DNA from: Amycolatopsis sp. 2-15
GTDB lineage: Bacteria; Actinomycetota; Actinomycetes; Mycobacteriales; Pseudonocardiaceae
Length of the DNA stretch: 64,000 bases
NCBI RefSeq assembly: GCF_030285625.1
Contig: NZ_CP127294.1
Coordinates: forward strand, 9,022,001-9,086,000
Direction of reading: 5' to 3'
This document shows positions 1 through 64,000 of the stretch, piece after piece. Both the position numbers and the translations under genes were made by a program. Below the pieces are notes generated by a model. The model searched no databases, had not been told where the DNA came from, and saw only the letters and a list, made by a program, of their open reading frames with translations. The stretch's first letter is position 1; the number at the start of each line of letters is the position of its first letter.

Positions 1-700
1 CGTTGAGCGACGTGCGGGGCGCGGTGAACGGGACCGGCATCCCTTTGCCGCGCAACGTCTTGCCGAGCCAGCGCGGCACGAGCTCCACCAGCTCGGGCAG
101 CAGCTTCGCCATCTCGAACGGGCGGTGCGCGAGCCCTTCCAGGCTTTCGCGCAGGATCTCGACGCGCGTGGGCAGGCCGCTGTTGTGCTGCTTCTCCCGC
201 GGGATCTCCGGCAGCGGCGCCTCGGGCTCGAGGCCCGCGAGGTAGGTGATCAGGCTGGCGCCGCCGACGCCGTCGATGCTCGCGTGGTGCATCTTGATGA
301 GCACCGCGATGCCACCGTCGGACAGGCCCTCGATCACGTAGAACTGCCACAGCGGGTGCGCCCGGTCGAGCTGCTGGCCGGCGATGTGGGCGCACAGCTC
401 GGACAGCTCGCGGTCGTCGCCGGGCGCCGGCACGCCGATGCGGTGCAGGTGGTTGTCGAGGTCGAAGTCCTCGTCCTCGACCCACACCGGATGGCTGAGG
501 TTCCAGAGTGGATTGTGCAGTTTGCGGCGAAATTCCGGAATCAGCGCGACGCGCTCGGCGAGCCGGCGCTGCAGCTCGGCGAACGAGTAGCCGCCGGGGA
601 TGGTGGAACCGTCGAGCGTGAGCAGCCCGCAGACGTGCAGGACCTGCGCAGGGGTCTCCAGGTAGAGGAAACTCGCATCCAGGCCGCTCAGTCTCTGCAT
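1..700 (-). CDS. Wax ester synthase/diacylglycerol O-acyltransferase (WS/DGAT), C-terminus cut by the window edge
   Basis: WS/DGAT enzymes transfer an acyl group from acyl-CoA to a fatty alcohol or diacylglycerol and make storage wax esters and triacylglycerols at the membrane or lipid droplet. Reading leftwards from the ATG at 700 gives MQRLSGLDASFLYLETP, the usual family N-terminus, and HHASIDG at residues 138-144, which is the catalytic HHxxxDG motif. The frame stays open for 233 codons to base 1, so about half of a typical 450-residue protein is visible. The gene is divergent from the esterase that starts at 861. Family membership is clear; substrate choice cannot be read from the sequence. 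Confidence 0.93.
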   Translation of the reverse strand, partial: MQRLSGLDASFLYLETPAQVLHVCGLLTLDGSTIPGGYSFAELQRRLAERVALIPEFRRKLHNPLWNLSHPVWVEDEDFDLDNHLHRIGVPAPGDDRELSELCAHIAGQQLDRAHPLWQFYVIEGLSDGGIAVLIKMHHASIDGVGGASLITYLAGLEPEAPLPEIPREKQHNSGLPTRVEILRESLEGLAHRPFEMAKLLPELVELVPRWLGKTLRGKGMPVPFTAPRTSLN

Positions 701-860
701 GTCGTCAGGCTACCAATCCGGCCAGAAGCAGGCGGGTACCCAAACCGCGCGTTATCGCATGTGGCAGCCGTTCCCGCCGTTACTGTGGTCGGGTTGGTAG
801 CGGGCAGCACAGTAAGGCAGAACGGCGGATGGGGCGGTTTGCGGCGGTAGCATCGCGAAG

Positions 861-2102
861 GTGAAACCGGCCTTCCTGACCCGCCGGGCCGCGCAGCTCG
901 GCCTCACCGCCGTCGCCCTGCGCCCGCCGCGCAACCGGGTCACGTCGATCCCCGTGTTCTTCAGCGCGTGGCTGACCGACGAGCTGGCTCCGCAGCTGCT
1001 GGCGCTCACCGCGTTGGACACCGCGCAGCACGTCGCGCGGCACGGGCGGCGGTCGTCGAGGGCCGGGGTTGCGTTGGCCGCGCTGTCGGCCGCCGGGCTG
1101 GGCACGCTCGTGGCGACGGCGCAGAAGGCCCGCGGGGAGGTCGAGTCGGCGCTCACCGAGGCACTCGGGCCGGACTACTCCACGCGGCTGGAGCACCCGC
1201 CGAGCTCCCGCGACCTGGCCACGCCGTGGGGTCAGCTGGCGCTGCCGTTCCGCGGCCGCGATCCCGAGGTCGTGCGCGAGCGGAACATCCCGTACGCGCC
1301 GGGCGGCAAGCGGTTCCTGCTCGACGTCTTCCGGCCCGCGAAGCCGGTGACCGGCGCGCCCGTGCTGTTGCAGATCCACGGCGGCGCCTGGACGATCGGC
1401 AACAAGGACGAGCAGGGCCAGCCCCTGATGCGCCACCTCGCGCGCCGCGGCTGGGTGTGCGTGGCGATCAACTACCCGCTCGCGCCCGCCCACCGCTGGC
1501 CCGCGCACGTGGAGGCCGCGAAGCGCGCACTGGTGTGGATTCGGTCGAACATCGCTTCGTACGGCGGGGATCCCGGTTTCGTCGCCGTCACGGGTGGCTC
1601 GGCGGGCGGGCACCTGGCCGCGCTGCTCGCGCTGAGCCAGAACGACCCGGCCCTGCAACCGGACTTCCCCGACGCCGACACGAGCGTGCAGGCCTGCGTG
1701 CCGCACTACGGCGTCTACGACATCGCGGCCACCAGCGGCGCGACCGAGAGCCAGTACCGCCTGGAGAGCCTGCTGGCCCGCCGCATCTTCTCCCCCGACC
1801 GCGACCCGGTGACCTACCTCGACGACTACGTGGCCGCCTCCCCGCTCGACCGCGTCTCCGACTCGGCGCCGCCGTTTTTCGTGATCCACGGCCGCAACGA
1901 CTCGCTCGTGCCCGTCGAGGAGGCCCGCGAGTTCGTGACCCGGCTCCGCGCGGCATCCCACCAGCCCGTCGCCTACGCCGAACTCGCGGGCGCGCAGCAC
2001 GCGTTCGACATCTTCCCCTCGATCCGCAGCGCCCACGTCGTCCGGGGCGTGGAACGGTTCCTCGACCACACCTACCGGGCGTGGGCCGCGGCGGACCGGT
2101 AG
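861..2102 (+). CDS. Alpha/beta hydrolase, hormone-sensitive-lipase-type esterase
   Basis: Predicted serine esterase of 413 residues starting at GTG. The oxyanion-hole motif HGGAW lies near residue 173 and the nucleophile elbow GGSAGG puts the catalytic serine at 247. Asp347 (in NDSLVP) and His380 (in AQHAF) complete the triad. HGG plus GxSxGG is the mark of the HSL family of carboxylesterases, which act on short- to medium-chain acyl esters. The first 100 or so residues precede the hydrolase fold and include a hydrophobic stretch (about 68-85) that may anchor the protein to the membrane. Its divergent neighbour is a WS/DGAT acyltransferase, so a role in acyl-ester turnover is a reasonable inference. 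The natural substrate is unknown. Confidence 0.92.
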   Translation: MKPAFLTRRAAQLGLTAVALRPPRNRVTSIPVFFSAWLTDELAPQLLALTALDTAQHVARHGRRSSRAGVALAALSAAGLGTLVATAQKARGEVESALTEALGPDYSTRLEHPPSSRDLATPWGQLALPFRGRDPEVVRERNIPYAPGGKRFLLDVFRPAKPVTGAPVLLQIHGGAWTIGNKDEQGQPLMRHLARRGWVCVAINYPLAPAHRWPAHVEAAKRALVWIRSNIASYGGDPGFVAVTGGSAGGHLAALLALSQNDPALQPDFPDADTSVQACVPHYGVYDIAATSGATESQYRLESLLARRIFSPDRDPVTYLDDYVAASPLDRVSDSAPPFFVIHGRNDSLVPVEEAREFVTRLRAASHQPVAYAELAGAQHAFDIFPSIRSAHVVRGVERFLDHTYRAWAAADR

Positions 2103-2103
2103 C

Positions 2104-3324
2104 TCAGGGTTCGAGCGGCGCGTTCGGGTCCGCCAGCCGGTCGGCGTCCACCGGGCCTTCGGCGCGGATGAGGGCCTTGAGCTGGTCGCCGACGTCCCAG
2201 ACGTTGACGTTCATGCCGGCCAGCACGTGGCCGTCGCGGAGCCAGAAGGCGATGAACTCGCGCGCCTCGACGTCGCCGCGGAAGACGACGCGGTCGTAGG
2301 CGCCTGGGTCGACGTGGCCGTGGTACTCCATGCCCAGGTCGTACTGGTCGGTGTAGAAGTACGGGAGCTCGTCGTAGGTGGCTTCCTGGCCGGCCATCGC
2401 GGCGGCGGCGACGGCGGGCTGGTTGAGGGCGTTGGCCCAGTGCTCCACGCGCACGTGCTTGCCGAACAGTGGGTGCTGGGCGGAGGCGATGTCGCCGGCC
2501 GCGAAGATGTCCGGGTCGGTGGTGCGCAGGGACGAGTCGACCACCACGCCGTTGTCCACGGCCAGGCCCGCGGCCTGCGCGAGCTCGACGTTGGGCGCGG
2601 CGCCGACCGCGACGAGCACGGCGTCGGCGGCGACCTCGGTGCCGTCGTCGAGACGGACGCCCGTGGCCTTGCCCTCGTCGGTGGTGATGGCTTTGACGTG
2701 CACGCCGAGGCGCAGGTCGACGCCGCGGGCGCGGTGCAGGTCGGCGAAGACCGTGGCGACCTCGCGGCCCAGCACGGCCAGCAACGGCAGCTCGGCGACC
2801 TCCAGCACGGTCACCTCGGCCCCGGCCTCCCGCGCGGCGGCCGCGACCTCCAGGCCGATCCAGCCCGCGCCGATCACGGCCAGGCGGGTGCCCGCGGTCA
2901 GCGTCGCCTTGAGCTTCGCGGAGTCGCCCAGGCGGCGCAGGTAGTGCACGCCCTCGGCGTCGGCGCCCGGGATCGGCGGGTGCCGCGGGCTCGAGCCCGT
3001 GGCCAGCAGGAGCTTGTCGTAGCCCACGGTCTCGCCGCCATCGAGGCGGACGACGTGGTTGTCGCGGTCGATGGCGGTGGCCGTGGCGCCCAGGCGCAGG
3101 TCCACGTCGTGCTCGGAGTACCAGCCCTCCTCGTGCACGAACACGCTGTCGCGCTCGGCCTTGCCGGCGAGGAAGTCCTTCGACAGCGGCGGGCGCTCGT
3201 AGGGCCGGTCGGGTTCGTCGCCGATGAGCGTCACCCGTCCGGTGAACCCCTGGGCCCGCAAAGCCTCAGCGGCTTTGGCGCCGGCCAGGCCCGCGCCGAC
3301 GATGACAAAACCCTGCTCTGCCAC
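2104..3324 (-). CDS. FAD-dependent NAD(P)H oxidoreductase, ferredoxin/rubredoxin reductase type
   Basis: A 406-residue flavoprotein with two Rossmann folds. The FAD dinucleotide motif GAGLAGAKAAEAL is near residue 8, a second GAGWIGLEVA for NAD(P)H is near 150, and TTDPDIFAAGDIA near 270 is the second FAD contact. PYERPPLSKDFL after the first fold is typical of reductases that pass electrons to ferredoxin or rubredoxin for oxygenases and P450s. The GTG at 3324 was chosen because it is preceded by GGAG and leaves a 14-nt gap after folE; the same frame stays open far upstream through folE, but that is shadow. It is co-transcribed with folE and divergent from a cysteine-rich regulator, which suggests shared redox or iron-sulfur control. 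Confidence 0.9.
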   Translation of the reverse strand: MAEQGFVIVGAGLAGAKAAEALRAQGFTGRVTLIGDEPDRPYERPPLSKDFLAGKAERDSVFVHEEGWYSEHDVDLRLGATATAIDRDNHVVRLDGGETVGYDKLLLATGSSPRHPPIPGADAEGVHYLRRLGDSAKLKATLTAGTRLAVIGAGWIGLEVAAAAREAGAEVTVLEVAELPLLAVLGREVATVFADLHRARGVDLRLGVHVKAITTDEGKATGVRLDDGTEVAADAVLVAVGAAPNVELAQAAGLAVDNGVVVDSSLRTTDPDIFAAGDIASAQHPLFGKHVRVEHWANALNQPAVAAAAMAGQEATYDELPYFYTDQYDLGMEYHGHVDPGAYDRVVFRGDVEAREFIAFWLRDGHVLAGMNVNVWDVGDQLKALIRAEGPVDADRLADPNAPLEP

Positions 3325-3338
3325 AGGAAACAACTCCT

Positions 3339-3938
3339 CTATGCGTTGACACCGGTGAGTGCGAAGAACTCCTGGCGGGAGCGGGCATCCTCCCGCAAAG
3401 TGCCCAGCAGTGTCGAGGTGACGGTGCTGGAACCCGTGGCCTGCACGCCGCGCAGCGTCATGCACGTGTGCTCGGCCTCGATGACCACGCCGACTCCCTT
3501 CGGGGACAGCTGCTCGCCCAGCCAGCCCGCGACCTGCTTGGTGAGCCGCTCCTGCACCTGCGGCCGGCACGCGAAGTGCTCGACGACGCGCGCCAGCTTC
3601 GACAGGCCGAGGATGCGGTCGCCCGGCAGGTAGCCGACGTGCGCGACACCCGTGAACGGCAGCAGGTGGTGCTCGCACACCGACCGTACGGGGATGCCGC
3701 GGGCCAGCACCAGCTCGTCGTAACCCTCGTCGTTGGGGAACGTGGTGAGGTCGAACGAGCGCGGCGTGAACAGCTCCGCGTACGCACGCGCCATGCGCTC
3801 GGGCGTGCCCTGCAGGCTCTCCGTCTCCAGGCTGACGCCGAGCGCCCGTAGGAAGTCGCCCGCGGCGCGCGCGGCGGCGGCGAGATCGATGCCGGGGTCG
3901 GGTTCGTGGACGACGTGCAGAGCAGAGCCGGAGCGCAT
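3339..3938 (-). CDS. folE: GTP cyclohydrolase I
   Basis: Converts GTP to 7,8-dihydroneopterin triphosphate, the first step of folate and pterin synthesis, in the cytoplasm as a decamer. Visible motifs are SVCEHHLLPFTGVAHVGYLP (zinc Cys and His, substrate pocket), LGLSKLARVV and EHTCMTLRGV (second zinc Cys). I chose the ATG at 3938 (199 residues) because GAGGGG stands 6-7 nt before it. An upstream in-frame ATG at 3974 (211 residues) has no ribosome-binding site, and a TTGACC-like -35 at 4005-4000 would place transcription start close to or past it. First gene of a two-gene operon with the flavin reductase. As it lies outside a folate cluster it could be a second, condition-specific copy; that needs the rest of the genome. 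Confidence 0.92.
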   Translation of the reverse strand: MRSGSALHVVHEPDPGIDLAAAARAAGDFLRALGVSLETESLQGTPERMARAYAELFTPRSFDLTTFPNDEGYDELVLARGIPVRSVCEHHLLPFTGVAHVGYLPGDRILGLSKLARVVEHFACRPQVQERLTKQVAGWLGEQLSPKGVGVVIEAEHTCMTLRGVQATGSSTVTSTLLGTLREDARSRQEFFALTGVNA

Positions 3939-4011
3939 GGGGACCCCTCGGGGGTTCGGCGGGTTTTCGTCCATGAATATTGGTCTTATTGTCAGCTTCG
4001 GTCAAGGTGAC

Positions 4012-4031
4012 CAGTTCAACAGGGTGAACTG
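4012..4031. promoter_or_regulatory. Perfect inverted repeat (operator candidate) between folE and the divergent regulator gene
   Basis: CAGTTCA, a 6-nt spacer ACAGGG, then TGAACTG, an exact 7-bp dyad. It lies in the intergenic strip between folE and the regulator at 4050, just upstream of a TTGACC (-35-like) for folE, where a bound regulator could control both directions. The dyad is seen directly; binding by the neighbouring regulator is inference. Confidence 0.7.
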
Positions 4032-4049
4032 ACACTTGCGGACACGGCC

Positions 4050-4784
4050 ATGGGCGTTATCGTGGGAGCCGTGACGACTGAGCCCGCCGCTCCCGCGATC
4101 AAGGCCGTGGCCGCGCTGGAGGAGGACCTGCGCCGCGGGATGTACACGTTCATCCGCGGCGCGGTGCGGCCCGTCACGCGCGACGAGGCCGCCGCGTCGG
4201 TCGGGATCTCGCGCAAGCTCGCGGCGTTCCACCTCGACAAGCTCGTGGACGCCGGCCTGCTGCGCTCGCGCTACGAGGCCGTGGGCGGCATCCGCAAGGT
4301 CGGCCGCACCCCGAAGGTCTACGAACCCGCCGACACCGACTTCGCCGTCACCATCCCGCCGCGCCGCCACGGCGTCCTCGCCGACATCCTTCTCGACGCC
4401 GTCGTCACCGAAACCGAGGGCGAAACCGCCCGCGAAACGGCCCTGCGCGTGGCGGCCGAGCGCGGCGAATCCCTCGGCGCGGCCGAGCGCGCCTCCCTGC
4501 GCCCCGGCCGCCTCGGCGCCGAACGCGGCTTGACGGTCACCGAAACCGTTCTCGCCCGGCAGGGGTTCGAGCCGCGCCGCGAGACACCGACGTGTGTGCG
4601 GCTGCGCAACTGCCCGTTCCATCCGCTGGCGAGCAAGGCGCCGGATCTGGTGTGCGGGATCAACCAGGCGTTCCTGGGTGGCATCGTCGCGGGGCTGGAG
4701 GTGCCCGGCGTCGACGCGGTGCTGATCGATCCCGCGCCCGGCGGGTGCTGCGTGGAGCTGCGAGCGGATCAGCCCGGCGGATAG
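4050..4784 (+). CDS. Winged-helix regulator with a C-terminal cysteine cluster (SufR/ArsR-like)
   Basis: A 244-residue DNA-binding regulator. Residues 20-90 form an ArsR/MarR-type winged helix (TRDEAAASVGISRKLAAFHL, then LVDAGLL). The C-terminal third carries TCVRLRNCPFHPLA, DLVCGIN and GGCCVELR, an arrangement of cysteines resembling SufR-type sensors that hold an iron-sulfur cluster. It is divergent from folE and a ferredoxin-reductase-like gene, and a perfect palindrome lies between them, so local control of that operon is likely. ATG at 4050 is used; GTG at 4071 is an alternative, but GGGAG there is only 2 nt away. The 3' end overlaps the convergent SWIM gene by 16 bp. The cluster ligand and the signal are inference. 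Confidence 0.85.
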   Translation: MGVIVGAVTTEPAAPAIKAVAALEEDLRRGMYTFIRGAVRPVTRDEAAASVGISRKLAAFHLDKLVDAGLLRSRYEAVGGIRKVGRTPKVYEPADTDFAVTIPPRRHGVLADILLDAVVTETEGETARETALRVAAERGESLGAAERASLRPGRLGAERGLTVTETVLARQGFEPRRETPTCVRLRNCPFHPLASKAPDLVCGINQAFLGGIVAGLEVPGVDAVLIDPAPGGCCVELRADQPGG

Positions 4785-5947
4785 GCGACATCGAGGGCAC
4801 GCGTGGACGGTGGGCCGTCCAACTGCCAAGCCGAGCCGGTGCGGAGGAAGCGGTACCAGCGGTGGTCGCGGCCGTAGCGGAGTTGCAGGGGGCCTTGGGT
4901 CACGCGGTTGCGCCAGGTTGTGGTGGGGTCGGGGAGGCCGGAGTCCGAGAGGCAGGCGCGGGCGTCCGCGAGGGGGCCGGGGCCCGGGGACCACGTTTCG
5001 CGTAAGGCGGCCAAGCCGTCGCGGCCCGCTTCGCGCCAGGCGTGGGCCCAGGTGGTGAGTTCGGGCAGTGCGACGCCGGCCGCGTGGGCCAGGGCGGGGA
5101 GTTCCGCCGACGTGCGGGCGGCGGCGCGGCGGGCCAGGTCTTCTTCGAACGACAGCTCGGCCGTGGCGCCGCCGGAGAGCAGGAGGTCGCGGGCGAGGGA
5201 GGCGGCGTCGGCGGCGAGGGTGCCGAGGGTGGCCGACGTCCAGCCCGTGTTCGGGGGCGGGTCGAGGTCGAGGACGGCTGGTGGGCCGGCCACGTCGGGC
5301 ACGGGCGGCAATCGCGGCACGGCGGTGACGCGGCGGGCGTAGGCCCGTTTCGGGGTGAGGCCGGGGTCGTGGACCTTCTTGCGTTGCGGGCGGTCCGGGG
5401 TGCGCAGCGTGCGCAGCCGGGCGAGGACTTCGTCGCGGGGGCGGCCGCGGAGCTTGAAGAGCACGAACGGGTCGGTGTCGACCTCGTCGGCCACGACGTA
5501 GTACACGGCGGCGACGTGCTTGCACGGATTCGCCGAGTCCGGGCACGAGCAGCGCGGCTTCAGATCGCCCGGGCCCGGGAGCAGATCGGCTCCCGCCTCG
5601 CGGGCCTGCGCGGCCAGCTTCTCGGGCAGCTCGCCGTCGAGCAACGCGGCGGCGTGGCCGAGGCGGCGGCCGACGACGTCGAGCAGCGAATCCCACTGCT
5701 CAGGCGAGAACTCGCGCATCCGGATCGTCACGTGGTACGGCTCGGGCCGGCTCCCGCGCACACGCGCGGTGACCTCGCCGGCGCCGACGTGCAGCTCGCT
5801 CACGGTGTCCTTGCGCGCGTACGTGCGCCCGCGCGGCAGGCGGTTCGGGTCGACGCTCGCGCGCTGCTCCAGCGCCTCCACCCAAGCGCGGCCCCACCAG
5901 GTGTTGCCGAACGTCCTGCGCCGGGTCCCGGGAATCGTGCGGGGCAT
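4769..5947 (-). CDS. SWIM zinc-finger protein, partner of the SNF2 helicase
   Basis: A 392-residue protein whose SWIM zinc finger is CSCPDSANPCKH (CxCx(n)CxH) near residues 132-143, a fold used for binding DNA or protein. The N-terminus (TFGNTWWGRAWVEALE) is the conserved opening of the actinobacterial SWIM family found next to SNF2 helicases. The ATG at 5947 overlaps the helicase stop codon (TGATG), so the two are translationally coupled and probably act as one complex in chromosome maintenance, although the process is unknown. The last third is low-complexity and Ala/Arg-rich. Its 3' end runs 16 bp into the convergent regulator gene. Confidence 0.9.
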   Translation of the reverse strand: MPRTIPGTRRRTFGNTWWGRAWVEALEQRASVDPNRLPRGRTYARKDTVSELHVGAGEVTARVRGSRPEPYHVTIRMREFSPEQWDSLLDVVGRRLGHAAALLDGELPEKLAAQAREAGADLLPGPGDLKPRCSCPDSANPCKHVAAVYYVVADEVDTDPFVLFKLRGRPRDEVLARLRTLRTPDRPQRKKVHDPGLTPKRAYARRVTAVPRLPPVPDVAGPPAVLDLDPPPNTGWTSATLGTLAADAASLARDLLLSGGATAELSFEEDLARRAAARTSAELPALAHAAGVALPELTTWAHAWREAGRDGLAALRETWSPGPGPLADARACLSDSGLPDPTTTWRNRVTQGPLQLRYGRDHRWYRFLRTGSAWQLDGPPSTRALDVAYPPG

Positions 5948-8697
5948 CACCCACCGCCGAGCCGCACGAGGTCGGCGAGCTGGTCGTCGGACAGCTCGGT
6001 GATCCAGTCCTCCCCCGCACCGACCACGGCCTCGGCCAGCCCGCGCTTCGCCTCGAGCACCGTGGCGATGCGCTCCTCCAGCGTGCCCTCGGCGATCAGC
6101 CGGTGGACCTGCACGGGCCGGTCCTGCCCGATCCGGTACGCGCGGTCGGTCGCCTGGTCCTCCACGGCCGGGTTCCACCAGCGGTCGTAGTGGATCACGT
6201 GCGTCGCGCGCGTCAGGTTGAGCCCGACACCGCCCGCCTTGAGCGACAACAGGAACACCGGCACCTCGCCGGACTGGAACGACGCCACCAGCCCGTCGCG
6301 CCGCTTCGGCCCGATTTCGCCCGACAGCAGCGCCACGGGCAGCCCGCGGTCGGCGAGGCGGCGCTCCAGCAGGCGGCACAGCTGCACGTATTGGCTGAAC
6401 ACGAGCACGCTGTCGCCCTCGTCGAGGATCACGTCGAGCAGCTCCTCGAACGCGGCGAGCTTCCCGGAGCGTCCGGTGAGGACTCCGCCGCTCTCCTTGA
6501 GGAACTGCGCGGGGTGGTTGCAGATCTGCTTGAGCTCGGTGAGCAGCTTGAGCACCTGCCCGCGCCGCTGCACGCCCTGCGACTCGCGGATCTCGGCCAG
6601 GTTCTCCCGCACCACGGCCTCGTACAGCGTGGTCTGCTCGGCCGTGAGCGGCACGAACCGGTCGGTCTCGGTTTTCCGCGGCAGCTCCGGCGCGATGTCG
6701 GGGTCGGTTTTCTTGCGCCGCAACAGAAAGGGGCGCACGGTCGTGGCCAGTCGCTCCGTGGCCCACTGGTCGCGGTCGCGCTCGATGGGCCGCGCGACGG
6801 TGCGGCGGAAGCGGTCGAGCGGGCCGAGCAGGCCCGGTGTCGTCCAGTCCATCAAGGACCACAGCTCGGTGAGCCGGTTCTCCACGGGCGTGCCGGTGAG
6901 CGCCACGCGCGCGGCGGCCGGGACCTTCCGCAGCCCCTTTGCCGTGGCGGACAACGGGTTCTTCACGTGCTGGGCCTCGTCCGCGGCGACGAGACCCCAG
7001 TCCACTTCGGACAGTGTCGCGCGGTCGCGGCGCACCACGCCGTAGGTGGCGAGCACCACCTCGTCGGGCAGCAGGTCGTCGAGGTGGCGGCCACCGCCGT
7101 GGAAGCGGCGCACCCGCACGTCGGGCGCGAACTTCGCGAACTCGCGTTCCCAGTTGCCGAGCAGCGACGTCGGGCAGACCACGAGCGTGGGCCCGGCTTT
7201 CAGCGCCCGGCGGTGCAGGTGCAGCGCGATGAGCTGGATGGTCTTGCCCAGGCCCATGTCGTCGGCCAGGCACGCGCCGAGGCCGAGGCCGGTCATCGTG
7301 GCGAGCCAGCCGACGCCGGCGAGCTGGTACGGGCGCAGCGTCGCCGTGAGTCCGTCGGGCGGGCCGACCGGCTCGGGGCTGCGCTCTTTGAGCCGTTCGA
7401 CGAGGCCGGCGAGCGCGGGCTGCGCGGCGAACTCGACGGTTTCGCCGTCCAGCTCCAGCTCGCCCGTGAGCGCCGCCGCCAGGGCCTCGGCGCCGGTGAG
7501 CTTGCGGTTGCGCTTGGCGCGCATCCGGGCGATCAGGCGCGGGTCGAGCTTCACCCACTGGCCGCGCAGGCGGACGAGCGGCCGCTTGGCTTCGGCGAGC
7601 GTCGCGACTTCCTCGTCGGTCAGCTCGGCGCCGCCGAGGGACAGGCGCCAGCGGAACTCCAGCAGGCCGTTCAACGGGAACGCGGGGCCCGCCTCGCTGG
7701 CCGGCGCTTGCGTCGCGCTCGCCTTCGCGCGGACTTCGCCGGCGAAGAGATCCTTGGGCCACAGCACTTCGATGCCGGCGCTGCCCAGGTCGCGGCCGCC
7801 TGAGCCGAGCAGGTCCACGACGTCGTCGTCGGACAGCGCGAGCTCCGTCGGCGCGGCTTCGGCGAGCACGCGTCCCAGCGGCGGCCACGCTCGCGCGCCG
7901 CGGCGCAGGCCGAGCAGCAGCTGGGTTTCCACCTGGTCACCGAGGCGATGCAGCACGGCATCGGGGGCGTCCCAGAGCGTCGCGGCTTCGACGACCAGGC
8001 TCGGCTCCAGCGCGGACCGCACGGCCAGCACGCCCGCGAACTGCTCGTCTTCCCGTGCTTCGACCCGCAGGATCAGCTGCGCGCCGTGGGGCCCGCGGGC
8101 GTCCAGCTCGGTGAGCCATGCCGCCCCGGCCGGCCCGACCAGCGTCGGCTCGGGCTCCGCGAACGCCGGCCCACCCGCCCCGACGGACGCGGAAGGGCTG
8201 CGCACGAGCACGTCGGCCGCCGCGTCCCACAACGCCCGGACCAGCGACTCCGGCGAGTGCAGCCGGATCCGCTTCACTCCGGACAACGGCAACGCGTGCG
8301 CCTCCGGCGGCAACGCCGACGCGAGGCCCCGCACCAGCTCTTCGTCGGCGGCGTCCAGCGGCCCCACCCGCCACGACCCCACACCCCCGGGCGTGAGCGC
8401 CGGCCGCAACCTGCCGCGCGCCACCAGGTTCACCCCCGCGTTCACGACGGCCGACCACGCGGCGATCGCCGGGCTCACGTCGTCGGGCACCACCAGCAGC
8501 CGCGGGATCGCCCGCGCCAGCGGGACGAGGCGCGCGTCCACCTTGGTGCGCGCGAACTTCTTGTCGTTGGGCAGCACGAGCTCGATCGCGGTGTCCCCCG
8601 CGACCTCGTCGCCCCACAACGCCAGCACACCCTCCCGCGGCGGGTCCGAGGGAAGGTAGGTGGCCTGGGTCAGTGCGCCGAACTCCACGCCCAGCAC
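5947..8697 (-). CDS. SNF2-family DEAD/DEAH-box ATPase (HelZ-like)
   Basis: A 916-residue Swi2/Snf2-type double-stranded DNA translocase. The N-terminal 450 residues match the bacterial SNF2-associated region. The motor follows: Walker A DDMGLGKT near 484, DEAQH (motif II) near 569, TGTPVENR near 598, LLSLKAGGVGLNLT and ATDRAYRIGQ (motifs V-VI) near 850. Such proteins remodel protein-DNA complexes by ATP-driven translocation. It is the first gene of a coupled pair with the SWIM protein. The GTG at 8697 is the furthest reasonable start; no clear ribosome-binding site precedes it, so the start is uncertain by some codons. The cellular role of this pair is not established. Confidence 0.92.
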   Translation of the reverse strand: MLGVEFGALTQATYLPSDPPREGVLALWGDEVAGDTAIELVLPNDKKFARTKVDARLVPLARAIPRLLVVPDDVSPAIAAWSAVVNAGVNLVARGRLRPALTPGGVGSWRVGPLDAADEELVRGLASALPPEAHALPLSGVKRIRLHSPESLVRALWDAAADVLVRSPSASVGAGGPAFAEPEPTLVGPAGAAWLTELDARGPHGAQLILRVEAREDEQFAGVLAVRSALEPSLVVEAATLWDAPDAVLHRLGDQVETQLLLGLRRGARAWPPLGRVLAEAAPTELALSDDDVVDLLGSGGRDLGSAGIEVLWPKDLFAGEVRAKASATQAPASEAGPAFPLNGLLEFRWRLSLGGAELTDEEVATLAEAKRPLVRLRGQWVKLDPRLIARMRAKRNRKLTGAEALAAALTGELELDGETVEFAAQPALAGLVERLKERSPEPVGPPDGLTATLRPYQLAGVGWLATMTGLGLGACLADDMGLGKTIQLIALHLHRRALKAGPTLVVCPTSLLGNWEREFAKFAPDVRVRRFHGGGRHLDDLLPDEVVLATYGVVRRDRATLSEVDWGLVAADEAQHVKNPLSATAKGLRKVPAAARVALTGTPVENRLTELWSLMDWTTPGLLGPLDRFRRTVARPIERDRDQWATERLATTVRPFLLRRKKTDPDIAPELPRKTETDRFVPLTAEQTTLYEAVVRENLAEIRESQGVQRRGQVLKLLTELKQICNHPAQFLKESGGVLTGRSGKLAAFEELLDVILDEGDSVLVFSQYVQLCRLLERRLADRGLPVALLSGEIGPKRRDGLVASFQSGEVPVFLLSLKAGGVGLNLTRATHVIHYDRWWNPAVEDQATDRAYRIGQDRPVQVHRLIAEGTLEERIATVLEAKRGLAEAVVGAGEDWITELSDDQLADLVRLGGG

Positions 8698-8755
8698 CGT
8701 AGGGCAGGGGTACGACAAACGGCTCAGCGGCAGGCCGGGTGGCTCGGCCCAGCGC

Positions 8756-8804
8756 CCCCAATGCGGCGTTCGGTGCGCCCAACGCACCCAACGCCGCATT
8801 GGGG
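8756..8804. repeat. Long near-perfect intergenic palindrome (REP-like hairpin)
   Basis: CCCCAATGCGGCGTT at 8756-8770 is repeated exactly in reverse complement at 8790-8804. Inside it a second dyad, GGTGCG (8772-8777) and CGCACC (8783-8788), continues the stem after one C/C mismatch. The whole can fold into a hairpin of 21 pairs with a 5-nt loop. It sits between the SNF2 gene start and the acyl-CoA dehydrogenase remnant. It is too symmetrical for chance and looks like a dispersed palindromic element or a terminator; no T-run follows on either strand. Confidence 0.8.
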
Positions 8805-8819
8805 CGCGGGCCGGGTGGC

Positions 8820-9191
8820 TCAGCGAGGTAGGCCCAGCACCCGCTCGGCCACCGCCGAGAGCAGGACCTGCGTCGTGCCGCCGGCGATCGAGAGGCAGCG
8901 GATGAGGAGGAACTAGCAGCAGTCCGGCCAACGCCGTGCTCAGCACCGGCCCGGGGACCAGCTCCGATGCCGCCGCGGCCAGCCCCGCCGCCAGATCCGC
9001 GACCGAGCCTCCCGCGCCACCCACCGACGGCGGCAACGCGACCCCGAACAACCCCAGGCCGGCGAACCGCGCGGGCACCGGGGCGCCGGACCCCTCGGCC
9101 GCGCGCACGGCCGCCACCGGTCGTGGGCCCGCGCCCAGTCGTGGATCGCGGCGGCCAGCGCCGCCTGTTCGCCGGTGAGCGCGACCGCCAT
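8820..9191 (-). pseudogene. Remnant of an acyl-CoA dehydrogenase (fadE34 position), internally deleted and frameshifted
   Basis: The N-terminus of an acyl-CoA dehydrogenase starts at ATG 9191 (MAVALTGEQAALAAAIHDWA). After about 25 codons the frame breaks: adding one C near 9120 restores DPVAAVRAAEGSGAPVPARF, FGVALPPSVGGAGGSVADL and so on. Near 8910-8930 the reading passes directly into the family C-terminus RCLSIAGGTTQVLLSAVAE, ending in TGA at 8820-8822. Several hundred central codons, including the catalytic base region, are therefore missing. In mycobacteria the gene divergent from kstR is fadE34 (Rv3573c), an acyl-CoA dehydrogenase of steroid side-chain breakdown, so this is most likely its decayed counterpart. 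It cannot make an active enzyme. Confidence 0.85.
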
Positions 9192-9227
9192 CGAGGCCTC
9201 CTCGCGGTACGGGACTACTCGCGCGTG

Positions 9228-9241
9228 TAGAACGTGTTACA
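9228..9241. promoter_or_regulatory. KstR operator box 1
   Basis: TAGAACGTGTTACA matches the published KstR consensus TnnAACnnGTTnnA at every fixed position. It lies midway between kstR and the divergent acyl-CoA dehydrogenase remnant, where the mycobacterial kstR/fadE34 box also sits, and supports autoregulation. Confidence 0.88.
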
Positions 9242-9304
9242 GTTTTTCGGCCAACGGGTCGGTAGTTGAACGTTTCGCCAGGGAAGGTACGCTGAACGCA
9301 GAAC

Positions 9305-9318
9305 TGGAACGAGTTCCG
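9305..9318. promoter_or_regulatory. KstR operator box 2 (one mismatch)
   Basis: TGGAACGAGTTCCG fits TnnAACnnGTTnnA except for the last base, and its GGAAC/GTTCC arms are perfectly symmetrical. It lies 19 nt before the kstR start codon, so occupancy would block kstR transcription or early elongation. Confidence 0.65.
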
Positions 9319-9336
9319 CAAGACAGGAGAAGGCCG

Positions 9337-9966
9337 ATGCCGGGCAAGGCGAAGGCTCCGGCGGCGAAGACGCGCACCGGACTGGGCACGATCGGCGACG
9401 AGCTCGGCTCCGCGGCACAGCGCGATCGCCGCCGCCGCATCATCGACGCCACGCTCGCGCTGGCCTCCAAGGGCGGCTATGACGCCGTGCAGATGCGGGC
9501 CGTCGCCGAGAAGGCCGACGTTGCGCTGGGCACGCTCTACCGCTACTTCCCGTCGAAGATCCACCTGCTGGTATCCGGCCTCGCGCGGCAGTTCGAGCGG
9601 GCGCAGGAGAAGCTGGAACGCGCCGCGATCCCGGGTGAGACCCCCGCGGAGCGACTGATGTTCGTGCTGGGCCGCAACACGCGGCTCATGCAGCGCGACC
9701 CGCACCTGACCGAGGCGATGGTGCGCGCGTTCATGTTCGCCGACACGTCCGCCGCGGCCGAGGTCGAGCTCGTCGGCCGGCTCATGGAGGACATGTTCGC
9801 GCAAGCCATGGGCATCGCCGAGCCCACGGACTCCGATCGCGACATCTTCCACGTCGTCGCCGACGTGTGGATGGCCAACCTCGTGGCGTGGGTGACGCGC
9901 CGGGCTTCGGCCGCCGACGTCGCCCACCGCCTCGAGCTGTCGGTGCACCTGCTGCTGGACAAGTAG
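9337..9966 (+). CDS. kstR: TetR-family cholesterol catabolism repressor KstR
   Basis: A 209-residue TetR repressor. ELGSAAQRDRRRRIIDAT, ALASKGGYDAVQMRAVAEKA and DVALGTLYRYFPSK make up the helix-turn-helix and are close to the mycobacterial KstR sequence as I know it; the C-terminal domain should bind a 3-oxo-cholestenoyl-CoA-type ligand. KstR represses the cholesterol/steroid uptake and side-chain degradation regulon. ATG 9337 is preceded by AGGAG at good spacing; the same frame is open upstream but without a ribosome-binding site. Two KstR boxes in the upstream region argue for autoregulation. The partner usually found across the divergent promoter is a pseudogene here, so the regulator must act elsewhere in the genome if steroid catabolism is retained. 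Confidence 0.93.
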   Translation: MPGKAKAPAAKTRTGLGTIGDELGSAAQRDRRRRIIDATLALASKGGYDAVQMRAVAEKADVALGTLYRYFPSKIHLLVSGLARQFERAQEKLERAAIPGETPAERLMFVLGRNTRLMQRDPHLTEAMVRAFMFADTSAAAEVELVGRLMEDMFAQAMGIAEPTDSDRDIFHVVADVWMANLVAWVTRRASAADVAHRLELSVHLLLDK

Positions 9967-9988
9967 GGCCCGCGAGCCCTACTTGTCC
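9957..9988. terminator. Bidirectional terminator hairpin after kstR
   Basis: GGACAAGTAGGGC and GCCCTACTTGTCC form a perfect 13-bp stem with a 6-nt loop. The left arm covers the kstR stop codon, and the hairpin ends 9 nt before the stop of the convergent oxidoreductase, so it can serve both genes. Confidence 0.8.
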
Positions 9989-9996
9989 GCGGCGGC

Positions 9997-10986
9997 TCAG
10001 GCAGTCAGCTTCGGCAGGACTTCCTTGCCGAACACGTCCAGGAACTGGTCCTGGTTGCGGCCCACGTTGTGGATGTAGATGCGGTTGAACCCGGCGTCGA
10101 TGTACTTCTGCAGCGCCGCCCGGTGCTCGTCCGGGTCCGACGAGACGACCATGCGGCCCTCGAAGTCCTCCCGGCGCACGAGCTTGGCCATCTGCGCGAA
10201 GTCGAACGGTGAACGCACGTCGGCCTTCGGGAACTTCATGCCGCCGTTGGGCCACTGGTCCATCGCGTTGGCCCACGCGGTCTCGTCGTCCTCGGCCCAG
10301 GACAGGTGCACCTGCAGCAGCTTCGGCATCTCGTCGCCGTTCTTCCCGGCCTTCTTCGCCCCGGCGTTGAAGTTGTCCAGGATCCCGCCCAGCTTCTCGA
10401 TCGAGGCGCCCGGCGTGATCAGCCCGTCGGCCAGCTCCCCGGTCTTGCGCGAGGTGTACGGCCCGGCCGACGCGATGTAGACCGGCGGCGGCGTCTCGGG
10501 CAGGGTCCACAGGCGCGTGGTGTGCAGCTTGAAGAACTCGCCGTTGTGCTTGACGTCCTTGCCGGTGAACAGCTTCCGGATCACTTCGAGCGCCTCGAAC
10601 ATCCGCCGCACGCGTTCGGGCGCCTCGGGCCAGTAACCGCCGATGATGTGCTCGTTGAGCGCCTCACCCGACCCGATCCCCAGCCACGTGCGGCCCGGAT
10701 AGGTCGCCTCCAGCGTCGCCGCGGCCTGCGCCACCATCGCCGGGTGCAACCGGAACGACGGGCACGTCACCCCGGGACCCAGGTCACCGGTGGTGTTCTC
10801 CGCCAGCGACGCCAGCATGCTCCACACGAACGACGACTCACCCTGCTGCGGAACCCACGGCTGGAAGTGGTCCGCCGCCATCTGCCCCGAGAAGCCCCGC
10901 TCCTCGCCCGCCTTCGCCAACCGAATCGACTCCCGCGGCGAAAACTGCTCCAACGCAGCCGCAAGACCGATCTGCACGTCACTCAC
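9997..10986 (-). CDS. LLM-class F420-dependent oxidoreductase (F420 glucose-6-phosphate dehydrogenase-like)
   Basis: A 329-residue luciferase-like TIM-barrel protein that should bind deazaflavin F420. The opening QIGLAAALEQFSPRESIRLA, MAADHFQPWVP and WLGIGSGEALNEHI resemble the FGD-like branch, whose members oxidise glucose-6-phosphate or related substrates with F420. GTG at 10986 (VSDVQIG) has GGAG about 10 nt upstream; an earlier GTG at 11004 would overlap the preceding gene. It is the last of three co-directional luciferase-like genes (gap about 15 nt to the next), and ends against the kstR terminator. It is clearly more distant from the other two than they are from each other. The true substrate cannot be read from sequence. 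Confidence 0.88.
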   Translation of the reverse strand: MSDVQIGLAAALEQFSPRESIRLAKAGEERGFSGQMAADHFQPWVPQQGESSFVWSMLASLAENTTGDLGPGVTCPSFRLHPAMVAQAAATLEATYPGRTWLGIGSGEALNEHIIGGYWPEAPERVRRMFEALEVIRKLFTGKDVKHNGEFFKLHTTRLWTLPETPPPVYIASAGPYTSRKTGELADGLITPGASIEKLGGILDNFNAGAKKAGKNGDEMPKLLQVHLSWAEDDETAWANAMDQWPNGGMKFPKADVRSPFDFAQMAKLVRREDFEGRMVVSSDPDEHRAALQKYIDAGFNRIYIHNVGRNQDQFLDVFGKEVLPKLTA

Positions 10987-11000
10987 GCGTTTCCGCTCCT

Positions 11001-11831
11001 TCACCGGTACTTTTCGACGACCTCGACGAGGGCGTCGAGCCTGCTCAGGGTCTCCGCTTCGGGCCGCGTGCCGAGCAGGAGCGTGATGCGCTCCACCCCG
11101 GCTTCGGCGTAGGCCTCCAGCAGAGCCTCGTTCTTGCTGCCCACCGCGAACACCGACACCGGGGTGCCGGGGGCGAACTCGTCGCGCAGGGCCATGAGTT
11201 TCCCGACCCGCTCGGGCACGACCACGGAGTTCGGCATCCACACGCCGCCGTGCCGGGCCGCCCGCCGCGCCGCGTGCCGGCTGTTGCCGCCGACGTAGAT
11301 CGGCGGATGCGGCTTCCGCGCGGGCTTCGGGTACGCCACGGCGCGGTCGAAATGCGTGAACTCGCCGTGGAAGGTGGCTTCCTCGGCCGTCCACAGCTGC
11401 TTCATCGCGTCCAGCCGTTCGTCGAGCAGCCGGCCGCGTGTGTCGGGATCAGTGCCGTGATCGCGCATCTCCTCGAGGTTCCACCCCGCGCCCACGCCGA
11501 ACACCACGCGCCCGCCCGACAGGTGGTCGAGCGAGGCGACCTCCTTGGCCGTCTGGATCGGGTCGCGCTGCGCCAGCAGGGCGACGCCGGTGCCCAGCAG
11601 CAGCGTCGAGGTCACCGAAGCGGCCGCCGTGAGCGCCACGAACGGGTCGTACATCCGGTAGTACATCCGCGGCAGCTCACCGCCCGCCGGGTACGGCGAC
11701 TGCCGGTCGGCGGGGATGTGCGAGTGCTCCCCGACGAACAGGGAATCGAACCCGCGTTCCTCGACCCCGCGCGCGAGCGCGTCGGGCCGGATGCCCTCGT
11801 CCGTGACGAAGCTGAAGATCCCGAACCTCAT
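11001..11831 (-). CDS. LLM-class F420-dependent oxidoreductase (Rv2161c-like)
   Basis: A 276-residue luciferase-like monooxygenase or reductase. MRFGIFSFVTDEGIRPDALA, FVGEHSHIPADRQSPYP, SLDHLSGGRVVFGVGAGWN and PPIYVGGNSRHA are the conserved family blocks; GVGAGWN borders the flavin/F420 phosphate site. It shares most of its framework with the neighbour at 11851-12681, including SHIP, SPYP and the DHGTDP motif, which shows a tandem duplication. It is transcribed with that neighbour (19-nt gap) and with the FGD-like gene downstream. A role in redox detoxification or lipid modification is usual for the family but not proven here. Confidence 0.88.
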   Translation of the reverse strand: MRFGIFSFVTDEGIRPDALARGVEERGFDSLFVGEHSHIPADRQSPYPAGGELPRMYYRMYDPFVALTAAASVTSTLLLGTGVALLAQRDPIQTAKEVASLDHLSGGRVVFGVGAGWNLEEMRDHGTDPDTRGRLLDERLDAMKQLWTAEEATFHGEFTHFDRAVAYPKPARKPHPPIYVGGNSRHAARRAARHGGVWMPNSVVVPERVGKLMALRDEFAPGTPVSVFAVGSKNEALLEAYAEAGVERITLLLGTRPEAETLSRLDALVEVVEKYR

Positions 11832-11850
11832 GCGTTCATCGAACCACGGG

Positions 11851-12681
11851 TCACCGGTGGTCCGCCGCGAGCCGCGCGAGGTCGTCGAGGGCGGCCAGCG
11901 TCTCGGCTTCGGGCAGCGTCGGCAGCATGAACGTGTAGCGCTCCACGCCGGCCTCGGCGAACCGCTTCACCGCGTCGGTGTCGGGACCGCCCCCGAAAAC
12001 GGTGAACGGCACGTCGGTGCGGCCCTGCTCGGCGAGCCATTCGCGCACGCGCTTGATCTCGTCGGACGGCGTCTGCTGGCGCGGCAGCCAAGCGTCGCCG
12101 TGGCGGGCGAGCCGGCGCAGCGCGGCCGGGCTCTCGCCGCCGACGTAGATCAGCGGGTGCGGCGTCTGCACGGGCTTGGGCCAGGCGAAGATCGGGTCGA
12201 AGTCCACGTGCTTGCCGTGGTACTCCGCCTGCTCCTGGGTCCAGATCGCCTTGAGCGCCTCGATCTGCTCGTCGATCAGCGCGCCACGAGTGGTCGGATC
12301 CGTGCCGTGGTCGGCCATCTCCTCGCGGTTCCAGCCCACGCCGACGCCGAACGCCACCCGGCCGCGCGACACCAGGTCGAGTGACGCGACCTCCTTGGCC
12401 GTGTGGATCACGTCGCGCTGGATCAGCAGCGCGATGCCCGTGCCCAGCACGAGGTTCGACGTGTTCACGGCCGCCGCGGTCAGCGCGACGAACGGGTCCA
12501 GCGTGCGCTTGTACTTCTCGGGCAGGTCGCCGCCGCCGGGGTAAGGGCTCTCCCGGCTCACCGGGATGTGCGAGTGCTCGGCGAGGAACAGCGAGTCGAA
12601 GCCCCGCTCCTCCAGCGCCTCGCCCAGCACGTCGGGGCGGATGCCTTCATCGGTCACGAACGTGGAGATCCCGAAGTCCAT
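11851..12681 (-). CDS. LLM-class F420-dependent oxidoreductase, tandem paralogue
   Basis: Exactly the same length (276 residues) as its downstream neighbour and clearly a duplicate: MDFGISTFVTDEGIRPDVL, FLAEHSHIPVSRESPYP, SLDLVSRGRVAFGVGVGWN and HPLIYVGGESPAALRR. Differences cluster in the substrate-facing C-terminal half (for example VFGGGPDTDAV against VFAVGSKNEAL), which suggests divergence in substrate after duplication. It is the first gene of the three-gene run. No obvious regulator is adjacent. Confidence 0.88.
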   Translation of the reverse strand: MDFGISTFVTDEGIRPDVLGEALEERGFDSLFLAEHSHIPVSRESPYPGGGDLPEKYKRTLDPFVALTAAAVNTSNLVLGTGIALLIQRDVIHTAKEVASLDLVSRGRVAFGVGVGWNREEMADHGTDPTTRGALIDEQIEALKAIWTQEQAEYHGKHVDFDPIFAWPKPVQTPHPLIYVGGESPAALRRLARHGDAWLPRQQTPSDEIKRVREWLAEQGRTDVPFTVFGGGPDTDAVKRFAEAGVERYTFMLPTLPEAETLAALDDLARLAADHR

Positions 12682-12873
12682 GCCTCGTTCTACCCGATCC
12701 GCCGAGCCCCTATTCCCGGTCCGGCTGACAGCTCACCGGATCGGTCGCACTCCATAAATCATCGACCGTTGAATACGCGAGGGTTCGCATCACGACGGAA
12801 GAGGTCGACTTCGAACAGGTGCGCCGGGGCATGACAACGCCGGTGAGCGCTGCGGGGGCGTGTCCGGCGTGAG

Positions 12874-13272
12874 GTGAGGGAATTTCTTCAACCCCACCTG
12901 AGCCAACCCCGATCGGTCCCGAACCACGAAGAACGTCACGGACTTCACTGCGTCGCCGCAGTTGTCCGGGCCACGAAGCCCGGCGCGCGGCTGCACATGT
13001 TCGCCTTCTCCGAGGACCTGCCGGAGTCCTTCCCCGCGCCGTACCGGATCAGTGAGCAGAACCTGCGCGAAACGGGCGGAAACGGCTGGCGCATCACGAG
13101 TCTGGTGCAGACGCTCTACACCACGTCCGTCACGCGCGACGCCGTGCGCGAGGTCGTGGAGAACTTCAGGCCGGGCCAGACCGTCGACGACGCGACGGCG
13201 GCCGGCCTCGAGGTGGACGAGCAGGGCCGGGTCCGCGCGCAGGTCTGGCAGCTGACCGCCCAACGCGCGTGA
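12874..13272 (+). pseudogene. C-terminal remnant of a class I SAM-dependent methyltransferase
   Basis: From about 12940 the frame reads HCVAAVVRATKPGARLHMFAF, then RISEQNLRETGGNGWRITSL and a final VRAQVWQLTAQRA. This is the second half of a small Rossmann methyltransferase (the beta-4/beta-5 region RVTKPGGRLHL onward). The SAM-binding glycine loop and the first 100 or so residues are absent. The codons before 12940 (MREFLQPHLSQPRS) do not look like the family, so the listed start is only the first start codon in the frame. I read this as a 5'-truncated, inactive fragment; a much diverged short protein is less likely. Confidence 0.6.
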
Positions 13273-13299
13273 CCCGGCCCTTTCACCTATCGAGGCGCG

Positions 13300-16200
13300 T
13301 CAGACGTTGCGCCGGTACTGACCGCCGACCTCGAAGAACGCGTCGGTGATCTGCCCGAGCGAGCAGACCCGCGCGGCGTCCATCAGCACCCCGAACAGGT
13401 TGCCGCCGCGGGTTGCGGCCTCGCGGAGGGCCTTGAGTGCTTGCTGGGCGTCTTCGACGTGGCGGTGCTGGAAGTCGGCGAGGCGGTCGAGCTGGGACTT
13501 CTTCTCGTCCTCGGTGGCGCGGGCCAGCTCGACCTCCACGTCTTCCTCACCCGCGTGCGGGTTGCGGAATGTGTTGACGCCGATGATCGGCAGCGAGCCG
13601 TCGTGCTTCTTGCGCTCGTACAGGATCGACTCGTCCTGGATCTTGCCGCGCTGGTAACCGGTCTCCATCGCGCCGAGCACGCCGCCGCGCTCGGAGATCC
13701 GGTCGAACTCGACCAGCACGGCTTCCTCGACCAGGTCGGTCAGCTCGTCGATGATGAACGAGCCCTGCAGCGGGTTCTCGTTCTTCGACAGGCCCCACTC
13801 CTTGTTGATGATCATCTGGATCGCCATCGCGCGGCGCACCGACGACTCGCTCGGCGTGGTGATGGCCTCGTCGAACGCGTTGGTGTGCAAGGAGTTCGCG
13901 TTGTCGTAGAGCGCGCACAGGGCCTGCAGCGTGGTGCGGATGTCGTTGAAGCTCATCTCCTGCGCGTGCAGCGAGCGGCCCGAGGTCTGCACGTGGTACT
14001 TGAGCTTCTGCGAACGCTCATCGGCGCCGTAGCGCTCGCGCATGGCCACGGCCCAGATCCGCCGCGCCACGCGGCCGAGCACCGAGTACTCGGCGTCCAT
14101 GCCGTTGGAGAAGAAGAACGACAGGTTGGGGGCGAAGTCGTTGATGTCCATGCCGCGCGCGAGATACGACTCGACGTAGGTGAACCCGTTGGACAGCGTG
14201 AACGCCAGCTGCGAGATCGGGTTCGCCCCGGCTTCGGCGATGTGGTAGCCGGAGATCGAGACGGAGTAGAAGTTGCGCACCGCGTGCTGGATGAACCACT
14301 CCTGGATGTCGGCCATCATGCGCAGGCTGAACTCCGTGGAGAAGATGCAGGTGTTCTGCCCCTGGTCCTCCTTGAGGATGTCGGCCTGCACGGTGCCGCG
14401 CACGTTCTTCAACGCCCACGCGCGCAGCTCGGCGGCCTCGTCGGCCGACGGCTCGCGGCCGTGCTCGGCACGGAAGGCGTCGAGCTTCTGGTCGATCGCG
14501 GTGTTGAGGAAAAACGCGAGGATCGTCGGCGCCGGACCGTTGATCGTCATCGACACCGAGGTGTTCGGCGCGGTGAGGTCGAAGCCGTCGTAGAGCACCT
14601 TCATGTCCTCGATCGTCGCGATCGAGACGCCCGAGGTGCCGACCTTGCCGTAGATGTCCGGGCGGGTGTCGGGGTCGTGGCCGTAGAGGGTCACGGAGTC
14701 GAAGGCCGTGGACAGGCGCTTGGCCTCGGAGTCGGCCGAGAGCAGCTTGAACCGGCGGTTTGTGCGGAAGGCGTCGCCCTCTCCGGCGAACATGCGCGCC
14801 GGGTCCTCGCCGTCACGCTTGAACGGGAACACGCCCGCCGTGTAGGGGAAATATCCGGGCAGGTGTTCCCGGCGCAGGAACGAAAGCAGCTCACCGGATT
14901 CGGTGTACCGAGGCAGGGCGACGCGCGGGATCCGGTTGCCCGACAACGTGTCGCGCCACAGCTGCGTGCGCAGCTCCTTGTCGCGGACCTTCACCACGAG
15001 CTCGTCCTCGCGGTACTCCTCCGACAGCGCCTGGAACCGCTCCAGCAGCTTGGTGGTCTCGCCGTCCACATCGGACTCGGCGGCGGCGAGCAGCCCGTCG
15101 AGCGCGTCGGTGGAGGCGTCCACTGTGTCCAACTCGGACAGAGCGGCCTTCGCCACGGCCAGGTGCTCGCGTTTGCGCACGGCGGCGACCTGCTTCTCGG
15201 TCTGCTCGTGGTAGCCACGCACGGTCTCGGAGATCTCCGAGAGGTAGCGCGCCCGGTTGCCCGGGATGACCGTGCTGGCGTCGGTGGACACCTTGCCCTC
15301 GACGGCGGGCAGCACGCCGGCCGACACCGCCAGCCCGCGCTCGGCGAGCTGGTCGCGCAGCTTCTGGTACAGCGCGGTCACGCCGTCGTCGTTGAACTTC
15401 GCGGCGCTCGTGCCGAACACCGGCATGTCCTCGGGGGCCTTGTCGAAGGCCTCGCGGTTGCGCACCAGCTGGCGCGCGACGTCGCGGCGGGCGTCCTCGG
15501 CGCCGCGGCGCTCGAACTTGTTGATGGCCACCACGTCGGCGAAGTCGAGCATGTCGATCTTCTCCAGCTGCGACGCGGCGCCGAACTCCGGCGTCATCAC
15601 GTACAGCGACTCGTCCACGTAGTCGACGATGCCCGCGTCGCCCTGGCCGATGCCCGGCGTTTCCACGATCACGAGGTCGTAGCCCGCGGCCTTGCACGCG
15701 AGGATCGACTCGCGCAGCCCGGCGGGAATCTCGCCGCTGGTCGTGCGCGTCGCGATGGAGCGGAAGTACACGGGCGAGCCGTCGAGGCAGTTCATCCGGA
15801 TGCGGTCGCCGAGCAGCGCGCCGCCGCCCTTGCGCCGCGACGGGTCCACGGCCAGCACCGCGATCCGCAGCTTGTCCTCCTGGTCGAGCCGGAAGCGGCG
15901 GATGAGCTCGTCGGTCAGCGACGACTTGCCGGAACCGCCGGTGCCGGTGATGCCGAGCACGGGTACGTGGCGCTTCTCGGCGGCCTCGGTGATGGCGGCG
16001 AGCCATTCTTCGGGCAGTTTTTCACGCTGCAGCTGGGTGATCACCCGCGCGAGCGCCGGCACGTCGCCGGAGAGCAGCTTGTCGACGGACACCGGGGGCT
16101 GGGCCGAGAGGTCCACGTCGCAGGCCTTGATCATCGAGTTGATCATGCCCGGCAGGCCCATCTCGTAGCCGTCCTCGGGCGAGAAGATCCGCGCCACGCC

Positions 16201-16545
16201 GCGCGAGTGCAGCAGGTCGATCTCCTCGCGGACGATCACGCCGCCCCCGCCGCCGAACACCTTGATGTGGCCCGCGCCGCGTTCGCGCAGCAGCTCCACC
16301 AGGTAGGAGAAGTACTCGACGTGGCCGCCCTGGTAGGCGGAGATGGCGATGCCCTGCACGTCTTCGGTGATGGCGGCGGTGGCCACCTCGTCGACCGAGC
16401 GGTTGTGCCCGAGGTGCACGACCTCGGCGCCCTGCGACTGCAGGATCCGCCGCATGATGTTGATCGAGGCGTCGTGGCCGTCGAACAGGCTCGACGCGGT
16501 GACGAACCGGACCGGGTTCTCGGGGCGGTAGAGGTCGCTGCTCAT
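13300..16545 (-). CDS. icmF: Fused isobutyryl-CoA mutase (B12-dependent), IcmF
   Basis: A 1081-residue three-part enzyme that interconverts isobutyryl-CoA and n-butyryl-CoA using coenzyme B12. Order: a B12 domain with DGHDAS at residues 22-27 (the lower-ligand His24; the glycine of DxHxxG is serine); a MeaB-like G-protein chaperone with P-loop GTGGSGKSS near 210 and NKFER for guanine; and the catalytic TIM barrel from about 530, with YTAGVFPFKR in place of the methylmalonyl-CoA mutase pattern. The length and architecture are the full IcmF type. GGAAGG abuts the ATG with no spacer, and a TATTTT is about 9 nt upstream, so the message may be nearly leaderless. It links valine and fatty acid catabolism to butyryl-CoA. 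Confidence 0.95.
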   Translation of the reverse strand: MSSDLYRPENPVRFVTASSLFDGHDASINIMRRILQSQGAEVVHLGHNRSVDEVATAAITEDVQGIAISAYQGGHVEYFSYLVELLRERGAGHIKVFGGGGGVIVREEIDLLHSRGVARIFSPEDGYEMGLPGMINSMIKACDVDLSAQPPVSVDKLLSGDVPALARVITQLQREKLPEEWLAAITEAAEKRHVPVLGITGTGGSGKSSLTDELIRRFRLDQEDKLRIAVLAVDPSRRKGGGALLGDRIRMNCLDGSPVYFRSIATRTTSGEIPAGLRESILACKAAGYDLVIVETPGIGQGDAGIVDYVDESLYVMTPEFGAASQLEKIDMLDFADVVAINKFERRGAEDARRDVARQLVRNREAFDKAPEDMPVFGTSAAKFNDDGVTALYQKLRDQLAERGLAVSAGVLPAVEGKVSTDASTVIPGNRARYLSEISETVRGYHEQTEKQVAAVRKREHLAVAKAALSELDTVDASTDALDGLLAAAESDVDGETTKLLERFQALSEEYREDELVVKVRDKELRTQLWRDTLSGNRIPRVALPRYTESGELLSFLRREHLPGYFPYTAGVFPFKRDGEDPARMFAGEGDAFRTNRRFKLLSADSEAKRLSTAFDSVTLYGHDPDTRPDIYGKVGTSGVSIATIEDMKVLYDGFDLTAPNTSVSMTINGPAPTILAFFLNTAIDQKLDAFRAEHGREPSADEAAELRAWALKNVRGTVQADILKEDQGQNTCIFSTEFSLRMMADIQEWFIQHAVRNFYSVSISGYHIAEAGANPISQLAFTLSNGFTYVESYLARGMDINDFAPNLSFFFSNGMDAEYSVLGRVARRIWAVAMRERYGADERSQKLKYHVQTSGRSLHAQEMSFNDIRTTLQALCALYDNANSLHTNAFDEAITTPSESSVRRAMAIQMIINKEWGLSKNENPLQGSFIIDELTDLVEEAVLVEFDRISERGGVLGAMETGYQRGKIQDESILYERKKHDGSLPIIGVNTFRNPHAGEEDVEVELARATEDEKKSQLDRLADFQHRHVEDAQQALKALREAATRGGNLFGVLMDAARVCSLGQITDAFFEVGGQYRRNV

Positions 16546-16624
16546 CCTTCCAAAATACTTGGACTTCCTACTATTGGAAACCCGAGCGGCGGTGACGCAG
16601 GTCTCAAGCCGGTTCCCGGAGCGG

Positions 16625-16683
16625 TTGACAGGAGCCAGCTGGGAGCTATATTCAACCTACAAGTTAATCAACCGAGCGATTGA
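16625..16683 (+). promoter_or_regulatory. Strong sigma-70-type promoter and operator of the arsR operon
   Basis: TTGACA (16625-16630), 16 nt, TATATT (16647-16652) is near consensus, unusual in such GC-rich DNA. Downstream, TCAACC occurs at 16652-16657 and 16668-16673, and the second copy opens an imperfect palindrome, TCAACCGAGCGATTGA (16668-16683). Placement between promoter and start codon fits autorepression by the ArsR protein. Confidence 0.75.
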
Positions 16684-16689
16684 GTACCG

Positions 16690-17031
16690 ATGGCCACTGA
16701 TCAGCTCAGCACCACCTTCGCCGCGCTGGCGGACCCCACGCGGCGGGCCATCCTCGCCAGGCTCGCCCAGGGCGAAGCGACGGTGAACGAGCTGGCCGAG
16801 CCGTTTGAGGTGAGCCTGCAGGCGGTGTCAAAACACCTGAAGGTGCTGGAAGCGGCCGGGCTCATCACCCGCGGCCGGATGCGCCAGTGGCGCCCGTGCC
16901 GGCTCGAGACGAAGCCGCTCGTGGTCGTGGCCGACTGGGTGAACGAGTACCGGCAGTTCTGGGAGGCGGGGTTCGACCGCTTGGACGAGCACCTGCGGCT
17001 CCTGCGCGAGCCCCGGAAGGAGACCGAGTGA
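16690..17031 (+). CDS. ArsR-family winged-helix repressor
   Basis: A 113-residue ArsR protein: LADPTRRAILARLAQGEATV, then NELAEPFEVSLQAVSKHLKV as the recognition helix and AGLITRGRMRQWRPCRL as the wing. No CxC metal site of the classical sensors is visible, which is usual for the branch that accompanies AHSA1/SRPBCC genes. Its stop codon overlaps the next start (GTGA), giving a coupled three-gene operon with an AHSA1 protein and a DUF899 protein. A near-consensus promoter and TCAACC-type operator lie just upstream. The inducing ligand is unknown. Confidence 0.92.
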   Translation: MATDQLSTTFAALADPTRRAILARLAQGEATVNELAEPFEVSLQAVSKHLKVLEAAGLITRGRMRQWRPCRLETKPLVVVADWVNEYRQFWEAGFDRLDEHLRLLREPRKETE

Positions 17032-17474
17032 TTACGCAACGGGACCTGACCATCACGCGCGTGTTCGACGCCCCGCGAGAGCTGGTGTTCCGCGCGTGGA
17101 CCGAGCCGGAGCGCCTCGCGAGCTGGCTCGGCCCGGACAAGTTCGCCGCCTCGGGAGTCACGATCGACCTGCGGCCCGGCGGCGCGTGGCGCGCGCGGAT
17201 CCACAGCGCGGAGTACGACGTCGAGCGCTGGATGCAGGGCGCCTACCGCGAGATCAGCCCGCCCGGGCGGCTCGTGTTCACGTTCTCGTGGGACCAGCCC
17301 GACGACGTGGTCGGCGAGACGGTCGTGACGATCACCTTCACCGAGGTCGGCGACAAGACCGAGATGACGTTCCACCAGGCGCCGTTCCCCACCGAGGACG
17401 AGCGCGCCGGCCACCAGGACGGCTGGAGCTCCACGTTCGAAAAGCTCGCCCACCACCTCGAGGAGGCCCGATGA
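17028..17474 (+). CDS. SRPBCC/AHSA1-domain protein
   Basis: A 148-residue START-like protein beginning with GTG inside the arsR stop. TRVFDAPRELVFRAWTEPER, LASWLGP, DLRPGGAWRARI and VVTITFTEVGDKTEMTFHQA are standard AHSA1 blocks; the fold has a deep hydrophobic pocket for a small ligand. The gene order ArsR-AHSA1-DUF899 is common in actinobacteria, and the AHSA1 protein may carry or remove the ligand sensed by ArsR. That function is inference. Its stop overlaps the next ATG (ATGA). Confidence 0.92.
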   Translation: MITQRDLTITRVFDAPRELVFRAWTEPERLASWLGPDKFAASGVTIDLRPGGAWRARIHSAEYDVERWMQGAYREISPPGRLVFTFSWDQPDDVVGETVVTITFTEVGDKTEMTFHQAPFPTEDERAGHQDGWSSTFEKLAHHLEEAR

Positions 17475-18121
17475 CCACCGCACTCCCCCGTGTCGTGTCC
17501 GCCCAGGACTGGCAGGCCGCGCGCGATGCCTTGCTGGTCAAGGAAAAGGAACTGATGAAGGCGGCCGACCACCTCACGGCCGAGCGGCGCCGGCTGCCGA
17601 TGGTGCGCTTCGACAAGGCGTACGAGTTCACCTCGGCCGAGGGCAAGAAGAGCCTGCTGGACCTGTTCGACGGCCGGCCCCAGCTGATCGTCTACCACTT
17701 CATGCTGCACCCCGGCGACGAAACGGGCTGCCCCGGCTGCTCGATGGTCGTGGACAACGTGCCGCACCTGTCGCACCTCCACGCCCGTGACGTCACGTTC
17801 GTCGTCACCGCGCCCGCGACGCTGCCCGAGATCGAGCGGTACAAGGCCCGCATGGGCTGGGACGTGCCGTGGGTCTCGGCGAACGGCAGCGACTTCACGG
17901 AGGACTGCGGCGTCGGCCGGTTCTTCGGGACCAGCGTGTTCCTGCGCGACGGCGACGACGTCTACCGCACGTACTTCACCACCGGCCGCGGCGCCGAGAC
18001 GTTCTCCGCGGTCCACCGCTACCTCGACATCACGCCGTTCGGCCGGCAGGAGGCGTGGGAGGAGGAGTCGCGCGGCTCCGACGAGCCTGGCGGCTGGTGG
18101 CGAGTGCACGACGAGTACTGA
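17471..18121 (+). CDS. DUF899 thioredoxin-like protein
   Basis: A 216-residue protein of the DUF899 family, distantly thioredoxin-like. ELMKAADHLTAERRRLPMV opens the domain, and GCPGCSMVVDN holds a CxxC pair at Cys87/Cys90 in the thioredoxin active-site position. GWDVPWVSANGSDFTEDCGV and FFGTSVFLRDGDDVYRTYFT follow. It is the last gene of the arsR operon, coupled by ATGA, and followed by a strong terminator. A redox or peroxide-related role is plausible from the CxxC, but no reaction is established for the family. Confidence 0.92.
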   Translation: MTTALPRVVSAQDWQAARDALLVKEKELMKAADHLTAERRRLPMVRFDKAYEFTSAEGKKSLLDLFDGRPQLIVYHFMLHPGDETGCPGCSMVVDNVPHLSHLHARDVTFVVTAPATLPEIERYKARMGWDVPWVSANGSDFTEDCGVGRFFGTSVFLRDGDDVYRTYFTTGRGAETFSAVHRYLDITPFGRQEAWEEESRGSDEPGGWWRVHDEY

Positions 18122-18141
18122 GGAGCGCTGAGCTCCACGGC

Positions 18142-18178
18142 CGAAACGGGCCGGTTCCAGGGGGACCGGCCCGTTTCG
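18142..18178 (+). terminator. Terminator hairpin of the arsR-AHSA1-DUF899 operon
   Basis: CGAAACGGGCCGGT and ACCGGCCCGTTTCG form a perfect 14-bp stem with a 9-nt loop, 20 nt after the DUF899 stop. No long T-run follows, as is common in actinobacteria. Confidence 0.85.
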
Positions 18179-18286
18179 ACGATCCGGGTCAGATTTTTCG
18201 CCACCGATGTCCGGCCGGCCCCGCCTGCTCCGACCGTAGGCTGAACGGTGTCCGGCAGGGACGCCACTCGGCGAAGGAGCCTGGTC

Positions 18287-18859
18287 ATGGGTGATCTGGT
18301 GTACTACGTGCACGTTTCGGTCGACGGTTGCGTCGAGGGCCCGAACGGCGAGTTCGACTGGCCGCGGATGGGGCCCGAGCTGTCGGCCCACTCGCACGAG
18401 CTCTCCGACCGCGCCGCCGTGTTCGCCTACGGGCGGCGGGTCTGGGACATGATGGCGGGCTTCTGGCCGCGTGCGGAGTCCATCTCGGACGATCCGCACG
18501 ACATCGCCTTCGCACCGGTGTGGCGGAAGACCCCGAAGGTCGTCTTCTCGCACACGCTCACCGACCCCGGGTGGGACACCGAGGTGCTCGGCGGCGACCT
18601 GACCGAGGAGGTCACGGCGCTCAAAGCGCGGCACACCAAGGACATTCTGCTCATGGGCGGCGCCGACGTGCCCGCGCAGCTGAGCCGGCTCGGGCTGATC
18701 GACGAGTACAACGTGCTCGTGCACCCGGTGGTGCTGGGCGGCGACAAGCGGCCGTTCGCCGTCGACGCCGAGCGGCTCGGCCTGCGGCTCGTCGAGTCCC
18801 GCGTGATCGACGGCGCCGTGGTGCTGTTGCGGTATCGCCGGGCCACCGAAGAGAGGTGA
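18287..18859 (+). CDS. Dihydrofolate reductase-fold protein (RibD C-terminal domain family)
   Basis: A 190-residue single-domain protein of the RibD-C/DHFR-like fold. VYYVHVSVDGCVEGPNGEFD is the first strand and loop, FAYGRRVWDMM the motif for the nucleotide, KVVFSHTLTD and ILLMGGADVPAQLSRLGLID the second half. It is probably an NADPH-dependent reductase of unknown substrate; the true DHFR signature is absent. ATG 18287 is chosen because GGAG lies about 8 nt upstream, although the frame is open from GTG 18248. It is a single gene, convergent with the conservon. Confidence 0.85.
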   Translation: MGDLVYYVHVSVDGCVEGPNGEFDWPRMGPELSAHSHELSDRAAVFAYGRRVWDMMAGFWPRAESISDDPHDIAFAPVWRKTPKVVFSHTLTDPGWDTEVLGGDLTEEVTALKARHTKDILLMGGADVPAQLSRLGLIDEYNVLVHPVVLGGDKRPFAVDAERLGLRLVESRVIDGAVVLLRYRRATEER

Positions 18860-18893
18860 CCCGGCCGCCGCAACGCTGAAGGGGCCCGGGTCA
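18857..18893. terminator. Bidirectional hairpin between the DHFR-like gene and the conservon
   Basis: TGACCCGG (18857-18864) pairs with CCGGGTCA (18886-18893). The arms contain the stop codons of the two convergent genes. An inner CGCTGA/TCAGCG stem is an alternative fold. Confidence 0.5.
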
Positions 18894-19502
18894 GCGGGCT
18901 TTGGCTGCCCGCAAGGCGATCCACTGCCGCATCGCGTACTCGACGAGCGTGATCAGCGTCTGCTTCGTCGACTCGCGGTCCCGCGCGTCACAGCGGACGA
19001 TGGGGATGCTCGGGTCGATCGACAGCGCTTCGCGCACGTCGTTGATGTCGTGTTCCAGCACCCCGTCGAACGTGTTGACGCCGACGATGTAGGGCAGGCC
19101 GCGGTCTTCGAAGAAGTCGATCGGCGCGAACGAGTCCGCCAGGCGGCGGGTGTCGGCCAGCACGATCGCGCCGATCGCGCCCCGCACCAGGTCGTCCCAC
19201 ATGAACCAGAAGCGCTGCTGGCCCGGGGTGCCGAACAGGTACAGGATCAGGTCGGCGTCGAGCGACACGCGGCCGAAGTCCATGGCGACCGTGGTGGTCG
19301 TCTTGTTCGGGGTCTGGTCGAGGTTGTCGATGCCGCGGCTCGCGTCGGTCATCATCGCCTCGGTGGTGAGCGGAACGATTTCCGACACCGAACCCACAAA
19401 GGTCGTCTTGCCCGCCCCGAAGCCGCCCGCCACCACGATCTTCGCCGATGTCATGGTCGGGGGCGCGGTTTCCCGCGGTGCCTTAAAGCCGACGGAGTCC
19501 AC
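18891..19502 (-). CDS. cvnD: Conservon small GTP-binding protein CvnD
   Basis: A 203-residue Ras-like GTPase. AKIVVAGGFGAGKTTFVGSV holds the P-loop, TTTTVAMDFG the switch-I threonines, LFGTPGQQRFWFMWDDL the G3 motif with a threonine before the PGQQ, and GVNTFDG stands in place of NKxD. In Streptomyces, CvnD works with CvnA-C as a membrane signalling complex resembling a eukaryotic G-protein system and affects development and secondary metabolism. The start at 19502 overlaps cvnC by 20 nt. It is the last gene of the cvnABCD operon. Confidence 0.94.
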   Translation of the reverse strand: MDSVGFKAPRETAPPTMTSAKIVVAGGFGAGKTTFVGSVSEIVPLTTEAMMTDASRGIDNLDQTPNKTTTTVAMDFGRVSLDADLILYLFGTPGQQRFWFMWDDLVRGAIGAIVLADTRRLADSFAPIDFFEDRGLPYIVGVNTFDGVLEHDINDVREALSIDPSIPIVRCDARDRESTKQTLITLVEYAMRQWIALRAAKAR

Positions 19503-20253
19503 TCAAAACCCTTTCCATCAACATCAAGTGTGCTTCGGCGCCGTCATTGCCCGAAATCGTCCGGTGCACGGTGACGAGGCCCGCGTCGGCCGCGTCACTG
19601 ATCAGCACCCTGGCGACACCCAGTGGCACTCGCAGGATCGCCGCGATCTCGGCGACCGAGCGCGGGGTCCGGCACTCTTCCATGATCGAGATGCTCTCGA
19701 TCTGTTCGGCCGCCGCCTCGGGGAAGCCCCCCGCGACGACGTGGTCATTGGTGGAGATCAGCGTCTCGAGCTCGAGCGCGTAGTTCGCCCGGGTCCGGCC
19801 GCCGGTGAGAGCGTACGGCCGCACGATCGACGTCTCCTCGGCCGGGTCCACCCGATCGGGGCGGTCCGGCCGGGTGAACGCGGCGGGCATCACGAACTCG
19901 CCACTGGGCGGTCCGGGGTCGAAGAGCCCGCCTGGTCTAGGCCCATCCGCATCGGTACTGCCCGGTGGAGAGACTAGAGAGGTCACTCGATCTCCTAACT
20001 CTGCCGGCGGCTCTGGCGCCGCCGGCGGTTCCTCCGCCGCGTGCGCTCCCGCGGGCGGGGGTTCGGGGGACTGGGGCTCCTTACCGGTCTTCTTCCGCTT
20101 TTTGCGCGAGCGGCCCGAATCGAGGCTGAAGCCGTTGAGGAGGTCGGCGAAGGTGCCGTCGTCCTCACCGCGGGCAGCACCGGGAGTCCCCGCGCGCGGG
20201 GGTTCCTCGCTGTCTCCGGGCTCTCCGCCGAATAATCCGGACCCCGTGCTCAT
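19483..20253 (-). CDS. cvnC: Conservon DUF742 protein CvnC
   Basis: A 256-residue protein. The C-terminal 120 residues are the DUF742 winged-helix domain (TSIVRPYALTGGRTR, ECRTPRSVAEIAAILRVPLG, VARVLISDAADAGLVTVHRT). The N-terminal half is an unusually long acidic and Pro/Gly-rich region with a basic patch (GRSRKKRKKTGK); many CvnC proteins are only about 120-130 residues, so the extension is a local feature. ATG 20253 leaves 7 nt after cvnB and follows a GGTGGGATGA stretch. A GTG at 20277 would overlap cvnB and add 8 residues. It is part of the cvnABCD complex. Confidence 0.9.
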   Translation of the reverse strand: MSTGSGLFGGEPGDSEEPPRAGTPGAARGEDDGTFADLLNGFSLDSGRSRKKRKKTGKEPQSPEPPPAGAHAAEEPPAAPEPPAELGDRVTSLVSPPGSTDADGPRPGGLFDPGPPSGEFVMPAAFTRPDRPDRVDPAEETSIVRPYALTGGRTRANYALELETLISTNDHVVAGGFPEAAAEQIESISIMEECRTPRSVAEIAAILRVPLGVARVLISDAADAGLVTVHRTISGNDGAEAHLMLMERVLSGLRRL

Positions 20254-20260
20254 CGCGTAA

Positions 20261-20713
20261 TCATCCCACCGGTTCACCGATCAGCGACCCGCCCGCGCCC
20301 TGCAGCTGCGCGCGGAGTTCGGGGGTCAGGATCTGCCCGACGCGGTCCACGAGCATCGTCATCTCGTAGGCCACCTGGCCGATGTCGCAGTTCGGCGCCG
20401 CGAGGATCGCGAGGCACGAACCGTCGCTGATGGACATCAGCACCATGATGCCGAGCTCCATCTCGACCACGGTCTCGTTCACCGCGCCCGCCTCGAAGCA
20501 CCGGGCCGCGCCCTGGGTGAGGCTCACGAGTCCGGAGGCGACCGCGGCGAGCTGGTCGGCGCGGTCGAGCGGCAGGCGGTTGGAGGCCGTGAGGAGGAGC
20601 CCGTCGGCCGACACCACCACGGCGTGCGCCACACCCGGGACCCTCTCGGCGAAGTCGTTGACCAGCCAGCCGAACTGGTTCTGCTGCGGCTGAGCCGTAC
20701 TCGGCGAGGTCAT
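20261..20713 (-). CDS. cvnB: Conservon roadblock/LC7 protein CvnB
   Basis: A 150-residue roadblock/LC7-domain protein. FGWLVNDFAERVPGVAHAVV, VSADGLLLTASNRLP and DRADQLAAVASGLVSLTQGA are the family hallmarks. LC7 proteins are GTPase-associated regulators; in the conservon CvnB is thought to modulate CvnD. The start overlaps the cvnA stop (ATGA), so the genes are translationally coupled. The sequence is ordinary for the family. Confidence 0.95.
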   Translation of the reverse strand: MTSPSTAQPQQNQFGWLVNDFAERVPGVAHAVVVSADGLLLTASNRLPLDRADQLAAVASGLVSLTQGAARCFEAGAVNETVVEMELGIMVLMSISDGSCLAILAAPNCDIGQVAYEMTMLVDRVGQILTPELRAQLQGAGGSLIGEPVG

Positions 20714-23700
20714 TCACCCTCCAGTGTTTCGTGGTTGGTCTCAGTGGCCTGCCCAGTGCGGTGCCGGCCGCGCTGGATGCCCTGCTGGAAACTGCTCAGG
20801 CGGCCACGCACGTCGTGCGCGTCGCGGGTCGGACGGGGGCTCGCCGCTCCGGCGGGCGGCGGAGCGCTCCCGGGGAGCAACTGCTCCCCGCGGCGACGCC
20901 GGGGCAATCCTGCCGAAGTGAACGAAGAGGGCGTCGACTGGGACACCGATTGGACTGTCCGCCAGCCCTCGTCGGACCCGAAAGCCCACTCCGCGGCGGG
21001 TGTCCCGGCCGCGGCGGCCTCCAGGTTCGCCACCGCGGCGGGCACCTGGTTCGGGTCGACGGCGGGCGGTCCCGGCGGCAGATTGCTGGCGGCGGGGCGC
21101 CGGGTGGGCAGGGACTCGGGCGCCGCGGGGCGGCCGGGCACCTCGCCTTCGGGGCGACGCACCGGGCGCGGGGTGGGCGACGGGCGGGTCGCCGTGCCGT
21201 TGCTGCCGTTGCCGTTGGTCTCGGTCGGGGTGGTCCACCCGCCGTGCGGGTCGAACGCCGGCGGCACCGGCTGGTCCGTCGCGGGCTCCGGCTGAGCGGT
21301 GTGGGCCGCGCCGAACGCACTCGCGACGCCGCGCCGGTCCGGCTGGGCCTCGCCGTCCTGCTCGGCCGCGGGCGTTTCCGCCTGGGCCGCACCGAAAGCG
21401 TCCGCGACGGCCGGCCGGTCGCTCGCGGCCTCAGCGGGCTCCTCGGCCTGCCCGGCCCGCTCCGCGGCGTCCGCAGCGGCCACCGCCGCGTCGAGGGCAC
21501 CGACGAAACCGGGGTACTCGGCCGTGGTCTCGTTGTCTCCCACCGGACCCTGCTGGTCCGGACCACCGAGGCCGAACGCGGGCGCGACGCCCGGGCGGTC
21601 CACCGGGGCCTGGCCGGCCTGCTCGGCGGCCGGGGCGAAACCGGGAGCCGCGAACCCGGTGCCGGGCTCGCCCTCCAGGCGGTTGAGCGCCGCGGCGCCC
21701 AGCCCCTGCTGGTCGGCAGCCGGCTCGACACCTCCGTCGCGGACCTGCTGCCGGCCACGGTTCACCCCGCGCTGGAAGCTGGTGAGACGACCGCGGACGT
21801 CGGAGGGGTCGCGCACCGGCAGGCCCGGCTTGGCCGATTCGGCGGCGGGCAGCTCGTCCGGCGTCGCGCTGCCGGGCATGAGCTGCTCGCCACGACGGCG
21901 GCGAGGCAGGCCCGCCTTCGTGAACGCCGTGGGCTCGACCTGCGTGACGGCCTGGACGGTGCGCCAGTTCTCGTCGCTCGCGAAGTCCCAGTTGCGCTCG
22001 TCCTGCTCCGGCGTGGTCACCGGGGCGATGCCGGGCTCCGGCTTCGCCACGTCGGCCGGCGGCTGCTCCCCCGGCTTCGGCTCCGTCTTCGCGCCGGCCT
22101 TGCCGGTGTCCTCACCGGACTCGCCCGGCTTGGCGGTCTTCTCGGCCGCGGGCTGGTCTGCACCGGTCTTGGTCGCCGTCTCGTCCGCGGGCGGCGCGGG
22201 CGAGCGGAACCAAACCGAGAGCATCTCGTCGAAGATCGGCGTGTTCTCGATCGTCGTCTCGGCGGCCGTGGGCGGCGGCACCTCCGGCACCTTCTGCGCC
22301 GCTTCGTTCCACCACTCGCTCAGGGTGGTTCCGTTGGCGGAGAACAGATCCTTGCCCGAGGGCAGCTCGCGGGCACGCTCGTCGACGGGCTCCGGGCCTG
22401 CTTCGGGTTCCGGCTCCGGCCGCGGCGGCGGCACGTCGACGATCTGCGGCAGCTGCGGCACCGGCGGCTTCGGCGGCGGTGCGTCGTCGCGCGGGATCGG
22501 GCTGAACAGCGCGGTCCCGGAGATCTCGAGGTCCGTTGGCGGGCGCACGCCCGGGTCGACGGTGTGGCCGTTGGCGAACCCGGCGAGGTCACTCGCCGAG
22601 GGCCACAGCTGCTGCTCGTCGGCGCCGGAGATCGGCTGCTGCGGCACGAGCGCGCGGTCCGCGGCCGAGCGCGCCGAGCCGTTGACCGGGCGCTGGCGGC
22701 GCGGCAGGCCACCGGGGCTCGCGGGCGGCGCGGCGACGCTGCCGAACGGTCCGGCCTGCTGCGGCGGGTTCTCCAGCGCGGCACCGGTCATGACCAGCTC
22801 CGGCGGGACCACCACGGTGGCCCGCACGCCGACGATGTCCTTGCCACCGTGGAGCGAGACGCCGATGCGGTGGCGCCCGGCGAGGCGGCCGACCACGAAC
22901 AGGCCCATGCGGCGCGAGGTAGCGAGGTCGACCGAGCCGGCCTCGGTGAGGCGGCCGTTGGCCTCGACCACCTCGTACTCGTTCATGCCGATGCCCTTGT
23001 CGAGGATGTCGACGTTGAGCGAGCCGTCGTCGGCCAGGCGCGTCGCCACGGTCACCTGCGTCTCCGGCGCGGAGAACGCGGTGGCATTGTCGAGCAGCTC
23101 CGCGATGAGGCGCTGGACGTCGCTCGCGGCGAACCCGACGATCTTCACCGCCGGCGGCTGCTGCACCGAGACCCGTTGGTACTGCTCGATCTCCGACACG
23201 GCGGCGCGCAGCACGTCGTGCGCGGCCACGGGCTGGCCCGAGCGGCGGCCCGGCTCGGCGCCGGAGAGGACCATCAGGTTCTCGTTGTTGCGCCGCATCC
23301 GGGTGGCGAGGTGGTCGAGCTGGAAGAGCGTGGCGAGCTGGTCGGCGTCCTCCTCGTCGCGCTCCAGCCGCTCGATGAGCTGCAGCTGGCGCTGCACGAG
23401 GCTCTGGCTGCGGCGCGAGAGGTTGACGAACACACTGCTGTAGCCGGCGCGCATCGCGGCCTGCTCGGTCGCGAGCCGCAGGGCCTGGCTGTGCACCTTC
23501 TCGAACGCGCGCGCGACCTCGCCGATCTCGTCGGACACCCGCACGGGCACCGGCTCGACCTCGACGCTCTGCGCGCGGCCCTCCTGGATGTTGCGGACGG
23601 CGGCAGGCAGGTCCTTCTCCGCGACGTCCAGCGCGCTGCGGCGCAGTGTCTTCAGCGATCGCAGGATCTGGCGCGTGATGAGGAAGACGACGGCCGCGGC

Positions 23701-24768
23701 GGCGACCATCGCGGCGAACAGCAGCACGGCGAGCAGACCGGCGCTGCTGCTGGCGTCCTCGACCAGCGCGGCGGACGCGGAGGTGGCATCGGCGCTCATG
23801 CGGTTGCCGACCTCGGAGAGCTGGCCGACCACCGCGTTGGACGCGTTGTTCCACTCCTGCGACTGGACCTGCGACAGTCCCTGGTCACTCGTGGGGCCCT
23901 GTTCGCCGAGCACGATGCCGACCATGCGCTTGCGGTCGTAGGCGGTGTCGGGCTTGAGGGTGCTCTCGAGGTCCTGGCGCTGCGGCGCGGTGGAGGCCGC
24001 GTTGAAGTCGTCGATACGGTCGTCGTACCGCAGTTCGGCGTCGCGGACGTCGCTGAGCTGCTGCGGTTCCAGCGTGCCCTTGGAGATGCCGTACGACACC
24101 AGCGCCTGGCTGACCGAGACCTGCTCCTTGGCGGCCTCGAGGTCGTGCAGGGCGTTCGCCGTGCCGCCCAGCGCGTCGGCGCTGGCGCCGGCGGCCACCG
24201 CGGTGTCGGCGCCGATGAGGGCACCGGTCACGGCGTTGTAGTCGCCCACCGCCTCGGCGGCGTCGAGCAGACCGGCGCCGACCTGCTGGCGGATCACGGC
24301 GATCTCGTTGACCTGCGCGGTCGCCGAGTTCACGGCACCGGACACACTGGACTCGGACCCACCGACGCGGTTCGCCGCCGTGATGAATGGTTCGACCGCG
24401 GCGTCGGTGGCCGCGCGAGCGGCCCTCAGCTCGGGCGTGATGCCGGCGGTGCCCCCGGACAGCTGCGCCGCGGTGAGCGTGCGCTCCTTCTGCAGACCGT
24501 CGGTGAGGTTGCGCAGCTGGGTGCTCAGGCCGACCAGCTTGTCGATCCGCTCGTAGTCACCGGACCGGCTGACCTGTCCCACGATCGCGGTAATGCCGAG
24601 CACCAGCGCGAGGACGATGGGGACCAGCGTCACCGCCGAGAGCTTGACGGGAATGCTCCAGTCCCGCCAGCGCAGCGCCGCTCGCCAGCCCGAGGACCGG
24701 CTCGGTCGCCGGGGCGGGCGGCCGAGCAGCTTCTCAACAGGCACCTGGCCATCTCCTGCAACGGTCAC
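20710..24768 (-). CDS. cvnA: Conservon sensor histidine kinase-like protein CvnA (nitrate/nitrite-sensor type)
   Basis: A 1352-residue membrane sensor. TM1 is near residues 42-67, followed by a 270-residue extracellular nitrate-sensing (NIT-like) helical domain, TM2 near 340-365, HAMP and an ATPase domain with AELLDNATAFSAPE near 560 and DKGIGMNEYEV. The last 600 or so residues are Pro/Ala/Glu-rich and disordered. They contain two copies of a module reading roughly W-F-SDE-WRTVQ, FT-AGLPRRRRGEQL-PGS and DVRGRL-SFQ-G-RGR, near 926-1000 and 1260-1340. One terminal copy is usual, so this protein carries an internal duplication. GTG 24768 has AGGGAG 8-9 nt upstream; GTG 24744 is an alternative. 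It heads the cvnABCD operon. Confidence 0.92.
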   Translation of the reverse strand: MTVAGDGQVPVEKLLGRPPRRPSRSSGWRAALRWRDWSIPVKLSAVTLVPIVLALVLGITAIVGQVSRSGDYERIDKLVGLSTQLRNLTDGLQKERTLTAAQLSGGTAGITPELRAARAATDAAVEPFITAANRVGGSESSVSGAVNSATAQVNEIAVIRQQVGAGLLDAAEAVGDYNAVTGALIGADTAVAAGASADALGGTANALHDLEAAKEQVSVSQALVSYGISKGTLEPQQLSDVRDAELRYDDRIDDFNAASTAPQRQDLESTLKPDTAYDRKRMVGIVLGEQGPTSDQGLSQVQSQEWNNASNAVVGQLSEVGNRMSADATSASAALVEDASSSAGLLAVLLFAAMVAAAAVVFLITRQILRSLKTLRRSALDVAEKDLPAAVRNIQEGRAQSVEVEPVPVRVSDEIGEVARAFEKVHSQALRLATEQAAMRAGYSSVFVNLSRRSQSLVQRQLQLIERLERDEEDADQLATLFQLDHLATRMRRNNENLMVLSGAEPGRRSGQPVAAHDVLRAAVSEIEQYQRVSVQQPPAVKIVGFAASDVQRLIAELLDNATAFSAPETQVTVATRLADDGSLNVDILDKGIGMNEYEVVEANGRLTEAGSVDLATSRRMGLFVVGRLAGRHRIGVSLHGGKDIVGVRATVVVPPELVMTGAALENPPQQAGPFGSVAAPPASPGGLPRRQRPVNGSARSAADRALVPQQPISGADEQQLWPSASDLAGFANGHTVDPGVRPPTDLEISGTALFSPIPRDDAPPPKPPVPQLPQIVDVPPPRPEPEPEAGPEPVDERARELPSGKDLFSANGTTLSEWWNEAAQKVPEVPPPTAAETTIENTPIFDEMLSVWFRSPAPPADETATKTGADQPAAEKTAKPGESGEDTGKAGAKTEPKPGEQPPADVAKPEPGIAPVTTPEQDERNWDFASDENWRTVQAVTQVEPTAFTKAGLPRRRRGEQLMPGSATPDELPAAESAKPGLPVRDPSDVRGRLTSFQRGVNRGRQQVRDGGVEPAADQQGLGAAALNRLEGEPGTGFAAPGFAPAAEQAGQAPVDRPGVAPAFGLGGPDQQGPVGDNETTAEYPGFVGALDAAVAAADAAERAGQAEEPAEAASDRPAVADAFGAAQAETPAAEQDGEAQPDRRGVASAFGAAHTAQPEPATDQPVPPAFDPHGGWTTPTETNGNGSNGTATRPSPTPRPVRRPEGEVPGRPAAPESLPTRRPAASNLPPGPPAVDPNQVPAAVANLEAAAAGTPAAEWAFGSDEGWRTVQSVSQSTPSSFTSAGLPRRRRGEQLLPGSAPPPAGAASPRPTRDAHDVRGRLSSFQQGIQRGRHRTGQATETNHETLEGE

Positions 24769-25723
24769 GAAAGTGACTCCCTGTCCCGCGTCGTGGCTGC
24801 CCGTGGGCGGCTTCCGGTGCTCCCGGAACGGTCCACGGCATTCCGCCGACCCGCGCGATCGACCCCGTGAGGACACGACCGTGCAGACCTTGCACCGTGA
24901 TCACCGGCGTGCTGCTTCCCGGGACTTTGCACGTGCACGGCGCAAGTTGCGTACTGCACGGCGGTGGTCGAGGTCAACTTGTCTGTGCCTATCGATCGCT
25001 GCGGTCAGCTGGGCCAAAGAATCGTACACCAATCCCGCCCGACGATATTGTCTTCCGCTTCGCACGGCTGACCTGGGAAAAGTCGATTCGGCCCCGGCCG
25101 CGGCCCGCGGATTGGACCCCGCGCGGGGTCGAAGAGGGAATTTCGGTTACCGGTTGCTCCGGCCCACGGCGTCCGACAGTCACCCGATTAGCCCACGCAG
25201 GGTAGTCGAATCCCTCAGAGGATCTACGCTCCGTGCCCCCATCGAGTGGGGCGCCCCCAAAGATGAACACGATGTTGTGGTCTGGCAGCAACTCGCCGCC
25301 CGACCCGGTGATTTCTTTCGGGATCCTCCACTGGCCTGCGAATCCTCGTCCCGACCCCACCGGAGGGACGCCGGACGGGGGCGCCGGCCCCGCACCCTGG
25401 CTACCCCGTGTCACGGTATTCGTCCGACCATTGTCCGCAACTCAACCATTTGCCGCAGCGTTCCTCAGCTGCGACAACGTGGCGTGACATAAGGTCTCAC
25501 TATTACGAGTGATCTGTTCGTGATCTTCATTGAAGGTGCCGTTTTCGCACATTTCCAGCCGGAAAACGAATTCTGGACACCCTTCTCAGGAACCGGCTTT
25601 TTCCGGGATACGATGCCGTCGTTACTATGGCCGCCTCCCAGTCCGCAAGGGCAGACCGGGTGCCACTCGAACGAGGGGCCCCGACCCGGCCACCGCCACG
25701 GACGCAAGTTGCCGGAGGCAGCC
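24769..25723. other. Long intergenic region (955 bp) between cvnA and the DUF485-actP operon
   Basis: I see no convincing gene: the open frames have neither coding-like third positions nor recognisable motifs. Near cvnA there is a cluster of TTGCAC/GTGCA words with a perfect palindrome TGCACGTGCA at 24928-24937. Close to the actP side, TCACT (25497-25501) and AGTGA (25508-25512) form a dyad with a 6-nt gap. The region is less GC-rich than its neighbours and probably holds two divergent, heavily regulated promoters; acetate permease promoters are often controlled by CRP-like proteins, which is inference here. Confidence 0.6.
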
Positions 25724-26152
25724 ATGCACAACGTCGCGAACACCCCCGCGGCGAGCAACCCGCTCGAGGAGACCGGACAGCTGCCGGCCATGTTCGCCCG
25801 CGAGGGCGCGGAGCCGGCGCCGGCGACCCGGCGCGGTCCCGACTACGACCTCATCCAGCGCAGCCCCGAGTTCACCGCGCTGCGCCGGCGGTTCCGCAGA
25901 TTCGTCTTCCCGATGAGCGCCGGCTTCTTCGTCTGGTACCTGACCTACGTGGTGCTGGCCGCGTACGCGAACGACTTCATGAGCACCCGCGTGTTCGGGC
26001 TCGTCAACGTGGGCATGCTGCTCGGCCTCGCGCAGTTCGTGACCACGGCGCTGATCACGCTCGTCTACGTCCGATTCGCGAACCGGGAGGTGGACCCGCG
26101 GGTCGCCGAGCTGAGGGAACGGGCCGCCGTGACGGAAGGAACCCGCCAGTGA
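25724..26152 (+). CDS. DUF485 membrane protein, partner of the acetate symporter
   Basis: A 142-residue protein with two membrane helices (RFVFPMSAGFFVWYLTYVVL, near 62-82, and VGMLLGLAQFVTTALITLVY, near 97-117) and the DUF485 signature FMSTRVFGLVNVG. DUF485 proteins are nearly always encoded directly before actP and are thought to be an accessory subunit. ATG 25724 follows GGAGG with 6-7 nt spacing; the frame is open further upstream without a start site of that quality. It is coupled to actP by a GTGA overlap. Confidence 0.93.
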   Translation: MHNVANTPAASNPLEETGQLPAMFAREGAEPAPATRRGPDYDLIQRSPEFTALRRRFRRFVFPMSAGFFVWYLTYVVLAAYANDFMSTRVFGLVNVGMLLGLAQFVTTALITLVYVRFANREVDPRVAELRERAAVTEGTRQ

Positions 26153-27747
26153 CCACCACCGAGCTCGCCGAGAGCGTGCCGGAGAGCAACCCGCTCGTGA
26201 ACGTCGGGATCTTCGCGCTGTTCGTCGCGATCACCCTGTTCGTCGTGTACCGCGCGGGCAACCGCGGCAAGAAGACCACCGCCGACTACTACGCGGCCGA
26301 CAGCGCCTTCACCGGGCGGCAGAACGGCATCGCGCTCTCGGGCGACTTCCTGTCCGCCGCTTCGTTCCTGGGCATCGCGGGCGCCATCGCGATCCACGGC
26401 TACGACGGCTTCCTGTACTCGATCGGCTTCCTGGTCGCGTGGCTGGTCGACCTGCTGCTGATCGCCGAGCTGCTGCGCAACACCGGCCGCTTCACGATGG
26501 GCGACGTGCTGAGCTTCCGGATGAAGCAGCGCCCGGTGCGCGCGGCCTCGGCCGCCTCGACGCTCGTGATCTCGTTCTTCTACATGCTCGCGCAGATGGC
26601 GGGCGCCGGCGGTCTCGTCGCGCTGCTGCTCAACGTGCACTCGCGGCTGGGCCAGTCGCTGGTCATCGGCGTGGTCGGCCTCGTGATGGTCGTCTACGTG
26701 CTCGTCGGCGGCATGAAGGGCACCACGTGGGTGCAGATCATCAAGGCGAGCATCCTGCTCGTGGCCGCCACCCTGATCACCGTGTTCCTGCTGGGCAAGT
26801 ACGGCTTCAACTTCTCCAACCTGCTCACCGCGGCCACGGACAACAGCCCGATGGGCACCGCGCTGCTGCAGCCGGGCGGCTCGTACGGCGGCAGCGGCAC
26901 CACCCGTCTGGACTTCGTGTCGCTGTCGCTCGCGCTCGTGCTCGGCGTCGCGTCGCTGCCCCACGTGCTGATGCGCTTCTACACCGTGCCGACGGCCCGC
27001 GAAGCCCGTCGCTCGGTGGTCTGGGCCACCGTCTGCATGTCCGTGTTCTACCTGTGCACGCTGGTGATCGGCTTCGGCGCCGCCGCGCTCGTGGGCAGCG
27101 ACGAGATCAAGGCCGCGCCGGGCGGCGAGAACTCCGCGGCGCCGCTGCTGGCCCTGCACATCGGCGGCACGCTGCTGCTGGGCATCATCTCGGCCGTCGC
27201 GTTCGCCACGATCCTCGCCGTAGTGGCGGGCCTGACGATCACCGCGTCCGCCTCGTTCGCCCACGACGTCTACGCAAACATCTTCAAGCGCGGCAAGGCC
27301 GAACCGGCCGACGAGGTCCGCGTCGCGCGCCTGACCGCCCTGGTCGTCGGCGTGATGGCCATCCTCGGCGGCATCCTCGCCAACGGCCAGAACATCGCGT
27401 TCCTCGTGGCGCTCGCCCTGGCGGTCGCCGCGTCGGCCAACCTGTCGACACTGCTGTACTCACTGTTCTGGAAGCGGTTCAACACCACCGGCACGCTGTG
27501 GAGCATCTACGGCGGCCTCGCGGCGTGCCTGATCCTGGTGCTGTTCTCCCCGGTCGTGTCCGGCGCCGCCGACTCGATCTTCAAGAGCGTGGACTTCCAC
27601 TGGTTCCCGCTCAAGAACCCGGGCCTGGTGTCGATCCCGTTCTCGTTCCTGTGCGGGTTCATCGGCACGATGGTCGGCCGCTCGAAGGCGGACGGGTCCA
27701 AGCACGCCGAGATGGAGGTCCGGTCCTTGACCGGCATCGGCTCCTGA
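26149..27747 (+). CDS. actP: Cation/acetate symporter (sodium:solute symporter family)
   Basis: A 532-residue SSS-family permease with about 13 membrane helices that imports acetate and other short monocarboxylates with Na+ or H+. YYAADSAFTGRQNGIALSGD followed by FLSAASFLGIAGAIAIHGYD is the diagnostic ActP block; LVGGMKGTTWVQIIKASILL and LPHVLMRFYTVPTAREARRS are further family motifs. GTG start overlaps the DUF485 stop. A classic terminator follows. With acs-type enzymes elsewhere this would feed acetyl-CoA metabolism. Confidence 0.95.
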   Translation: MTTTELAESVPESNPLVNVGIFALFVAITLFVVYRAGNRGKKTTADYYAADSAFTGRQNGIALSGDFLSAASFLGIAGAIAIHGYDGFLYSIGFLVAWLVDLLLIAELLRNTGRFTMGDVLSFRMKQRPVRAASAASTLVISFFYMLAQMAGAGGLVALLLNVHSRLGQSLVIGVVGLVMVVYVLVGGMKGTTWVQIIKASILLVAATLITVFLLGKYGFNFSNLLTAATDNSPMGTALLQPGGSYGGSGTTRLDFVSLSLALVLGVASLPHVLMRFYTVPTAREARRSVVWATVCMSVFYLCTLVIGFGAAALVGSDEIKAAPGGENSAAPLLALHIGGTLLLGIISAVAFATILAVVAGLTITASASFAHDVYANIFKRGKAEPADEVRVARLTALVVGVMAILGGILANGQNIAFLVALALAVAASANLSTLLYSLFWKRFNTTGTLWSIYGGLAACLILVLFSPVVSGAADSIFKSVDFHWFPLKNPGLVSIPFSFLCGFIGTMVGRSKADGSKHAEMEVRSLTGIGS

Positions 27748-27764
27748 CGGACGGATCTTCACTG

Positions 27765-27803
27765 AGAAGGGGCGGGTCCCGGTGGGAGTCGCCCCTTCTT
27801 TTT
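27765..27803 (+). terminator. Rho-independent terminator of DUF485-actP
   Basis: AGAAGGGGCG and CGCCCCTTCT form a perfect 10-bp stem with a 15-nt loop, followed directly by a run of T residues. It is 17 nt past the actP stop and the most classical terminator in the window. Confidence 0.93.
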
Positions 27804-27925
27804 GTTGAGGTGGCCCAGGTTCGACAGTCGCCGACGCCGCACACCACGGCGGCCGACGACTGCACTGGGCCTCGTTCGCCGACCGGACCGGACCAATCGT
27901 CCACGTCCGTCGGCCTGGGCGAAGT

Positions 27926-28489
27926 TCACCCGCGCAGGCCGTCCATCATCACCTTCATCAGGCGGGCCGCGTCCTCTTCGGACGCGTTCTTCGAGGCCGT
28001 GCCGATGCCGTGGCCGAGGCGCAGGACGTCGATGCCCGTGACGTCGGCACGGACGTCGCCGGTGGACTGGGCGGCGGTGACCAGGTCGGCGCACGCGGTG
28101 CGCAGGCGGGTCTGGCACCAGAGGAACGTCTCGGAGCCCGAGTCGATCGACGCCTTGAGCAGGGCGGCGAGGCCGTGGCGCTCGATGACGTACGCGACCT
28201 GCTCCCCCAGCCACGCCTGGAGCGCCTCCCACGGCGGCAGCTCTGCGGCGAGCACGGCGGCGCGCGAGGCGAGCTGGTCGATCTCGTCGCGGTAGACGGC
28301 TTCCATCAGCTTCTCGCGCGTCGGGAAGTGGCGGTAGAGCGTGCCGGCGCCGACGCCGGCGCGCTTGGCGATGTCGTCGAGCGGGACGTCGACGCCGTGT
28401 TCCGCGAAGGCGTCCTTCGCGGTGGCCACGATGCGGTCGTAGTTCCGCTTCGCGTCCGCCCGCATCGGCCGCGCTGCCTCCGCCGTCAT
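27926..28489 (-). CDS. TetR-family repressor, divergent from an MFS exporter
   Basis: A 187-residue TetR protein. MRADAKRNYDRIVATAKDAF, VPLDDIAKRAGVGAGTLYRH and FPTREKLMEAVYRDEI are the DNA-binding domain; the C-terminal ligand domain includes ACADLVTAAQSTGDVRADVT. The start at 28489 has GAGGTG upstream. Divergence from a 14-TM exporter with three copies of one palindrome between them indicates a drug-responsive repressor of its neighbour and of itself. The inducer is unknown. Confidence 0.93.
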   Translation of the reverse strand: MTAEAARPMRADAKRNYDRIVATAKDAFAEHGVDVPLDDIAKRAGVGAGTLYRHFPTREKLMEAVYRDEIDQLASRAAVLAAELPPWEALQAWLGEQVAYVIERHGLAALLKASIDSGSETFLWCQTRLRTACADLVTAAQSTGDVRADVTGIDVLRLGHGIGTASKNASEEDAARLMKVMMDGLRG

Positions 28490-28523
28490 CCACGCACCTC
28501 CTCGCACCCGGCTCCCCAGAAAA

Positions 28524-28609
28524 CGGAGAGATTCTCCGAATTCCCTTGCGGAACCGGAGACGCTCTCCATATTATCGCGGACGCAACCAAGTGGAGAGTT
28601 TCTCCACTT
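28524..28609. promoter_or_regulatory. Three copies of a TetR operator, GGAGA-N3-TCTCC
   Basis: Three perfect dyads share the core GGAGA, 3 nt, TCTCC: 28525-28537 (6-bp arms CGGAGA/TCTCCG), 28556-28568, and 28593-28605. The third has the longest arms, AAGTGGAGA (28589-28597) and TCTCCACTT (28601-28609). Centres are 31 and 37 bp apart. All lie between the divergent TetR and MFS genes, the expected place for their joint operator. Confidence 0.88.
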
Positions 28610-28636
28610 ACTTCGTCCCTCTCTGGGGAGTCCTCC

Positions 28637-30079
28637 TTGACCGAGTTGACCGAGCGAACCTCGTCGACCGAGCCTAGGCCGAGACACCGGACCGCCGCGT
28701 CCGGGCTCGTCCTCGCCATCGTGCTGACCTGCCAGCTCATGCTGATGCTCGACGCCACCGTGATGAACGTGGCGCTGCCCCGCATCCAGTCCGACCTGGG
28801 CTTTTCCGCCACCGGCCTGTCGTGGGTGATGACCTCCTACAGCCTCGTGTTCGGCGGCCTGCTGCTGCTCGGCGGACGCGCGGGCGACCTGTTCGGCCGC
28901 CGCCGGATGTTCGTGCTGGGCACGGCCGTGTTCACGCTCGCTTCGCTGGCCGGCGGGCTGAGCACGTCGGCCGGGTTCCTGATCGCCGCGCGCGTGGCCC
29001 AAGGGGTCGGCGCCGCGATGGCGGGGCCGAGCACGATCGCGCTGATCACCACCACGTTCACCGAGGCCAAGGCCCGCGTGCGGGCGCTGTCGCTGTTCTC
29101 CGCCGTCGCCAGCGGCGGGTTCGCGATAGGCCTGATCGTGGGCGGCCTGCTGACCGAGTGGATCTCGTGGCGGGCCGCGCTGTTCATCAACGTCCCGTTC
29201 GGGCTGGCCATCGCCGTGCTCGCGCCGCGGTTCGTGCCCGCGCCGCCGCCCCGGTCCGCGCACCTCGACGTGCCCGGGGCCGTGCTCGGCACGCTCGGCG
29301 TCGCGTCGCTCGTCCTGGCGTTCACCCAGGCCGCGTCCGACGGCTGGGGCGCGCCGCTCACGCTCGCCGCGCTGGCGGCCGGGGTGGTGCTGCTGATCGC
29401 CTTCGTGCTACTGGAGCGGCGCGTGGCCCATCCGCTGGTGCCGCTGTGGCTGTTCGCCGAACGCAACCGCGCCGCCGCCTACGCCAGCTTCTTCCTCGGG
29501 CCGATGGCCATGATGTCGATGTTCTTCTTCCTGACGCAGTTCCTGCAGGACGTACGCCACTTCGCCGCGCTGGCCACGGGGTTCGCGTTCCTGCCGATGG
29601 CCGCGTCGATCTTCACGCTCAGCCGGCTCATGCCACGGCTGCTCGCGCGGTTCGGGCCGAAACCGCTGGCCGTGACCGGCACGGTGCTGATGGTCTCCGG
29701 CGTCGCGTGGCTCTCGATGCTGACGCCGGACAGCGGGTACGTGGCTGCCCTGCTCGGGCCGCTGCTGCTGATGGGCGTCGGCGGCGGGCTGGCGTTCTCG
29801 CCGCTGAACGTGATCATCATGTCCACCGTGCCCGCCGAGGACGCGGGAGCCGCGGGTGGCGTGCTGCAGACCATGCAGCAGGTCGGCAGCACGCTCGGCC
29901 TCGGGATCCTGGTGACGGTGTTCGGCGCGGCGACGCGCTCGGCCGCGGCTTCGGGAGCCACCGGCACGCCGTTGCTGGTCGACGGGATGACGGCCGCGTT
30001 CCTCGCCGCGAGCGGGCTGGCCGCCCTCACCGTCGGGGTCGCGCTGACCTTCCGGCGAGGGAAAGCCGCGACGGTCTAG
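28637..30079 (+). CDS. MFS multidrug exporter, DHA2 (14-TM) family
   Basis: A 480-residue proton-driven drug exporter. Motif C-like LDATVMNVALPRIQSDL in TM1, motif A GGRAGDLFGRRRMFVLGT between TM2 and TM3, and ARVAQGVGAAMAGPST match the DHA2/EmrB-QacA group; about 14 helices can be counted. The start is TTG at 28637 with GGGGAG 7-8 nt upstream, an uncommon start codon that would temper expression. It is regulated in all likelihood by the divergent TetR through the triple operator. Substrate unknown. Confidence 0.93.
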   Translation: MTELTERTSSTEPRPRHRTAASGLVLAIVLTCQLMLMLDATVMNVALPRIQSDLGFSATGLSWVMTSYSLVFGGLLLLGGRAGDLFGRRRMFVLGTAVFTLASLAGGLSTSAGFLIAARVAQGVGAAMAGPSTIALITTTFTEAKARVRALSLFSAVASGGFAIGLIVGGLLTEWISWRAALFINVPFGLAIAVLAPRFVPAPPPRSAHLDVPGAVLGTLGVASLVLAFTQAASDGWGAPLTLAALAAGVVLLIAFVLLERRVAHPLVPLWLFAERNRAAAYASFFLGPMAMMSMFFFLTQFLQDVRHFAALATGFAFLPMAASIFTLSRLMPRLLARFGPKPLAVTGTVLMVSGVAWLSMLTPDSGYVAALLGPLLLMGVGGGLAFSPLNVIIMSTVPAEDAGAAGGVLQTMQQVGSTLGLGILVTVFGAATRSAAASGATGTPLLVDGMTAAFLAASGLAALTVGVALTFRRGKAATV

Positions 30080-30090
30080 GAAGTGCCGGC

Positions 30091-30441
30091 TTAGAAGATG
30101 TCACGGCCCGCCTGCACCCGGTGCGTCACCCGGCGTTCGACGATGAACGAGACGAACGGGACACAGCCGGCGAGCAGCACGAGGATCGTGCTCTTGATCG
30201 ACCAACGGGCCTTGATCGCGAGGTCGATGCTGCAGGCCAGGTAGATCATGTAGAGGACACCGTGGATCGGCGAGTACACCGCGGCGGGCGTGGCGTTGCC
30301 GAAGCCGTACTCGATCACCATCGTCGCGCAGAGCACGAGCAGGCCGACACCGGTGATCCACGCGGTGGTGCGGAACCGCACCAGGGCTCCGTTCAGTCGC
30401 GCCGGGCGGGTCTGGGCCGCACCGTCGGTGCTCGTGGTCAT
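30091..30441 (-). CDS. DUF3817 small integral membrane protein
   Basis: A 116-residue protein with three membrane helices: TAWITGVGLLVLCATMVIEY, SPIHGVLYMIYLACSIDLAI and STILVLLAGCVPFVSFIVER. The pattern GxxNAxP...HG.LY..Y....DL..K..W is the DUF3817 signature. The family is widespread in actinobacteria without an assigned function. ATG 30441 is preceded by GAGG. It is transcribed 29 nt after the membrane protein at 30471, so the two probably form an operon. Confidence 0.9.
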   Translation of the reverse strand: MTTSTDGAAQTRPARLNGALVRFRTTAWITGVGLLVLCATMVIEYGFGNATPAAVYSPIHGVLYMIYLACSIDLAIKARWSIKSTILVLLAGCVPFVSFIVERRVTHRVQAGRDIF

Positions 30442-30470
30442 GGGTTCGTCCTCACTTCCGAGGTGGTGGT

Positions 30471-30881
30471 TCAGGCCTGCTGGTCGCGGGCGTTGAGCTC
30501 GCGCAGGTAGCGGTTGTACGCGGCGAGCTCGTCGTCCTCTTCGGCCACGGGCCGGGGCGCCGGGGGACGCGCGGGTGTCGAGACTCTCGGGGCGGGCACG
30601 GTGACCGCGGCCTGCTCGGCCTGGGCCTCGGCGCTCTCGCCCTGGGTCTCTTCCCGTTCGCGCAGCTTCTTGATCCGCCAGAACATGAACGCGGGGAACA
30701 GCCCGAACAGCGGCCACTGCAGCACGTAGCCGAGGTTCTGGAACGTGCCGTTGGCTGAGGTGAACCGGTCCCACTGCCACCACGCCAGCCCGCAGCACAG
30801 CAGCAGGCTCACCACGCACGTCGCGGCGATCAGGAGCCTGCGCCCGAGCGGGGACACGGCCGGGCCGGAGTTCACTGCCAC
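30471..30881 (-). CDS. Conserved actinobacterial membrane protein, upstream of DUF3817
   Basis: A 136-residue protein with two membrane helices (LLIAATCVVSLLLCCGLAWW and LGYVLQWPLFGLFPAFMFWR), then a cytoplasmic tail that is Glu/Ala/Pro-rich and ends DDELAAYNRYLRELNARDQQ. The helices flanking QWDRF..NGTFQNLGYVLQWP are a pattern I recognise from uncharacterised actinobacterial proteins that accompany DUF3817. GTG 30881 is used; GTG 30875 is equally possible. The function is unknown; the conserved pairing suggests a shared envelope role. Confidence 0.75.
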   Translation of the reverse strand: MAVNSGPAVSPLGRRLLIAATCVVSLLLCCGLAWWQWDRFTSANGTFQNLGYVLQWPLFGLFPAFMFWRIKKLREREETQGESAEAQAEQAAVTVPAPRVSTPARPPAPRPVAEEDDELAAYNRYLRELNARDQQA

Positions 30882-30915
30882 GGCCTTGACGCTAGCACTG
30901 GGAACCCGGGCCGAA

Positions 30916-30952
30916 GCTGAGAGGCGGGCCCGCACGTGGTCCGCCTCTCAGC
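30916..30952. terminator. Terminator hairpin downstream of the lytic transglycosylase gene
   Basis: GCTGAGAGGCGG and CCGCCTCTCAGC form a perfect 12-bp stem around a 13-nt loop, between the transglycosylase stop and the next gene's start. It lacks a T-run on the transcribed strand. Confidence 0.75.
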
Positions 30953-31026
30953 CGGTGACCTCGCGGTTCGCACGGATTTCACACCCGCGGGAATTCAGGC
31001 CGGCCCGGATTTCGGACCGACGGGTC

Positions 31027-31935
31027 TCAACCGGCCCGCACGGCCTTCGCCGACTGCGCGTAGCCGTCGGCGAGGCCGAAGACCTTCTGGGCGTATTCCG
31101 TGGAGTTGTTGTACGACAGGATCCCCGACCACCAGCCGGACGGCGTGGCCATGTCGCGCCCGCCCGCGCACAGGTAGCGGCCGGCGGCCAGCGCGGCGTC
31201 GTCGATCTGCTGCGGGTCGCCGAGGCCGTCGCCGTTGCCGTCGGCGGCCCACTTGCGCCAGGTGCTGGGGATGAACTGCATCGGGCCCACGGCTCGGTCG
31301 GCCACGGCGTCGCCGTCGAAGCGGCCGCCGTCGGTGTCGCTGATGGCGCGCACACCCGACGAACCGTCGAGCGGGACGCCGATGATCGGCTTGGACGGGC
31401 GGCCGTCGGCGCCGAGCACCGCCCCGCCGTATTGACCGTGGTTCGACTCGATGCGGCCGATGCCGGCGAGCGTGGCCCATGAGATGCGGCAGCCCGGGTC
31501 GGCCGAGCGCATCGCGAGCTCCGCGTTGCCGTACGCGCGCAGCGCCCGCGCGGGCACCCCGGTGACCGCGGCGACCTTCTTGGCCCAGTCGTCGAGCGGG
31601 TCGGCGGTGGAGTGCACCGACTGCGGAGTGGTCTGCTGGTCGGCACCGCCCGCGACGACGGCGCTGACCGGCGCGATCGAGCCCGGCCGCACGTCGGCCG
31701 CCTTCACGCTCAACGCGGGGATGTCCGTGGTCGTCGGGCTCGCGACCGGCGCCGACGCCCGGGTGATGAGCCAGGTGCCGCCACCCGCCACCGCGAGGAC
31801 CACCAGAACCACCGCGAGCCGCACCGCCACGGCCGCGCCCCCTCGTGCCCGGCGCCGGGCAGGTGAGCCCGCGGGGGCGGCCTCGGCCTGGGTCTCGGCA
31901 GCGGTCTCGCCGTCGGCGTTTCCGGTGAGGGGCAC
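31027..31935 (-). CDS. Membrane-anchored lytic transglycosylase (MltB/SLT type)
   Basis: A 302-residue cell-wall hydrolase. One N-terminal membrane helix (AVRLAVVLVVLAVAGGGTWL, near 38-58) follows a basic cytoplasmic stretch; an Ala/Ser/Thr linker leads to the catalytic domain from about residue 115. WATLAGIGRIESNHGQYGG carries the catalytic glutamate (IES), and AVGPMQFIPSTWRKWAADGN and YNNSTEYAQKVFGLADGYAQ are the conserved substrate-groove blocks. It should cleave the MurNAc-GlcNAc bond of peptidoglycan outside the membrane, for growth or division. It is a single gene. Confidence 0.92.
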   Translation of the reverse strand: MPLTGNADGETAAETQAEAAPAGSPARRRARGGAAVAVRLAVVLVVLAVAGGGTWLITRASAPVASPTTTDIPALSVKAADVRPGSIAPVSAVVAGGADQQTTPQSVHSTADPLDDWAKKVAAVTGVPARALRAYGNAELAMRSADPGCRISWATLAGIGRIESNHGQYGGAVLGADGRPSKPIIGVPLDGSSGVRAISDTDGGRFDGDAVADRAVGPMQFIPSTWRKWAADGNGDGLGDPQQIDDAALAAGRYLCAGGRDMATPSGWWSGILSYNNSTEYAQKVFGLADGYAQSAKAVRAG

Positions 31936-32058
31936 GAACTCCGGTCCTCCAGCGTGGCGGTCGGTCGATCACACAACGAGCCCGCGCAGGTTAGCGTTAC
32001 GCACGGGTTCGGATCGCTGCCGCCACGCCGGTTCACCCGGTCGTGTCGCGAGGGTGGT

Positions 32059-32541
32059 TCAGGCGGACTTCTGCTGCCGCGCGAGACGCGCGACGCACCA
32101 GGCCGGGGCGCTGCCACGGCGCAGGTGCTGGAGCACGGTCATCGGGCCCAGCCGGCGGCTGAGGTCCGAGGGCGCCAGGCCCGCCGCGCGGTAGTCGAGG
32201 GCCCGCTGGTCGAGCGGGCTGATGCCGGCGTCCCACCACAGCTCGGCCTCGGCGACGTCGCCGACCATCTGCCACCAGCCGGCGGCGGCCACGAGCAGCT
32301 CGTCCGGGACCTCGGGCAAGCGCACGCGCATGGCATCGAGGTAACCGGGGTCCGCGGCGTCGACCTGCGCCCAGCGCGAGGGACCGGACCGCGCGCGCTG
32401 ACCGGGGATGCCGGGCGGAGCCTGAGGCGCGTCGGCCAGCCAGGCGGACGTGATGCGGTTGACCTCCTGCTCCTCGGCGGTCTGCTCGCGCTCCGCGGCC
32501 CACTGCCGGATCAACGCGTCCACTCCGGGATCTCCGGTCAT
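32059..32541 (-). CDS. Conserved hypothetical protein, 160 residues
   Basis: I do not recognise a family. The protein is soluble and tryptophan-rich (IRQWAAEREQT, RITSAWLADA, AAAGWWQMVGD, AELWWDAGIS) and ends PAWCVARLARQQKSA. Third codon positions are strongly GC-biased, as in real genes here, and an ATG start at 32541 is preceded by GGAGG. It has no membrane helix. It lies alone between the transglycosylase and a short membrane protein, all on the same strand. Confidence 0.7.
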   Translation of the reverse strand: MTGDPGVDALIRQWAAEREQTAEEQEVNRITSAWLADAPQAPPGIPGQRARSGPSRWAQVDAADPGYLDAMRVRLPEVPDELLVAAAGWWQMVGDVAEAELWWDAGISPLDQRALDYRAAGLAPSDLSRRLGPMTVLQHLRRGSAPAWCVARLARQQKSA

Positions 32542-32857
32542 CCCTGCCTCCTCATTGGTCCCCGACGGGCCGGCCCTGACGCCTGCCCCGTTGCGCGTCC
32601 ACGACTTGCACCCAATGCGCGTGACCGAGCGGAAAACCCCGCTGTGACCCGGTTCCCGGGGGACCGGAGAACCGGCTGATCACGCAATGTGAGCACCGTA
32701 GGGCCGGGCGCGCTTTCTGCGCCATACCCCACGCCCCACAAATTCCTTGACCAGGCCCTTTTAGGGGGCAATCCACCCGGATGGTCGAGCGATCAGCCCG
32801 GATCCCGGGATCGCGTTACTCTGGGTAATTACCGGCGGGTAACGAGGCCCGCGGTGA
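32542..32857. other. Intergenic region with nested palindromes at 32814-32844
   Basis: There is no gene. At 32814-32844 three dyads overlap: CGTTACTC and GGGTAACG as outer arms (one mismatch), GGTAATTACC (32824-32833), and TTACC, 4 nt GGCG, GGTAA (32829-32842). TTACC-N4-GGTAA looks like a TetR-type operator. A TTGACC at 32746-32751 may be a promoter element on the plus strand, although no plus-strand gene follows. The site may control the hypothetical gene starting at 32541. Confidence 0.5.
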
Positions 32858-33025
32858 TCACGCGAACAGGGTCTGGAAGAACGTGATGATGGCCTCGGCC
32901 CCGTCGCGCAGCCAGCCGAGCACCTGGTGCACGAGGTTGGCCGACTGGGTGGGCTGGGTGATCAGGAAGAACAGCACGAGGACGACCACCCCGATGACCA
33001 CGATCTTCTTCACGCCGCCTGACAT
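32858..33025 (-). CDS. Short single-pass membrane protein, 55 residues
   Basis: MSGGVKKIVVIGVVVLVLFF opens a single membrane helix, followed by SANLVHQVLGWLRDGAEAII and TFFQTLFA, an amphipathic second half. The ATG at 33025 is preceded by GGATGG; an earlier in-frame ATG (33055) lacks a ribosome-binding site. Similar short proteins occur widely in actinobacteria with no known function. Good codon bias supports a real gene. Confidence 0.65.
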   Translation of the reverse strand: MSGGVKKIVVIGVVVLVLFFLITQPTQSANLVHQVLGWLRDGAEAIITFFQTLFA

Positions 33026-33197
33026 GGCACCATCCAATCCGCTCGCCGGCTTCACGACGGGTCGTGCAAGCTCACTCTAGTGACGCCGGGCCGGCCAGGC
33101 CCGCTCGGCGATCGCTCAGCGGGACGCGTGTCTCGACCGGGTGACCCCGGCTCGATCGAGTGATCAGGCGCCCGGCGCCGCCCGCTAGGCTGCCGCG

Positions 33198-33716
33198 ATG
33201 GACGACGTGGTGCTCAGGCCGGTGTGCGAGGCCGATCTCGACCTCCTCGAGGACCTGACCAACGACCCGGTCACCGCGGGCGAGTTCCAGTGGTTCGGCT
33301 GGCACGACGCCGGTTACCTCCGCCAACGCTGGCGCGACAACGCCGTCCTCACCACCGAGGGCGGCCTCCTCGTCCCGACCCTCGGCGGTGCCGTCCTGGG
33401 CCTGCTGTCGTGGCACCGTTCCCGCTCGGGACCCAGCTCGTACTGCTGGAACATGGGCCTCGTGCTGCGCCCGGAAGCCCGCGGCCACGGCCACGGCACC
33501 GAGGCCCAGCGCCTGCTGGTGCGCTACCTGTTCGCGCACACGCAGTTCAACCGCATCGAGGCCACCACGGACGTGGACAACCGCGCCGAGCAACGCGCCC
33601 TGGAGAAGGCCGGCTTCACCCGCGAAGGCGTGCTGCGCGGCTACTGCTTTCGCGACGGTGCCTGGCACGACAGCGCCGTCTACTCGGTGATCCGTTCGGA
33701 CCTCGAACCGCGCTGA
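33198..33716 (+). CDS. GNAT-family N-acetyltransferase (RimJ/RimL type)
   Basis: A 172-residue acetyltransferase. VVLRPVCEADLDLLEDLTND is the first GNAT strand and helix; LVLRPEARGHGHGTEAQRLL is motif A with the acetyl-CoA pyrophosphate loop RGHGHG, and RIEATTDVDNRAEQRALEKA followed by GFTREGVLRGY is the RimJ/RimL-like motif B. It probably N-acetylates a protein terminus or a small amine. It is a single gene, convergent with the CoA-transferase. Confidence 0.92.
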   Translation: MDDVVLRPVCEADLDLLEDLTNDPVTAGEFQWFGWHDAGYLRQRWRDNAVLTTEGGLLVPTLGGAVLGLLSWHRSRSGPSSYCWNMGLVLRPEARGHGHGTEAQRLLVRYLFAHTQFNRIEATTDVDNRAEQRALEKAGFTREGVLRGYCFRDGAWHDSAVYSVIRSDLEPR

Positions 33717-33763
33717 ACCGCGGCCCGCTCCCCCCGGGTTTCACCCCGGCGCCCAGTAGTCCG

Positions 33764-34900
33764 TCAGGCGATGGCGCCGGCCGTGCGCAGTGCCGCCACG
33801 TCGGCGGCGGACAAGCCGAGGTCCGTGAGGACGTCCGTCGTGTCGGTGCCCGCCTGGTGGGGCGCGTGGGGCGTCGCGGGCGGCGTGCGGTCGAAGCGCG
33901 GCGCCGGGGCGGGCTGGACGGTGCCGCCGATGTCGACGAAGGTGCCGCGCGCCGCGTTCTGGGGGTGGGCCGAGGCCTCCCACGGCGAGAGGACGGGCGT
34001 CAGGCAGGCGTCGGTGCCTTCGGCGCGGGCGACGAGGTCGTCGCGGGTGTGCTTGCCGACGGCTTCGGCGATGAGCTGCCGCAGCTTCGGCCACTGCGCC
34101 TTGTCCAGGTGCGGCGGCGGGTCCGCCAGGCCGAGCACCTTCACGAGGTCGCCCCAGAATCGCATCTCGATCGCGCCGATGGCGACGTACTTGCCGTCGG
34201 CGGTCTCGTACGTGTCGTAGAACGGGGCGCCGCCGTCGAGGAGGTTGTCGCCGCGGTCGCCGGACCACGCGCCGGCCGCGCGCAGGCCGTGCAGGCTCGT
34301 GGTGAGCAGGGCCGCGCCCTCGACCATGGACGCGTCCACCACTTGGCCGCGCCCCGACGACGTCCGCTCGTACAGCGCCGCGAGCACGCCCATCGCGAGC
34401 ATCAGGCCACCGCCGCCGAAGTCGCCGACGAGGTTGAGCGGAGGCACCGGCGCCTCGCCGGCGCGCCCGATCGGCTCGAGCGCGCCGGCGATGCCGACGT
34501 AGTTGATGTCGTGCCCGGCCGCTTGCGCGAGCGGGCCGTCCTGGCCCCAGCCGGTCATGCGCCCGTAGACGAGCCGCGAGTTGCGCGCGTGGACCACCGC
34601 AGGCCCCAGCCCCATGCGTTCGGCGACGCCGGGGCGGGAACCTTCGATGAGCACGTCGGCCTGCTCGGCCAGCTTGAGCACGACCTCGACGCCTTCGGGT
34701 GTCTTGGTGTTGACGCCGATCGAGCGCCGGCCACGCGCCAGCGGGTCGTTCGGGATGCCGAGTACGTCGGCGCCCGGCGTCGCGCGGTCCACGCGCACGA
34801 CGTCGGCGCCGAGGTCGGCGAGGATCATGCAGGCGAACGGCGCGGGCGCGAGCCCGGCCAGCTCCACCACCTTCAGCCCGCCCAGGGGTCCGGCTTTCAC
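33764..34900 (-). CDS. CaiB/BaiF family CoA-transferase (alpha-methylacyl-CoA racemase-like)
   Basis: A 378-residue class III CoA-transferase. GLKVVELAGLAPAPFACMIL, ADLGADVVRVDR, FGGGGLMLAMGVLAALYER and GRGQVVDASMVEGAALLTTS are the characteristic blocks. The N-terminal motif ELAGLAPAPF plus GHDINYVGIAGAL places it near alpha-methylacyl-CoA racemase, which epimerises 2-methyl-branched acyl-CoAs before beta-oxidation. GTG 34900 is the start. It is followed in the operon sense by the acyl-CoA dehydrogenase upstream (34930-36081), a fitting partner for branched-chain acyl-CoA breakdown. Racemase versus CoA-transferase cannot be settled from sequence alone. Confidence 0.9.
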   Translation of the reverse strand: MKAGPLGGLKVVELAGLAPAPFACMILADLGADVVRVDRATPGADVLGIPNDPLARGRRSIGVNTKTPEGVEVVLKLAEQADVLIEGSRPGVAERMGLGPAVVHARNSRLVYGRMTGWGQDGPLAQAAGHDINYVGIAGALEPIGRAGEAPVPPLNLVGDFGGGGLMLAMGVLAALYERTSSGRGQVVDASMVEGAALLTTSLHGLRAAGAWSGDRGDNLLDGGAPFYDTYETADGKYVAIGAIEMRFWGDLVKVLGLADPPPHLDKAQWPKLRQLIAEAVGKHTRDDLVARAEGTDACLTPVLSPWEASAHPQNAARGTFVDIGGTVQPAPAPRFDRTPPATPHAPHQAGTDTTDVLTDLGLSAADVAALRTAGAIA

Positions 34901-34929
34901 GGTGGAAAATCCTTTCGTAGGCCGAAATC

Positions 34930-36081
34930 TCAGAGCGTGCGGGAGATGATCTCCTTCATGATCTCGCTGGTGCCGCCGAAGATCCGCGAAATCCGGACGT
35001 CGGCCCACGCGCGCGCGATCGGGTACTCGGTCATGTAGCCGTAGCCACCGAACAGCTGCACGCACTCGTCGACGACCTTGTTCACGCGCTCGGTCGTCCA
35101 CAGCTTCGCCATCGCCGCGCCCTGCACGTCGAGCTCACCCTTGAGGTGGCGTTCGATGCACTGGTCGAGGAACGCGCGCGACACCGCCGCCTCCGTCGCG
35201 GCCTCGGCGAGTTTGAACTTCGTGTTCTGGAAGCCGAAGATCGGCCGGCCGAACGCCGTGCGCTCCTTGGTGTAGTCGATCGTGAGGTTCACGGCCGCCT
35301 CGAGCCCGGCCACCGCGGTCACCGCGATGATGAGCCGCTCCTGCGGCAGCTGCAGCATCAGCTGGACGAAACCCTGACCCTCGGCGTCGCCGAGCAGGTT
35401 GGCGACGGGCACGCGGACATCGTCGAAGAACAGCTCCGCGGTGTCCTGGCCCTTGAGGCCCACCTTGTCGAGCACGCGGCCGCGGCGGAAGCCCGGCGTG
35501 TCCGTCTCGACCACGATCAGCGACACGCCCTGCGCGCCCGCGTCCGGGTCGGTCTTGCACGCGACCACCACGAGGTCGGCGTGGAAACCGTTGGTGATGA
35601 ACGTCTTCGCGCCGTTGAGCACGTAGTGGTCGCCGTCGCGCACGGCACGGGTCTTGATGCTCTGCAGGTCGGAACCCGTGCCCGGCTCGGTCATCGCGAT
35701 GGCGCCCACGAACTCGCCGCTGGCGAGCTTCGGCAGCCACTCGCGCTTGCGGTCTTCCGAAGCGTAGGACAGCAGGTAGTGCGCCACGATTCCGTTGTGG
35801 ACGGTCACGCCCCAGGCGTTGTCCCCGGAGCGGGCCTGCTCCTCGTAGAGCACGGCCTCGTGGGCGAACGTGCCGCCGCCACCGCCGTACTCCTCGGGGA
35901 TCGACAGGCACAGCAGGCCCACTTCGCCCGCCTTGGTCCAGATCTCGCGGTCGAGCTTCTTCTCCGCCGCCCACCGCTCCTGGTGCGGCACGATCTCCTT
36001 CTGCAGGAACGACCGGGAAAGTTCCCGGAGGTCCTCGAGTTCGGTGGTGCTCCACGAGCTCTTCTGGATCTGCAACGGCAC
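34930..36081 (-). CDS. Acyl-CoA dehydrogenase
   Basis: A 383-residue FAD enzyme catalysing alpha,beta-dehydrogenation of an acyl-CoA. IPEEYGGGGGTFAHEAVLYE, AIAMTEPGTGSDLQSIKTRA (FAD contacts), LNGAKTFITNGFHADLVVVA, and QLFGGYGYMTEYPIARAWAD with the catalytic-type glutamate in TEYP are all present. The last helix ends FGGTSEIMKEIISRTL. GTG 36081 has GGAGG at 8 nt. It is the first gene of the operon with the CoA-transferase, divergent from a TetR regulator, consistent with a regulated branched-chain or fatty acyl-CoA pathway. Confidence 0.94.
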   Translation of the reverse strand: MPLQIQKSSWSTTELEDLRELSRSFLQKEIVPHQERWAAEKKLDREIWTKAGEVGLLCLSIPEEYGGGGGTFAHEAVLYEEQARSGDNAWGVTVHNGIVAHYLLSYASEDRKREWLPKLASGEFVGAIAMTEPGTGSDLQSIKTRAVRDGDHYVLNGAKTFITNGFHADLVVVACKTDPDAGAQGVSLIVVETDTPGFRRGRVLDKVGLKGQDTAELFFDDVRVPVANLLGDAEGQGFVQLMLQLPQERLIIAVTAVAGLEAAVNLTIDYTKERTAFGRPIFGFQNTKFKLAEAATEAAVSRAFLDQCIERHLKGELDVQGAAMAKLWTTERVNKVVDECVQLFGGYGYMTEYPIARAWADVRISRIFGGTSEIMKEIISRTL

Positions 36082-36181
36082 GGCGACGCCTCCTGCGAAG
36101 CTGGAAAACATTACGCGTGGAAGGTAAGTTCTGTTCGGAATGTACATCCGCGCAGTCCGGTACGTAAAGCGGGAGAGGCGA

Positions 36182-36787
36182 ATGACCGAGGCCAAGGCGC
36201 ACCGCACCCAGGCGCAGCGCCGGGAGCAGACGCGCACGGCCCTGCTGGACGCGACCGTCGAGTGCCTGGTGGACATCGGGTACGCCCGCGCGTCGATGCA
36301 GGAGATCTGCGCCCGGGCGGGCGTGTCGAAGGGCGCGGTGCAGCACCACTTCGCCACGAAGGCCGAGCTGATGGCGGCCGCCGTCGAGCACCTCACCACG
36401 AAGCTGCGCACGCAGCTCGCGTCTTCGCTGGAAGACCTGCCGGGTGGCGCGTCGGGTGTCGAGGCCGCGATCGACCTGCTGTGGGCGGGCTATTCGGGCA
36501 CGCTCTCCACGGCCGTCACCGAGCTGTGGGTGGCCGCGCGCACCGACCCGGAACTGCGGACGGCGATCCGGCCCGTGGACCGGGCGCTGGGCCGCGCGAC
36601 GCTGGCCCACGTGAGCCAGGTGGCGGGTGACCTGCCGAAAGAACGCGCGGAGACGCTGTTCTGGCTCACCGTGAACCTCACCCGCGGCCTCGCGCTCGAC
36701 GCCGAGCTGGGCGGCGACCCGAACCGGCGGCGCAAGCTGCTTCAGGAGTGGAAGCGGATCGCGGTGCTGATGTACTCGCAACCCTGA
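36182..36787 (+). CDS. TetR-family regulator, divergent from the acyl-CoA dehydrogenase operon
   Basis: A 201-residue TetR protein. RREQTRTALLDATVECLVDI, GYARASMQEICARAGVSKGA and VQHHFATKAELMAAAVEHL are the DNA-binding part; the C-terminal domain contains AVTELWVAARTDPELRTAIR, a block seen in regulators of fatty acid metabolism. ATG 36182 follows GGGAGAGG. It shares a 100-bp divergent promoter region with the acyl-CoA dehydrogenase, so acyl-CoA-responsive repression of that operon is likely. I could not identify a clear operator beyond ATGTACAT near 36138-36145. Confidence 0.9.
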   Translation: MTEAKAHRTQAQRREQTRTALLDATVECLVDIGYARASMQEICARAGVSKGAVQHHFATKAELMAAAVEHLTTKLRTQLASSLEDLPGGASGVEAAIDLLWAGYSGTLSTAVTELWVAARTDPELRTAIRPVDRALGRATLAHVSQVAGDLPKERAETLFWLTVNLTRGLALDAELGGDPNRRRKLLQEWKRIAVLMYSQP

Positions 36788-36889
36788 GCCGATCCTGGGC
36801 CGACCGGTGGCAGGATCACGCCGCCCCTTAGCGGATGAGGGTTCTTCGTGGTGGAATCGCAGATGCCCTGAGCAGGCGAAGGAGCCCCG

Positions 36890-37666
36890 ATGACCAGCGC
36901 GCCGCAGTACCCGCCGTCACCCGTCGCCGAGCCGGGCGCGGTGTCGCGGCTGCTCGCGGGGATTCTCGGGGTGTTCTCGGCCGCGCTCGTGGTGGCGGGG
37001 ACGTTCCTGCCGATCGCGGCGACGCGGGTGACGGTGGCCGGTCAGCTGCAGAGCGCGTTCGCGGTCACCGCGTGGAACCGCCAGGTCGAAGCGGCGCCGC
37101 AGGCCGAGCGGGACCTGTTCGCGATCAGCCACGTCGCCCGCTACGGCATCCCGCTCACGGTGACGGCCGTGGTGCTGCTCGTCGGCGCGCTGCTCGCGTT
37201 CACGCGTTTCCGCGGTGCCGCCCGCACGCTGCTGATCGCCGGCGGTGCGGCTGTCGTCGCGGCTGTGTGGACGATGAGCATGGACGTGTCGGCCAGCCTC
37301 AGCTACGAGCAGAAAGACGCCACCATCGTCGCCCACTACACGACGGGCACCGGGTTCTGGGTGATGCTCGGCGGGGGCGTGATCGCCGTGCTGGTACTGG
37401 CGCTCGCCGCGTTCGGCGGTGGCCGCTGGACCGCGCCGTGGGCACCGCAGCCGTACTACTACCCGCCTGTGAACGACGAGCCGGTGATCTACTCGCTGGA
37501 CTCGCCGCCGGCTCAGTCCTGGGCCGAGCCGCCCGGGCAGGGCGTGCTTTCGCCGGAGTCCGAGCCCGCCGAGGAGCCGGCTTCCCCGCCGTTCCCGCCG
37601 CAGGACGCGCAGCCCGCGCCGGGCGTCGAGCCGCCGGGCAAGCACCGCGACGATTCCGATATGTGA
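36890..37666 (+). CDS. Four-helix membrane protein with proline-rich tail
   Basis: A 258-residue protein that I do not recognise as a named family. Four predicted helices: LLAGILGVFSAALVVAGTFL, IPLTVTAVVLLVGALLAFTR, LLIAGGAAVVAAVWTMSMDV and FWVMLGGGVIAVLVLALAAF. The last 85 residues are Pro/Glu/Ser-rich (EPAEEPASPPFPPQDAQPAP) and probably cytoplasmic and disordered. ATG 36890 follows GGAG. The type is common in actinobacteria as an uncharacterised envelope protein. Confidence 0.8.
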   Translation: MTSAPQYPPSPVAEPGAVSRLLAGILGVFSAALVVAGTFLPIAATRVTVAGQLQSAFAVTAWNRQVEAAPQAERDLFAISHVARYGIPLTVTAVVLLVGALLAFTRFRGAARTLLIAGGAAVVAAVWTMSMDVSASLSYEQKDATIVAHYTTGTGFWVMLGGGVIAVLVLALAAFGGGRWTAPWAPQPYYYPPVNDEPVIYSLDSPPAQSWAEPPGQGVLSPESEPAEEPASPPFPPQDAQPAPGVEPPGKHRDDSDM

Positions 37667-37696
37667 ATCTAATTCAGCTTTTCCGCTCGACCGCCG

Positions 37697-37724
37697 TACC
37701 GTCGGTATGCTGTACTCGTCGGTA
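37697..37724 (+). promoter_or_regulatory. Tandem operator candidates upstream of the aldehyde dehydrogenase
   Basis: TACCGTCGGTA (37697-37707) is a perfect TACCG/CGGTA dyad with a 1-nt centre. Five nt later TACTCGTCGGTA (37713-37724) is a related half-diverged copy. They stand 24 to 51 nt before the ATG, where a repressor would block transcription. Confidence 0.5.
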
Positions 37725-37747
37725 ACACCGGTCTGAACGGAGACGGC

Positions 37748-39361
37748 ATGACCAGCACGACACCGGCGAACCTCAGCGGCGAGACGGCCCTGCCCGCGAC
37801 GATCGGGGGTGTCGCGGGAGCGCCTGCCGCGGCGCGCGCGGCACGGCTCGTCGCCCGCGTGACCGGCGGTGCGGACTCCGCGCCGATCCGCATGACGGCG
37901 CCGTTCACCGGGCTGCCGATCACCACGATCCCCCAGGCCACCGACGCCGACGTGCGCGCGGCGTTCGCGACCGCGCGCAAGGCCCAGCACGAGTGGGCGG
38001 CCCGGCCGGTCGCGCAACGCCAGCGGTTCCTCGTGCGCCTGCACGATCTGATCCTCGACCGCCAGGCCGAAGCGCTCGACCTCGTGCAGGTGGAGGCCGG
38101 CAAGGCGCGGCTCGACGCGTTCGACGAGGTGAGCGCGGCCGCGCTGGTGGCGGCCTACTACGGCAAGCACAGCGCGAAGATCCTGGCGCCGAAGCGCGCG
38201 GCCGGCGTGATCCCCGCGTTGACGAAGGCGGGCGAGCTGCGCCACCCCAAGGGTGTCGTCGGCATCATCTCGCCGTGGAACTACCCGGTGGCGCTCACCG
38301 CGATGGACGTGTTCCCGGCGCTCGCGGCGGGCAACGCCGTGGTGCAGAAGCCGGACAACCAGACGGCGCTTTCCGCCTTGTGGTTGCAGGAGCTCGCGTC
38401 CGAGGCGGGCCTGCCGGACGGGTTGTGGCAGGTGGTGCTCGGCCGCGGCTCGCAGGTCGGCCCGGCGCTGCTCGAGGAGTGCGATTACCTGTGCTTCACC
38501 GGCTCCACGCCGACCGGCAAGGATCTGGCGACGCAGATCGCGGCTCGGCTGACGAGCTACTCGCTCGAGCTCGGCGGCAAGAACCCGATGATCGTGCTGC
38601 CGGACGCCGACGTCGCCAGGGCCGCGACGGGCGCGGTGACCGCGTGCTTCTCCTCCGCCGGGCAGCTGTGCGTCTCGGTGGAGCGGATCTACGTGCACGA
38701 AAGCGTCCGCGAGGAGTTCACCCGCGCCTTCGTGGCGCGCACGGCCGCGCTGAAGCTGGGCGGTGAGCTGGGCTTCGGCCCGCAGATGGGTTCGCTGACG
38801 TCGCCGAGTCAGCTCGAGACCGTGTCGGCCCACGTCGAGGACGCGCGGGCCAAGGGCGCGCGCGTGCTCACCGGCGGGCGCGCGCGGCCGGATCTCGGGC
38901 CGCTGTTCTACGAGCCGACCGTGCTCACCGACGTCACGCCGGACATGGTGCCCTTCGCCGAGGAGACGTTCGGGCCGGTGGTGTCGATCTACGGCTACAC
39001 CGATGTCACCGACGCCATCGAGCGCGCCAACGACACCGCGTTCGGCCTCAACGCCAGCGTCTGGTCGCGCAACGGCCGCGCCGGCTGGGAGGTCGCGGCG
39101 CGGCTGAAGGCCGGGACGGTGAACGTGAACGAGGGCTACGCGGCGACGTTCGGCAGCGTCGGCGTGCCGATGGGCGGGATGAAGGACTCCGGCGTCGGCC
39201 GCCGCAACGGAGCCGAGGGGCTGCTGAAGTACACGGAGGCGCAGTCGATCGCCGTGCAGCGCGGGCTGGCGTTGCGGCCGCCGCGCCGGGTGCCGGGCGG
39301 GGTGTGGGCTCGGGTGATGACGTCGAGCATGAAGCTGTTGCGGCACTTGCCCTGGCGGTGA
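37748..39361 (+). CDS. NAD(P)-dependent aldehyde dehydrogenase, succinate-semialdehyde dehydrogenase type (GabD2-like)
   Basis: A 537-residue enzyme that oxidises an aldehyde to its acid. WNYPVALTAMDVFPALAAGN is the cofactor domain, FTGSTPTGKDLATQIAARLT the NAD(P) loop, LELGGKNPM places the general base at Glu274 and SSAGQLCVS the nucleophile at Cys308. The sequence with its N-terminal extension (ARLVARVTGG, APFTGLPITTIPQATDADV) matches the actinobacterial GabD2 group. The mycobacterial member is annotated as succinic semialdehyde dehydrogenase but its real substrate is debated. Two TACCG-type repeats precede the gene. Confidence 0.92.
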   Translation: MTSTTPANLSGETALPATIGGVAGAPAAARAARLVARVTGGADSAPIRMTAPFTGLPITTIPQATDADVRAAFATARKAQHEWAARPVAQRQRFLVRLHDLILDRQAEALDLVQVEAGKARLDAFDEVSAAALVAAYYGKHSAKILAPKRAAGVIPALTKAGELRHPKGVVGIISPWNYPVALTAMDVFPALAAGNAVVQKPDNQTALSALWLQELASEAGLPDGLWQVVLGRGSQVGPALLEECDYLCFTGSTPTGKDLATQIAARLTSYSLELGGKNPMIVLPDADVARAATGAVTACFSSAGQLCVSVERIYVHESVREEFTRAFVARTAALKLGGELGFGPQMGSLTSPSQLETVSAHVEDARAKGARVLTGGRARPDLGPLFYEPTVLTDVTPDMVPFAEETFGPVVSIYGYTDVTDAIERANDTAFGLNASVWSRNGRAGWEVAARLKAGTVNVNEGYAATFGSVGVPMGGMKDSGVGRRNGAEGLLKYTEAQSIAVQRGLALRPPRRVPGGVWARVMTSSMKLLRHLPWR

Positions 39362-40303
39362 TCAGCCGAGGCCGAGGAGCTCCACGGCCGTGCGGTCGAG
39401 GATCGCGGCGATGTCGTCTGAGGGCAGCCCGGAGCGTTCGACGTAGGTCACAGCCTCGCTGAACCCGTCGCCCTTCTGATACGGGAAGTCGGTGCCGAGC
39501 ACCAGGCGGTCGGCGCCGAGCGTTTCGGCCGCGACGCGCAGCGCCGGCACGTGGTTGTGCCCGACGGTGTCGTAGAAGATCCGGCGCGCGGCGAGACTCG
39601 GCTTCTCCGGGGTTTCCGGTGCCTCCCAAGGGTTCTGGCGGTCGATGCGGGGCAGCAGCATCGGCAGCGCGCCACCGAGGTGGGGCAGGATGATCTTCAT
39701 GCGTGGGAACCGGCTCGGGATGCCGGCGACGATCAGGTGCAGCACGGCGACGGTGTCCTCGATCGGCGCGCCGATCTGCCAGGTCAGATTCGGCCCGATC
39801 AACCGCGACTCGGCGCCGACGCCGGCGGGATGCACGAACAGGACGCTGCCGCGGCGGTCGAGCTCTTCGTAGACGGGCAGGAACGCCGGATCGCCGAGTG
39901 TGCGCCCCAGCACCGACGTGGTGACGGCCGCGCCCAGGAACCCCAGCTCGTCGAGCGCGCGGGTGAGCTCGGTGAGCGCCGCGCCGGTGTGCGGAAGCGG
40001 CAGGGACGCAAACGCCTTGAACCGATCCGGGTGCTGCCACACGAGCTCGGCGTAGTCGTCGTTGACGAACCGCGCGGCCTCCACGGCCGCCCGCTCGTCC
40101 TCGAAATGCGGCGGCGCGGGCGTGGTCGAAAGCACCTGAAGGTCGATGCCCGCCGTCGCCATCTGCTCGAACCGCGCATCGAGCTCCGCCGCGGTCGCCC
40201 CCGCACCCAGCCGGCCCTGCGCGGTCGCCTTCTCGTTGCCCGAGCGGGACAACAGGTCCAGGTACGCCTCGCTCCACAGGTGAGCGTGCACGTCGACGCG
40301 CAT
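39362..40303 (-). CDS. Amidohydrolase, ACMSD-like decarboxylase family
   Basis: A 313-residue TIM-barrel metal enzyme. MRVDVHAHLW supplies the HxH metal pair; GSVLFVHPAGVGAESRLIGP, ILPHLGGALPMLLPRIDRQN and LGTDFPYQKGDG supply the further His and Asp ligands. This is the pattern of aminocarboxymuconate-semialdehyde decarboxylase relatives, which decarboxylate aromatic or muconate-type acids without redox cofactor. It is convergent with the aldehyde dehydrogenase with adjacent stop codons. The start region opens onto the tandem repeat array. The substrate is unknown. Confidence 0.9.
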   Translation of the reverse strand: MRVDVHAHLWSEAYLDLLSRSGNEKATAQGRLGAGATAAELDARFEQMATAGIDLQVLSTTPAPPHFEDERAAVEAARFVNDDYAELVWQHPDRFKAFASLPLPHTGAALTELTRALDELGFLGAAVTTSVLGRTLGDPAFLPVYEELDRRGSVLFVHPAGVGAESRLIGPNLTWQIGAPIEDTVAVLHLIVAGIPSRFPRMKIILPHLGGALPMLLPRIDRQNPWEAPETPEKPSLAARRIFYDTVGHNHVPALRVAAETLGADRLVLGTDFPYQKGDGFSEAVTYVERSGLPSDDIAAILDRTAVELLGLG

Positions 40304-40401
40304 CCCCGGCTCCTCCCGACGCGGTTAGCATGCTATTTGATCACCAGTGAACCACTGCCGGACAGCTTCGGCACGCGGCGAGCCTCGGCACGGAGTTCGG
40401 C

Positions 40402-41090
40402 GACGGACAACGACATCGCAAACCGGCAAACCGATCCCGAACGCGGCCAGCTTGAGCCCTTTGCCGCAGAAGCCAGCAGTCGGGACAACGCCGGCGCGGC
40501 GGGTCGGCACGCGAAGGCGACAACCCGCCCCAACTCCCCTCGGCGCGAAGCAGGCAACAAACAACCGCACCCGCAACCGGCACAACCGCCCGGGAGCCGA
40601 GGGCAGCCCTGCGCGGCAGGAGCCGGCAGGGGCCGGCAGGGGCCGGCAGCCGGGACAAGCCCGGCGCGGCGGTTCGGCGCGCGACGGCGACAACCGGCGC
40701 CCACTCCCTCTCACGGGGAGCAGACAACAAACATCCACATCGCAAACCGGCAAACCGCGGTCGGGCGGCGCGGGCCGATCCTTCGCCACAGGAGCCGGCA
40801 GGGGCTGGCGGTCGCGACAGCGCCGACGCCGCGGCTCGGCCCGCGAACGCGACAGCCGGCCCGCACTCCCCTGCGCAGGGGAGCCGGTAACGGACAACCG
40901 CGCTGCAAACCGGCATAAAGCCCCAACCGCAATCAGTGTCAAACCTGCGCCGCAGGAGCCGACAGTCGCGACAGCCCGGCGCCGCGAGCCGGCACGCGAA
41001 GGCGACAACCAGCGCCCACTCCCTCCCACGGGGAGCAGACAACAAACAACCGCACCCGCAACCGGCCAAACCCCCGGCGCGGCGGGTCAG
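40402..41090. repeat. Imperfect tandem array, about 4.3 units of 152-170 bp, each with a hairpin
   Basis: Units begin at 40402, 40556, 40726, 40889 and (partial) 41041, with lengths 154, 170, 163, 152 and about 50. Each opens with an AACAAACAACCGCA-like stretch and GCAACCGGC or GCAAACCGGCAAA. A central core close to CGGCACGCGAAGGCGACAAC follows (40504, 40979-41000 region and diverged copies between), and the unit closes with a hairpin such as CTCCCTCCCAC-GGGGAG. In the third unit the closing hairpin is the perfect palindrome CTCCCCTGCGCAGGGGAG. Lengths are not all multiples of three, so the array is not a coding repeat. It fills the space between the LuxR-type gene and the amidohydrolase. Confidence 0.85.
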
Positions 41091-44000
41091 TCCTTCGCGG
41101 CCGGAGTCGTGAGCAGGCCGCGGTCGTAGGCGATGGCGACGGCTTCGGCGCGGCGGCTGGCGCCCAGCTTGGCCATGACGCGGGAGAGGTGGACGGAGAC
41201 CGTCTTCTCGCTGATGTAGAGCTCGTCGCCCACCTGGCGGTTGGTGCGGCCGAGGGCGACGCGTTCGAGGACGTCGCGTTCGCGGTCGGTGAGGGGGTTG
41301 CGGCCGGCGGGGGCGGCGGCCGGGGTGACGCCGGGGAGGTCGGTGCGGGCGCGGTGGGCCAGGTCGCGTACGGCGTCGCGCAGGGGCAGCGCGCCGAGGG
41401 CGGAGGCGACGGTGTGGGCGGACGTCAGGGCGTCGCCGGCGGGCAGGCCGTGGGCGAGCAGGGCCTGGGCTTCGAAGTAGCGGCACATGGCCTGCTCGTA
41501 GACCGCGCCGTAGTCGAAAGCCGAGGCGGCGGCAGACCACAGCGCCGCGTCGGCGGGGCCTTCGAGGCCGGAGGCGGCGGCTTCCAGGCGGGCGAGCCAG
41601 GCGTGGCCTTCCGGGCCGAGGGTGCCGGAGCGCGGGCTGCCCTCGACGGCGGTGCGCCGGCCGTGTTCCAGCAGGCGGCGGCCGACGGACACCAAATTTT
41701 CGGCAGCGCGCTGGTCGCCGTGCAGGCGGGCGTCGGCGGCGAGGGCGGCGACCGAGGTCAGGCCCAGCGCGACGATCCGGATGCCGCCCAGCAGCCAGGG
41801 CTCGATCTTTTCCAGCCACGCCACCAGTTCCTCGGTGACGCGCACGGCTTCGGTGTGATCGCCGCGCCAGGTCGCGAGCTCGATGGCGGCGTCGCCCGCC
41901 GAGAGGGCGATCTGGATGTCGGCGGCCCACCGCTGGCGGAGCCCGGGCAGGAGGCGCGCGGCGTCGTCGAACCGGCCGCGCGCCACGAGGAACAGCACCC
42001 AGTTGGCGAGGATCCGGGCGGCGACCGCGCTCGACACGCCGCGCCCCGCGCGCCCGGCGGCGTCTTCCGCGGGCCAGTCGCCGCTGAGGTAGCGCAGGTA
42101 GAGCTGCCGCGCGCGCAGCTCGAGGCCGAACGAGCTCCACGTGAGCCCCGACTCCTCCGCGCGCGCCACACCGTTGGCCACGTGGGTGAGGGCTTCGGCC
42201 ATCTCGGCCTGGTCGTCGTAGCTCAGGGCGAGGAAGTACAGCCCGCGCAGCTCGACGTTGAGGGCCTCGGCGTCGCGCGCCTTGCGGATGCCCTGGCGCA
42301 GCCGTTCCCGCGCCAGCGCGGCGTCGCCCGCCGAGTCGGCCAGCGTGCCCAGCGTGATGAGCCCCGACGCCTCGGCCCCGACCGCGCCCACGGCCCGCGC
42401 GTCGGACACCGATGTGAGCGCGTTGTCCAGCGCCTCGCCCGGCTGGTCGAGCAGCCGCAGGAACCCTGCGCGCGTGGCGAGCACCCACGCCCGTGTCGCG
42501 CTCGGTTCGCTGTCGGCCACCAGCTCCCACGCCCGGTCGACGGCCAGCGTCGCCTCGTCGAGCGTGCCCTCCAGCGCCAGCAGCGCCTCGGCCAGCCGGC
42601 GCCAGACCTTGGCGGACCGCAGCGTCGGGGCGTCGGGCCCCAGCAGCTCCGTCGCCGAACGCGCGTAGGCCGCCGCGCGCTCCGGCTCCCCCGAAGTGCC
42701 CGCGAAATACGAAGCCTCGTGTAGCAGCTTCAGCTCGTCGACGCCTTCGGGCCGGTCCGCGACGGGCACCGCGTCCCAGATGGACAGTGCCTGTTCGGCG
42801 TGGCGCAGGGCCGCCCCCGGCGCGCCCAGCTTCTCCGCCTCAGTCATCGCGCTCAGCAGCGCGGGCAGAGCGGTGACGAAGTCGCGACTTTCAAGACTGT
42901 GGAACGCCAGCTTGGCGTCGTGCCCGCGCCCCTGCGGGATCGCGCGGATGCGGGCCGCGTACGCCGCGTGCGTGCGGTTGCGCTCCCCCGGCAGCAGATC
43001 CGCGTACACCGCTTCCTGCAACAACGCGTGACGGAACACGTAAGAGCCGTCCTCGATCACGAGCACGTGGTGTTGCACGGCTTCGCGCAGCGCCTCGTCG
43101 AGCTCCAGCTCGCCGATGCCCGCGACCTCCGCGAGCGCGGCGTGCGACACCGGCTCGTTGGCCACGGAGATCACCCGCAGCACGCGCCGCGTCTCCGCCG
43201 GGAACCGTTCGAGCCGGGCGAGCAGCACCTCGGCCAGGCCGGCGGGCAGGTCCCGGCAGTCGGCGTCGGTGGCCAGCAGCTCTTCCACGAAGAACGGGTT
43301 GCCCTCCGAACGCGCGACGATGTCGGCCACCACGTCGGCCGGCAGCGGCTCGTCGGCCAGCGCCTCCACGAACGCCCGCGCGTCGGTGGGCCCGAACGGC
43401 GCCAGCGCGACCTGCTCCACCGTGGCCAGGCGCACCAGCTCCGACAGCAGCCCCCGCAGCGGGTGGCGCCGGTGCACGTCCTCCTCGCGGTAGCTGCCCA
43501 CGACCAGCAGCCGCTGCGCGCGCAACCTGCTGGCCAGGAAGGACAGCAGGTTGCGCGTCGAAGAGTCGGCCCAGTGCAGGTCCTCGAGCAGGATCACCAC
43601 CGGCCGCGACTCGGCGACCTCGGTCAGCACCCCCAGTACTGCATCGAACAGCTGGAGCTGACCCAGGTCCTGTTCCGGTCGCGGCCGGCGCATGACCTCG
43701 CGCTCGCTGGCCGACACCTGGCCGTGTTCCCCCGGGCCCATCGGCTCGGGCTCCCCGCTCTGCGGCAGCAGCCGCGCGAGCGCCGGCCGCGACCGCACCG
43801 CGGCGGCGACCACCGGATCCCCCGACGAGCCCAGCGGCGCCAGCGCCTCGGCGAACGGCAGGTACGGCAAACCGCCGTCACGCACGTCGATACAGCGGCC
43901 GGTGAGCACCAGCGCGCCGTTCGACGTGACGTACTCACCGAGCGCGGTGAGCAGCCGGGTCTTGCCGACACCCGCGTCGCCCGCGATCAGCACGGCGCCG

Positions 44001-44104
44001 GCCTCGCGCCGCTCCGCCCGGGCGAAGGCAGCGCGAAGCCGCCGCATCTCGTGAGTGCGGGCGACCAGCGGGATTCCGGAGCCTAAGCGGGGCACGAGGA
44101 GCAT
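41087..44104 (-). CDS. Large ATP-binding LuxR-type regulator (LAL family)
   Basis: A 1005-residue LAL-type regulator. Walker A AGDAGVGKTRLLTAL is near 41-55, Walker B VVILLEDLHWADSSTRNLLS near 170-189, then sensor-like VGSYREEDVHRRHPLRGLL. The middle 550 residues are helical repeats of TPR type. The LuxR helix-turn-helix is at the very C-terminus (PLTDRERDVLERVALGRTNR, QVGDELYISEKTVSVHLSRV). LAL proteins are ATP-dependent activators of catabolic and antibiotic gene sets, like MalT. No biosynthetic cluster is adjacent here, so the target is unknown. The repeat array begins within its last codons. Confidence 0.93.
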   Translation of the reverse strand: MLLVPRLGSGIPLVARTHEMRRLRAAFARAERREAGAVLIAGDAGVGKTRLLTALGEYVTSNGALVLTGRCIDVRDGGLPYLPFAEALAPLGSSGDPVVAAAVRSRPALARLLPQSGEPEPMGPGEHGQVSASEREVMRRPRPEQDLGQLQLFDAVLGVLTEVAESRPVVILLEDLHWADSSTRNLLSFLASRLRAQRLLVVGSYREEDVHRRHPLRGLLSELVRLATVEQVALAPFGPTDARAFVEALADEPLPADVVADIVARSEGNPFFVEELLATDADCRDLPAGLAEVLLARLERFPAETRRVLRVISVANEPVSHAALAEVAGIGELELDEALREAVQHHVLVIEDGSYVFRHALLQEAVYADLLPGERNRTHAAYAARIRAIPQGRGHDAKLAFHSLESRDFVTALPALLSAMTEAEKLGAPGAALRHAEQALSIWDAVPVADRPEGVDELKLLHEASYFAGTSGEPERAAAYARSATELLGPDAPTLRSAKVWRRLAEALLALEGTLDEATLAVDRAWELVADSEPSATRAWVLATRAGFLRLLDQPGEALDNALTSVSDARAVGAVGAEASGLITLGTLADSAGDAALARERLRQGIRKARDAEALNVELRGLYFLALSYDDQAEMAEALTHVANGVARAEESGLTWSSFGLELRARQLYLRYLSGDWPAEDAAGRAGRGVSSAVAARILANWVLFLVARGRFDDAARLLPGLRQRWAADIQIALSAGDAAIELATWRGDHTEAVRVTEELVAWLEKIEPWLLGGIRIVALGLTSVAALAADARLHGDQRAAENLVSVGRRLLEHGRRTAVEGSPRSGTLGPEGHAWLARLEAAASGLEGPADAALWSAAASAFDYGAVYEQAMCRYFEAQALLAHGLPAGDALTSAHTVASALGALPLRDAVRDLAHRARTDLPGVTPAAAPAGRNPLTDRERDVLERVALGRTNRQVGDELYISEKTVSVHLSRVMAKLGASRRAEAVAIAYDRGLLTTPAAKD

Positions 44105-44138
44105 TCTGTCCTACCCCACCGACAGTTCCGCCATGCTT

Positions 44139-44167
44139 TTCGCCGAGGGCGTGACACCCTCGGCGAA
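44139..44167. terminator. Hairpin between the small gene at 44176 and the LuxR-type gene
   Basis: TTCGCCGAGGG and CCCTCGGCGAA make a perfect 11-bp stem with a 7-nt loop, 9 nt after the stop of the small minus-strand gene and 35 nt before the LuxR-type start. It could be a terminator or attenuator between them. Confidence 0.7.
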
Positions 44168-44175
44168 CAGGTCGT

Positions 44176-44385
44176 TCACCGCGCCAGGTGATCGGCGCGG
44201 GTGGCCACCTGGGCGGCCGTGCGGCGTTCCTGCGCCGGCACGGTCACGCTGGTCACCCGGTGGGCCCGCAGCCACCGCACGACGCGGCTCTGCTTGGTCA
44301 TCCGCGCGTCGCGCCCGGCCTTCCGCAGCTGCTCCTCGCGGTAGGCCACCTCGGCGCTCATCGCGTCCAGGAGCTGGTAACTCAT
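44176..44385 (-). CDS. Small basic protein, 69 residues
   Basis: MSYQLLDAMSAEVAYREEQL opens an Arg/Ala-rich, probably helical protein (VVRWLRAHRVTSVTVPAQER). ATG 44385 follows GGGGAAG at about 6 nt; an earlier ATG at 44427 is weaker. It is oriented as the LuxR-type gene and separated from it by a hairpin. I do not recognise a family and assign no function. Codon bias is acceptable. Confidence 0.5.
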   Translation of the reverse strand: MSYQLLDAMSAEVAYREEQLRKAGRDARMTKQSRVVRWLRAHRVTSVTVPAQERRTAAQVATRADHLAR

Positions 44386-44488
44386 CGCTTCTTCCCCATC
44401 CTCTGCGAGTGCCTTCTTCCGTGACACTCACAGTCGTCCTGAGGCGGGGTCCGCGGCATCGGGCGATCACCCCGTCCTGGACGCCAAA

Positions 44489-44545
44489 CGACCCCTTACC
44501 CGAGGCATCGACCGGCGAGGAGCAGGTCGGCGGGGTAAGGGGTCG
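44489..44545. terminator. Hairpin after the DUF397 gene
   Basis: CGACCCCTTACCC (44489-44501) pairs perfectly with GGGTAAGGGGTCG (44533-44545). The 31-nt loop contains a further CGACC/GGTCG stem. It starts 13 nt past the DUF397 stop on the minus strand. Confidence 0.75.
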
Positions 44546-44557
44546 CCGGGTGGAACG

Positions 44558-44767
44558 TCAGTCGCGGGCCGGGTCGCCGGCGCGCACCGCCGCCAGCAGC
44601 CCCCGCCAACCCGAAGCGGGGAGGCGGAAAGCACCCCCTTCGGGGTCCTTCGAGTCACGCACCGCGGCGTCGCCGCCGACGAACGCGATCTCGACGCAGT
44701 CGTTGCCGCCGCCGCTGTGGCTGCTCTTGCGCCAGGTGGCCCGGGAAAGATCCGCGTCCGGCATCAT
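44558..44767 (-). CDS. DUF397 domain protein
   Basis: A 69-residue protein with the DUF397 pattern: ATWRKSSHSGGGNDCVEIAF, then VRDSKDPEGGAFRLP and GWRGLLAAVRAGD. DUF397 proteins are almost always encoded next to an XRE-DUF5753 regulator in actinomycetes and, where studied (the WhiJ/BldB-like systems of Streptomyces), act with it in developmental control. Start: the ATG at 44767, with GGAAG 8 nt upstream; GTG 44776 is an alternative. It follows the XRE gene by about 13 nt in one operon. Confidence 0.92.
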   Translation of the reverse strand: MMPDADLSRATWRKSSHSGGGNDCVEIAFVGGDAAVRDSKDPEGGAFRLPASGWRGLLAAVRAGDPARD

Positions 44768-44780
44768 GTTCCCCACTTCC

Positions 44781-45683
44781 TCACTGTGTCCTCGGTTCCA
44801 GGTGGTGCACTGCAGCCGGCGCGGTTGACCGTTCGGCGAACCGGCCGGCCGCCTCGGTGATCAAGTCGACCGAGTCGTCCGGTTTCAGTGCGGCAGCGCG
44901 CAGGTGGTCGAACATCAGCGCGTAGCGCCGGACGTCTTCGGGTTGTTCGAGGTACAGGCCGCTCGATGTGCTGTCGTCCACGTACACGACGTCGGGGTCG
45001 GCCTGCTCGGGGAACCCCATGATGAGGAACGGGCCTTCCATGCCGGGGTGCGCGCCGGCTCCGAAGGGGACCACCTGGATGGTCACGTTGGGCTTCTCGG
45101 CGACCGAGGCCATGCGGTAGAGCTGCTCGGCCATCACCTCGGGGCTGTCGACCACGCGGTGCAGCACCGCTTCGTCGACCACCGCCCAGTACTCCGGCGG
45201 CGGCGTGTCGCTCAGCAACTCCTGGCGCGCCATACGCGCGGCCACGCGACGCCGGATCTCGGCGTCCTCGGCGTCGGGCCGCAGCGCCCTGATCACGGCG
45301 TGGGCGTAGCGCTCGGTCTGCAGCAGGCCCGGCACGAGCAGCGCCTGGAACGCGCGCAGCGAAGTCGCGTCGGCCTCCAGGCCCACGAACGTGCCGGTGA
45401 ACACCTCGTTGTACGCGTGCCACCAGCCGCGCTTGCGCGCCTCGCGGGCCAGCTGGACGAGCGCCTCCTGCTCGTCGCCGGTGATCCCGTAGAGCGCCAG
45501 CATGTCCCGGGCGTCGCGCGGGGTTACGCCGACATGCCCGGTCTCGATGCGGCTCACCTTCGAGGCGGAGCACTCGAGCTTCTCGCCCACCTCGTCGATG
45601 GTGAGGTCGGCGGCTTCCCGGAGCCGCCTCAGCTCGCTCGCGAGCCTCCGGCGGCGAACGGTGGGTCCCTGGCCTCTCGCCAC
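44781..45683 (-). CDS. XRE-family regulator with DUF5753 domain
   Basis: A 300-residue regulator. The N-terminal helix-turn-helix reads LRRLREAADLTIDEVGEKLE then CSASKVSRIETGHVGV. The C-terminal DUF5753 domain starts near residue 100 (FQALLVPGLLQTERYAHAVI, WAVVDEAVLHRVV, VTIQVVPFGAGAHPGMEGPF). It pairs with the DUF397 gene downstream, forming the WhiJ-like module. Such modules are numerous in actinomycete genomes and resemble a toxin-antitoxin or partner-switch pair in layout, though toxicity is not general. A second such module lies at 61787-62847. Confidence 0.93.
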   Translation of the reverse strand: MARGQGPTVRRRRLASELRRLREAADLTIDEVGEKLECSASKVSRIETGHVGVTPRDARDMLALYGITGDEQEALVQLAREARKRGWWHAYNEVFTGTFVGLEADATSLRAFQALLVPGLLQTERYAHAVIRALRPDAEDAEIRRRVAARMARQELLSDTPPPEYWAVVDEAVLHRVVDSPEVMAEQLYRMASVAEKPNVTIQVVPFGAGAHPGMEGPFLIMGFPEQADPDVVYVDDSTSSGLYLEQPEDVRRYALMFDHLRAAALKPDDSVDLITEAAGRFAERSTAPAAVHHLEPRTQ

Positions 45684-46170
45684 GACAGCACCTCCGGATC
45701 GTCTTACGCGATGCGGGCACCGTCGGCCAACGCTGCCCGCACCGCATATCTAACCAGCCGTCCGACTAGTCAGTGGGGTATTAACACTTCGGAATTCCCG
45801 CCTCCGCGACGGGGCTCCGCCCTGCAATTTGCAGATTGCGCTTGTACTCTGACAGCCGTGTGAACCGGAACCGGTGACGCCGCGCCGAAGGGGTCGGCGA
45901 CGGTGATCGTTCCGGGTTCCTGAGCAGCGTAGACGACGACCAGCCGGAAACAGACACCGAGTGCGCGGGCGTTTCCGGCGGAAGGTGTCCGGGGCCGCCC
46001 CCGACCGGTCCCGGGCATCTTCACCTTCGGTTGCCAGTTGTTGTCAGACCATCACAGGCGCACTCCGGCGATTACCCGGCTACGCATTTCGTTTTTATCG
46101 CCACCCGGAAGTGTGGTTGATTCCGCACACCCCACTCAGCGACACACTCTCAGTAGAACCGCGACCGTCC
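45684..46170. other. Intergenic region (487 bp), no confident gene
   Basis: A minus-strand open frame of 84 codons (45770-46024) has coding-like third positions in its first half only and no recognisable motif, so I do not call it. The region next to the XRE gene contains AT-rich stretches (TAACCAGCC, TATTAACAC) suited to a promoter. Downstream of tesB (46030-46170) I see nothing distinctive. Confidence 0.5.
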
Positions 46171-47067
46171 TCACAGGACGCGCAGTAGTCCCTCCTGGAC
46201 GACCGTGGCGATGTGCGTGCCGTTCTGCGCGAAGAATCGGCCCGTGGCCAGGCCGCGCGCGCCCGAGGCGCTCGGCGAGGTGCTGTCGTAGAGGAACCAC
46301 TCGTCGGCGCGGAAGGGCCGGTGGAACCACAGCGCGTGGTCCAGGCTCGCACCGAGGACCTTGTCGACGTCCCAGTACACGCCGTGGCGCGCGAGGATCG
46401 AGTCGAGCAGGGTCATGTCGGAGGCGTAGGTGAGCACGCAGACGTGCAGCAGCTGGTCGGCGGGCAGCGTGCCGTCGGCGCGCATCCAGACGCGGTTGCT
46501 CTCCGGGCGCTCGCCCGTGGCGCGCGTGATCCACGGCGGTTCACCGACGTAACGCACGTCGATCGGGCGCGGACGCTCGGTGAAGCGCAGGCCGAAGCCG
46601 GCAGTGCGCTCACCGAACGTCGGCAGCGTGTCGGGGGCGGGCACGTCGGGCATCGGCTCGCCGTGGTCCAACCCCTGCTCGTCCTTCTGGAACGAGGCGG
46701 ACAACGCGAAGATCGCCTTGCCGTGCTGAATGGCGGTGACGCGGCGAGTGGTGAACGAGCGGCCGTCGCGAATGCGGTCGACCTCGTAGAGGATCGGCAC
46801 ACTCGGGTCGCCGCCGCGGATGAAGTAGGCGTGCAGCGAGTGCACGCGCCGGTCTTCGGGCACGGTGCGCCCGGCCGCCACCAGGGCCTGCCCGGCGACC
46901 TGGCCACCGAACACGCGGACCGGGGAGTGCGCGGGCGAGACCCCGCGGTAGAAGTCCTCCTCCACCTTCTCCAGGTCGAGGAGGTCGACGAGCCGGTCGA
47001 GCACCGCCTGACCGCCGCCGGCGGCCTCGTCGAGCCCGGCGGCGGCGGTCCTGGCGATATCGGTCAT
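46171..47067 (-). CDS. tesB: Acyl-CoA thioesterase II
   Basis: A 298-residue double-hotdog thioesterase that hydrolyses medium- and long-chain acyl-CoA to free acid and CoA. VFGGQVAGQALVAAGRTVPE, HSLHAYFIRGGDPSVPILYE and the second hotdog DHALWFHRPFRADEWFLYD, ASGARGLATGRFFAQNGTHI are the TesB blocks; the Asp, Gln and Thr triad positions are consistent with the family. It may set acyl-CoA levels for the lipid genes found in this window. It is a single gene upstream of which lies a convergent-type gap to pyruvate kinase. Confidence 0.95.
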   Translation of the reverse strand: MTDIARTAAAGLDEAAGGGQAVLDRLVDLLDLEKVEEDFYRGVSPAHSPVRVFGGQVAGQALVAAGRTVPEDRRVHSLHAYFIRGGDPSVPILYEVDRIRDGRSFTTRRVTAIQHGKAIFALSASFQKDEQGLDHGEPMPDVPAPDTLPTFGERTAGFGLRFTERPRPIDVRYVGEPPWITRATGERPESNRVWMRADGTLPADQLLHVCVLTYASDMTLLDSILARHGVYWDVDKVLGASLDHALWFHRPFRADEWFLYDSTSPSASGARGLATGRFFAQNGTHIATVVQEGLLRVL

Positions 47068-47103
47068 GCCCGAACCCTATTCGGTCGGCATGAACCTCGT
47101 CCC

Positions 47104-48528
47104 TTATGCGTGGTCGTCTTCACCGAGGCGGTGCACGTGGATCAGGTTCGTGGAGCCGACGGTCCCGGGCGGGGAGCCGGCCACGATCACCACGAGGTCG
47201 CCGCGCTGGTACTTGCCCATTTCGAGCATCGCCTGGTCGACCTGGTGGATCATCTGGTCCGTGGAGTCGACCCGCGGCACGATCGTGGTCACCGTGCCCC
47301 ACGTCATCGACAGCTGGCTGCGCACGCAGTCCTCCGGCGTGAACGCCATCAGCGGCAGGCGCGTGTGCAGGCGGGCCAGGCGGCGCACGGTGTCACCGGA
47401 CTGGGTGAACGCGACCAGCGCCTTGGCGTTGAGCCGCTCGCCGATGTCGCGGGCGGCGTAAGAGATCACGCCGCGCTTGGTGCGCGGGACGTGCGTGAGC
47501 GGCGGGACGACCGGCGAGTCGGTCTCGACCGCCTCGACGATGCGGCCCATCGTCTGAACCGTCTCGATCGGGTAGCGCCCGACGCTGGTCTCGCCCGAGA
47601 GCATCACGGCGTCGGTGCCGTCGAGCACCGCGTTGGCGACGTCGGAGGCCTCGGCGCGCGTCGGGCGGGAGTTGTTGATCATCGACTCGAGCATCTGCGT
47701 CGCGACGATGACCGGCTTCGCGTTCTCGCGGCAGATCTGGATGGCGCGCTTCTGGACCAGCGGCACCTGCTCCAGCGGCAGCTCGACGCCGAGGTCGCCG
47801 CGGGCGACCATCACCGCGTCGAAGGCCAGCACGATGGCTTCGAGGTTGTAAACGGCCTCGGGCTTCTCGATCTTCGCGACGACCGGCAACCGGCCCTTGC
47901 CGACGCGGTCCATGACCTGGTGCACCAGGTCGATGTCGGCCGGCGAGCGCACGAACGACAGTGCGATGAAGTCGACGCCCAGGTGCAGCGCGAACTCGAG
48001 GTCCTCGATGTCCTTCTCGCTCAGCGCCGGCACGGAGACGTCCATGCCCGGGAGCGAGACGCCCTTGTTGTTGCTGACGGGGCCGCCTTCGGTGACCTCG
48101 CAGACCACGTCCTGGCCCTCGACGCTCTTGACCACGAGGCCGACCTTGCCGTCGTCCACCAGGAGGCGGTCGCCCGGCTTGGCGTCCCTCGCGAGGCCCT
48201 TGTAGGTGGTCGAGACGCGGTCGTGCGTGCCCACCACGTCCTCGACGGTGATCCGGACCACGTCGCCCGTGTGCCACTCGGCCGAGCCGCTGGCGAAGGT
48301 GCCCAGGCGGATCTTCGGGCCCTGCAGGTCGGCGAGGATGCCCACCGCCCGGCCACTCTCGGCCGCAGCAGCCCGGACCAGGTCGTAGACCTGCTTGTGG
48401 TCGCTGTGGCTTCCGTGGCTGAAGTTCATCCTCGCGACGTCCATTCCGGCGTCGACGAGTGCCCGCATCTTCTCCGGAGTGGAGGTGGCGGGACCCAGCG
48501 TACAAACGATCTTCGCGCGTCGGCTCAC
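47104..48528 (-). CDS. pyk: Pyruvate kinase
   Basis: A 474-residue glycolytic enzyme making pyruvate and ATP from phosphoenolpyruvate and ADP. RRAKIVCTLGPATSTPEKMR, RMNFSHGSHSDHKQVYDLVR, VAKIEKPEAVYNLEAIV (catalytic lysine and metal-binding glutamate) and MLSGETSVGRYPIETVQTMG are diagnostic. Length and domain order (A/B barrel plus C-terminal allosteric domain) are normal. The start is GTG 48528. It is a single gene; the divergent neighbour is a lipoprotein. Confidence 0.96.
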   Translation of the reverse strand: MSRRAKIVCTLGPATSTPEKMRALVDAGMDVARMNFSHGSHSDHKQVYDLVRAAAAESGRAVGILADLQGPKIRLGTFASGSAEWHTGDVVRITVEDVVGTHDRVSTTYKGLARDAKPGDRLLVDDGKVGLVVKSVEGQDVVCEVTEGGPVSNNKGVSLPGMDVSVPALSEKDIEDLEFALHLGVDFIALSFVRSPADIDLVHQVMDRVGKGRLPVVAKIEKPEAVYNLEAIVLAFDAVMVARGDLGVELPLEQVPLVQKRAIQICRENAKPVIVATQMLESMINNSRPTRAEASDVANAVLDGTDAVMLSGETSVGRYPIETVQTMGRIVEAVETDSPVVPPLTHVPRTKRGVISYAARDIGERLNAKALVAFTQSGDTVRRLARLHTRLPLMAFTPEDCVRSQLSMTWGTVTTIVPRVDSTDQMIHQVDQAMLEMGKYQRGDLVVIVAGSPPGTVGSTNLIHVHRLGEDDHA

Positions 48529-48628
48529 GTTCGATGAGAGTAGTCGCTCATCCCCCGCACGTCTGTACCGATACCGAAAGTTCGGAGGAAGTGTTCAGAA
48601 ACCATTCAGATGACTAACCTCCGTAAGC

Positions 48629-49726
48629 ATGATGGCGGTTCGGCGGCTCGCGTTCGTGATCGCGGCGTTCGCCCTGGTCGGGGCGTGTTCCGCGCCGGTG
48701 AAGCCCCCGTGGCGGCCCGTTGACCTGCCGGTTTCCGGTACGCGCGTACTGGGATTCGTCCGAACTTCATCGGGAATCGTCATGACCGGCTCGGTGCCGG
48801 GGCCCTCCGGACGGGCTCCGGCGGCGTGGTTGAACGGCACCGCGGTGCCGCTTTTCCCGGCGACGGGTTACGGCCGACAGGCGGAGCTGACACTGCCCGC
48901 CGCTTCGGGTGCCCGGCTGCTCGCACTGGGCTCCGCATACGGCGGCGCGCACGCCAATCCGCGCCCGACGATCTGGACGGGGTCGGTGACGGACGGGCTG
49001 ACCGAGCACGCACAGCCGGTGGAGCTGCTCGGCGGAGAGCGGGCGGTGACCACGTCCGGGTCCGCGGCCGGGCCGGCGGAGTTCGTGCTGACGGGCCAGT
49101 GGGACCACCGGTCCGGCGGCGTCGGCGCGGCGGTCTGGACCTCGGCGGACGGCGCTTCGTGGGCTTTGCGGGAGGATCCGGCGCTGCTCAGCACCGCAAG
49201 CGAGCAGACTCGCGTCTTGGCTGCGGCTTTTGACGGGCAGGACTACGTGGCCGTCGGCGACGCCCGGTCGGGCCTTTCGGTGCGGCCGATGGCGTGGACG
49301 TCGGCGGACGGTTCGGCGTGGACGCGGGTTTCCCTGCCGTCCCCCGCCGACTCGGCCTCGGCGTGGCGCGTGACGTGCTCCGGCTCGGCCTGCGACGCCG
49401 TCGGGGTGACCACCGAACAGCGGCTCGCGTGCTGGCACTCGGGTCCTTCGTGGACGACGGCCGCGGGCGGGCCGGTGATCCCCGCGGCGCAGCTGCTGGA
49501 GGTGACCGGGCTGACCCTGGACGAGTCCGGCCACCTCGACGTCGCGGTGAAGGTCGCCGGGCGGCCCCGCTTGTGGCGCGTCGGCCGGCACTGCGAGGAC
49601 TTCGCGGAACTGCCGCTGCCCGAGCCGGCCGCGTCGCTGGCGTTGCTCGCGGACGGCCCGGACCTGCTGCTCGCCACGACAACAGGTTCGGCGAGCCGGG
49701 TCTGGCGGTACCCGCTCCCCCGCTGA
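48629..49726 (+). CDS. Putative lipoprotein, beta-propeller-like
   Basis: A 365-residue exported protein. The signal peptide ends in a lipobox (LVGACSAP, Cys near residue 20), so the mature protein should be lipid-anchored outside the membrane. The body is repeats of the type VWTSADGASWALREDPALLS and AWTSADGSAWTRVSLPSPAD, the pattern of sialidase- or BNR-like propeller blades. No catalytic signature is evident. Two ATG codons are in tandem at 48629 and 48632. The function is unknown. Confidence 0.82.
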   Translation: MMAVRRLAFVIAAFALVGACSAPVKPPWRPVDLPVSGTRVLGFVRTSSGIVMTGSVPGPSGRAPAAWLNGTAVPLFPATGYGRQAELTLPAASGARLLALGSAYGGAHANPRPTIWTGSVTDGLTEHAQPVELLGGERAVTTSGSAAGPAEFVLTGQWDHRSGGVGAAVWTSADGASWALREDPALLSTASEQTRVLAAAFDGQDYVAVGDARSGLSVRPMAWTSADGSAWTRVSLPSPADSASAWRVTCSGSACDAVGVTTEQRLACWHSGPSWTTAAGGPVIPAAQLLEVTGLTLDESGHLDVAVKVAGRPRLWRVGRHCEDFAELPLPEPAASLALLADGPDLLLATTTGSASRVWRYPLPR

Positions 49727-49732
49727 CCGGCT

Positions 49733-50398
49733 CTAACGGCGCGGCTGTTCACTCGGCCCGACGTGGTCGCGCGCCCATTCGTTGAAGGCGCGCAGCTGGC
49801 GCCAGGACTTGCGGACGCGGTCGAAGGCCTCGCGTTCGTGGAGGAAGTCGGCGGGTTCCCAGGAGCGGGCGGCGTACACGGAGCGGTAGCGCAGCAGGTC
49901 GAGGCGCGGGTGGTCCTCGGCGAAGCCGCGGGGACGGGATTTGAGGCGGTCGCCGTGGATGTCGAACCCGGCGCGCTTGAGCTTGGCCAGGATCTGTTCC
50001 AGCACGGGGCCGTGGAGCTCGGTGTCGACGGCCGTGCGGAACCGCGCGATCTGGTCGGACGCGAGGTGGAAGCAGCCGCCGCCCACGCGCAGGCCCGCGG
50101 GGCTCAGCTCGACGTAGTAGGCGCCGCCGCCGCGGCCCGACTCGATGACGCCGCCGCAGTGCGTCTTGTACGGGGTCTTGTCCTTCGCGAAGCGCACGTC
50201 GCGGTAGGGCCGGAACACCTTGCCCTCGCCGAAACCCTCGCCGAACTCCGGCTCCAGCTCCTTGAGCAGGGCCTCCATCGGCTCGCGCACGTCGGACTTG
50301 TAGGTCGCGACGTGTTCGTCCCAGTAGGACTTGGAGTTGTCGGCCTCGAGCCCGTCGTAGAAATCGACGGCGTACTCACCGAATCCAGTGAACTTCAC
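49733..50398 (-). CDS. DUF2461 family protein
   Basis: A 221-residue protein. KFTGFGEYAVDFYDGLEADN, SKSYWDEHVATYKSDVREPM, VFRPYRDVRFAKDKTPYKTH and GGGCFHLASDQIARFRTAVD are the DUF2461 (TIGR02453) signature. The family is widespread in bacteria and fungi with unknown function. GTG 50398 agrees with the usual N-terminus; an upstream GTG with a GGAG (near 50425) would add nine residues. An unusual perfect inverted repeat lies about 170 nt upstream (50571-50603). Confidence 0.92.
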   Translation of the reverse strand: MKFTGFGEYAVDFYDGLEADNSKSYWDEHVATYKSDVREPMEALLKELEPEFGEGFGEGKVFRPYRDVRFAKDKTPYKTHCGGVIESGRGGGAYYVELSPAGLRVGGGCFHLASDQIARFRTAVDTELHGPVLEQILAKLKRAGFDIHGDRLKSRPRGFAEDHPRLDLLRYRSVYAARSWEPADFLHEREAFDRVRKSWRQLRAFNEWARDHVGPSEQPRR

Positions 50399-50570
50399 GC
50401 CGAGCACGATAATCCGCGCCACCGACAGTTTCTCCGCCGGACGCGGGAGACCCCGCCGGAGCAGCTCCGGCGGGGTCGGTTCGCCCGGGGACCCGGTGCG
50501 GCCGGCGCGCCCCTGCGCCGCCGGCCGCACAGGTGACCGAACGGGGACAGTGGGACTCTCACACCGTAAG

Positions 50571-50603
50571 TGGACTAGACCATTAGGTCAATGGTCTAGT
50601 CCA
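50571..50603. promoter_or_regulatory. Perfect 33-bp inverted repeat built from two dre-like sites
   Basis: TGGACTAGACCATT (50571-50584), AGGTC, AATGGTCTAGTCCA (50590-50603). Each arm holds a 12-mer (TGGACTAGACCA, TGGTCTAGTCCA) that differs by one base from TGGTCTAGACCA, the core of DasR-responsive elements. Centres of the two 12-mers are 21 bp apart, two helical turns. The stretch 50399-50664 around it holds no gene that I can support. Confidence 0.65.
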
Positions 50604-50664
50604 TGGAATCAACCGGACAATTCGTTGCTCGATGTCGATCACGCGCGGAGCGAAGACGGCCTGG

Positions 50665-51069
50665 TCACGACACGGCTGCGGGGCCCGCGTACGCCCCGCG
50701 GCACTCGCGGCGCGGCACACCGGAAGCGTCAGGCCGGCGTCTCGAACGTGATCCCCGCTGCCGCCGCTCGGCGTTCGCCCCAGGTGTGAGGGCGGTGAGC
50801 GCCGGGCCGAGGGCTTCACCGTCCGGGGTGAGGCGGTATTCGACGTGGGGAACGCGGCCGTCGAGGGCTTGGCGGTGGACGAGGCCGTCGGTGGTCAGCT
50901 CGCGGAGCTGCTGGGTGAGCATCTTCTCGCTGATGGCCGGCATGCGGCGGCGCAGCTCGCCGTAGCGGTGCACGCCCTCCTTGAGGTGCGCGAGGATCAC
51001 CGGCTTCCACCGGCCGCCGACGACGTCGACGGTGAGCTCCACCGGGCACCAGTACTGCCTGCCCGCCAT
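50665..51069 (-). CDS. HxlR-family regulator with an apparently frameshifted C-terminus
   Basis: A winged-helix HxlR protein: YWCPVELTVDVVGGRWKPVI, LAHLKEGVHRYGELRRRMPA and ISEKMLTQQLRELTTDGLV. ATG 51069 follows GAGG. After GPALTALT the listed frame continues into an Arg/Ser-rich tail that does not belong to the family. One base more near 50785-50790 would instead give TWGERRAAAAGITFETPA and a stop at 50729-50731, a typical HxlR ending. So either a one-base deletion or a consensus error changes the last 30 or so residues. It is divergent from the ABM/globin gene and may be its regulator. Confidence 0.85.
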   Translation of the reverse strand: MAGRQYWCPVELTVDVVGGRWKPVILAHLKEGVHRYGELRRRMPAISEKMLTQQLRELTTDGLVHRQALDGRVPHVEYRLTPDGEALGPALTALTPGANAERRQRGSRSRRRPDASGVPRRECRGAYAGPAAVS

Positions 51070-51139
51070 CACGGCCTCCTCGCTACGCACCGGAAAGTAC
51101 GTGGTTGCCCGCCGGCGCCGGGTGCGCTCTGCTGACCCC

Positions 51140-51493
51140 ATGATTGTGGAATACCTGCGCTACACCATCCCACCCGAGCGCGCGGCGGCGTTCGAAACCG
51201 CCTACGCCGAGGCTGCCCTCTCGCTCGCGAAGGCGCCCGAGTGCGTCGGCTACGACCTGAGCCGCTGCGTCGAAGACCCCACGCGTTACGTGCTCGCGAT
51301 CCGCTGGACCTCGGCCGAGGCGCATCTCGAAGGCTTCCGCCGCGGCCCGCACTTCCCGCCGTTCTTCGCGGCGATCCGCGACTACGTCGGCGACCTCGAC
51401 GAAATGCGCCACTACGAGCCGACCGCCGTCACCGGCCCCCGGCCGCCCACGCTGTACGAATGGGCCGGCGGCGCCCCGCGCTCCGGCGCCTGA
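51140..51493 (+). CDS. ABM-domain part of a frameshifted ABM-globin fusion gene
   Basis: Residues 1-95 are an antibiotic-biosynthesis-monooxygenase (ABM) ferredoxin-like fold (MIVEYLRYTIPPERAAAFET, RYVLAIRWTSAEAHLEGFRR, GPHFPPFFAAIRDYVGDLDE). The last residues, PPTLYEWAGGAP, are already the first helix of a truncated hemoglobin, after which the frame ends (RSGA, stop). The following frame (51478 on) continues the globin exactly. ABM-truncated-hemoglobin fusions are known in actinomycetes; here the gene is split by an apparent loss of one C in the CCCC run at 51474-51477. ATG 51140 lies in the short divergent region with the HxlR gene. Confidence 0.85.
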   Translation: MIVEYLRYTIPPERAAAFETAYAEAALSLAKAPECVGYDLSRCVEDPTRYVLAIRWTSAEAHLEGFRRGPHFPPFFAAIRDYVGDLDEMRHYEPTAVTGPRPPTLYEWAGGAPRSGA

Positions 51494-51894
51494 CCGAGGT
51501 CTTCTACCGCCACGTGCCCGAAGACCCGCTGCTGGAACCCGTGTTCCGCGGCATGGACGCCCGCCACGCCGAGCACGTCGCGGTCTGGCTCGGCGAGGTC
51601 CTCGGCGGCCCGGCGGACTACACCGTCCACCACGGCGGGCACCCGCACATGATCGGCCGGCACCTCGGCCGCGGGATCACCGAGGAGCAGCGTCGCCGCT
51701 GGGTGTCGCTGCTGCTCGACGCCGCCGACGAGACCGGCCTGCCCGCCGACCCGGAGTTCCGCGCCGCGTTCGCCGGGTACCTGGAGTGGGGCAGCCGGCT
51801 GGCCGTGCTGTTCTCCGCGCCCGGTGCCGAACCGGCCACGGACGAGCCGGTGCCGCACTGGGACTGGACGATGCCACCGTGGCAGGGGTCTTAG
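51478..51894 (+). CDS. Group II truncated hemoglobin, C-terminal part of the frameshifted fusion
   Basis: From 51478 the frame reads ALRRLTEVFYRHVPEDPLLE, PVFRGMDARHAEHVAVWLGE, HGGHPHMIGRHLGRGITEEQ and ends VPHWDWTMPPWQGS. These are the helices of a group II truncated hemoglobin with the proximal histidine region HMIGRHLG and the tryptophan-rich tail of that group. It has no start codon of its own at the right place; the N-terminal helix TLYEWAGGAP is in the previous frame. Truncated globins bind O2 or NO and can supply oxygen or detoxify NO. As sequenced, the protein would be made only through a frameshift. Confidence 0.8.
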   Translation, partial: ALRRLTEVFYRHVPEDPLLEPVFRGMDARHAEHVAVWLGEVLGGPADYTVHHGGHPHMIGRHLGRGITEEQRRRWVSLLLDAADETGLPADPEFRAAFAGYLEWGSRLAVLFSAPGAEPATDEPVPHWDWTMPPWQGS

Positions 51895-51982
51895 ACACCG
51901 TGTCACGTCCGGCAGTGGCGTGATTGGTCCACAAAGGACCGCCGTGTTTGGTACGCGACGCCGGGAATCCGCGCGCCCGGAC

Positions 51983-52009
51983 GCCGGGTGGGACAGGCCC
52001 ACACCCGGC
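51983..52009. terminator. Hairpin between the convergent globin and phosphofructokinase genes
   Basis: GCCGGGTG (51983-51990) pairs with CACCCGGC (52002-52009) around an 11-nt loop, 26 nt past the pfkA stop. It is suitable for both convergent genes. Confidence 0.6.
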
Positions 52010-52035
52010 CCGGGAAAGACCGCGGCGGAAGAGAC

Positions 52036-53061
52036 TCAGCCGAAGAAGACTTCGGCCTCTTCGTAACGCTCCAGCGGCACCGTCTTCAGTTCGGCCGTCG
52101 CCTCCGACAGCTTCACGCGCACGATGTCGGTGCCCTTGAGCGCCACCATCACGCCGAAGTCGCCGTCGGCCACCGCGTCCACGGCGTGCAGGCCGAAGCG
52201 GGTGGCGAGCACGCGGTCGTAGGCGGTCGGGGTGCCGCCGCGCTGCACGTGGCCGAGGACGACCGCGCGCGACTCCTTGCCGGTTCGGTGCGCGATCTCG
52301 TCGGCCAGCCAGGTGCCGATGCCGCCGAGGCGGACGTGCCCGAAGGCGTCCTTGTCCCCGGCCACCAGCTTCTCCTCGCCGCCTTCGGGCAGCGCGCCTT
52401 CGGCGACGACGATGATCGGCGCGTACTCGTTCTCGAAGCGGCGCTCGACCCACTCCACGACCTGGTCCACGGAGAAGTGGCGCTCCGGCACCAGGATCAC
52501 GCTCGCGCCGCCGGCCAGGCCGGAGTGCAGGGCGATCCAGCCGGCGTGGCGGCCCATGACCTCCACGACCAGCGCGCGGTGGTGCGACTCGGCCGTGGTG
52601 TGCAGCCGGTCGATCGCCTCGGTTGCGATGGAGACGGCGGTGTCGAAGCCGAACGTGTAGTCGGTGGCGCTCAGGTCGTTGTCGATCGTCTTGGGCACGC
52701 CGACGACGCCGACGCCGTCGTCGGTGAGGCGCTTCGCGACACCGAGGGTGTCCTCGCCGCCGATCGCGATCAGCGCGTCGATCTCCTGCTCGGCGAGCAC
52801 GGCCTTGATCTTCTCGACGCCGCCCTCGACCATGTACGGGTTGGTCCGCGACGAGCGCAGGATCGTGCCGCCGCGCGTGAGGATGTCCTCGACGTCGCGC
52901 AGGCCGAGCGGCTTGCTCTCGCCCGTGAGCGGTCCCTGCCACCCGTTGCGGAAGCCGGTGAACTCCCAGCCGTGCACCTCGATGCCCTTGCGGACCACCG
53001 CGCGGATCACCGCGTTCAGGCCCGGGCAGTCACCGCCACCCGTCAGCACACCGACACGCAT
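52036..53061 (-). CDS. pfkA: 6-phosphofructokinase, predicted pyrophosphate-dependent
   Basis: A 341-residue group III phosphofructokinase phosphorylating fructose 6-phosphate. LTGGGDCPGLNAVIRAVVRK is the phosphate loop. GGEDT places Asp at residue 104 and PKTIDND places Lys at 124. In this family Gly104 goes with ATP use and Asp104 plus Lys124 with pyrophosphate, as described for the Amycolatopsis methanolica enzyme; the motif FDTAVSIATEAIDRLHTTAE and MGRHAGWIALHSGLAGGASV are general. It is therefore predicted to be PPi-dependent and reversible. It is a single gene with a terminator hairpin, divergent from the DAHP synthase transcript. ATP dependence can be excluded only by assay. Confidence 0.93.
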   Translation of the reverse strand: MRVGVLTGGGDCPGLNAVIRAVVRKGIEVHGWEFTGFRNGWQGPLTGESKPLGLRDVEDILTRGGTILRSSRTNPYMVEGGVEKIKAVLAEQEIDALIAIGGEDTLGVAKRLTDDGVGVVGVPKTIDNDLSATDYTFGFDTAVSIATEAIDRLHTTAESHHRALVVEVMGRHAGWIALHSGLAGGASVILVPERHFSVDQVVEWVERRFENEYAPIIVVAEGALPEGGEEKLVAGDKDAFGHVRLGGIGTWLADEIAHRTGKESRAVVLGHVQRGGTPTAYDRVLATRFGLHAVDAVADGDFGVMVALKGTDIVRVKLSEATAELKTVPLERYEEAEVFFG

Positions 53062-53208
53062 CTCTTGCCTCCGTCTGTTCTCATGTGGAGATCGCAGTCA
53101 CATTTCGCCGCCAGAGTAGCGGCAATCGTCTGGATCGGTGCAGGGCGTACCACCTGGCGAATCGGTCCTCGCGCCCCGGCGGCGGCCGCGTGTGCTAACT
53201 TCATCGGC

Positions 53209-53274
53209 GTGCAGCGCTATTTCTGGTTTACGAAGCCGGCCCCGGGTGGGCGCGGCGGCGTGAACCTGCGCTGA
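53209..53274 (+). CDS. Leader peptide of the DAHP synthase gene (putative attenuator)
   Basis: A 21-codon open frame from GTG 53209 to TGA 53274, 80 nt before the DAHP synthase start. Codons 4-7 encode Tyr-Phe-Trp-Phe, exactly the three aromatic amino acids made by the pathway. TAACTT at 53196-53201 would act as a -10 and put the transcript start on or next to the GTG, so the leader would be translated from the 5' end. A perfect hairpin follows at 53284-53310. Ribosome stalling at the aromatic codons would then decide whether the hairpin forms. Leader translation is inferred. Confidence 0.72.
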   Translation: MQRYFWFTKPAPGGRGGVNLR

Positions 53275-53283
53275 GCCCCCACC

Positions 53284-53310
53284 CCGAGCCGGATTCGAAA
53301 ACCGGCTCGG
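53284..53310 (+). terminator. Attenuator-like hairpin in the DAHP synthase leader
   Basis: CCGAGCCGG and CCGGCTCGG form a perfect 9-bp stem with a 9-nt A-rich loop, 9 nt past the leader peptide stop. An alternative pairing between GGGTGGG (53244-53250, inside the leader frame) and CCCACCC (53278-53284) abuts the left arm and could act as the competing structure. Confidence 0.65.
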
Positions 53311-53354
53311 CGAGTTCCCGCGGGTCGGTGTCCACCAGGAAGGAACCACCCGCC

Positions 53355-54446
53355 GTGACCACCCCGCAGCTGACCGCCGGGCCCGCCGACGCGAGCACCC
53401 TCGACAACCAGCGCACCACGTCGATCAGCCCGCTGATCTCGCCCGCCTTACTGCGCGAAGACCATCCCGTGGACGCTGCCGTGGCGAAGATCGTGCACGC
53501 CGGCCGCACCGAGACCGTCGACATCCTCGACGGCCGCGACGACCGCCTCGCCGTGGTCGTGGGCCCGTGCTCGGTCCACGACCCCGAAGCCGCGATCGAG
53601 TACGCCCACAAGCTGGCCGCCAAGGCCGAAGAACTGCGCGGCGACCTGCACATCGTGATGCGCGTGTACTTCGAGAAGCCGCGCACCACGCTGGGCTGGA
53701 AGGGCCTGATCAACGACCCCGACCTCGACGGCACCTTCGCTGTGAACAAGGGTCTGCGCCTGGCCCGCAAGCTGCTGCTCGACGTGTCGGCGCTCGGCCT
53801 TCCGGTGGGTTGTGAGTTCCTGGACCCGATCACGCCGCAGTTCATCGCCGACATCGTCACGTGGGGCTCCATCGGCGCGCGCACGGCCGCGAGCCAGGTG
53901 CACCGCCAGATGTGCAGCGCGCTGTCGATGCCGGTGGGCATCAAGAACTCGGTGGAGGGCGACATCCAGGTGGCGGTCGACGCCACGCGCGCGGCCGCCG
54001 CGTCGCACGTGTTCCCGGGCATCAACGTCGACGGCCTCGCGGCCCTCCTGACCACCTCCGGCAACCCCGACTGCCACGTGATCCTGCGCGGCAGCTCGCA
54101 GGGCCCCAACTACGACGCCGCTTCGGTCACCGAGACCCTCGGCCGCCTCGCCAAGGCGGGCCTGTCGGAACGCGTGATCATCGACGCGAGCCATGGCAAC
54201 AGCAACAAGGACCACGTCCGTTCGCGTGAGGTGGTGCTGGAGCTGGCCTCGCGGATCGCCGCGGGTGAGCGCGGGATCGTCGGGCTGATGATGGAGAGCA
54301 ACCTGGTTGCGGGCACCCAGAAACTGGTGCTGGGCCACGCCTCCGAGCTCACCTACGGCCAGTCGATCACCGACGCGTGCCTGGACTGGGACACGACGGC
54401 GGATCTGCTGGACACGCTGGCTGGCGCGGTGCGGACGCGGCGCTGA
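53355..54446 (+). CDS. aroG: 3-deoxy-7-phosphoheptulonate (DAHP) synthase, class I
   Basis: A 363-residue enzyme of the AroF/AroG/AroH type joining phosphoenolpyruvate and erythrose 4-phosphate, the first step of the shikimate pathway. VVVGPCSVHDPEAAIEYAHK (metal cysteine), MRVYFEKPRTTLGWKGLIND, GARTAASQVHRQMCSALSMP and VIIDASHGNSNKD are diagnostic. Feedback inhibition by aromatic amino acids is typical of class I enzymes. GTG 53355 is used because AGGAAGGA lies 9 nt upstream; an earlier GTG (53328) would put that site inside the gene. The transcript starts with an aromatic-rich leader peptide and hairpin, so attenuation is likely. The exact isozyme letter is uncertain. Confidence 0.94.
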   Translation: MTTPQLTAGPADASTLDNQRTTSISPLISPALLREDHPVDAAVAKIVHAGRTETVDILDGRDDRLAVVVGPCSVHDPEAAIEYAHKLAAKAEELRGDLHIVMRVYFEKPRTTLGWKGLINDPDLDGTFAVNKGLRLARKLLLDVSALGLPVGCEFLDPITPQFIADIVTWGSIGARTAASQVHRQMCSALSMPVGIKNSVEGDIQVAVDATRAAAASHVFPGINVDGLAALLTTSGNPDCHVILRGSSQGPNYDAASVTETLGRLAKAGLSERVIIDASHGNSNKDHVRSREVVLELASRIAAGERGIVGLMMESNLVAGTQKLVLGHASELTYGQSITDACLDWDTTADLLDTLAGAVRTRR

Positions 54447-54456
54447 GTCGTTCGGG

Positions 54457-54487
54457 GGCCGGGCGTCCACTTCCAGGGCGCCCGGCC
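54457..54487 (+). terminator. Terminator hairpin after the DAHP synthase gene
   Basis: GGCCGGGCG and CGCCCGGCC form a perfect 9-bp stem with a 13-nt loop, 11 nt past the stop codon. Confidence 0.75.
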
Positions 54488-54523
54488 ATATGAATCGCGC
54501 GTATTTCGGGGTATGAACTCCGC

Positions 54524-55099
54524 ATGGGGGACGAGGAACTGCTGCTCGTGCCGACGGCCAAGAGGCTGATGTTCGGCACCGCGTTCTTCGCGGTGTTCTT
54601 CGGGTTCGAGCTGGCGTTGGCGCTGACCGGGGTTCTTGACGGCTGGTGGCGGGTTTCCGCCCCGGCCGTGTTCCTCGTGGCGTTGGCGCTGACCGCGACC
54701 GCGGCCTGGCGAGCAGCCCGGGCGCCCTGGCAAGTGCGCTGCAGCGCGGCCGGGGTCGAAGTGCGGGGCTTCGAGCCGGTCGCCTGGTCCGCACTGGCAG
54801 AGATCCGGATCGGCCCGTACCGACCGCGCTGGGTGGGATTCCTCTCCGCCTTCCCCTCCCCGCGCGGGCTCGCACGCGTAATCGCCTTCGTTCCCGGGGA
54901 GGAGGGTGGCGTGCCCGCCGTTTCCGTGTACGACCCTTACGCCCGGCCGGGCCGGCAACTCTCGGCGCGCAACGCCCACCTGGCGCGGAAGCGCTACGGC
55001 AGCCCGCTGCTCGTCTTCACCCACAGCATCGACGTTTCGCCCGCCGACATCGCCGAGGTGCTCCGCAAGCTCACCGGAGTGCGGGTGATCGAGACCTGA
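54524..55099 (+). CDS. Two-helix membrane protein with PH-like domain
   Basis: A 191-residue protein. Two adjacent helices (LMFGTAFFAVFFGFELALAL and SAPAVFLVALALTATAAWRA) form an N-terminal anchor; the rest (WQVRCSAAGVEVRGFEPVAW, SALAEIRIGPYRPRWVGFLS) resembles the bacterial PH-type domain that follows such hairpins. The C-terminus contains a basic stretch (SARNAHLARKRYG). ATG 54524 is a clear start. It is a single gene; no function is assigned. Confidence 0.8.
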   Translation: MGDEELLLVPTAKRLMFGTAFFAVFFGFELALALTGVLDGWWRVSAPAVFLVALALTATAAWRAARAPWQVRCSAAGVEVRGFEPVAWSALAEIRIGPYRPRWVGFLSAFPSPRGLARVIAFVPGEEGGVPAVSVYDPYARPGRQLSARNAHLARKRYGSPLLVFTHSIDVSPADIAEVLRKLTGVRVIET

Positions 55100-55101
55100 G
55101 C

Positions 55102-55632
55102 TCAGCGGGTACAGCCGGACTGGGTGTGCAGCCACGCTGATGCGGCCGCGATCACCTCGTCGGTGGTCGCGGTCGCGGGCAGTGGGTGGTCGGGTTCGAT
55201 CGGGGTGTTGCCGTAGACGCGGCCGGTGCGGTCGACTTCGCGCACGGTCGTGATCAGCAGTTCGGCGCCGTCGCTGAGGTGGTAGACCTCGTTGCCGGTG
55301 GCCAAACCGGCAGTCGCCTGGCCGAAGGTTCGCGCGCGGGCGAGACCACGGAACGCGATGAGTGTCGCCTCGCCCGAGCTTCCGGTGCGGGCCGAGGTGA
55401 GCACGGCGACCGGGGGCCGGGGGTTGGCCAGGCGCAGCGGGTTGGATTCGGCTACCGGCGCCGTGCCGATCGTGATGCGACCGGCGTGCAGGGTCCAGGT
55501 GGTCGAACCGTCCGGCCCCTCGAACGATCCCGCGCGCCCTCGCCCAGCAGCGGCGCGGCGACAGTGAGCAGGGGAACCAGGTCACCGCCGACGCCGGCCG
55601 ATTCCTCACGAAGATCAAGCCGCGCCCCGGAG
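55102..55632 (-). pseudogene. Truncated and frameshifted S41-family peptidase
   Basis: The C-terminal part of a tail-specific (S41) serine protease is clear: PPVAVLTSARTGSSGEATLI with the nucleophile serine, then AFRGLARARTFGQATAGLAT with the following Gln-type motif, and GNTPIEPDHPLPA before the stop at 55102. Upstream the sense continues as TWTLHAGRITIGTAPVAESN but has no start. A one-base loss near 55530 then shifts to RLDLREESAGVGGDLVPLLT, which is the beginning of the catalytic domain. The N-terminal signal peptide and PDZ-like half are missing before about 55632. I see no way for this to be expressed as a functional protease. Confidence 0.75.
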
Positions 55633-55800
55633 GAAGGCAAGTTCGAGGACGAGCCGCGGTTCCCATCCTGTCTGCTGAAGGCCCGGGATGCCCGGTCGAG
55701 CCCGCGGGGCCTTCGCCATTCGCAGTTCGCCGGTGCAGCTTTGCCACCTCGCCCGGCGGGACAACATGCCCCCGCCCTCCCGAGGGGGGCGTCCCCAAGC

Positions 55801-55880
55801 CCATTCTATCGGCCACCACCGACAAAACCGGACAACAGCCTGCCATGGCGGGTAGTTGTCCACAGCCCGATCGAGTGGGG
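55801..55880. repeat. Compound palindrome with a DnaA-box-like word
   Basis: GGACAAC (55830-55836) and GTTGTCC (55855-55861) flank an almost perfect inner dyad centred on GCCATGGC (55842-55849). Outside it, CCATTCTATCGG (55801-55812) and CCGATCGAGTGG (55867-55878) are reverse complements at 10 of 12 positions. TTGTCCACA at 55856-55864 equals the actinobacterial DnaA-box consensus, but a single box is not an origin. The element borders the truncated S41 gene. Confidence 0.6.
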
Positions 55881-55958
55881 ATGGCCGCCAGGGCGCACAA
55901 CCACAAAGCCGTGAGGTCCGCGCGAGCACCGATCGGCGGTGCCGGACGGGCGGCCGAC

Positions 55959-56110
55959 TTACGGAAGCAGGCCGAGGGGGTTGATCAGGTAGTTCATGGC
56001 GACTCCGGCCGAGGGGCCGCCGCGGCCGTGACCAGGCCGGGCACCAGAGCTACCGCCGCGAACCACGACAGCACACGGCGCACGACGAAGCCAGCAAGTA
56101 CCCGACGCAT
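55959..56110 (-). pseudogene. Small secreted peptide gene, apparently frameshifted
   Basis: ATG 56110 opens MRRVLAGFVVRRVLSWFAAV, then ALVPGLVTAAAA, a signal peptide ending in AxA. The frame stops at 55994. One base more near the GCGGCGGCCCC run (about 56015) would join it to GPSAGVAMNYLINPLGLLP and a TAA at 55959, giving a secreted peptide of about 50 residues. The joined product is coherent, so I read a one-base defect. No family is recognised. It lies just downstream (minus strand) of the RNase AS gene. Confidence 0.4.
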
Positions 56111-56131
56111 TGACGAGCCCCCAGGAAAAGC

Positions 56132-56620
56132 TCAACGGCGCCGGAACGCCGGCTCGATCACTTCCCACCGTTGCAGGTTGTGCTTCGCGTCCGCAAGCGC
56201 GTCGTGCTGGTCGGTGGGGGCCAACGGGAGCTTCGGCTTCCCCGCGTCTTCCCAGCGTTGGCGCAGGTCGCGCGTGAAGCGGGGTAGCTGGCGCGGCAGC
56301 GCGGGCATGGGGCCCCACAGCTGGGCGAGCGCGACGTGGTCGTAGGCGGCGAACCAGGCCCACAGCTCGATGCCGCCCGGGGGCTTGCCGAAGAACTCCA
56401 GCAGGTCCTCCCGGATCTTCTCGCGGCTGCGCCACGAGCGGTCCGCCGGCGAGGGCAGCTTGGGCAGCACGTTGTCGCGCACCCACGGGCCCGCCTTGGC
56501 TGGGTCGAAGTCGGTCGACACGGCGTAGAACTCGCGGCCGCGCTCGTCAACGACACCGATCGAAACCAGGTCGATCGTCACGCCGTCCTCGATGAACTCG
56601 GTGTCGTAGAAAAAACGCAC
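56132..56620 (-). CDS. Polyadenylate-specific 3'-exoribonuclease AS (RNase AS)
   Basis: A 162-residue DEDD-type exonuclease. RFFYDTEFIEDGVTIDLVSI supplies the DxE pair, WAWFAAYDHVALAQLWGPMP the middle Asp, and HDALADAKHNLQRWEVI the HxAxxD catalytic end. This is the family of mycobacterial RNase AS (Rv2179c), which digests adenylate-rich RNA. The GTG start at 56620 is consistent with the family N-terminus. It is followed upstream by plsC, the same neighbourhood as in mycobacteria. Confidence 0.93.
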   Translation of the reverse strand: MRFFYDTEFIEDGVTIDLVSIGVVDERGREFYAVSTDFDPAKAGPWVRDNVLPKLPSPADRSWRSREKIREDLLEFFGKPPGGIELWAWFAAYDHVALAQLWGPMPALPRQLPRFTRDLRQRWEDAGKPKLPLAPTDQHDALADAKHNLQRWEVIEPAFRRR

Positions 56621-56638
56621 CGGTGAACTCTAGTGGGC

Positions 56639-57427
56639 CTAGCCGACCTTGCTGTCCGGCACCCGGTCGGCGTCGCGGCCCGACGGCTGTGCAGGCACCT
56701 TCGGCTTGGCGCCGGAGGCCTCGGCGGCGAGCAGTTCCTTGGCCTTCGCCGCGTAGATGTCCACGTACTCCTGGCCCGAGAGCTCCATCAGGGCGTACAT
56801 GATCTCGTCGGTGATCGAGCGCTCGATGAAGCGGTCGCCGGCCAGGCCGTCGTAGCGGGAGAAGTCGAGCGGGGCGCCGAAGCGGATCTCGAGGCGGCGC
56901 GGCCACCACATCTTGGAGCCGATCGGGTTGACCTTGTCCGTGCCGACCATGGCGACGGGCACGACCACGCCCTTCGACTCCAGCGCGATGCGGGCGACGC
57001 CGGTCTTGCCCTTGTACAGGCGGCCGTCGGGCGAGCGCGTGCCCTCGGGGTAGATGCCGAGCAGGTGGCCCTGCTTCACGAGCCGAATGGCGGTGTCGAG
57101 GGCGGCCTGCGCCGCGTTGCCGCTGGAGCGGTCGATGGGGAACTGGCCGACGCCGGTGAAGAAGCACTTCTTGAGCAGGCCCTTCAGACCCGGCTCGGTG
57201 AAGTACTCCGACTTCGCCGGGAACGTGACCTTGCGCTTCACGCGGATCGGCATGAAAAACGAGTCGGCGACCGCCAGGTGGTTGCCGGCGAGGATCGCGC
57301 CGCCGTTCTCGGGGATGTTCTCGGCGCCGACGACCTTCGTCGGCCACAGCAACCTGAGCAGTGGTCCGATGAAGACGAACTTCATGAGCCAGTACAGCAC
57401 CGCGCGCCAGTCCTTCCCGAGGCTCAA
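56639..57427 (-). CDS. 1-acyl-sn-glycerol-3-phosphate acyltransferase-type protein (PlsC family)
   Basis: A 262-residue membrane acyltransferase. AILAGNHLAVADSFFMPIRV contains the NHLAVADS (HxxxxD) catalytic motif, FFTGVGQFPIDRSSGNAAQ the substrate block and GIYPEGTRSPDGRLYKGKTG the acyl-acceptor motif. The C-terminal tail is Pro/Lys/Asp-rich. It transfers acyl groups to lysophosphatidate or a similar phospholipid precursor. The start is TTG 57427; an ATG at 57385 is an alternative because no good ribosome-binding site is seen. Its place beside RNase AS and a lipase-like gene matches the Rv2179c-Rv2183c region. Confidence 0.9.
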   Translation of the reverse strand: MSLGKDWRAVLYWLMKFVFIGPLLRLLWPTKVVGAENIPENGGAILAGNHLAVADSFFMPIRVKRKVTFPAKSEYFTEPGLKGLLKKCFFTGVGQFPIDRSSGNAAQAALDTAIRLVKQGHLLGIYPEGTRSPDGRLYKGKTGVARIALESKGVVVPVAMVGTDKVNPIGSKMWWPRRLEIRFGAPLDFSRYDGLAGDRFIERSITDEIMYALMELSGQEYVDIYAAKAKELLAAEASGAKPKVPAQPSGRDADRVPDSKVG

Positions 57428-57619
57428 CCAGAGTTCCCAGTGGTCAAGCCTACGAAACGCGGCGGTGTGCGCACAATGCGGGACGAGCCGCTACTGGGTG
57501 GCAGCGATCGATCTCACAGCGGTACCTGCCAGTTCCGGGCACCGGCCGGGGCCCCACAAGACCACTCGACCGTGAGAGCATGGAAGACCTACACCGCTTC
57601 GATCGGAAGGGCGTTCGTC

Positions 57620-58384
57620 ATGGGCGTGCTCGCCGGCGCGGAACCGTTCGCCCACACCGGTTCCTCCGGGGCCGGGTTCCTGCTGTGCCACGGCTTCACC
57701 GGGACGCCGGCCGGGCTGCGGGCCTGGGGCGACCATCTCGCCGCGGCCGGGTTCAGCGTGCGCTGCCCGCTGCTGCCGGGCCACGGCACGCGCTGGCAGG
57801 ACCTGAACCGGACCACGTGGGAAGACTGGTACGGCGCCGTCCGCGAAGAGCTGCTCGCCCTGCTGGCCGGGAACGACACCGTGTTCGTCGGCGGGTTGTC
57901 GATGGGCGGCACCCTCACGCTGCGCCTCGCCGAGGAGTTCGGCGACCGGATCGCCGGGATCGTGCTGGTCAACCCGTCGGTCACACGACTGAGCGCCGAC
58001 GCGAAGCTGCTGCCGCTGCTCGCGCGCGTAATCCCGTCGATCCCCGCGATCGCCAACGACATCGCCAAACCCGGCGTCACGGAGCTGGCCTACCCGCGTA
58101 CGCCGGTGCGCGCCGCCGCGAGCCTGGCGCGCCTGTGGAAGCTCGTGCGCGCCGACCTGGGCAAGGTCACGCAGCCGGTGCTGCTGCTGCGCTCCCGCGT
58201 CGACCACGTGGTGGAGCCCGAGAACTCGCGGATCGTGCTCGCCGGCGTCGCCAGCACGGACGTGACCGAGGTGGTGCTCGAGAACAGCTTCCACGTCGCG
58301 ACGCAGGACAACGACGCGGAACTGATCTTCAGCCGCAGTGTCGACTTCGCCCGGGCGCTGCGGGCGGGACAGGTGGGTGCCTGA
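57620..58384 (+). CDS. Alpha/beta hydrolase, carboxylesterase/lipase
   Basis: A 254-residue hydrolase. GAGFLLCHGFTGTPAGLRAW gives the oxyanion motif HGFTGTP, VFVGGLSMGGTLTLRLAEEF the nucleophile GLSMGG, RSRVDHVVEPENSR the catalytic aspartate and LENSFHVATQDND the catalytic histidine. The set matches the Est30-type carboxylesterase family. ATG 57620 follows GGAAGG. It is coupled by TGATG to the next gene. It probably hydrolyses a short-chain acyl ester. Confidence 0.92.
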   Translation: MGVLAGAEPFAHTGSSGAGFLLCHGFTGTPAGLRAWGDHLAAAGFSVRCPLLPGHGTRWQDLNRTTWEDWYGAVREELLALLAGNDTVFVGGLSMGGTLTLRLAEEFGDRIAGIVLVNPSVTRLSADAKLLPLLARVIPSIPAIANDIAKPGVTELAYPRTPVRAAASLARLWKLVRADLGKVTQPVLLLRSRVDHVVEPENSRIVLAGVASTDVTEVVLENSFHVATQDNDAELIFSRSVDFARALRAGQVGA

Positions 58385-58914
58385 TGACCCGGGGGAAAGG
58401 CACGGACGGACCCGAGGACGTCGACGCCACGTTCGCCGAGATCGTGGCCGACCTGCGTGCCGAGGGTGTGGGTTTGTTCCTCGAAGAGGACGCGCTGGAG
58501 CTCGCCGACGACGCGGCGGGCGAGCAGGGCGGCGAACCGGCCCCGCCGCCGGTCGCCAAGACCGACCCGAAGCCCGACAAGCCCGAGAAGGCACCCGAGG
58601 CCGACAACTGGCGCACCGGCGGCACCACGTGGGACGCCACGATGTTCAGCGACGACCCGGCCGAGGACGACGAGCACTTCGTGCCGCCCGAGCCGCCGCC
58701 GCTGCCGCGTCCGCGCAAGGGCGCGTTCGTGGTGCTGCTGTTCTTCGTGGTGGGGCTGCTGCTGCTGATCGTGCCGAACCTGATCGGCGTCGGGCCCGCG
58801 CTGGCGACGCCGCTGGGCATCCTCGCGCTCGCCACCGCCATCGCGCTCCTGCTGCTGCGGGTGCGCCAGGGCCCGCCGCCGGGCGCCGACCCGACCAACG
58901 GCGCCCAGGTCTGA
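58384..58914 (+). CDS. Membrane protein with acidic N-terminal domain, coupled to the esterase
   Basis: A 176-residue protein. The first 105 residues are soluble and very acidic (DATFAEIVADLRAEGVGLFL, EEDALELADDAAGEQ, then a Pro/Lys-rich linker). Two helices follow (GAFVVLLFFVVGLLLLIVPN and LGILALATAIALLLLRV). ATG 58384 overlaps the esterase stop (TGATG), so both come from one mRNA. I recognise the type from actinobacteria as uncharacterised. Confidence 0.8.
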   Translation: MTRGKGTDGPEDVDATFAEIVADLRAEGVGLFLEEDALELADDAAGEQGGEPAPPPVAKTDPKPDKPEKAPEADNWRTGGTTWDATMFSDDPAEDDEHFVPPEPPPLPRPRKGAFVVLLFFVVGLLLLIVPNLIGVGPALATPLGILALATAIALLLLRVRQGPPPGADPTNGAQV

Positions 58915-58924
58915 CCGGGCGGGT

Positions 58925-60061
58925 ATGCGGATCGACTTCAGTCCTTCGCGGCGTTCGACGATCGGCGCGGAGTGGGAGCTGGCCCTGGTGGACCGGCGCA
59001 GCGGCGAGCTGGCCTCGGTCGCGGAACGGATCCTCGACGCGGTGCGCCCCGACGGCGCCGACGAGCACCCCAAGATCAAACAGGAACTGCTGCTCAACAC
59101 CATCGAGGTGATCAGCGGCGTCTGCTCCACTGTCGCCGAGGTGAAGGCCGACCTGGCCGAGTCGCTCGACGTCGTGCACAAGGTCACCGACCCGCTGGGC
59201 GTGGAGCTGTTCTCGGCGGGCACGCACCCGTTCTCCAACTGGTACCGCCAGAAAGTGACCGACAAGGCGCGCTACGCCAAGCTCATCGACCGCACCCAGT
59301 GGTGGGGCCGGCAGATGCTGATCTACGGCGTCCACGTGCACGTCGGCCTCGACCACCGCGACAAGGTGCTGCCGGTGCTCGACGCGCTGCTCAACTACGC
59401 GCCGCACCTGCAGGCGCTTTCCGCGTCCTCGCCGTACTGGGGCGCCGAGGACACCGGCTACGCGTCGAACCGCGCGCTGATGTTCCAGCAGCTGCCCACG
59501 GCCGGGCTGCCGTTCCAGTTCCGCGAGTGGGCCGAGCTGGAGCACTACGTCGACGACATGTTCACCACCGGCGTGATCGACCACTTCTCCGAGATCCGCT
59601 GGGACATCCGCCCCGCGCCGCACTTCGGCACGATCGAGATGCGCGTGTGCGACGGCCTGCCGACGCTGGAGGAGGTCGGCGCGGTCGCCGCGCTGACGCA
59701 GTGCCTCGTCGAGGACTTCAGCACGCGCCTCGACCACGGCGAGCGGCTCCCGACGTTGCCGCCGTGGCACGTGCAGGAGAACAAGTGGCGCGCCGCCCGC
59801 TACGGCACGGACGCGATCATCATCCTCGACGCCGCCGGCCGCGAGCGGCTCGTCACCGACGACCTCGCCGACCTGCTCGAGAAGCTCGAACCCGTCGCGC
59901 GGCGGCTCGGCTGCGTGGCCGAGCTGCGCGACGTCGAGACGATCCTCAAGTACGGGCCGAGCTACCGGCGTCAGCGCGCGGTGGCCAAGCAGCACAACGG
60001 TTCCCTGAAGGCCGTGGTCGCCTCGCTGGTCGCGGAGATGCGCGACGGGATCGTGCGTTAA
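58925..60061 (+). CDS. Glutamate-cysteine ligase-family protein (YbdK-type carboxylate-amine ligase)
   Basis: A 378-residue GCS2 enzyme. STIGAEWELALVDRRSGELA is the substrate and metal start, NTIEVISGVCSTVAEVKADL and SAGTHPFSNWYRQKVTDKAR the active-site segments, LIYGVHVHVGLDHRDKVLPV the histidine-rich metal block and FGTIEMRVCDGLPTLEEVGA the C-terminal part. The family joins glutamate to cysteine or another amine via gamma-glutamyl phosphate. In this genus mycothiol and ergothioneine are expected, so the product could be a gamma-glutamyl thiol precursor, but the acceptor is uncertain. It ends in a 4-bp overlap with the convergent NUDIX gene. Confidence 0.88.
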   Translation: MRIDFSPSRRSTIGAEWELALVDRRSGELASVAERILDAVRPDGADEHPKIKQELLLNTIEVISGVCSTVAEVKADLAESLDVVHKVTDPLGVELFSAGTHPFSNWYRQKVTDKARYAKLIDRTQWWGRQMLIYGVHVHVGLDHRDKVLPVLDALLNYAPHLQALSASSPYWGAEDTGYASNRALMFQQLPTAGLPFQFREWAELEHYVDDMFTTGVIDHFSEIRWDIRPAPHFGTIEMRVCDGLPTLEEVGAVAALTQCLVEDFSTRLDHGERLPTLPPWHVQENKWRAARYGTDAIIILDAAGRERLVTDDLADLLEKLEPVARRLGCVAELRDVETILKYGPSYRRQRAVAKQHNGSLKAVVASLVAEMRDGIVR

Positions 60062-60924
60062 CCGGCGTCCAGCTCGCGCAGCAGGGTGCCCGGGCCCATG
60101 ATCGACGCGCCCAGCGCGGTGACCCGGGACCGCAGCTCGCGGTCGGCCGTGACCACCACGACGTGGTCGCCCGGACGGGCTTGCGCGGCGACCTCGACGA
60201 TGTGGGAATCACCGTCGGCCGGTGCCGTCGCGATCTCGACGCCGGTCACCGGCTCGACCCCGCGCGCCTGGCCTTCGACGACGAGGACCACTCGCGGCCA
60301 CCACTCCCACGTCGGCCCGGCGCCGATCCCCGCGACGGAGTCGGCGATCCCCCACTCGGCCAGCTTCGCCAGCCGGTCACGCAAGCGTTCGGCCGCGCCG
60401 CGGCGGTCGCGCCACCAGCCGTCGGGCCGGGAGCCCACCACATTGGCACCGTCGACGATCAGCACGAGCTCGCGGCCGAGCTGTTCCCGCAGCCCCGGCC
60501 ACGACTCGGCGAAATCGCGGTGCAACGACAGCTCGGCCACGTCTTCGGGCGCGACCCAGCGCAGCTCGGAGCTCTCCTGGTTGGCCACGCGCGCGTCGAG
60601 CGAGCTGTCGGCGACGCCGAGCACGGTGGTGTAGCGCCAGGTCCCGTGGTCGAGCACCGACGACGACAGCGCCCGGAACGCGGCCTTCGGCACGTCGGCC
60701 TCTTCCCACGCTTCGCGGGCCGCGGCCTCGCGTACGGTCTCGCCCGTCTCCAGCGCGCCGCCGGGCAGAGCCCAGGTGCCGCCGTTGTGCACCCACCAGG
60801 CGCGCCGCTGTAGGAGGACCCCACGCGCGGGATCGGACAGGAGCAGCCCGGCCGCGCCGTGCGCACCCCAGTGCAGCCGACCGCACGAACACCGCACGAA
60901 GCGGTTGGCGGTCATCGGCGTCAC
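60058..60924 (-). CDS. NUDIX hydrolase fused to a NYN (PIN-like) domain
   Basis: A 288-residue two-domain protein. The N-terminal part is a NUDIX hydrolase with the box GGALETGETVREAAAREAWE (then EADV, where the usual Gly is Asp), and a zinc-like RFVRCSCGRLHWG at the start. The C-terminal half (ELVLIVDGANVVGSRPDGWW, then ATAPADGDSHIVEVAAQARP and GDHVVVVTADRELRSRV) is a NYN/PIN-like nuclease domain with aspartates in the right places. GTG 60924 follows GGAAGG at 8 nt. The fusion suggests a joint role in clearing RNA 5' or 3' ends or nucleotides; that is inference. Confidence 0.85.
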   Translation of the reverse strand: MTPMTANRFVRCSCGRLHWGAHGAAGLLLSDPARGVLLQRRAWWVHNGGTWALPGGALETGETVREAAAREAWEEADVPKAAFRALSSSVLDHGTWRYTTVLGVADSSLDARVANQESSELRWVAPEDVAELSLHRDFAESWPGLREQLGRELVLIVDGANVVGSRPDGWWRDRRGAAERLRDRLAKLAEWGIADSVAGIGAGPTWEWWPRVVLVVEGQARGVEPVTGVEIATAPADGDSHIVEVAAQARPGDHVVVVTADRELRSRVTALGASIMGPGTLLRELDAG

Positions 60925-60984
60925 CCGGCCAGCCTTCCACCGGAAGACCGCCGGACGCAGCCTCCGTGTGGACAACTGTGATCG

Positions 60985-61374
60985 TCAGCCGCGTTCGCCG
61001 AGCCGTTCGGCGACGAACGCCGTGCAGGCGTCGAGGTTGTCTTTCAGCCGGTTCGCGCGCTTGCGGAGCAGCTCCAGTTCGAGCCGGCTCGGTGGCTGGT
61101 TCTCCCGGATCCGGAAGACCACCCCCGCCAGGCGGATCGACAGGCCGTAGGTCACGGAGTCGGCCGAGTCCAGGAGCTCTTCGAGCAAACGCCGCTCGCC
61201 GGTGGTGAGTCCCGGGGCACTCGGCCGGGGTTCACGAGTGCCCCGGGACGCGGTGGCCCTGCCGCCACCCGACGTGGCGACAGGGGTCGAGGTGTCCCCG
61301 GCAGGTGATGCGGGTGCAGCGGCACCGGGGTCGTCCTGCGGGTCTTCGCCGGCAACGCGGAGTCGTGCGGTCAT
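60985..61374 (-). CDS. Hypothetical helical protein, 129 residues
   Basis: An N-terminal low-complexity segment (DPGAAAPASPAGDTSTPVAT) is followed by a likely helical domain: TTGERRLLEELLDSADSVTY, GLSIRLAGVVFRIRENQPPS and LELELLRKRANRLKDNLDAC. I do not recognise a family. The start is ATG 61374, 3 nt after the stop of the zinc-ribbon gene, so both are in one operon. Codon bias supports a real gene. Confidence 0.65.
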   Translation of the reverse strand: MTARLRVAGEDPQDDPGAAAPASPAGDTSTPVATSGGGRATASRGTREPRPSAPGLTTGERRLLEELLDSADSVTYGLSIRLAGVVFRIRENQPPSRLELELLRKRANRLKDNLDACTAFVAERLGERG

Positions 61375-61377
61375 GGG

Positions 61378-61656
61378 TCAGCCCTGCACCTTCGAGAACG
61401 CCGCTTTCGACAAGGCTTTGCGCGACGGACCGGTGTCCGGCCGAGGCTCCGGAATGCCCAGCGCGCGGCGGAACGCCGTGTCGCAGCTAGGGCAGGTCGG
61501 GTCGAGCCACGGTTTGCCGGGGCTGTGAATGTCGTTCTCCCCGACGGTCGGCTCCGAACCGCACAAGGCGGCGAACGTTGCCCCGGCATCGAGCGAACCG
61601 AAGTGCACGGCCGCTCTCGCGTGACGCTGTCCTTCCGCTTGCTGCCACACGTACAT
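61378..61656 (-). CDS. Small zinc-finger-like protein
   Basis: A 92-residue protein. MYVWQQAEGQRHARAAVHFG, TFAALCGSEPTVG and KPWLDPTCPSCDTAFRRALG show the pattern of small actinomycete proteins with one Cys after ALCG and a CPSC pair, here a probable zinc site. ATG 61656 follows GGAGGG. It is divergent from the XRE-DUF5753 gene and is likely controlled by it through the palindromes between them. The function is unknown. Confidence 0.8.
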   Translation of the reverse strand: MYVWQQAEGQRHARAAVHFGSLDAGATFAALCGSEPTVGENDIHSPGKPWLDPTCPSCDTAFRRALGIPEPRPDTGPSRKALSKAAFSKVQG

Positions 61657-61710
61657 GGAGCCCTCCCCGGGTGATCGACCACCATTTCTTTGCTCGTGAT
61701 GAGTTTCTTC

Positions 61711-61767
61711 TGTGCATGCACAGGTTGCAAGTTCCAACGACTAGATACACCCAATCGGTGTGCACAC
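61711..61767. promoter_or_regulatory. Paired palindromic operators of the XRE-DUF5753 gene
   Basis: TGTGCATGCACA (61711-61722) is a perfect 12-bp palindrome, and GTGTGCACAC (61758-61767) a perfect 10-bp palindrome; both contain TGTGCA. A third, half site TTGTGCATG is at 61781-61789 over the start codon. TAGGGT at 61776-61781 could be the -10 of a leaderless transcript of the XRE gene. The arrangement fits cooperative autorepression. Confidence 0.75.
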
Positions 61768-61786
61768 TTACTGATAGGGTTTGTGC

Positions 61787-62626
61787 ATGCCCAGCACACG
61801 TGCGACACCCCGGCAGGTCGAACTCGGCGTGCTCTTGCGCAGGATTCGCAAACGCGCCGGTCTCACTCAGCCGCAAGTGGCGGAATTGGTGAGCCGATCG
61901 CACTCACACATCTCGCGCCGTGAGCGCGGAGAACTCGGCTTCGAAGAACAGGCCGAGCTGGAGCGAACCCTGACGGTCTCCGGCGCCACGAGCGAGGAGA
62001 CCAGCCAGGCGCTTCGGCTCTGCCGCGACGGAACCGACCCGAACTGGCTGATCCCCGGCATCGCCCGGGACCTCGCCGTGGTCACTGAGTACGAATCGGT
62101 CGCGAATGACATCTTCGCGTATCAGCCGTCATTGATCCCCGGACCGTTGCAGATCCCGGAATACACCCGCGTGATGATGGTCGACGGTGACATGCCGGAA
62201 GCCGAGATCGACAGCAAGCTCGAACTGCGAGCAGCGCGACGGCGGAGACATCTCGACGGCACCGCACGGTACGAATCAGTCATCGGCGAGCAGGCGATCC
62301 GGTACCCGGCATGCCCGCCCGATATAGCAGTGAGGCAGCTGCGCGATCTCTGCGAGATAGCCGAGCTTTCCCACATCTCGATTCAGCTGCTGCCATTCCG
62401 GCTGGGCTATCACCCGGCGCGGGAGGGCGGCTTCGACCTCATCCGCTCGGATTCGACGACTGTGGTCCACGTCGAGCAGTACCGCTCGTCGACGACCCTG
62501 ACCAACACCCGCGACGTGAAAGACTACGTGGAAGCGGCGGAGCGAATCCGCCGTGACGCGATGGGCGCAGTGGCTTCGGTGCGCGCCATCGCGAAAATCG
62601 CGGATGAGTTGGAGCGAACGGGATGA
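61787..62626 (+). CDS. XRE-family regulator with DUF5753 domain (second copy)
   Basis: A 279-residue regulator. VELGVLLRRIRKRAGLTQPQ, VAELVSRSHSHISRRERGEL are the helix-turn-helix. The DUF5753 domain runs from about residue 105 (QPSLIPGPLQIPEYTRVMMV, ESVIGEQAIRYPACPPDIAV, ISIQLLPFRLGYHPAREGGF). ATG 61787 is just after a possible -10, so the message may be leaderless. It is coupled by ATGA to a DUF397 gene and divergent from a small zinc-finger gene, giving a full WhiJ-like module with visible operators. It shares layout but not close sequence with the module at 44558-45683. Confidence 0.92.
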   Translation: MPSTRATPRQVELGVLLRRIRKRAGLTQPQVAELVSRSHSHISRRERGELGFEEQAELERTLTVSGATSEETSQALRLCRDGTDPNWLIPGIARDLAVVTEYESVANDIFAYQPSLIPGPLQIPEYTRVMMVDGDMPEAEIDSKLELRAARRRRHLDGTARYESVIGEQAIRYPACPPDIAVRQLRDLCEIAELSHISIQLLPFRLGYHPAREGGFDLIRSDSTTVVHVEQYRSSTTLTNTRDVKDYVEAAERIRRDAMGAVASVRAIAKIADELERTG

Positions 62627-62847
62627 ACGAAGGTGTCTGGCGGACGTCGTCGTACAGCGGCCAACAGGGCGAGTGTGTCGAAGTGTGCACTGTCTGGCGG
62701 ACGTCGTCGTACAGCGGCCAGCAAGGTCAGTGCGTCGAGGTGCGCACGCTTTCCGAAGAGGCCGGTGTGCGCGACTCCAAGGACCGCGATGGCGGCTCCC
62801 TGCTGATCGCCGGGGCGGCGTGGCGGGCGTTCCTGGAACGCCTCTGA
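62623..62847 (+). CDS. DUF397 protein with an internal tandem duplication
   Basis: A 74-residue DUF397 protein in which the conserved opening VWRTSSYSGQQGECVEV (residues 5-21) is repeated as VWRTSSYSGQQGQCVEV at 24-40. The copies are 57 bp apart (62635 and 62692) and nearly identical, so the duplication is recent or maintained. The rest is normal (VRDSKDRDGGSLLIAGAAWR). ATG overlaps the XRE stop (ATGA). It is an uncommon variant of this small family. Confidence 0.88.
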   Translation: MNEGVWRTSSYSGQQGECVEVCTVWRTSSYSGQQGQCVEVRTLSEEAGVRDSKDRDGGSLLIAGAAWRAFLERL

Positions 62848-62857
62848 CCGTTGCGGT

Positions 62858-62896
62858 GGAAGTGCCCCAGCATCCCGACGGTGCTGGGGCACTTCC
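62858..62896. terminator. Terminator hairpin after the XRE/DUF397 operon
   Basis: GGAAGTGCCCCAGCA and TGCTGGGGCACTTCC form a perfect 15-bp stem with a 9-nt loop, 11 nt past the DUF397 stop. It also faces the convergent glucokinase gene, 43 nt away. Confidence 0.88.
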
Positions 62897-62938
62897 GCGT
62901 CCGGGGAGTGTCGGCGACAGCGTCCGCCGGCGACAGCG

Positions 62939-63907
62939 TCAGCCGGCAACCTCGGCGACCGGGGCCTTGGCCGCGTCGAGGGCCAGGGCCGCGGCGCCGA
63001 CGATGGCCGTGTCGTCGCCGAGGTGGGCGGTGCGGATGCGGGCCAGCGGGCGGTAGCGCGCGCCGGTGATGGCGCCCGCGTAGTGCTCGCGCGCCTCGTC
63101 GAGGAACAGCGGCGCCGACTCGGACACGCCGCCGCCGATCACGATGATCTCGGGGTCGAACACGTCCGCGACCAGCGCCAGGCCCTCGCCCAGCCACTTG
63201 GCCAGCTCGGCCATCGCCCGCAGCGCGATCGGGTCGCCGTCGCGCGCGGCTCCGGCGACGCGGCGGCCTGTGACCGAACCCGGGTCGCCCGCGACCTCGC
63301 GCGAAAGGACCGTGGAGCGGCCGGGGTAGCGAGCCAGCAGCTCGACGGCGGTGGCGGCCAGCGCCGTGCCGCTGCAGTAGCGCTCCCAGCAGCCGTACTT
63401 GCCGCACGGGCACGCGCGCCCGCCCGGCACCACGGTGAGGTGGCCCAGTTCGGGGGCGACGCCATAGGCACCGCGGTAGATCTCGCCGTCGAGCAGCAGC
63501 CCGGCGCCGATGCCGGTGCCGAGCGCGACCAGCGCCGCCACCTGCGCGCCGCGGGCCGCGCCGAAGCGGTGCTCGCCGACCACGGCCGAGTTCACATCGT
63601 GCTCCAGCGTCACCGGCAGGCCCACGCGCTTCTCGATGCGGTCGGCCACCGGCGCGTCGCGCCACGCGAGGTGCGGCGCGAACATCACCGACCGGCGGTC
63701 GCGCGCCACGAACCCGGCCACGGCCAGGCCCACGGCGGCGACGTCGTGGCGGTTGCGCAGGTCCTCGACGACGCCGGCGATGGCGTCCTCGAGGGCGTTC
63801 TCCTCACTCGGTGTCCCGACGCGTGCGGTGTCCAGGAGCGATCCCCGCTCGTCCACCACACCGGCGCGCACACTCGTGCCGCCGACGTCCACCCCTATCG
63901 TCAGCAC
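62939..63907 (-). CDS. glk: ROK-family glucokinase
   Basis: A 322-residue ATP-dependent sugar kinase. IGVDVGGTSVRAGVVDERGS is the N-terminal phosphate loop, LEHDVNSAVVGEHRFGAARG the catalytic aspartate, GTGIGAGLLLDGEIYRGAYG then PELGHLTVVPGG the GHxxV block, and CPCGKYGCWERYCSG the zinc-binding ROK motif. Phosphorylates glucose for glycolysis; in actinomycetes ROK glucokinase also takes part in carbon repression. GTG 63907 starts 1 nt before the preceding gene's stop complement, so the genes are coupled. Confidence 0.93.
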   Translation of the reverse strand: MLTIGVDVGGTSVRAGVVDERGSLLDTARVGTPSEENALEDAIAGVVEDLRNRHDVAAVGLAVAGFVARDRRSVMFAPHLAWRDAPVADRIEKRVGLPVTLEHDVNSAVVGEHRFGAARGAQVAALVALGTGIGAGLLLDGEIYRGAYGVAPELGHLTVVPGGRACPCGKYGCWERYCSGTALAATAVELLARYPGRSTVLSREVAGDPGSVTGRRVAGAARDGDPIALRAMAELAKWLGEGLALVADVFDPEIIVIGGGVSESAPLFLDEAREHYAGAITGARYRPLARIRTAHLGDDTAIVGAAALALDAAKAPVAEVAG

Positions 63908-64000
63908 TCAGTTCTCCTGCTCCGGCCGCCAGTCTTCCCGCTTGCGGACGGCGATGTGCTGCACCCGGGCGGCGGCTCCCGGGTCGTCCGCGGGCACGGT
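63908..64000 (-). CDS. C-terminal fragment of an unidentified gene at the window edge
   Basis: The frame entering from the right edge reads TVPADDPGAAARVQHIAVRK, then REDWRPEQEN and stops at 63908, directly before the glk start (the stop is TGA and the next codon is GTG). Thirty residues are too few to name the family. It is probably the first or upstream gene of the glk operon. Confidence 0.55.
   Translation of the reverse strand, partial: TVPADDPGAAARVQHIAVRKREDWRPEQEN

Follow-up and report, generated by a model that had tools for sequence, protein, structure and literature searches.

An aromatic leader peptide and alternative RNA helices ahead of the DAHP synthase gene aroF in Amycolatopsis: a probable ribosome-mediated attenuator

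The aroF locus and its leader frame

We analyzed a stretch of 64,000 nucleotides from Amycolatopsis sp. 2-15, referred to here as the window, which is part of a 10.05 Mb genome on a single contig. It contains aroF, which encodes a class I DAHP synthase. Aromatic amino acid synthesis is gated by this enzyme, and bacteria of this kind draw on aromatic precursors for their antibiotics. The genome had one match only to this aroF, and the closest named homologue, in a search that may omit very close records, was that of Amycolatopsis sp. CA-126428 (84% identical). A phosphofructokinase gene (52036-53061) lies on the opposite strand and is divergent from aroF. Between the two, at 53130-53144, is a box, CTGGATCGGTGCAGG, resembling TTGATCGGTGCAGG; similar boxes recur by eye between the phosphofructokinase and aroF genes of many relatives, and may perhaps belong to the phosphofructokinase promoter or serve as an operator. 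No Rfam 15 covariance model matched the window at its gathering score. Three matches below threshold fell at 53100-53500, and a mir-3718 match, with a score of 28.4 far below the cut-off of 78, was taken as chance. The features ahead of and including aroF are as follows.

53196..53201, + strand: -10-like box TAACTT of a putative leader promoter, based on TAnnnT spacing in 128 leaders
53209..53274, + strand: leader peptide frame of 21 codons with a GTG start, MQRYFWFTKPAPGGRGGVNLR, kept in 70/70 same-genus loci examined
53218..53229, + strand: putative control codons TAT TTC TGG TTT (Tyr-Phe-Trp-Phe), based on codon conservation in 59 genus leaders
53337..53344, + strand: aroF Shine-Dalgarno sequence, AGGAAGGA, identified from the sequence
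53355..54446, + strand: aroF, class I DAHP synthase, 363 aa, GTG start at 53355 (TIGR00034, 477 bits against a cut-off of 173)

A first-pass annotation had reported a 21-codon frame, with Tyr-Phe-Trp-Phe at codons 4-7, ending 80 nt before aroF, and all of these elements were found where it had placed them: the stop codon TGA occupies 53272-53274, and 80 nt separate it from the aroF GTG. Runs of four Tyr, Phe or Trp codons occur at only 2 places among the 127,996 six-frame codons of the window. The comparison with relatives that the annotation had called for bore out the aromatic frame in every one of the same-genus loci.

The choice of codons was also conserved. In 59 genus leaders of 66 nt, the four control codons were TAT in 59, TTC in 54, TGG in 59 and TTT in 58. 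By comparison, TAT accounted for 0/311 Tyr codons and TTT for 1/379 Phe codons in 71 aroF genes. In 18 long GC-rich frames of the window the counts were 5/174 for TAT and 8/309 for TTT, figures lowered by the selection of these frames at GC3 > 0.85. According to a known idea, rare control codons raise the sensitivity of a leader to uncharged tRNA. Across a wider set of 128 unique leaders, TAT stood two codons ahead of Trp in 119 and TTT directly after Trp in 124; the search pattern, which also bears on the TGG and TTT counts of the 59 genus leaders, required TGGTT[CT] and G[AC]GCCGG and so fixed in advance the hairpin arm, the Trp codon and all but the final base of the last Phe codon. The same-genus loci, the named relatives and the family-search loci gave looks wider than this pattern. 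Seven of 22 codons (TAT, TGG, GCC, GGT, GGG, CGC and TGA) were invariant in the 59 genus leaders, and purely synonymous change was confined to a few sequences and to codons 3, 7 and 8. Judged by these codons, the constraint on the leader is on RNA as well as on peptide. At the end of the leader, GCGCTGA (53268-53274 in the window) was invariant in 40/40 aligned sequences and had no obvious covarying partner. We dropped a possible pairing between CAGCGC, at the start of the leader, and the terminal GCGCTG, as it showed no covariation by eye.

In the window, the TAACTT box ends 7 nt from the leader GTG. A TAnnnT ended 6 to 8 nt ahead of the leader start codon in 128/128 unique leaders, a count to be read with the fact that the script favored a start codon with a -10-like box where several were possible. 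When the search window was slid 10, 15, 20 and 25 nt upstream, only 3, 2, 0 and 0 of the 128 had such a box. The Shine-Dalgarno-like words GGAG, GAGG, AGGA and AAGG were absent before the leader start in all 128 leaders. A TAnnnT -10 motif and leaderless leader peptides have been described in S. lividans (PMC8079986). This precedent and the conserved spacing therefore argue for a transcript that begins at the leader GTG, and the leader RNA probably starts at or beside GTG 53209 and is leaderless. As read from conservation, codon choice and -10 spacing, the annotation's proposal of a ribosome-mediated attenuator with a probably leaderless leader appears well supported.

Alternative helices between the leader and aroF

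Several segments in and downstream of the leader can pair in more than one way. We numbered them 1 to 5 and refer to the helices by the segments that they join; hairpin A is 3:4.

53236..53242, + strand: segment 1, CCGGCCC, whose CCGGC doubles as the outer strand of helix 2:3 (no change among 40 aligned sequences; folds)
53244..53250, + strand: segment 2, GGGTGGG, pairing with CCCACCC (own-versus-cross 0/20000)
53278..53284, + strand: segment 3a, CCCACCC (own-versus-cross test with GGGTGGG)
53284..53292, + strand: segment 3b, CCGAGCCGG, the left arm of hairpin A, whose GCCGG also pairs with leader CCGGC in 2:3 (folds)
53302..53310, + strand: right arm of hairpin A, CCGGCTCGG, forming 9 bp with CCGAGCCGG
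53301..53310, + strand: segment 4, ACCGGCTCGG, the last loop base plus the right arm of hairpin A (loop-part covariation in relatives)
53321..53329, + strand: segment 5, CGGGTCGGT, which can pair with segment 4 and lies within hairpin B (CGG at 53326-53328 invariant in 40/40)
53320..53353, + strand: hairpin B, with stem GCGGGT 53320-53325 / ACCCGC 53348-53353, enclosing the aroF Shine-Dalgarno sequence (covariation; fold)

The leader RNA (53210-53375) folded 3.2 sd better than its shuffles, with 0/200 as good. The perfect 9-bp hairpin of the first-pass annotation was confirmed at 53284-53292 / 53302-53310. Hairpin A was paired in 99.6% of the cells of the alignment and showed no covariation there, because its arms never vary. 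The annotation had also pointed to a competing GGGTGGG:CCCACCC pairing, which is indeed present and adjoins the left arm. On its own it cannot compete with hairpin A, since the two share only base 53284, and we rejected it as an antiterminator by itself; CCGGC:GCCGG is needed as well. Helix 2:3 thus consists of CCGGC plus GGGTGGG paired with CCCACCC plus GCCGG. Its GGGTGGG part covaries, with a mean of 5.88 bp for own partners versus 4.86 for crossed ones (0/20000 permutations, n=26).

No U-tract follows hairpin A in the window, and a terminator search found no terminator there. In 96 of the 102 compact-loop leaders, no T-run within 12 nt past the hairpin was longer than 2, and a terminator scan from the leader to the Shine-Dalgarno sequence matched only 4/102, three of these (L093, L130 and L142) at helix 4:5. 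That hairpin A acts as an ordinary intrinsic terminator, as the annotation had implied, is therefore doubtful in the window's clade. One hallmark of a classical attenuator, the U-tract intrinsic terminator, was found neither in the window nor in 98/102 compact leaders. The other, a ribosome-governed choice between 2:3 and 3:4, was seen in silico, in the covariation of 2:3 and in a fold scan of 61 sequences.

The helices of the first-pass annotation were incomplete in that two were missed, a hairpin around the aroF Shine-Dalgarno sequence and a covarying 4:5 helix. The former, hairpin B, holds the Shine-Dalgarno bases largely within its loop; the window has it, as do most of the 58 distinct relatives compared. 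Its stem covaries (own 5.33 versus cross 4.55, 0/20000, n=58), with variants such as CGTGGGT/ACCCACG and GACGGGT/ACCCGTC, and was only 2-3 bp long in 8/58 (L006, L009, L158, L160, which has a misread start, L172, L173, L179 and L192). Helix 4:5 joins the loop bases before the right arm of hairpin A, together with the arm itself, to a strand just upstream of the Shine-Dalgarno sequence; in the window, ACCGGCTCG can pair over 9 bp with CGGGTCGGT downstream. The predicted energies of the two structures in the window are close, at -17.2 kcal/mol for hairpin B and -15.5 kcal/mol for 4:5. Tests of 4:5 and hairpin B were made on the compact leaders (102/128), and the permutation and Fisher tests for 2:3, 4:5 and B ignore kinship among sequences.

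In the 40-sequence alignment, in which L160 carries its misread aroF start, 88.3% of the 4:5 cells were paired, versus 78.9% in shuffled alignments and at most 39.3% when the strands were slid. Double-change cells numbered 37 versus 14.5 shuffled, with 0/500 shuffles as good, and the covariation score was 0.286 versus 0.138; none of the 500 shuffles reached the paired-cell, double-change or score value. Two of the five measures failed against shuffles, namely double-change pairs (207/500) and pair types (386/500). Examples of matching strands are ACAGACCG/CGGTCTGT, CCCAGCCG/CGGCTGGG, CAAACCG/CGGTTTG and CAAGCCG/CGGCTTG. When strands were paired with their own or with crossed partners, 42/20000 permutations were as good by Watson-Crick pairs, 202 with G-T allowed and 105 in a smaller diverse set. 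The same comparison counting the whole right arm was not significant (1881/20000), in our view because the constant arm pairs with most partners. Duplex energies gave 0/5000 for 80 compact leaders, 89/5000 when these were collapsed to 37, and 197/5000 for 18 long-loop leaders alone. RNAalifold returned 18 pairs, none of them compensatory, and placed segment 5 with the leader instead of with segment 4.

Leaders with little pairing in the loop part make up for it by carrying the helix on into the right arm (17/17 versus 2/23, p=1.9e-9). A 4:5 helix of at least 6 bp was kept in 102/102 compact leaders (9 bp in the window), because a short loop part is compensated by arm pairing. We examined 49 later-fetched loci; the model used to find them derived from the first set, with which they have genera in common. 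Own partners formed 6.76 bp versus 5.72 for crossed ones (0/20000) in the 42 of the 49 used, those with an arm starting CCG, identical pairs being counted once; at least 5 bp were present in 39. Keeping a single locus for each loop end (n=22) gave 1/20000, and the trade-off between loop and arm appeared again (13/19 versus 4/25, p=6e-4). Twelve long-loop leaders also had the helix, with 8 or 9 bp in L181, L182, L183, L185, L186 and L189 and 6 or 7 in the rest.

Distribution of the leader among relatives

An aroF match was present in all 80 genus genomes searched. At 70 primary same-genus loci, the leader read Y-[F/Y]-W-F in 68 and Y-Q-W-F and Y-S-W-F in the other two. A search of the family found aroF in 63/100 genomes, and 44 of the 49 loci examined from it (four from the window's own genus) had an aromatic leader, including L194 and L196, whose leaders were found separately. 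By eye, the aromatic frames of L151 and L161 start further upstream. The remaining five of the 49 were L170 and L178, in which the leader is decayed, and the more distant homologues L197-L199. The later-fetched loci had an aromatic leader in 47/49. Further afield, the leaders of Rhodococcus and Nocardia read YFWF, that of Micromonospora SYRWF or similar, those of Mycobacterium, Williamsia, Dietzia, Tsukamurella, Kribbella and Isoptericola YWRF, and that of one Streptomyces YWRY. Residues outside the aromatic run differ between genera and the pairing bases stay.

The leader was absent from some of the loci scanned. Among 27 named loci, none was found in Nocardiopsis ansamitocini or in two uncultured Streptosporangiales-type records, and a second Nocardiopsis gave an implausible frame only. 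No leader came to light at five loci from a different family within the order (L234-L238), and the distant homologues L197-L199 (56-58% identical) had no aromatic leader. The 58% identical homologues L195, L197 and L198 share a different upstream stretch, like GCCGGCCGGGCC and GTGCCGGCAGAAA, and of these three L195 alone has an aromatic leader. Four loci of one genus, g25 (L170, L178, L275 and L288), had no aromatic leader frame that we could find; they keep hairpin remnants and a segment-5-like strand before aroF, and by their sequence have apparently lost the sensor in nature.

The genome of the window had one strong match to the leader, the next best having E 0.08. In the family, a covariance model built for the element gave a single match per genome, with E no worse than 1e-5, in 110/249 genomes (23/46 genera), with strict filters that lose weak matches. 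In all 48 genomes that had a match at this level and were also covered by the aroF search, the element match ended within 84 nt of the aroF match. Five further matches were weaker (E 0.002-0.009).

Scanning for U-tract terminators gave a different picture from that of the compact leaders, with matches in 16/26 long-loop leaders and in 14/24 other actinobacterial relatives, although two of these 14 (L226 and L227) are probably spurious.

Ribosome position, mode of control and related systems

To model the ribosome, we masked the leader to 12 nt beyond the first A-site base, the assumed leading edge, and folded the remainder for 61 of 100 compact leaders. Soft constraints were used; hard ones left segment 4 unpaired, with P(4:5) 0.00 in every state. 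For an A site placed two codons ahead of Trp, the median cost of losing 3:4 in the 61 sequences was 1.7 kcal/mol. It was 2.7 for the next codon, 4.2 for the Trp codon itself, 6.9 for the last Phe codon and 7.4 for the stop codon, and for ribosome-free RNA it was 4.3 kcal/mol. Stalling at the control codons would therefore favor 2:3, and stalling at the first codons more than at the last. In the window, P(3:4) was 0.09 at Tyr4 and at least 0.98 at all later positions tested (1.00 at the stop), so 3:4 opens only when the A site is at Tyr4 or earlier. Without a ribosome the window RNA is already in the 2:3 fold, with P(3:4) 0.03. Equilibrium folding thus supports the first switch, 2:3 versus 3:4, at the level of the model.

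The second switch fared otherwise. Mean Shine-Dalgarno accessibility was unchanged by ribosome position (0.59-0.61 stalled, 0.61 at the stop), and in 100 sequences it rose on stalling in 8 and fell in 15. In the window it moved opposite to expectation, from 0.41 stalled to 0.66 at the stop. When 3:4 was penalized, L145 and L134 formed 2:3 and 4:5 with the Shine-Dalgarno sequence free, and in the window hairpin B persisted and 4:5 lost. At equilibrium, the modelled folds do not support the idea that Shine-Dalgarno accessibility simply reports where the ribosome is, and they do not support Shine-Dalgarno release, least of all in the window. The comparison of sequences does back the conserved leader, helices 2:3, 4:5 and B, and the absence of a U-tract in the clade. 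In light of the fold-scan and accessibility results, we hold three claims with different confidence. It is very likely that the leader is a leader-peptide attenuator of aroF, likely that alternative helices form in it, and translation initiation is the output to which we somewhat incline.

We propose that the attenuator works as follows. The leader RNA would start at or beside the GTG. If charged tRNA-Tyr, tRNA-Phe or tRNA-Trp were short, the ribosome would stall on TAT TTC TGG TTT, leaving segment 2 and CCGGC free to pair with segment 3. Formation of 2:3 would preclude hairpin A, and its right arm, segment 4, would pair with segment 5. Helix 4:5 would in turn preclude hairpin B around the Shine-Dalgarno sequence, and aroF would be translated. 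With the tRNAs charged, the ribosome would reach the stop codon and cover 3a; 3:4 and hairpin B would then form and aroF expression would be low. The output would be translation initiation, rather than or beside premature transcription end. On this scheme aroF is probably raised when Tyr, Phe and Trp run short, perhaps by Shine-Dalgarno release instead of a standard transcription terminator. The full relay, from 2:3 through 4:5 to a free Shine-Dalgarno sequence, seems to us just on the probable side. More tentatively, and with rather less conviction, we suggest that the four-step relay is a single Tyr/Phe/Trp sensor acting on DAHP synthase translation initiation, in a family whose leaders may end in a terminator, a Shine-Dalgarno hairpin or both.

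A rival account, which we think unlikely, is a transcription attenuator of the aroR or trp type, with hairpin A as a terminator (lacking a U-tract, or helped by Rho), the ribosome choosing between 2:3 and 3:4, and B and 4:5 incidental. It gains from the U-tract terminators that relatives have at the same place, and the effect of the ribosome on 3:4 is the best-supported step of the fold model. C. glutamicum aroR is described in this way in a review (PMC11802643), and some S. lividans leaders likewise lack U-tracts (PMC8079986). Against this, the clade shows the short T-runs and scarce terminator matches given above, and the covarying 4:5 helix and hairpin B would be left unexplained.

The covarying loop bases directly adjoin the right arm, and this layout is typical of H-type pseudoknots. 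The strand could then pair with segment 5 while hairpin A stays closed and so control ribosome access, somewhat as has been suggested for the LEU element of leuA (PMC1262725). We regard this as improbable, since a helix with short loop pairing continues through the arm, which requires A to be open, and since the CGG of segment 5, opposite the CCG of the arm, was invariant in 40/40. Yet more improbable is an effect of the peptide as such, either in trans or through ribosome arrest as a sensor of a free aromatic compound. The peptide is near-identical across the genus, but synonymous change is nearly absent too, and non-aromatic residues vary from genus to genus with the pairing bases unchanged, which looks like constraint on RNA.

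The aroR leader of C. glutamicum, for which the original paper is said to be Neshat 2014, is the closest precedent for the proposed attenuator; we take its transcript to be leaderless and its aroF enzyme to be presumably class I. A further precedent is reportedly Canestrari 2020, on leaderless poly-Cys short ORFs before mycobacterial cys operons. Like the window, in which an aromatic-codon leader stands immediately ahead of a gene for class I DAHP synthase, C. glutamicum aroF (cg1129) is described as preceded by an aromatic leader peptide and governed by ribosome-mediated attenuation (PMC11802643, PMC4046766). Unlike the window leader, aroR has the motif Phe-Tyr-Phe, without Trp, is described as transcription attenuation, and Phe limitation, not Tyr limitation, is said to raise aroF transcription (PMC11802643, PMC4046766). 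The first-pass idea of one sensor for three aromatic amino acids accordingly stands in part. The codons are present; the modelled effect is graded, falling from its maximum at Tyr to a weak one at the last Phe, and the review of aroR describes a response to Phe and not Tyr availability.

The kind of leader is already known from aroR, which reduces the novelty that the annotation had seen. Among titles and abstracts, with subscription journals mostly outside the search, we found no aromatic leader for Amycolatopsis or its family and no Shine-Dalgarno-controlling leader for DAHP synthase. A table for S. lividans gives eight leader peptides, none for DAHP synthase (PMC8079986). A 2005 survey of Actinobacteria, as far as its treatment of Phe and Tyr operons goes, reports no conserved RNA structure there (PMC1262725), a stated gap that the aroF leader would fill. 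By their descriptions, the mycobacterial cys genes resemble the window in having leaderless short ORFs, proposed as attenuators; these are rich in Cys and sense cysteine instead (PMC4633059). A 2026 paper calls the M. smegmatis poly-Cys case translation attenuation (PMC13236596), and the 2005 survey describes no conserved terminator hairpin at mycobacterial cys leaders (PMC1262725). The LEU element of actinobacterial leuA is similar in its leader peptide, alternative structures and involvement of the Shine-Dalgarno box, and differs in that its codon run itself pairs with that box, with a pseudoknot proposed (PMC1262725); such pairing is absent from the minimum-energy fold of the window leader. 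The trp attenuators of Corynebacterium and Streptomyces share the contest of antiterminator and terminator hairpin and the control codons, and unlike the aroF leader of the window they end in poly-U terminators (PMC1262725, PMC8079986).

If the proposal is true, the leader would explain how the DAHP synthase gate is set in many Pseudonocardiaceae and would offer a handle for strain improvement in harmless producers. It would also provide a range of natural variants along which one attenuator has shifted its output between terminator and Shine-Dalgarno control, a single leader family in which transcription and translation attenuation turn into each other.

Some of the relatives deserve mention in their own right. 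In L010, L020, L217, L224, L225 and L231 (Mycobacterium, Williamsia and related), a YWRF leader and a U-tract terminator precede a class I DAHP synthase gene, and by eye GGCTCCGGG(TG) pairs over 9-11 bp with (CA)CCCGGAGCC. In L181 and L183 the hairpin A loop contains a U-tract terminator and the 4:5 helix is present as well, and both outputs may therefore coexist.
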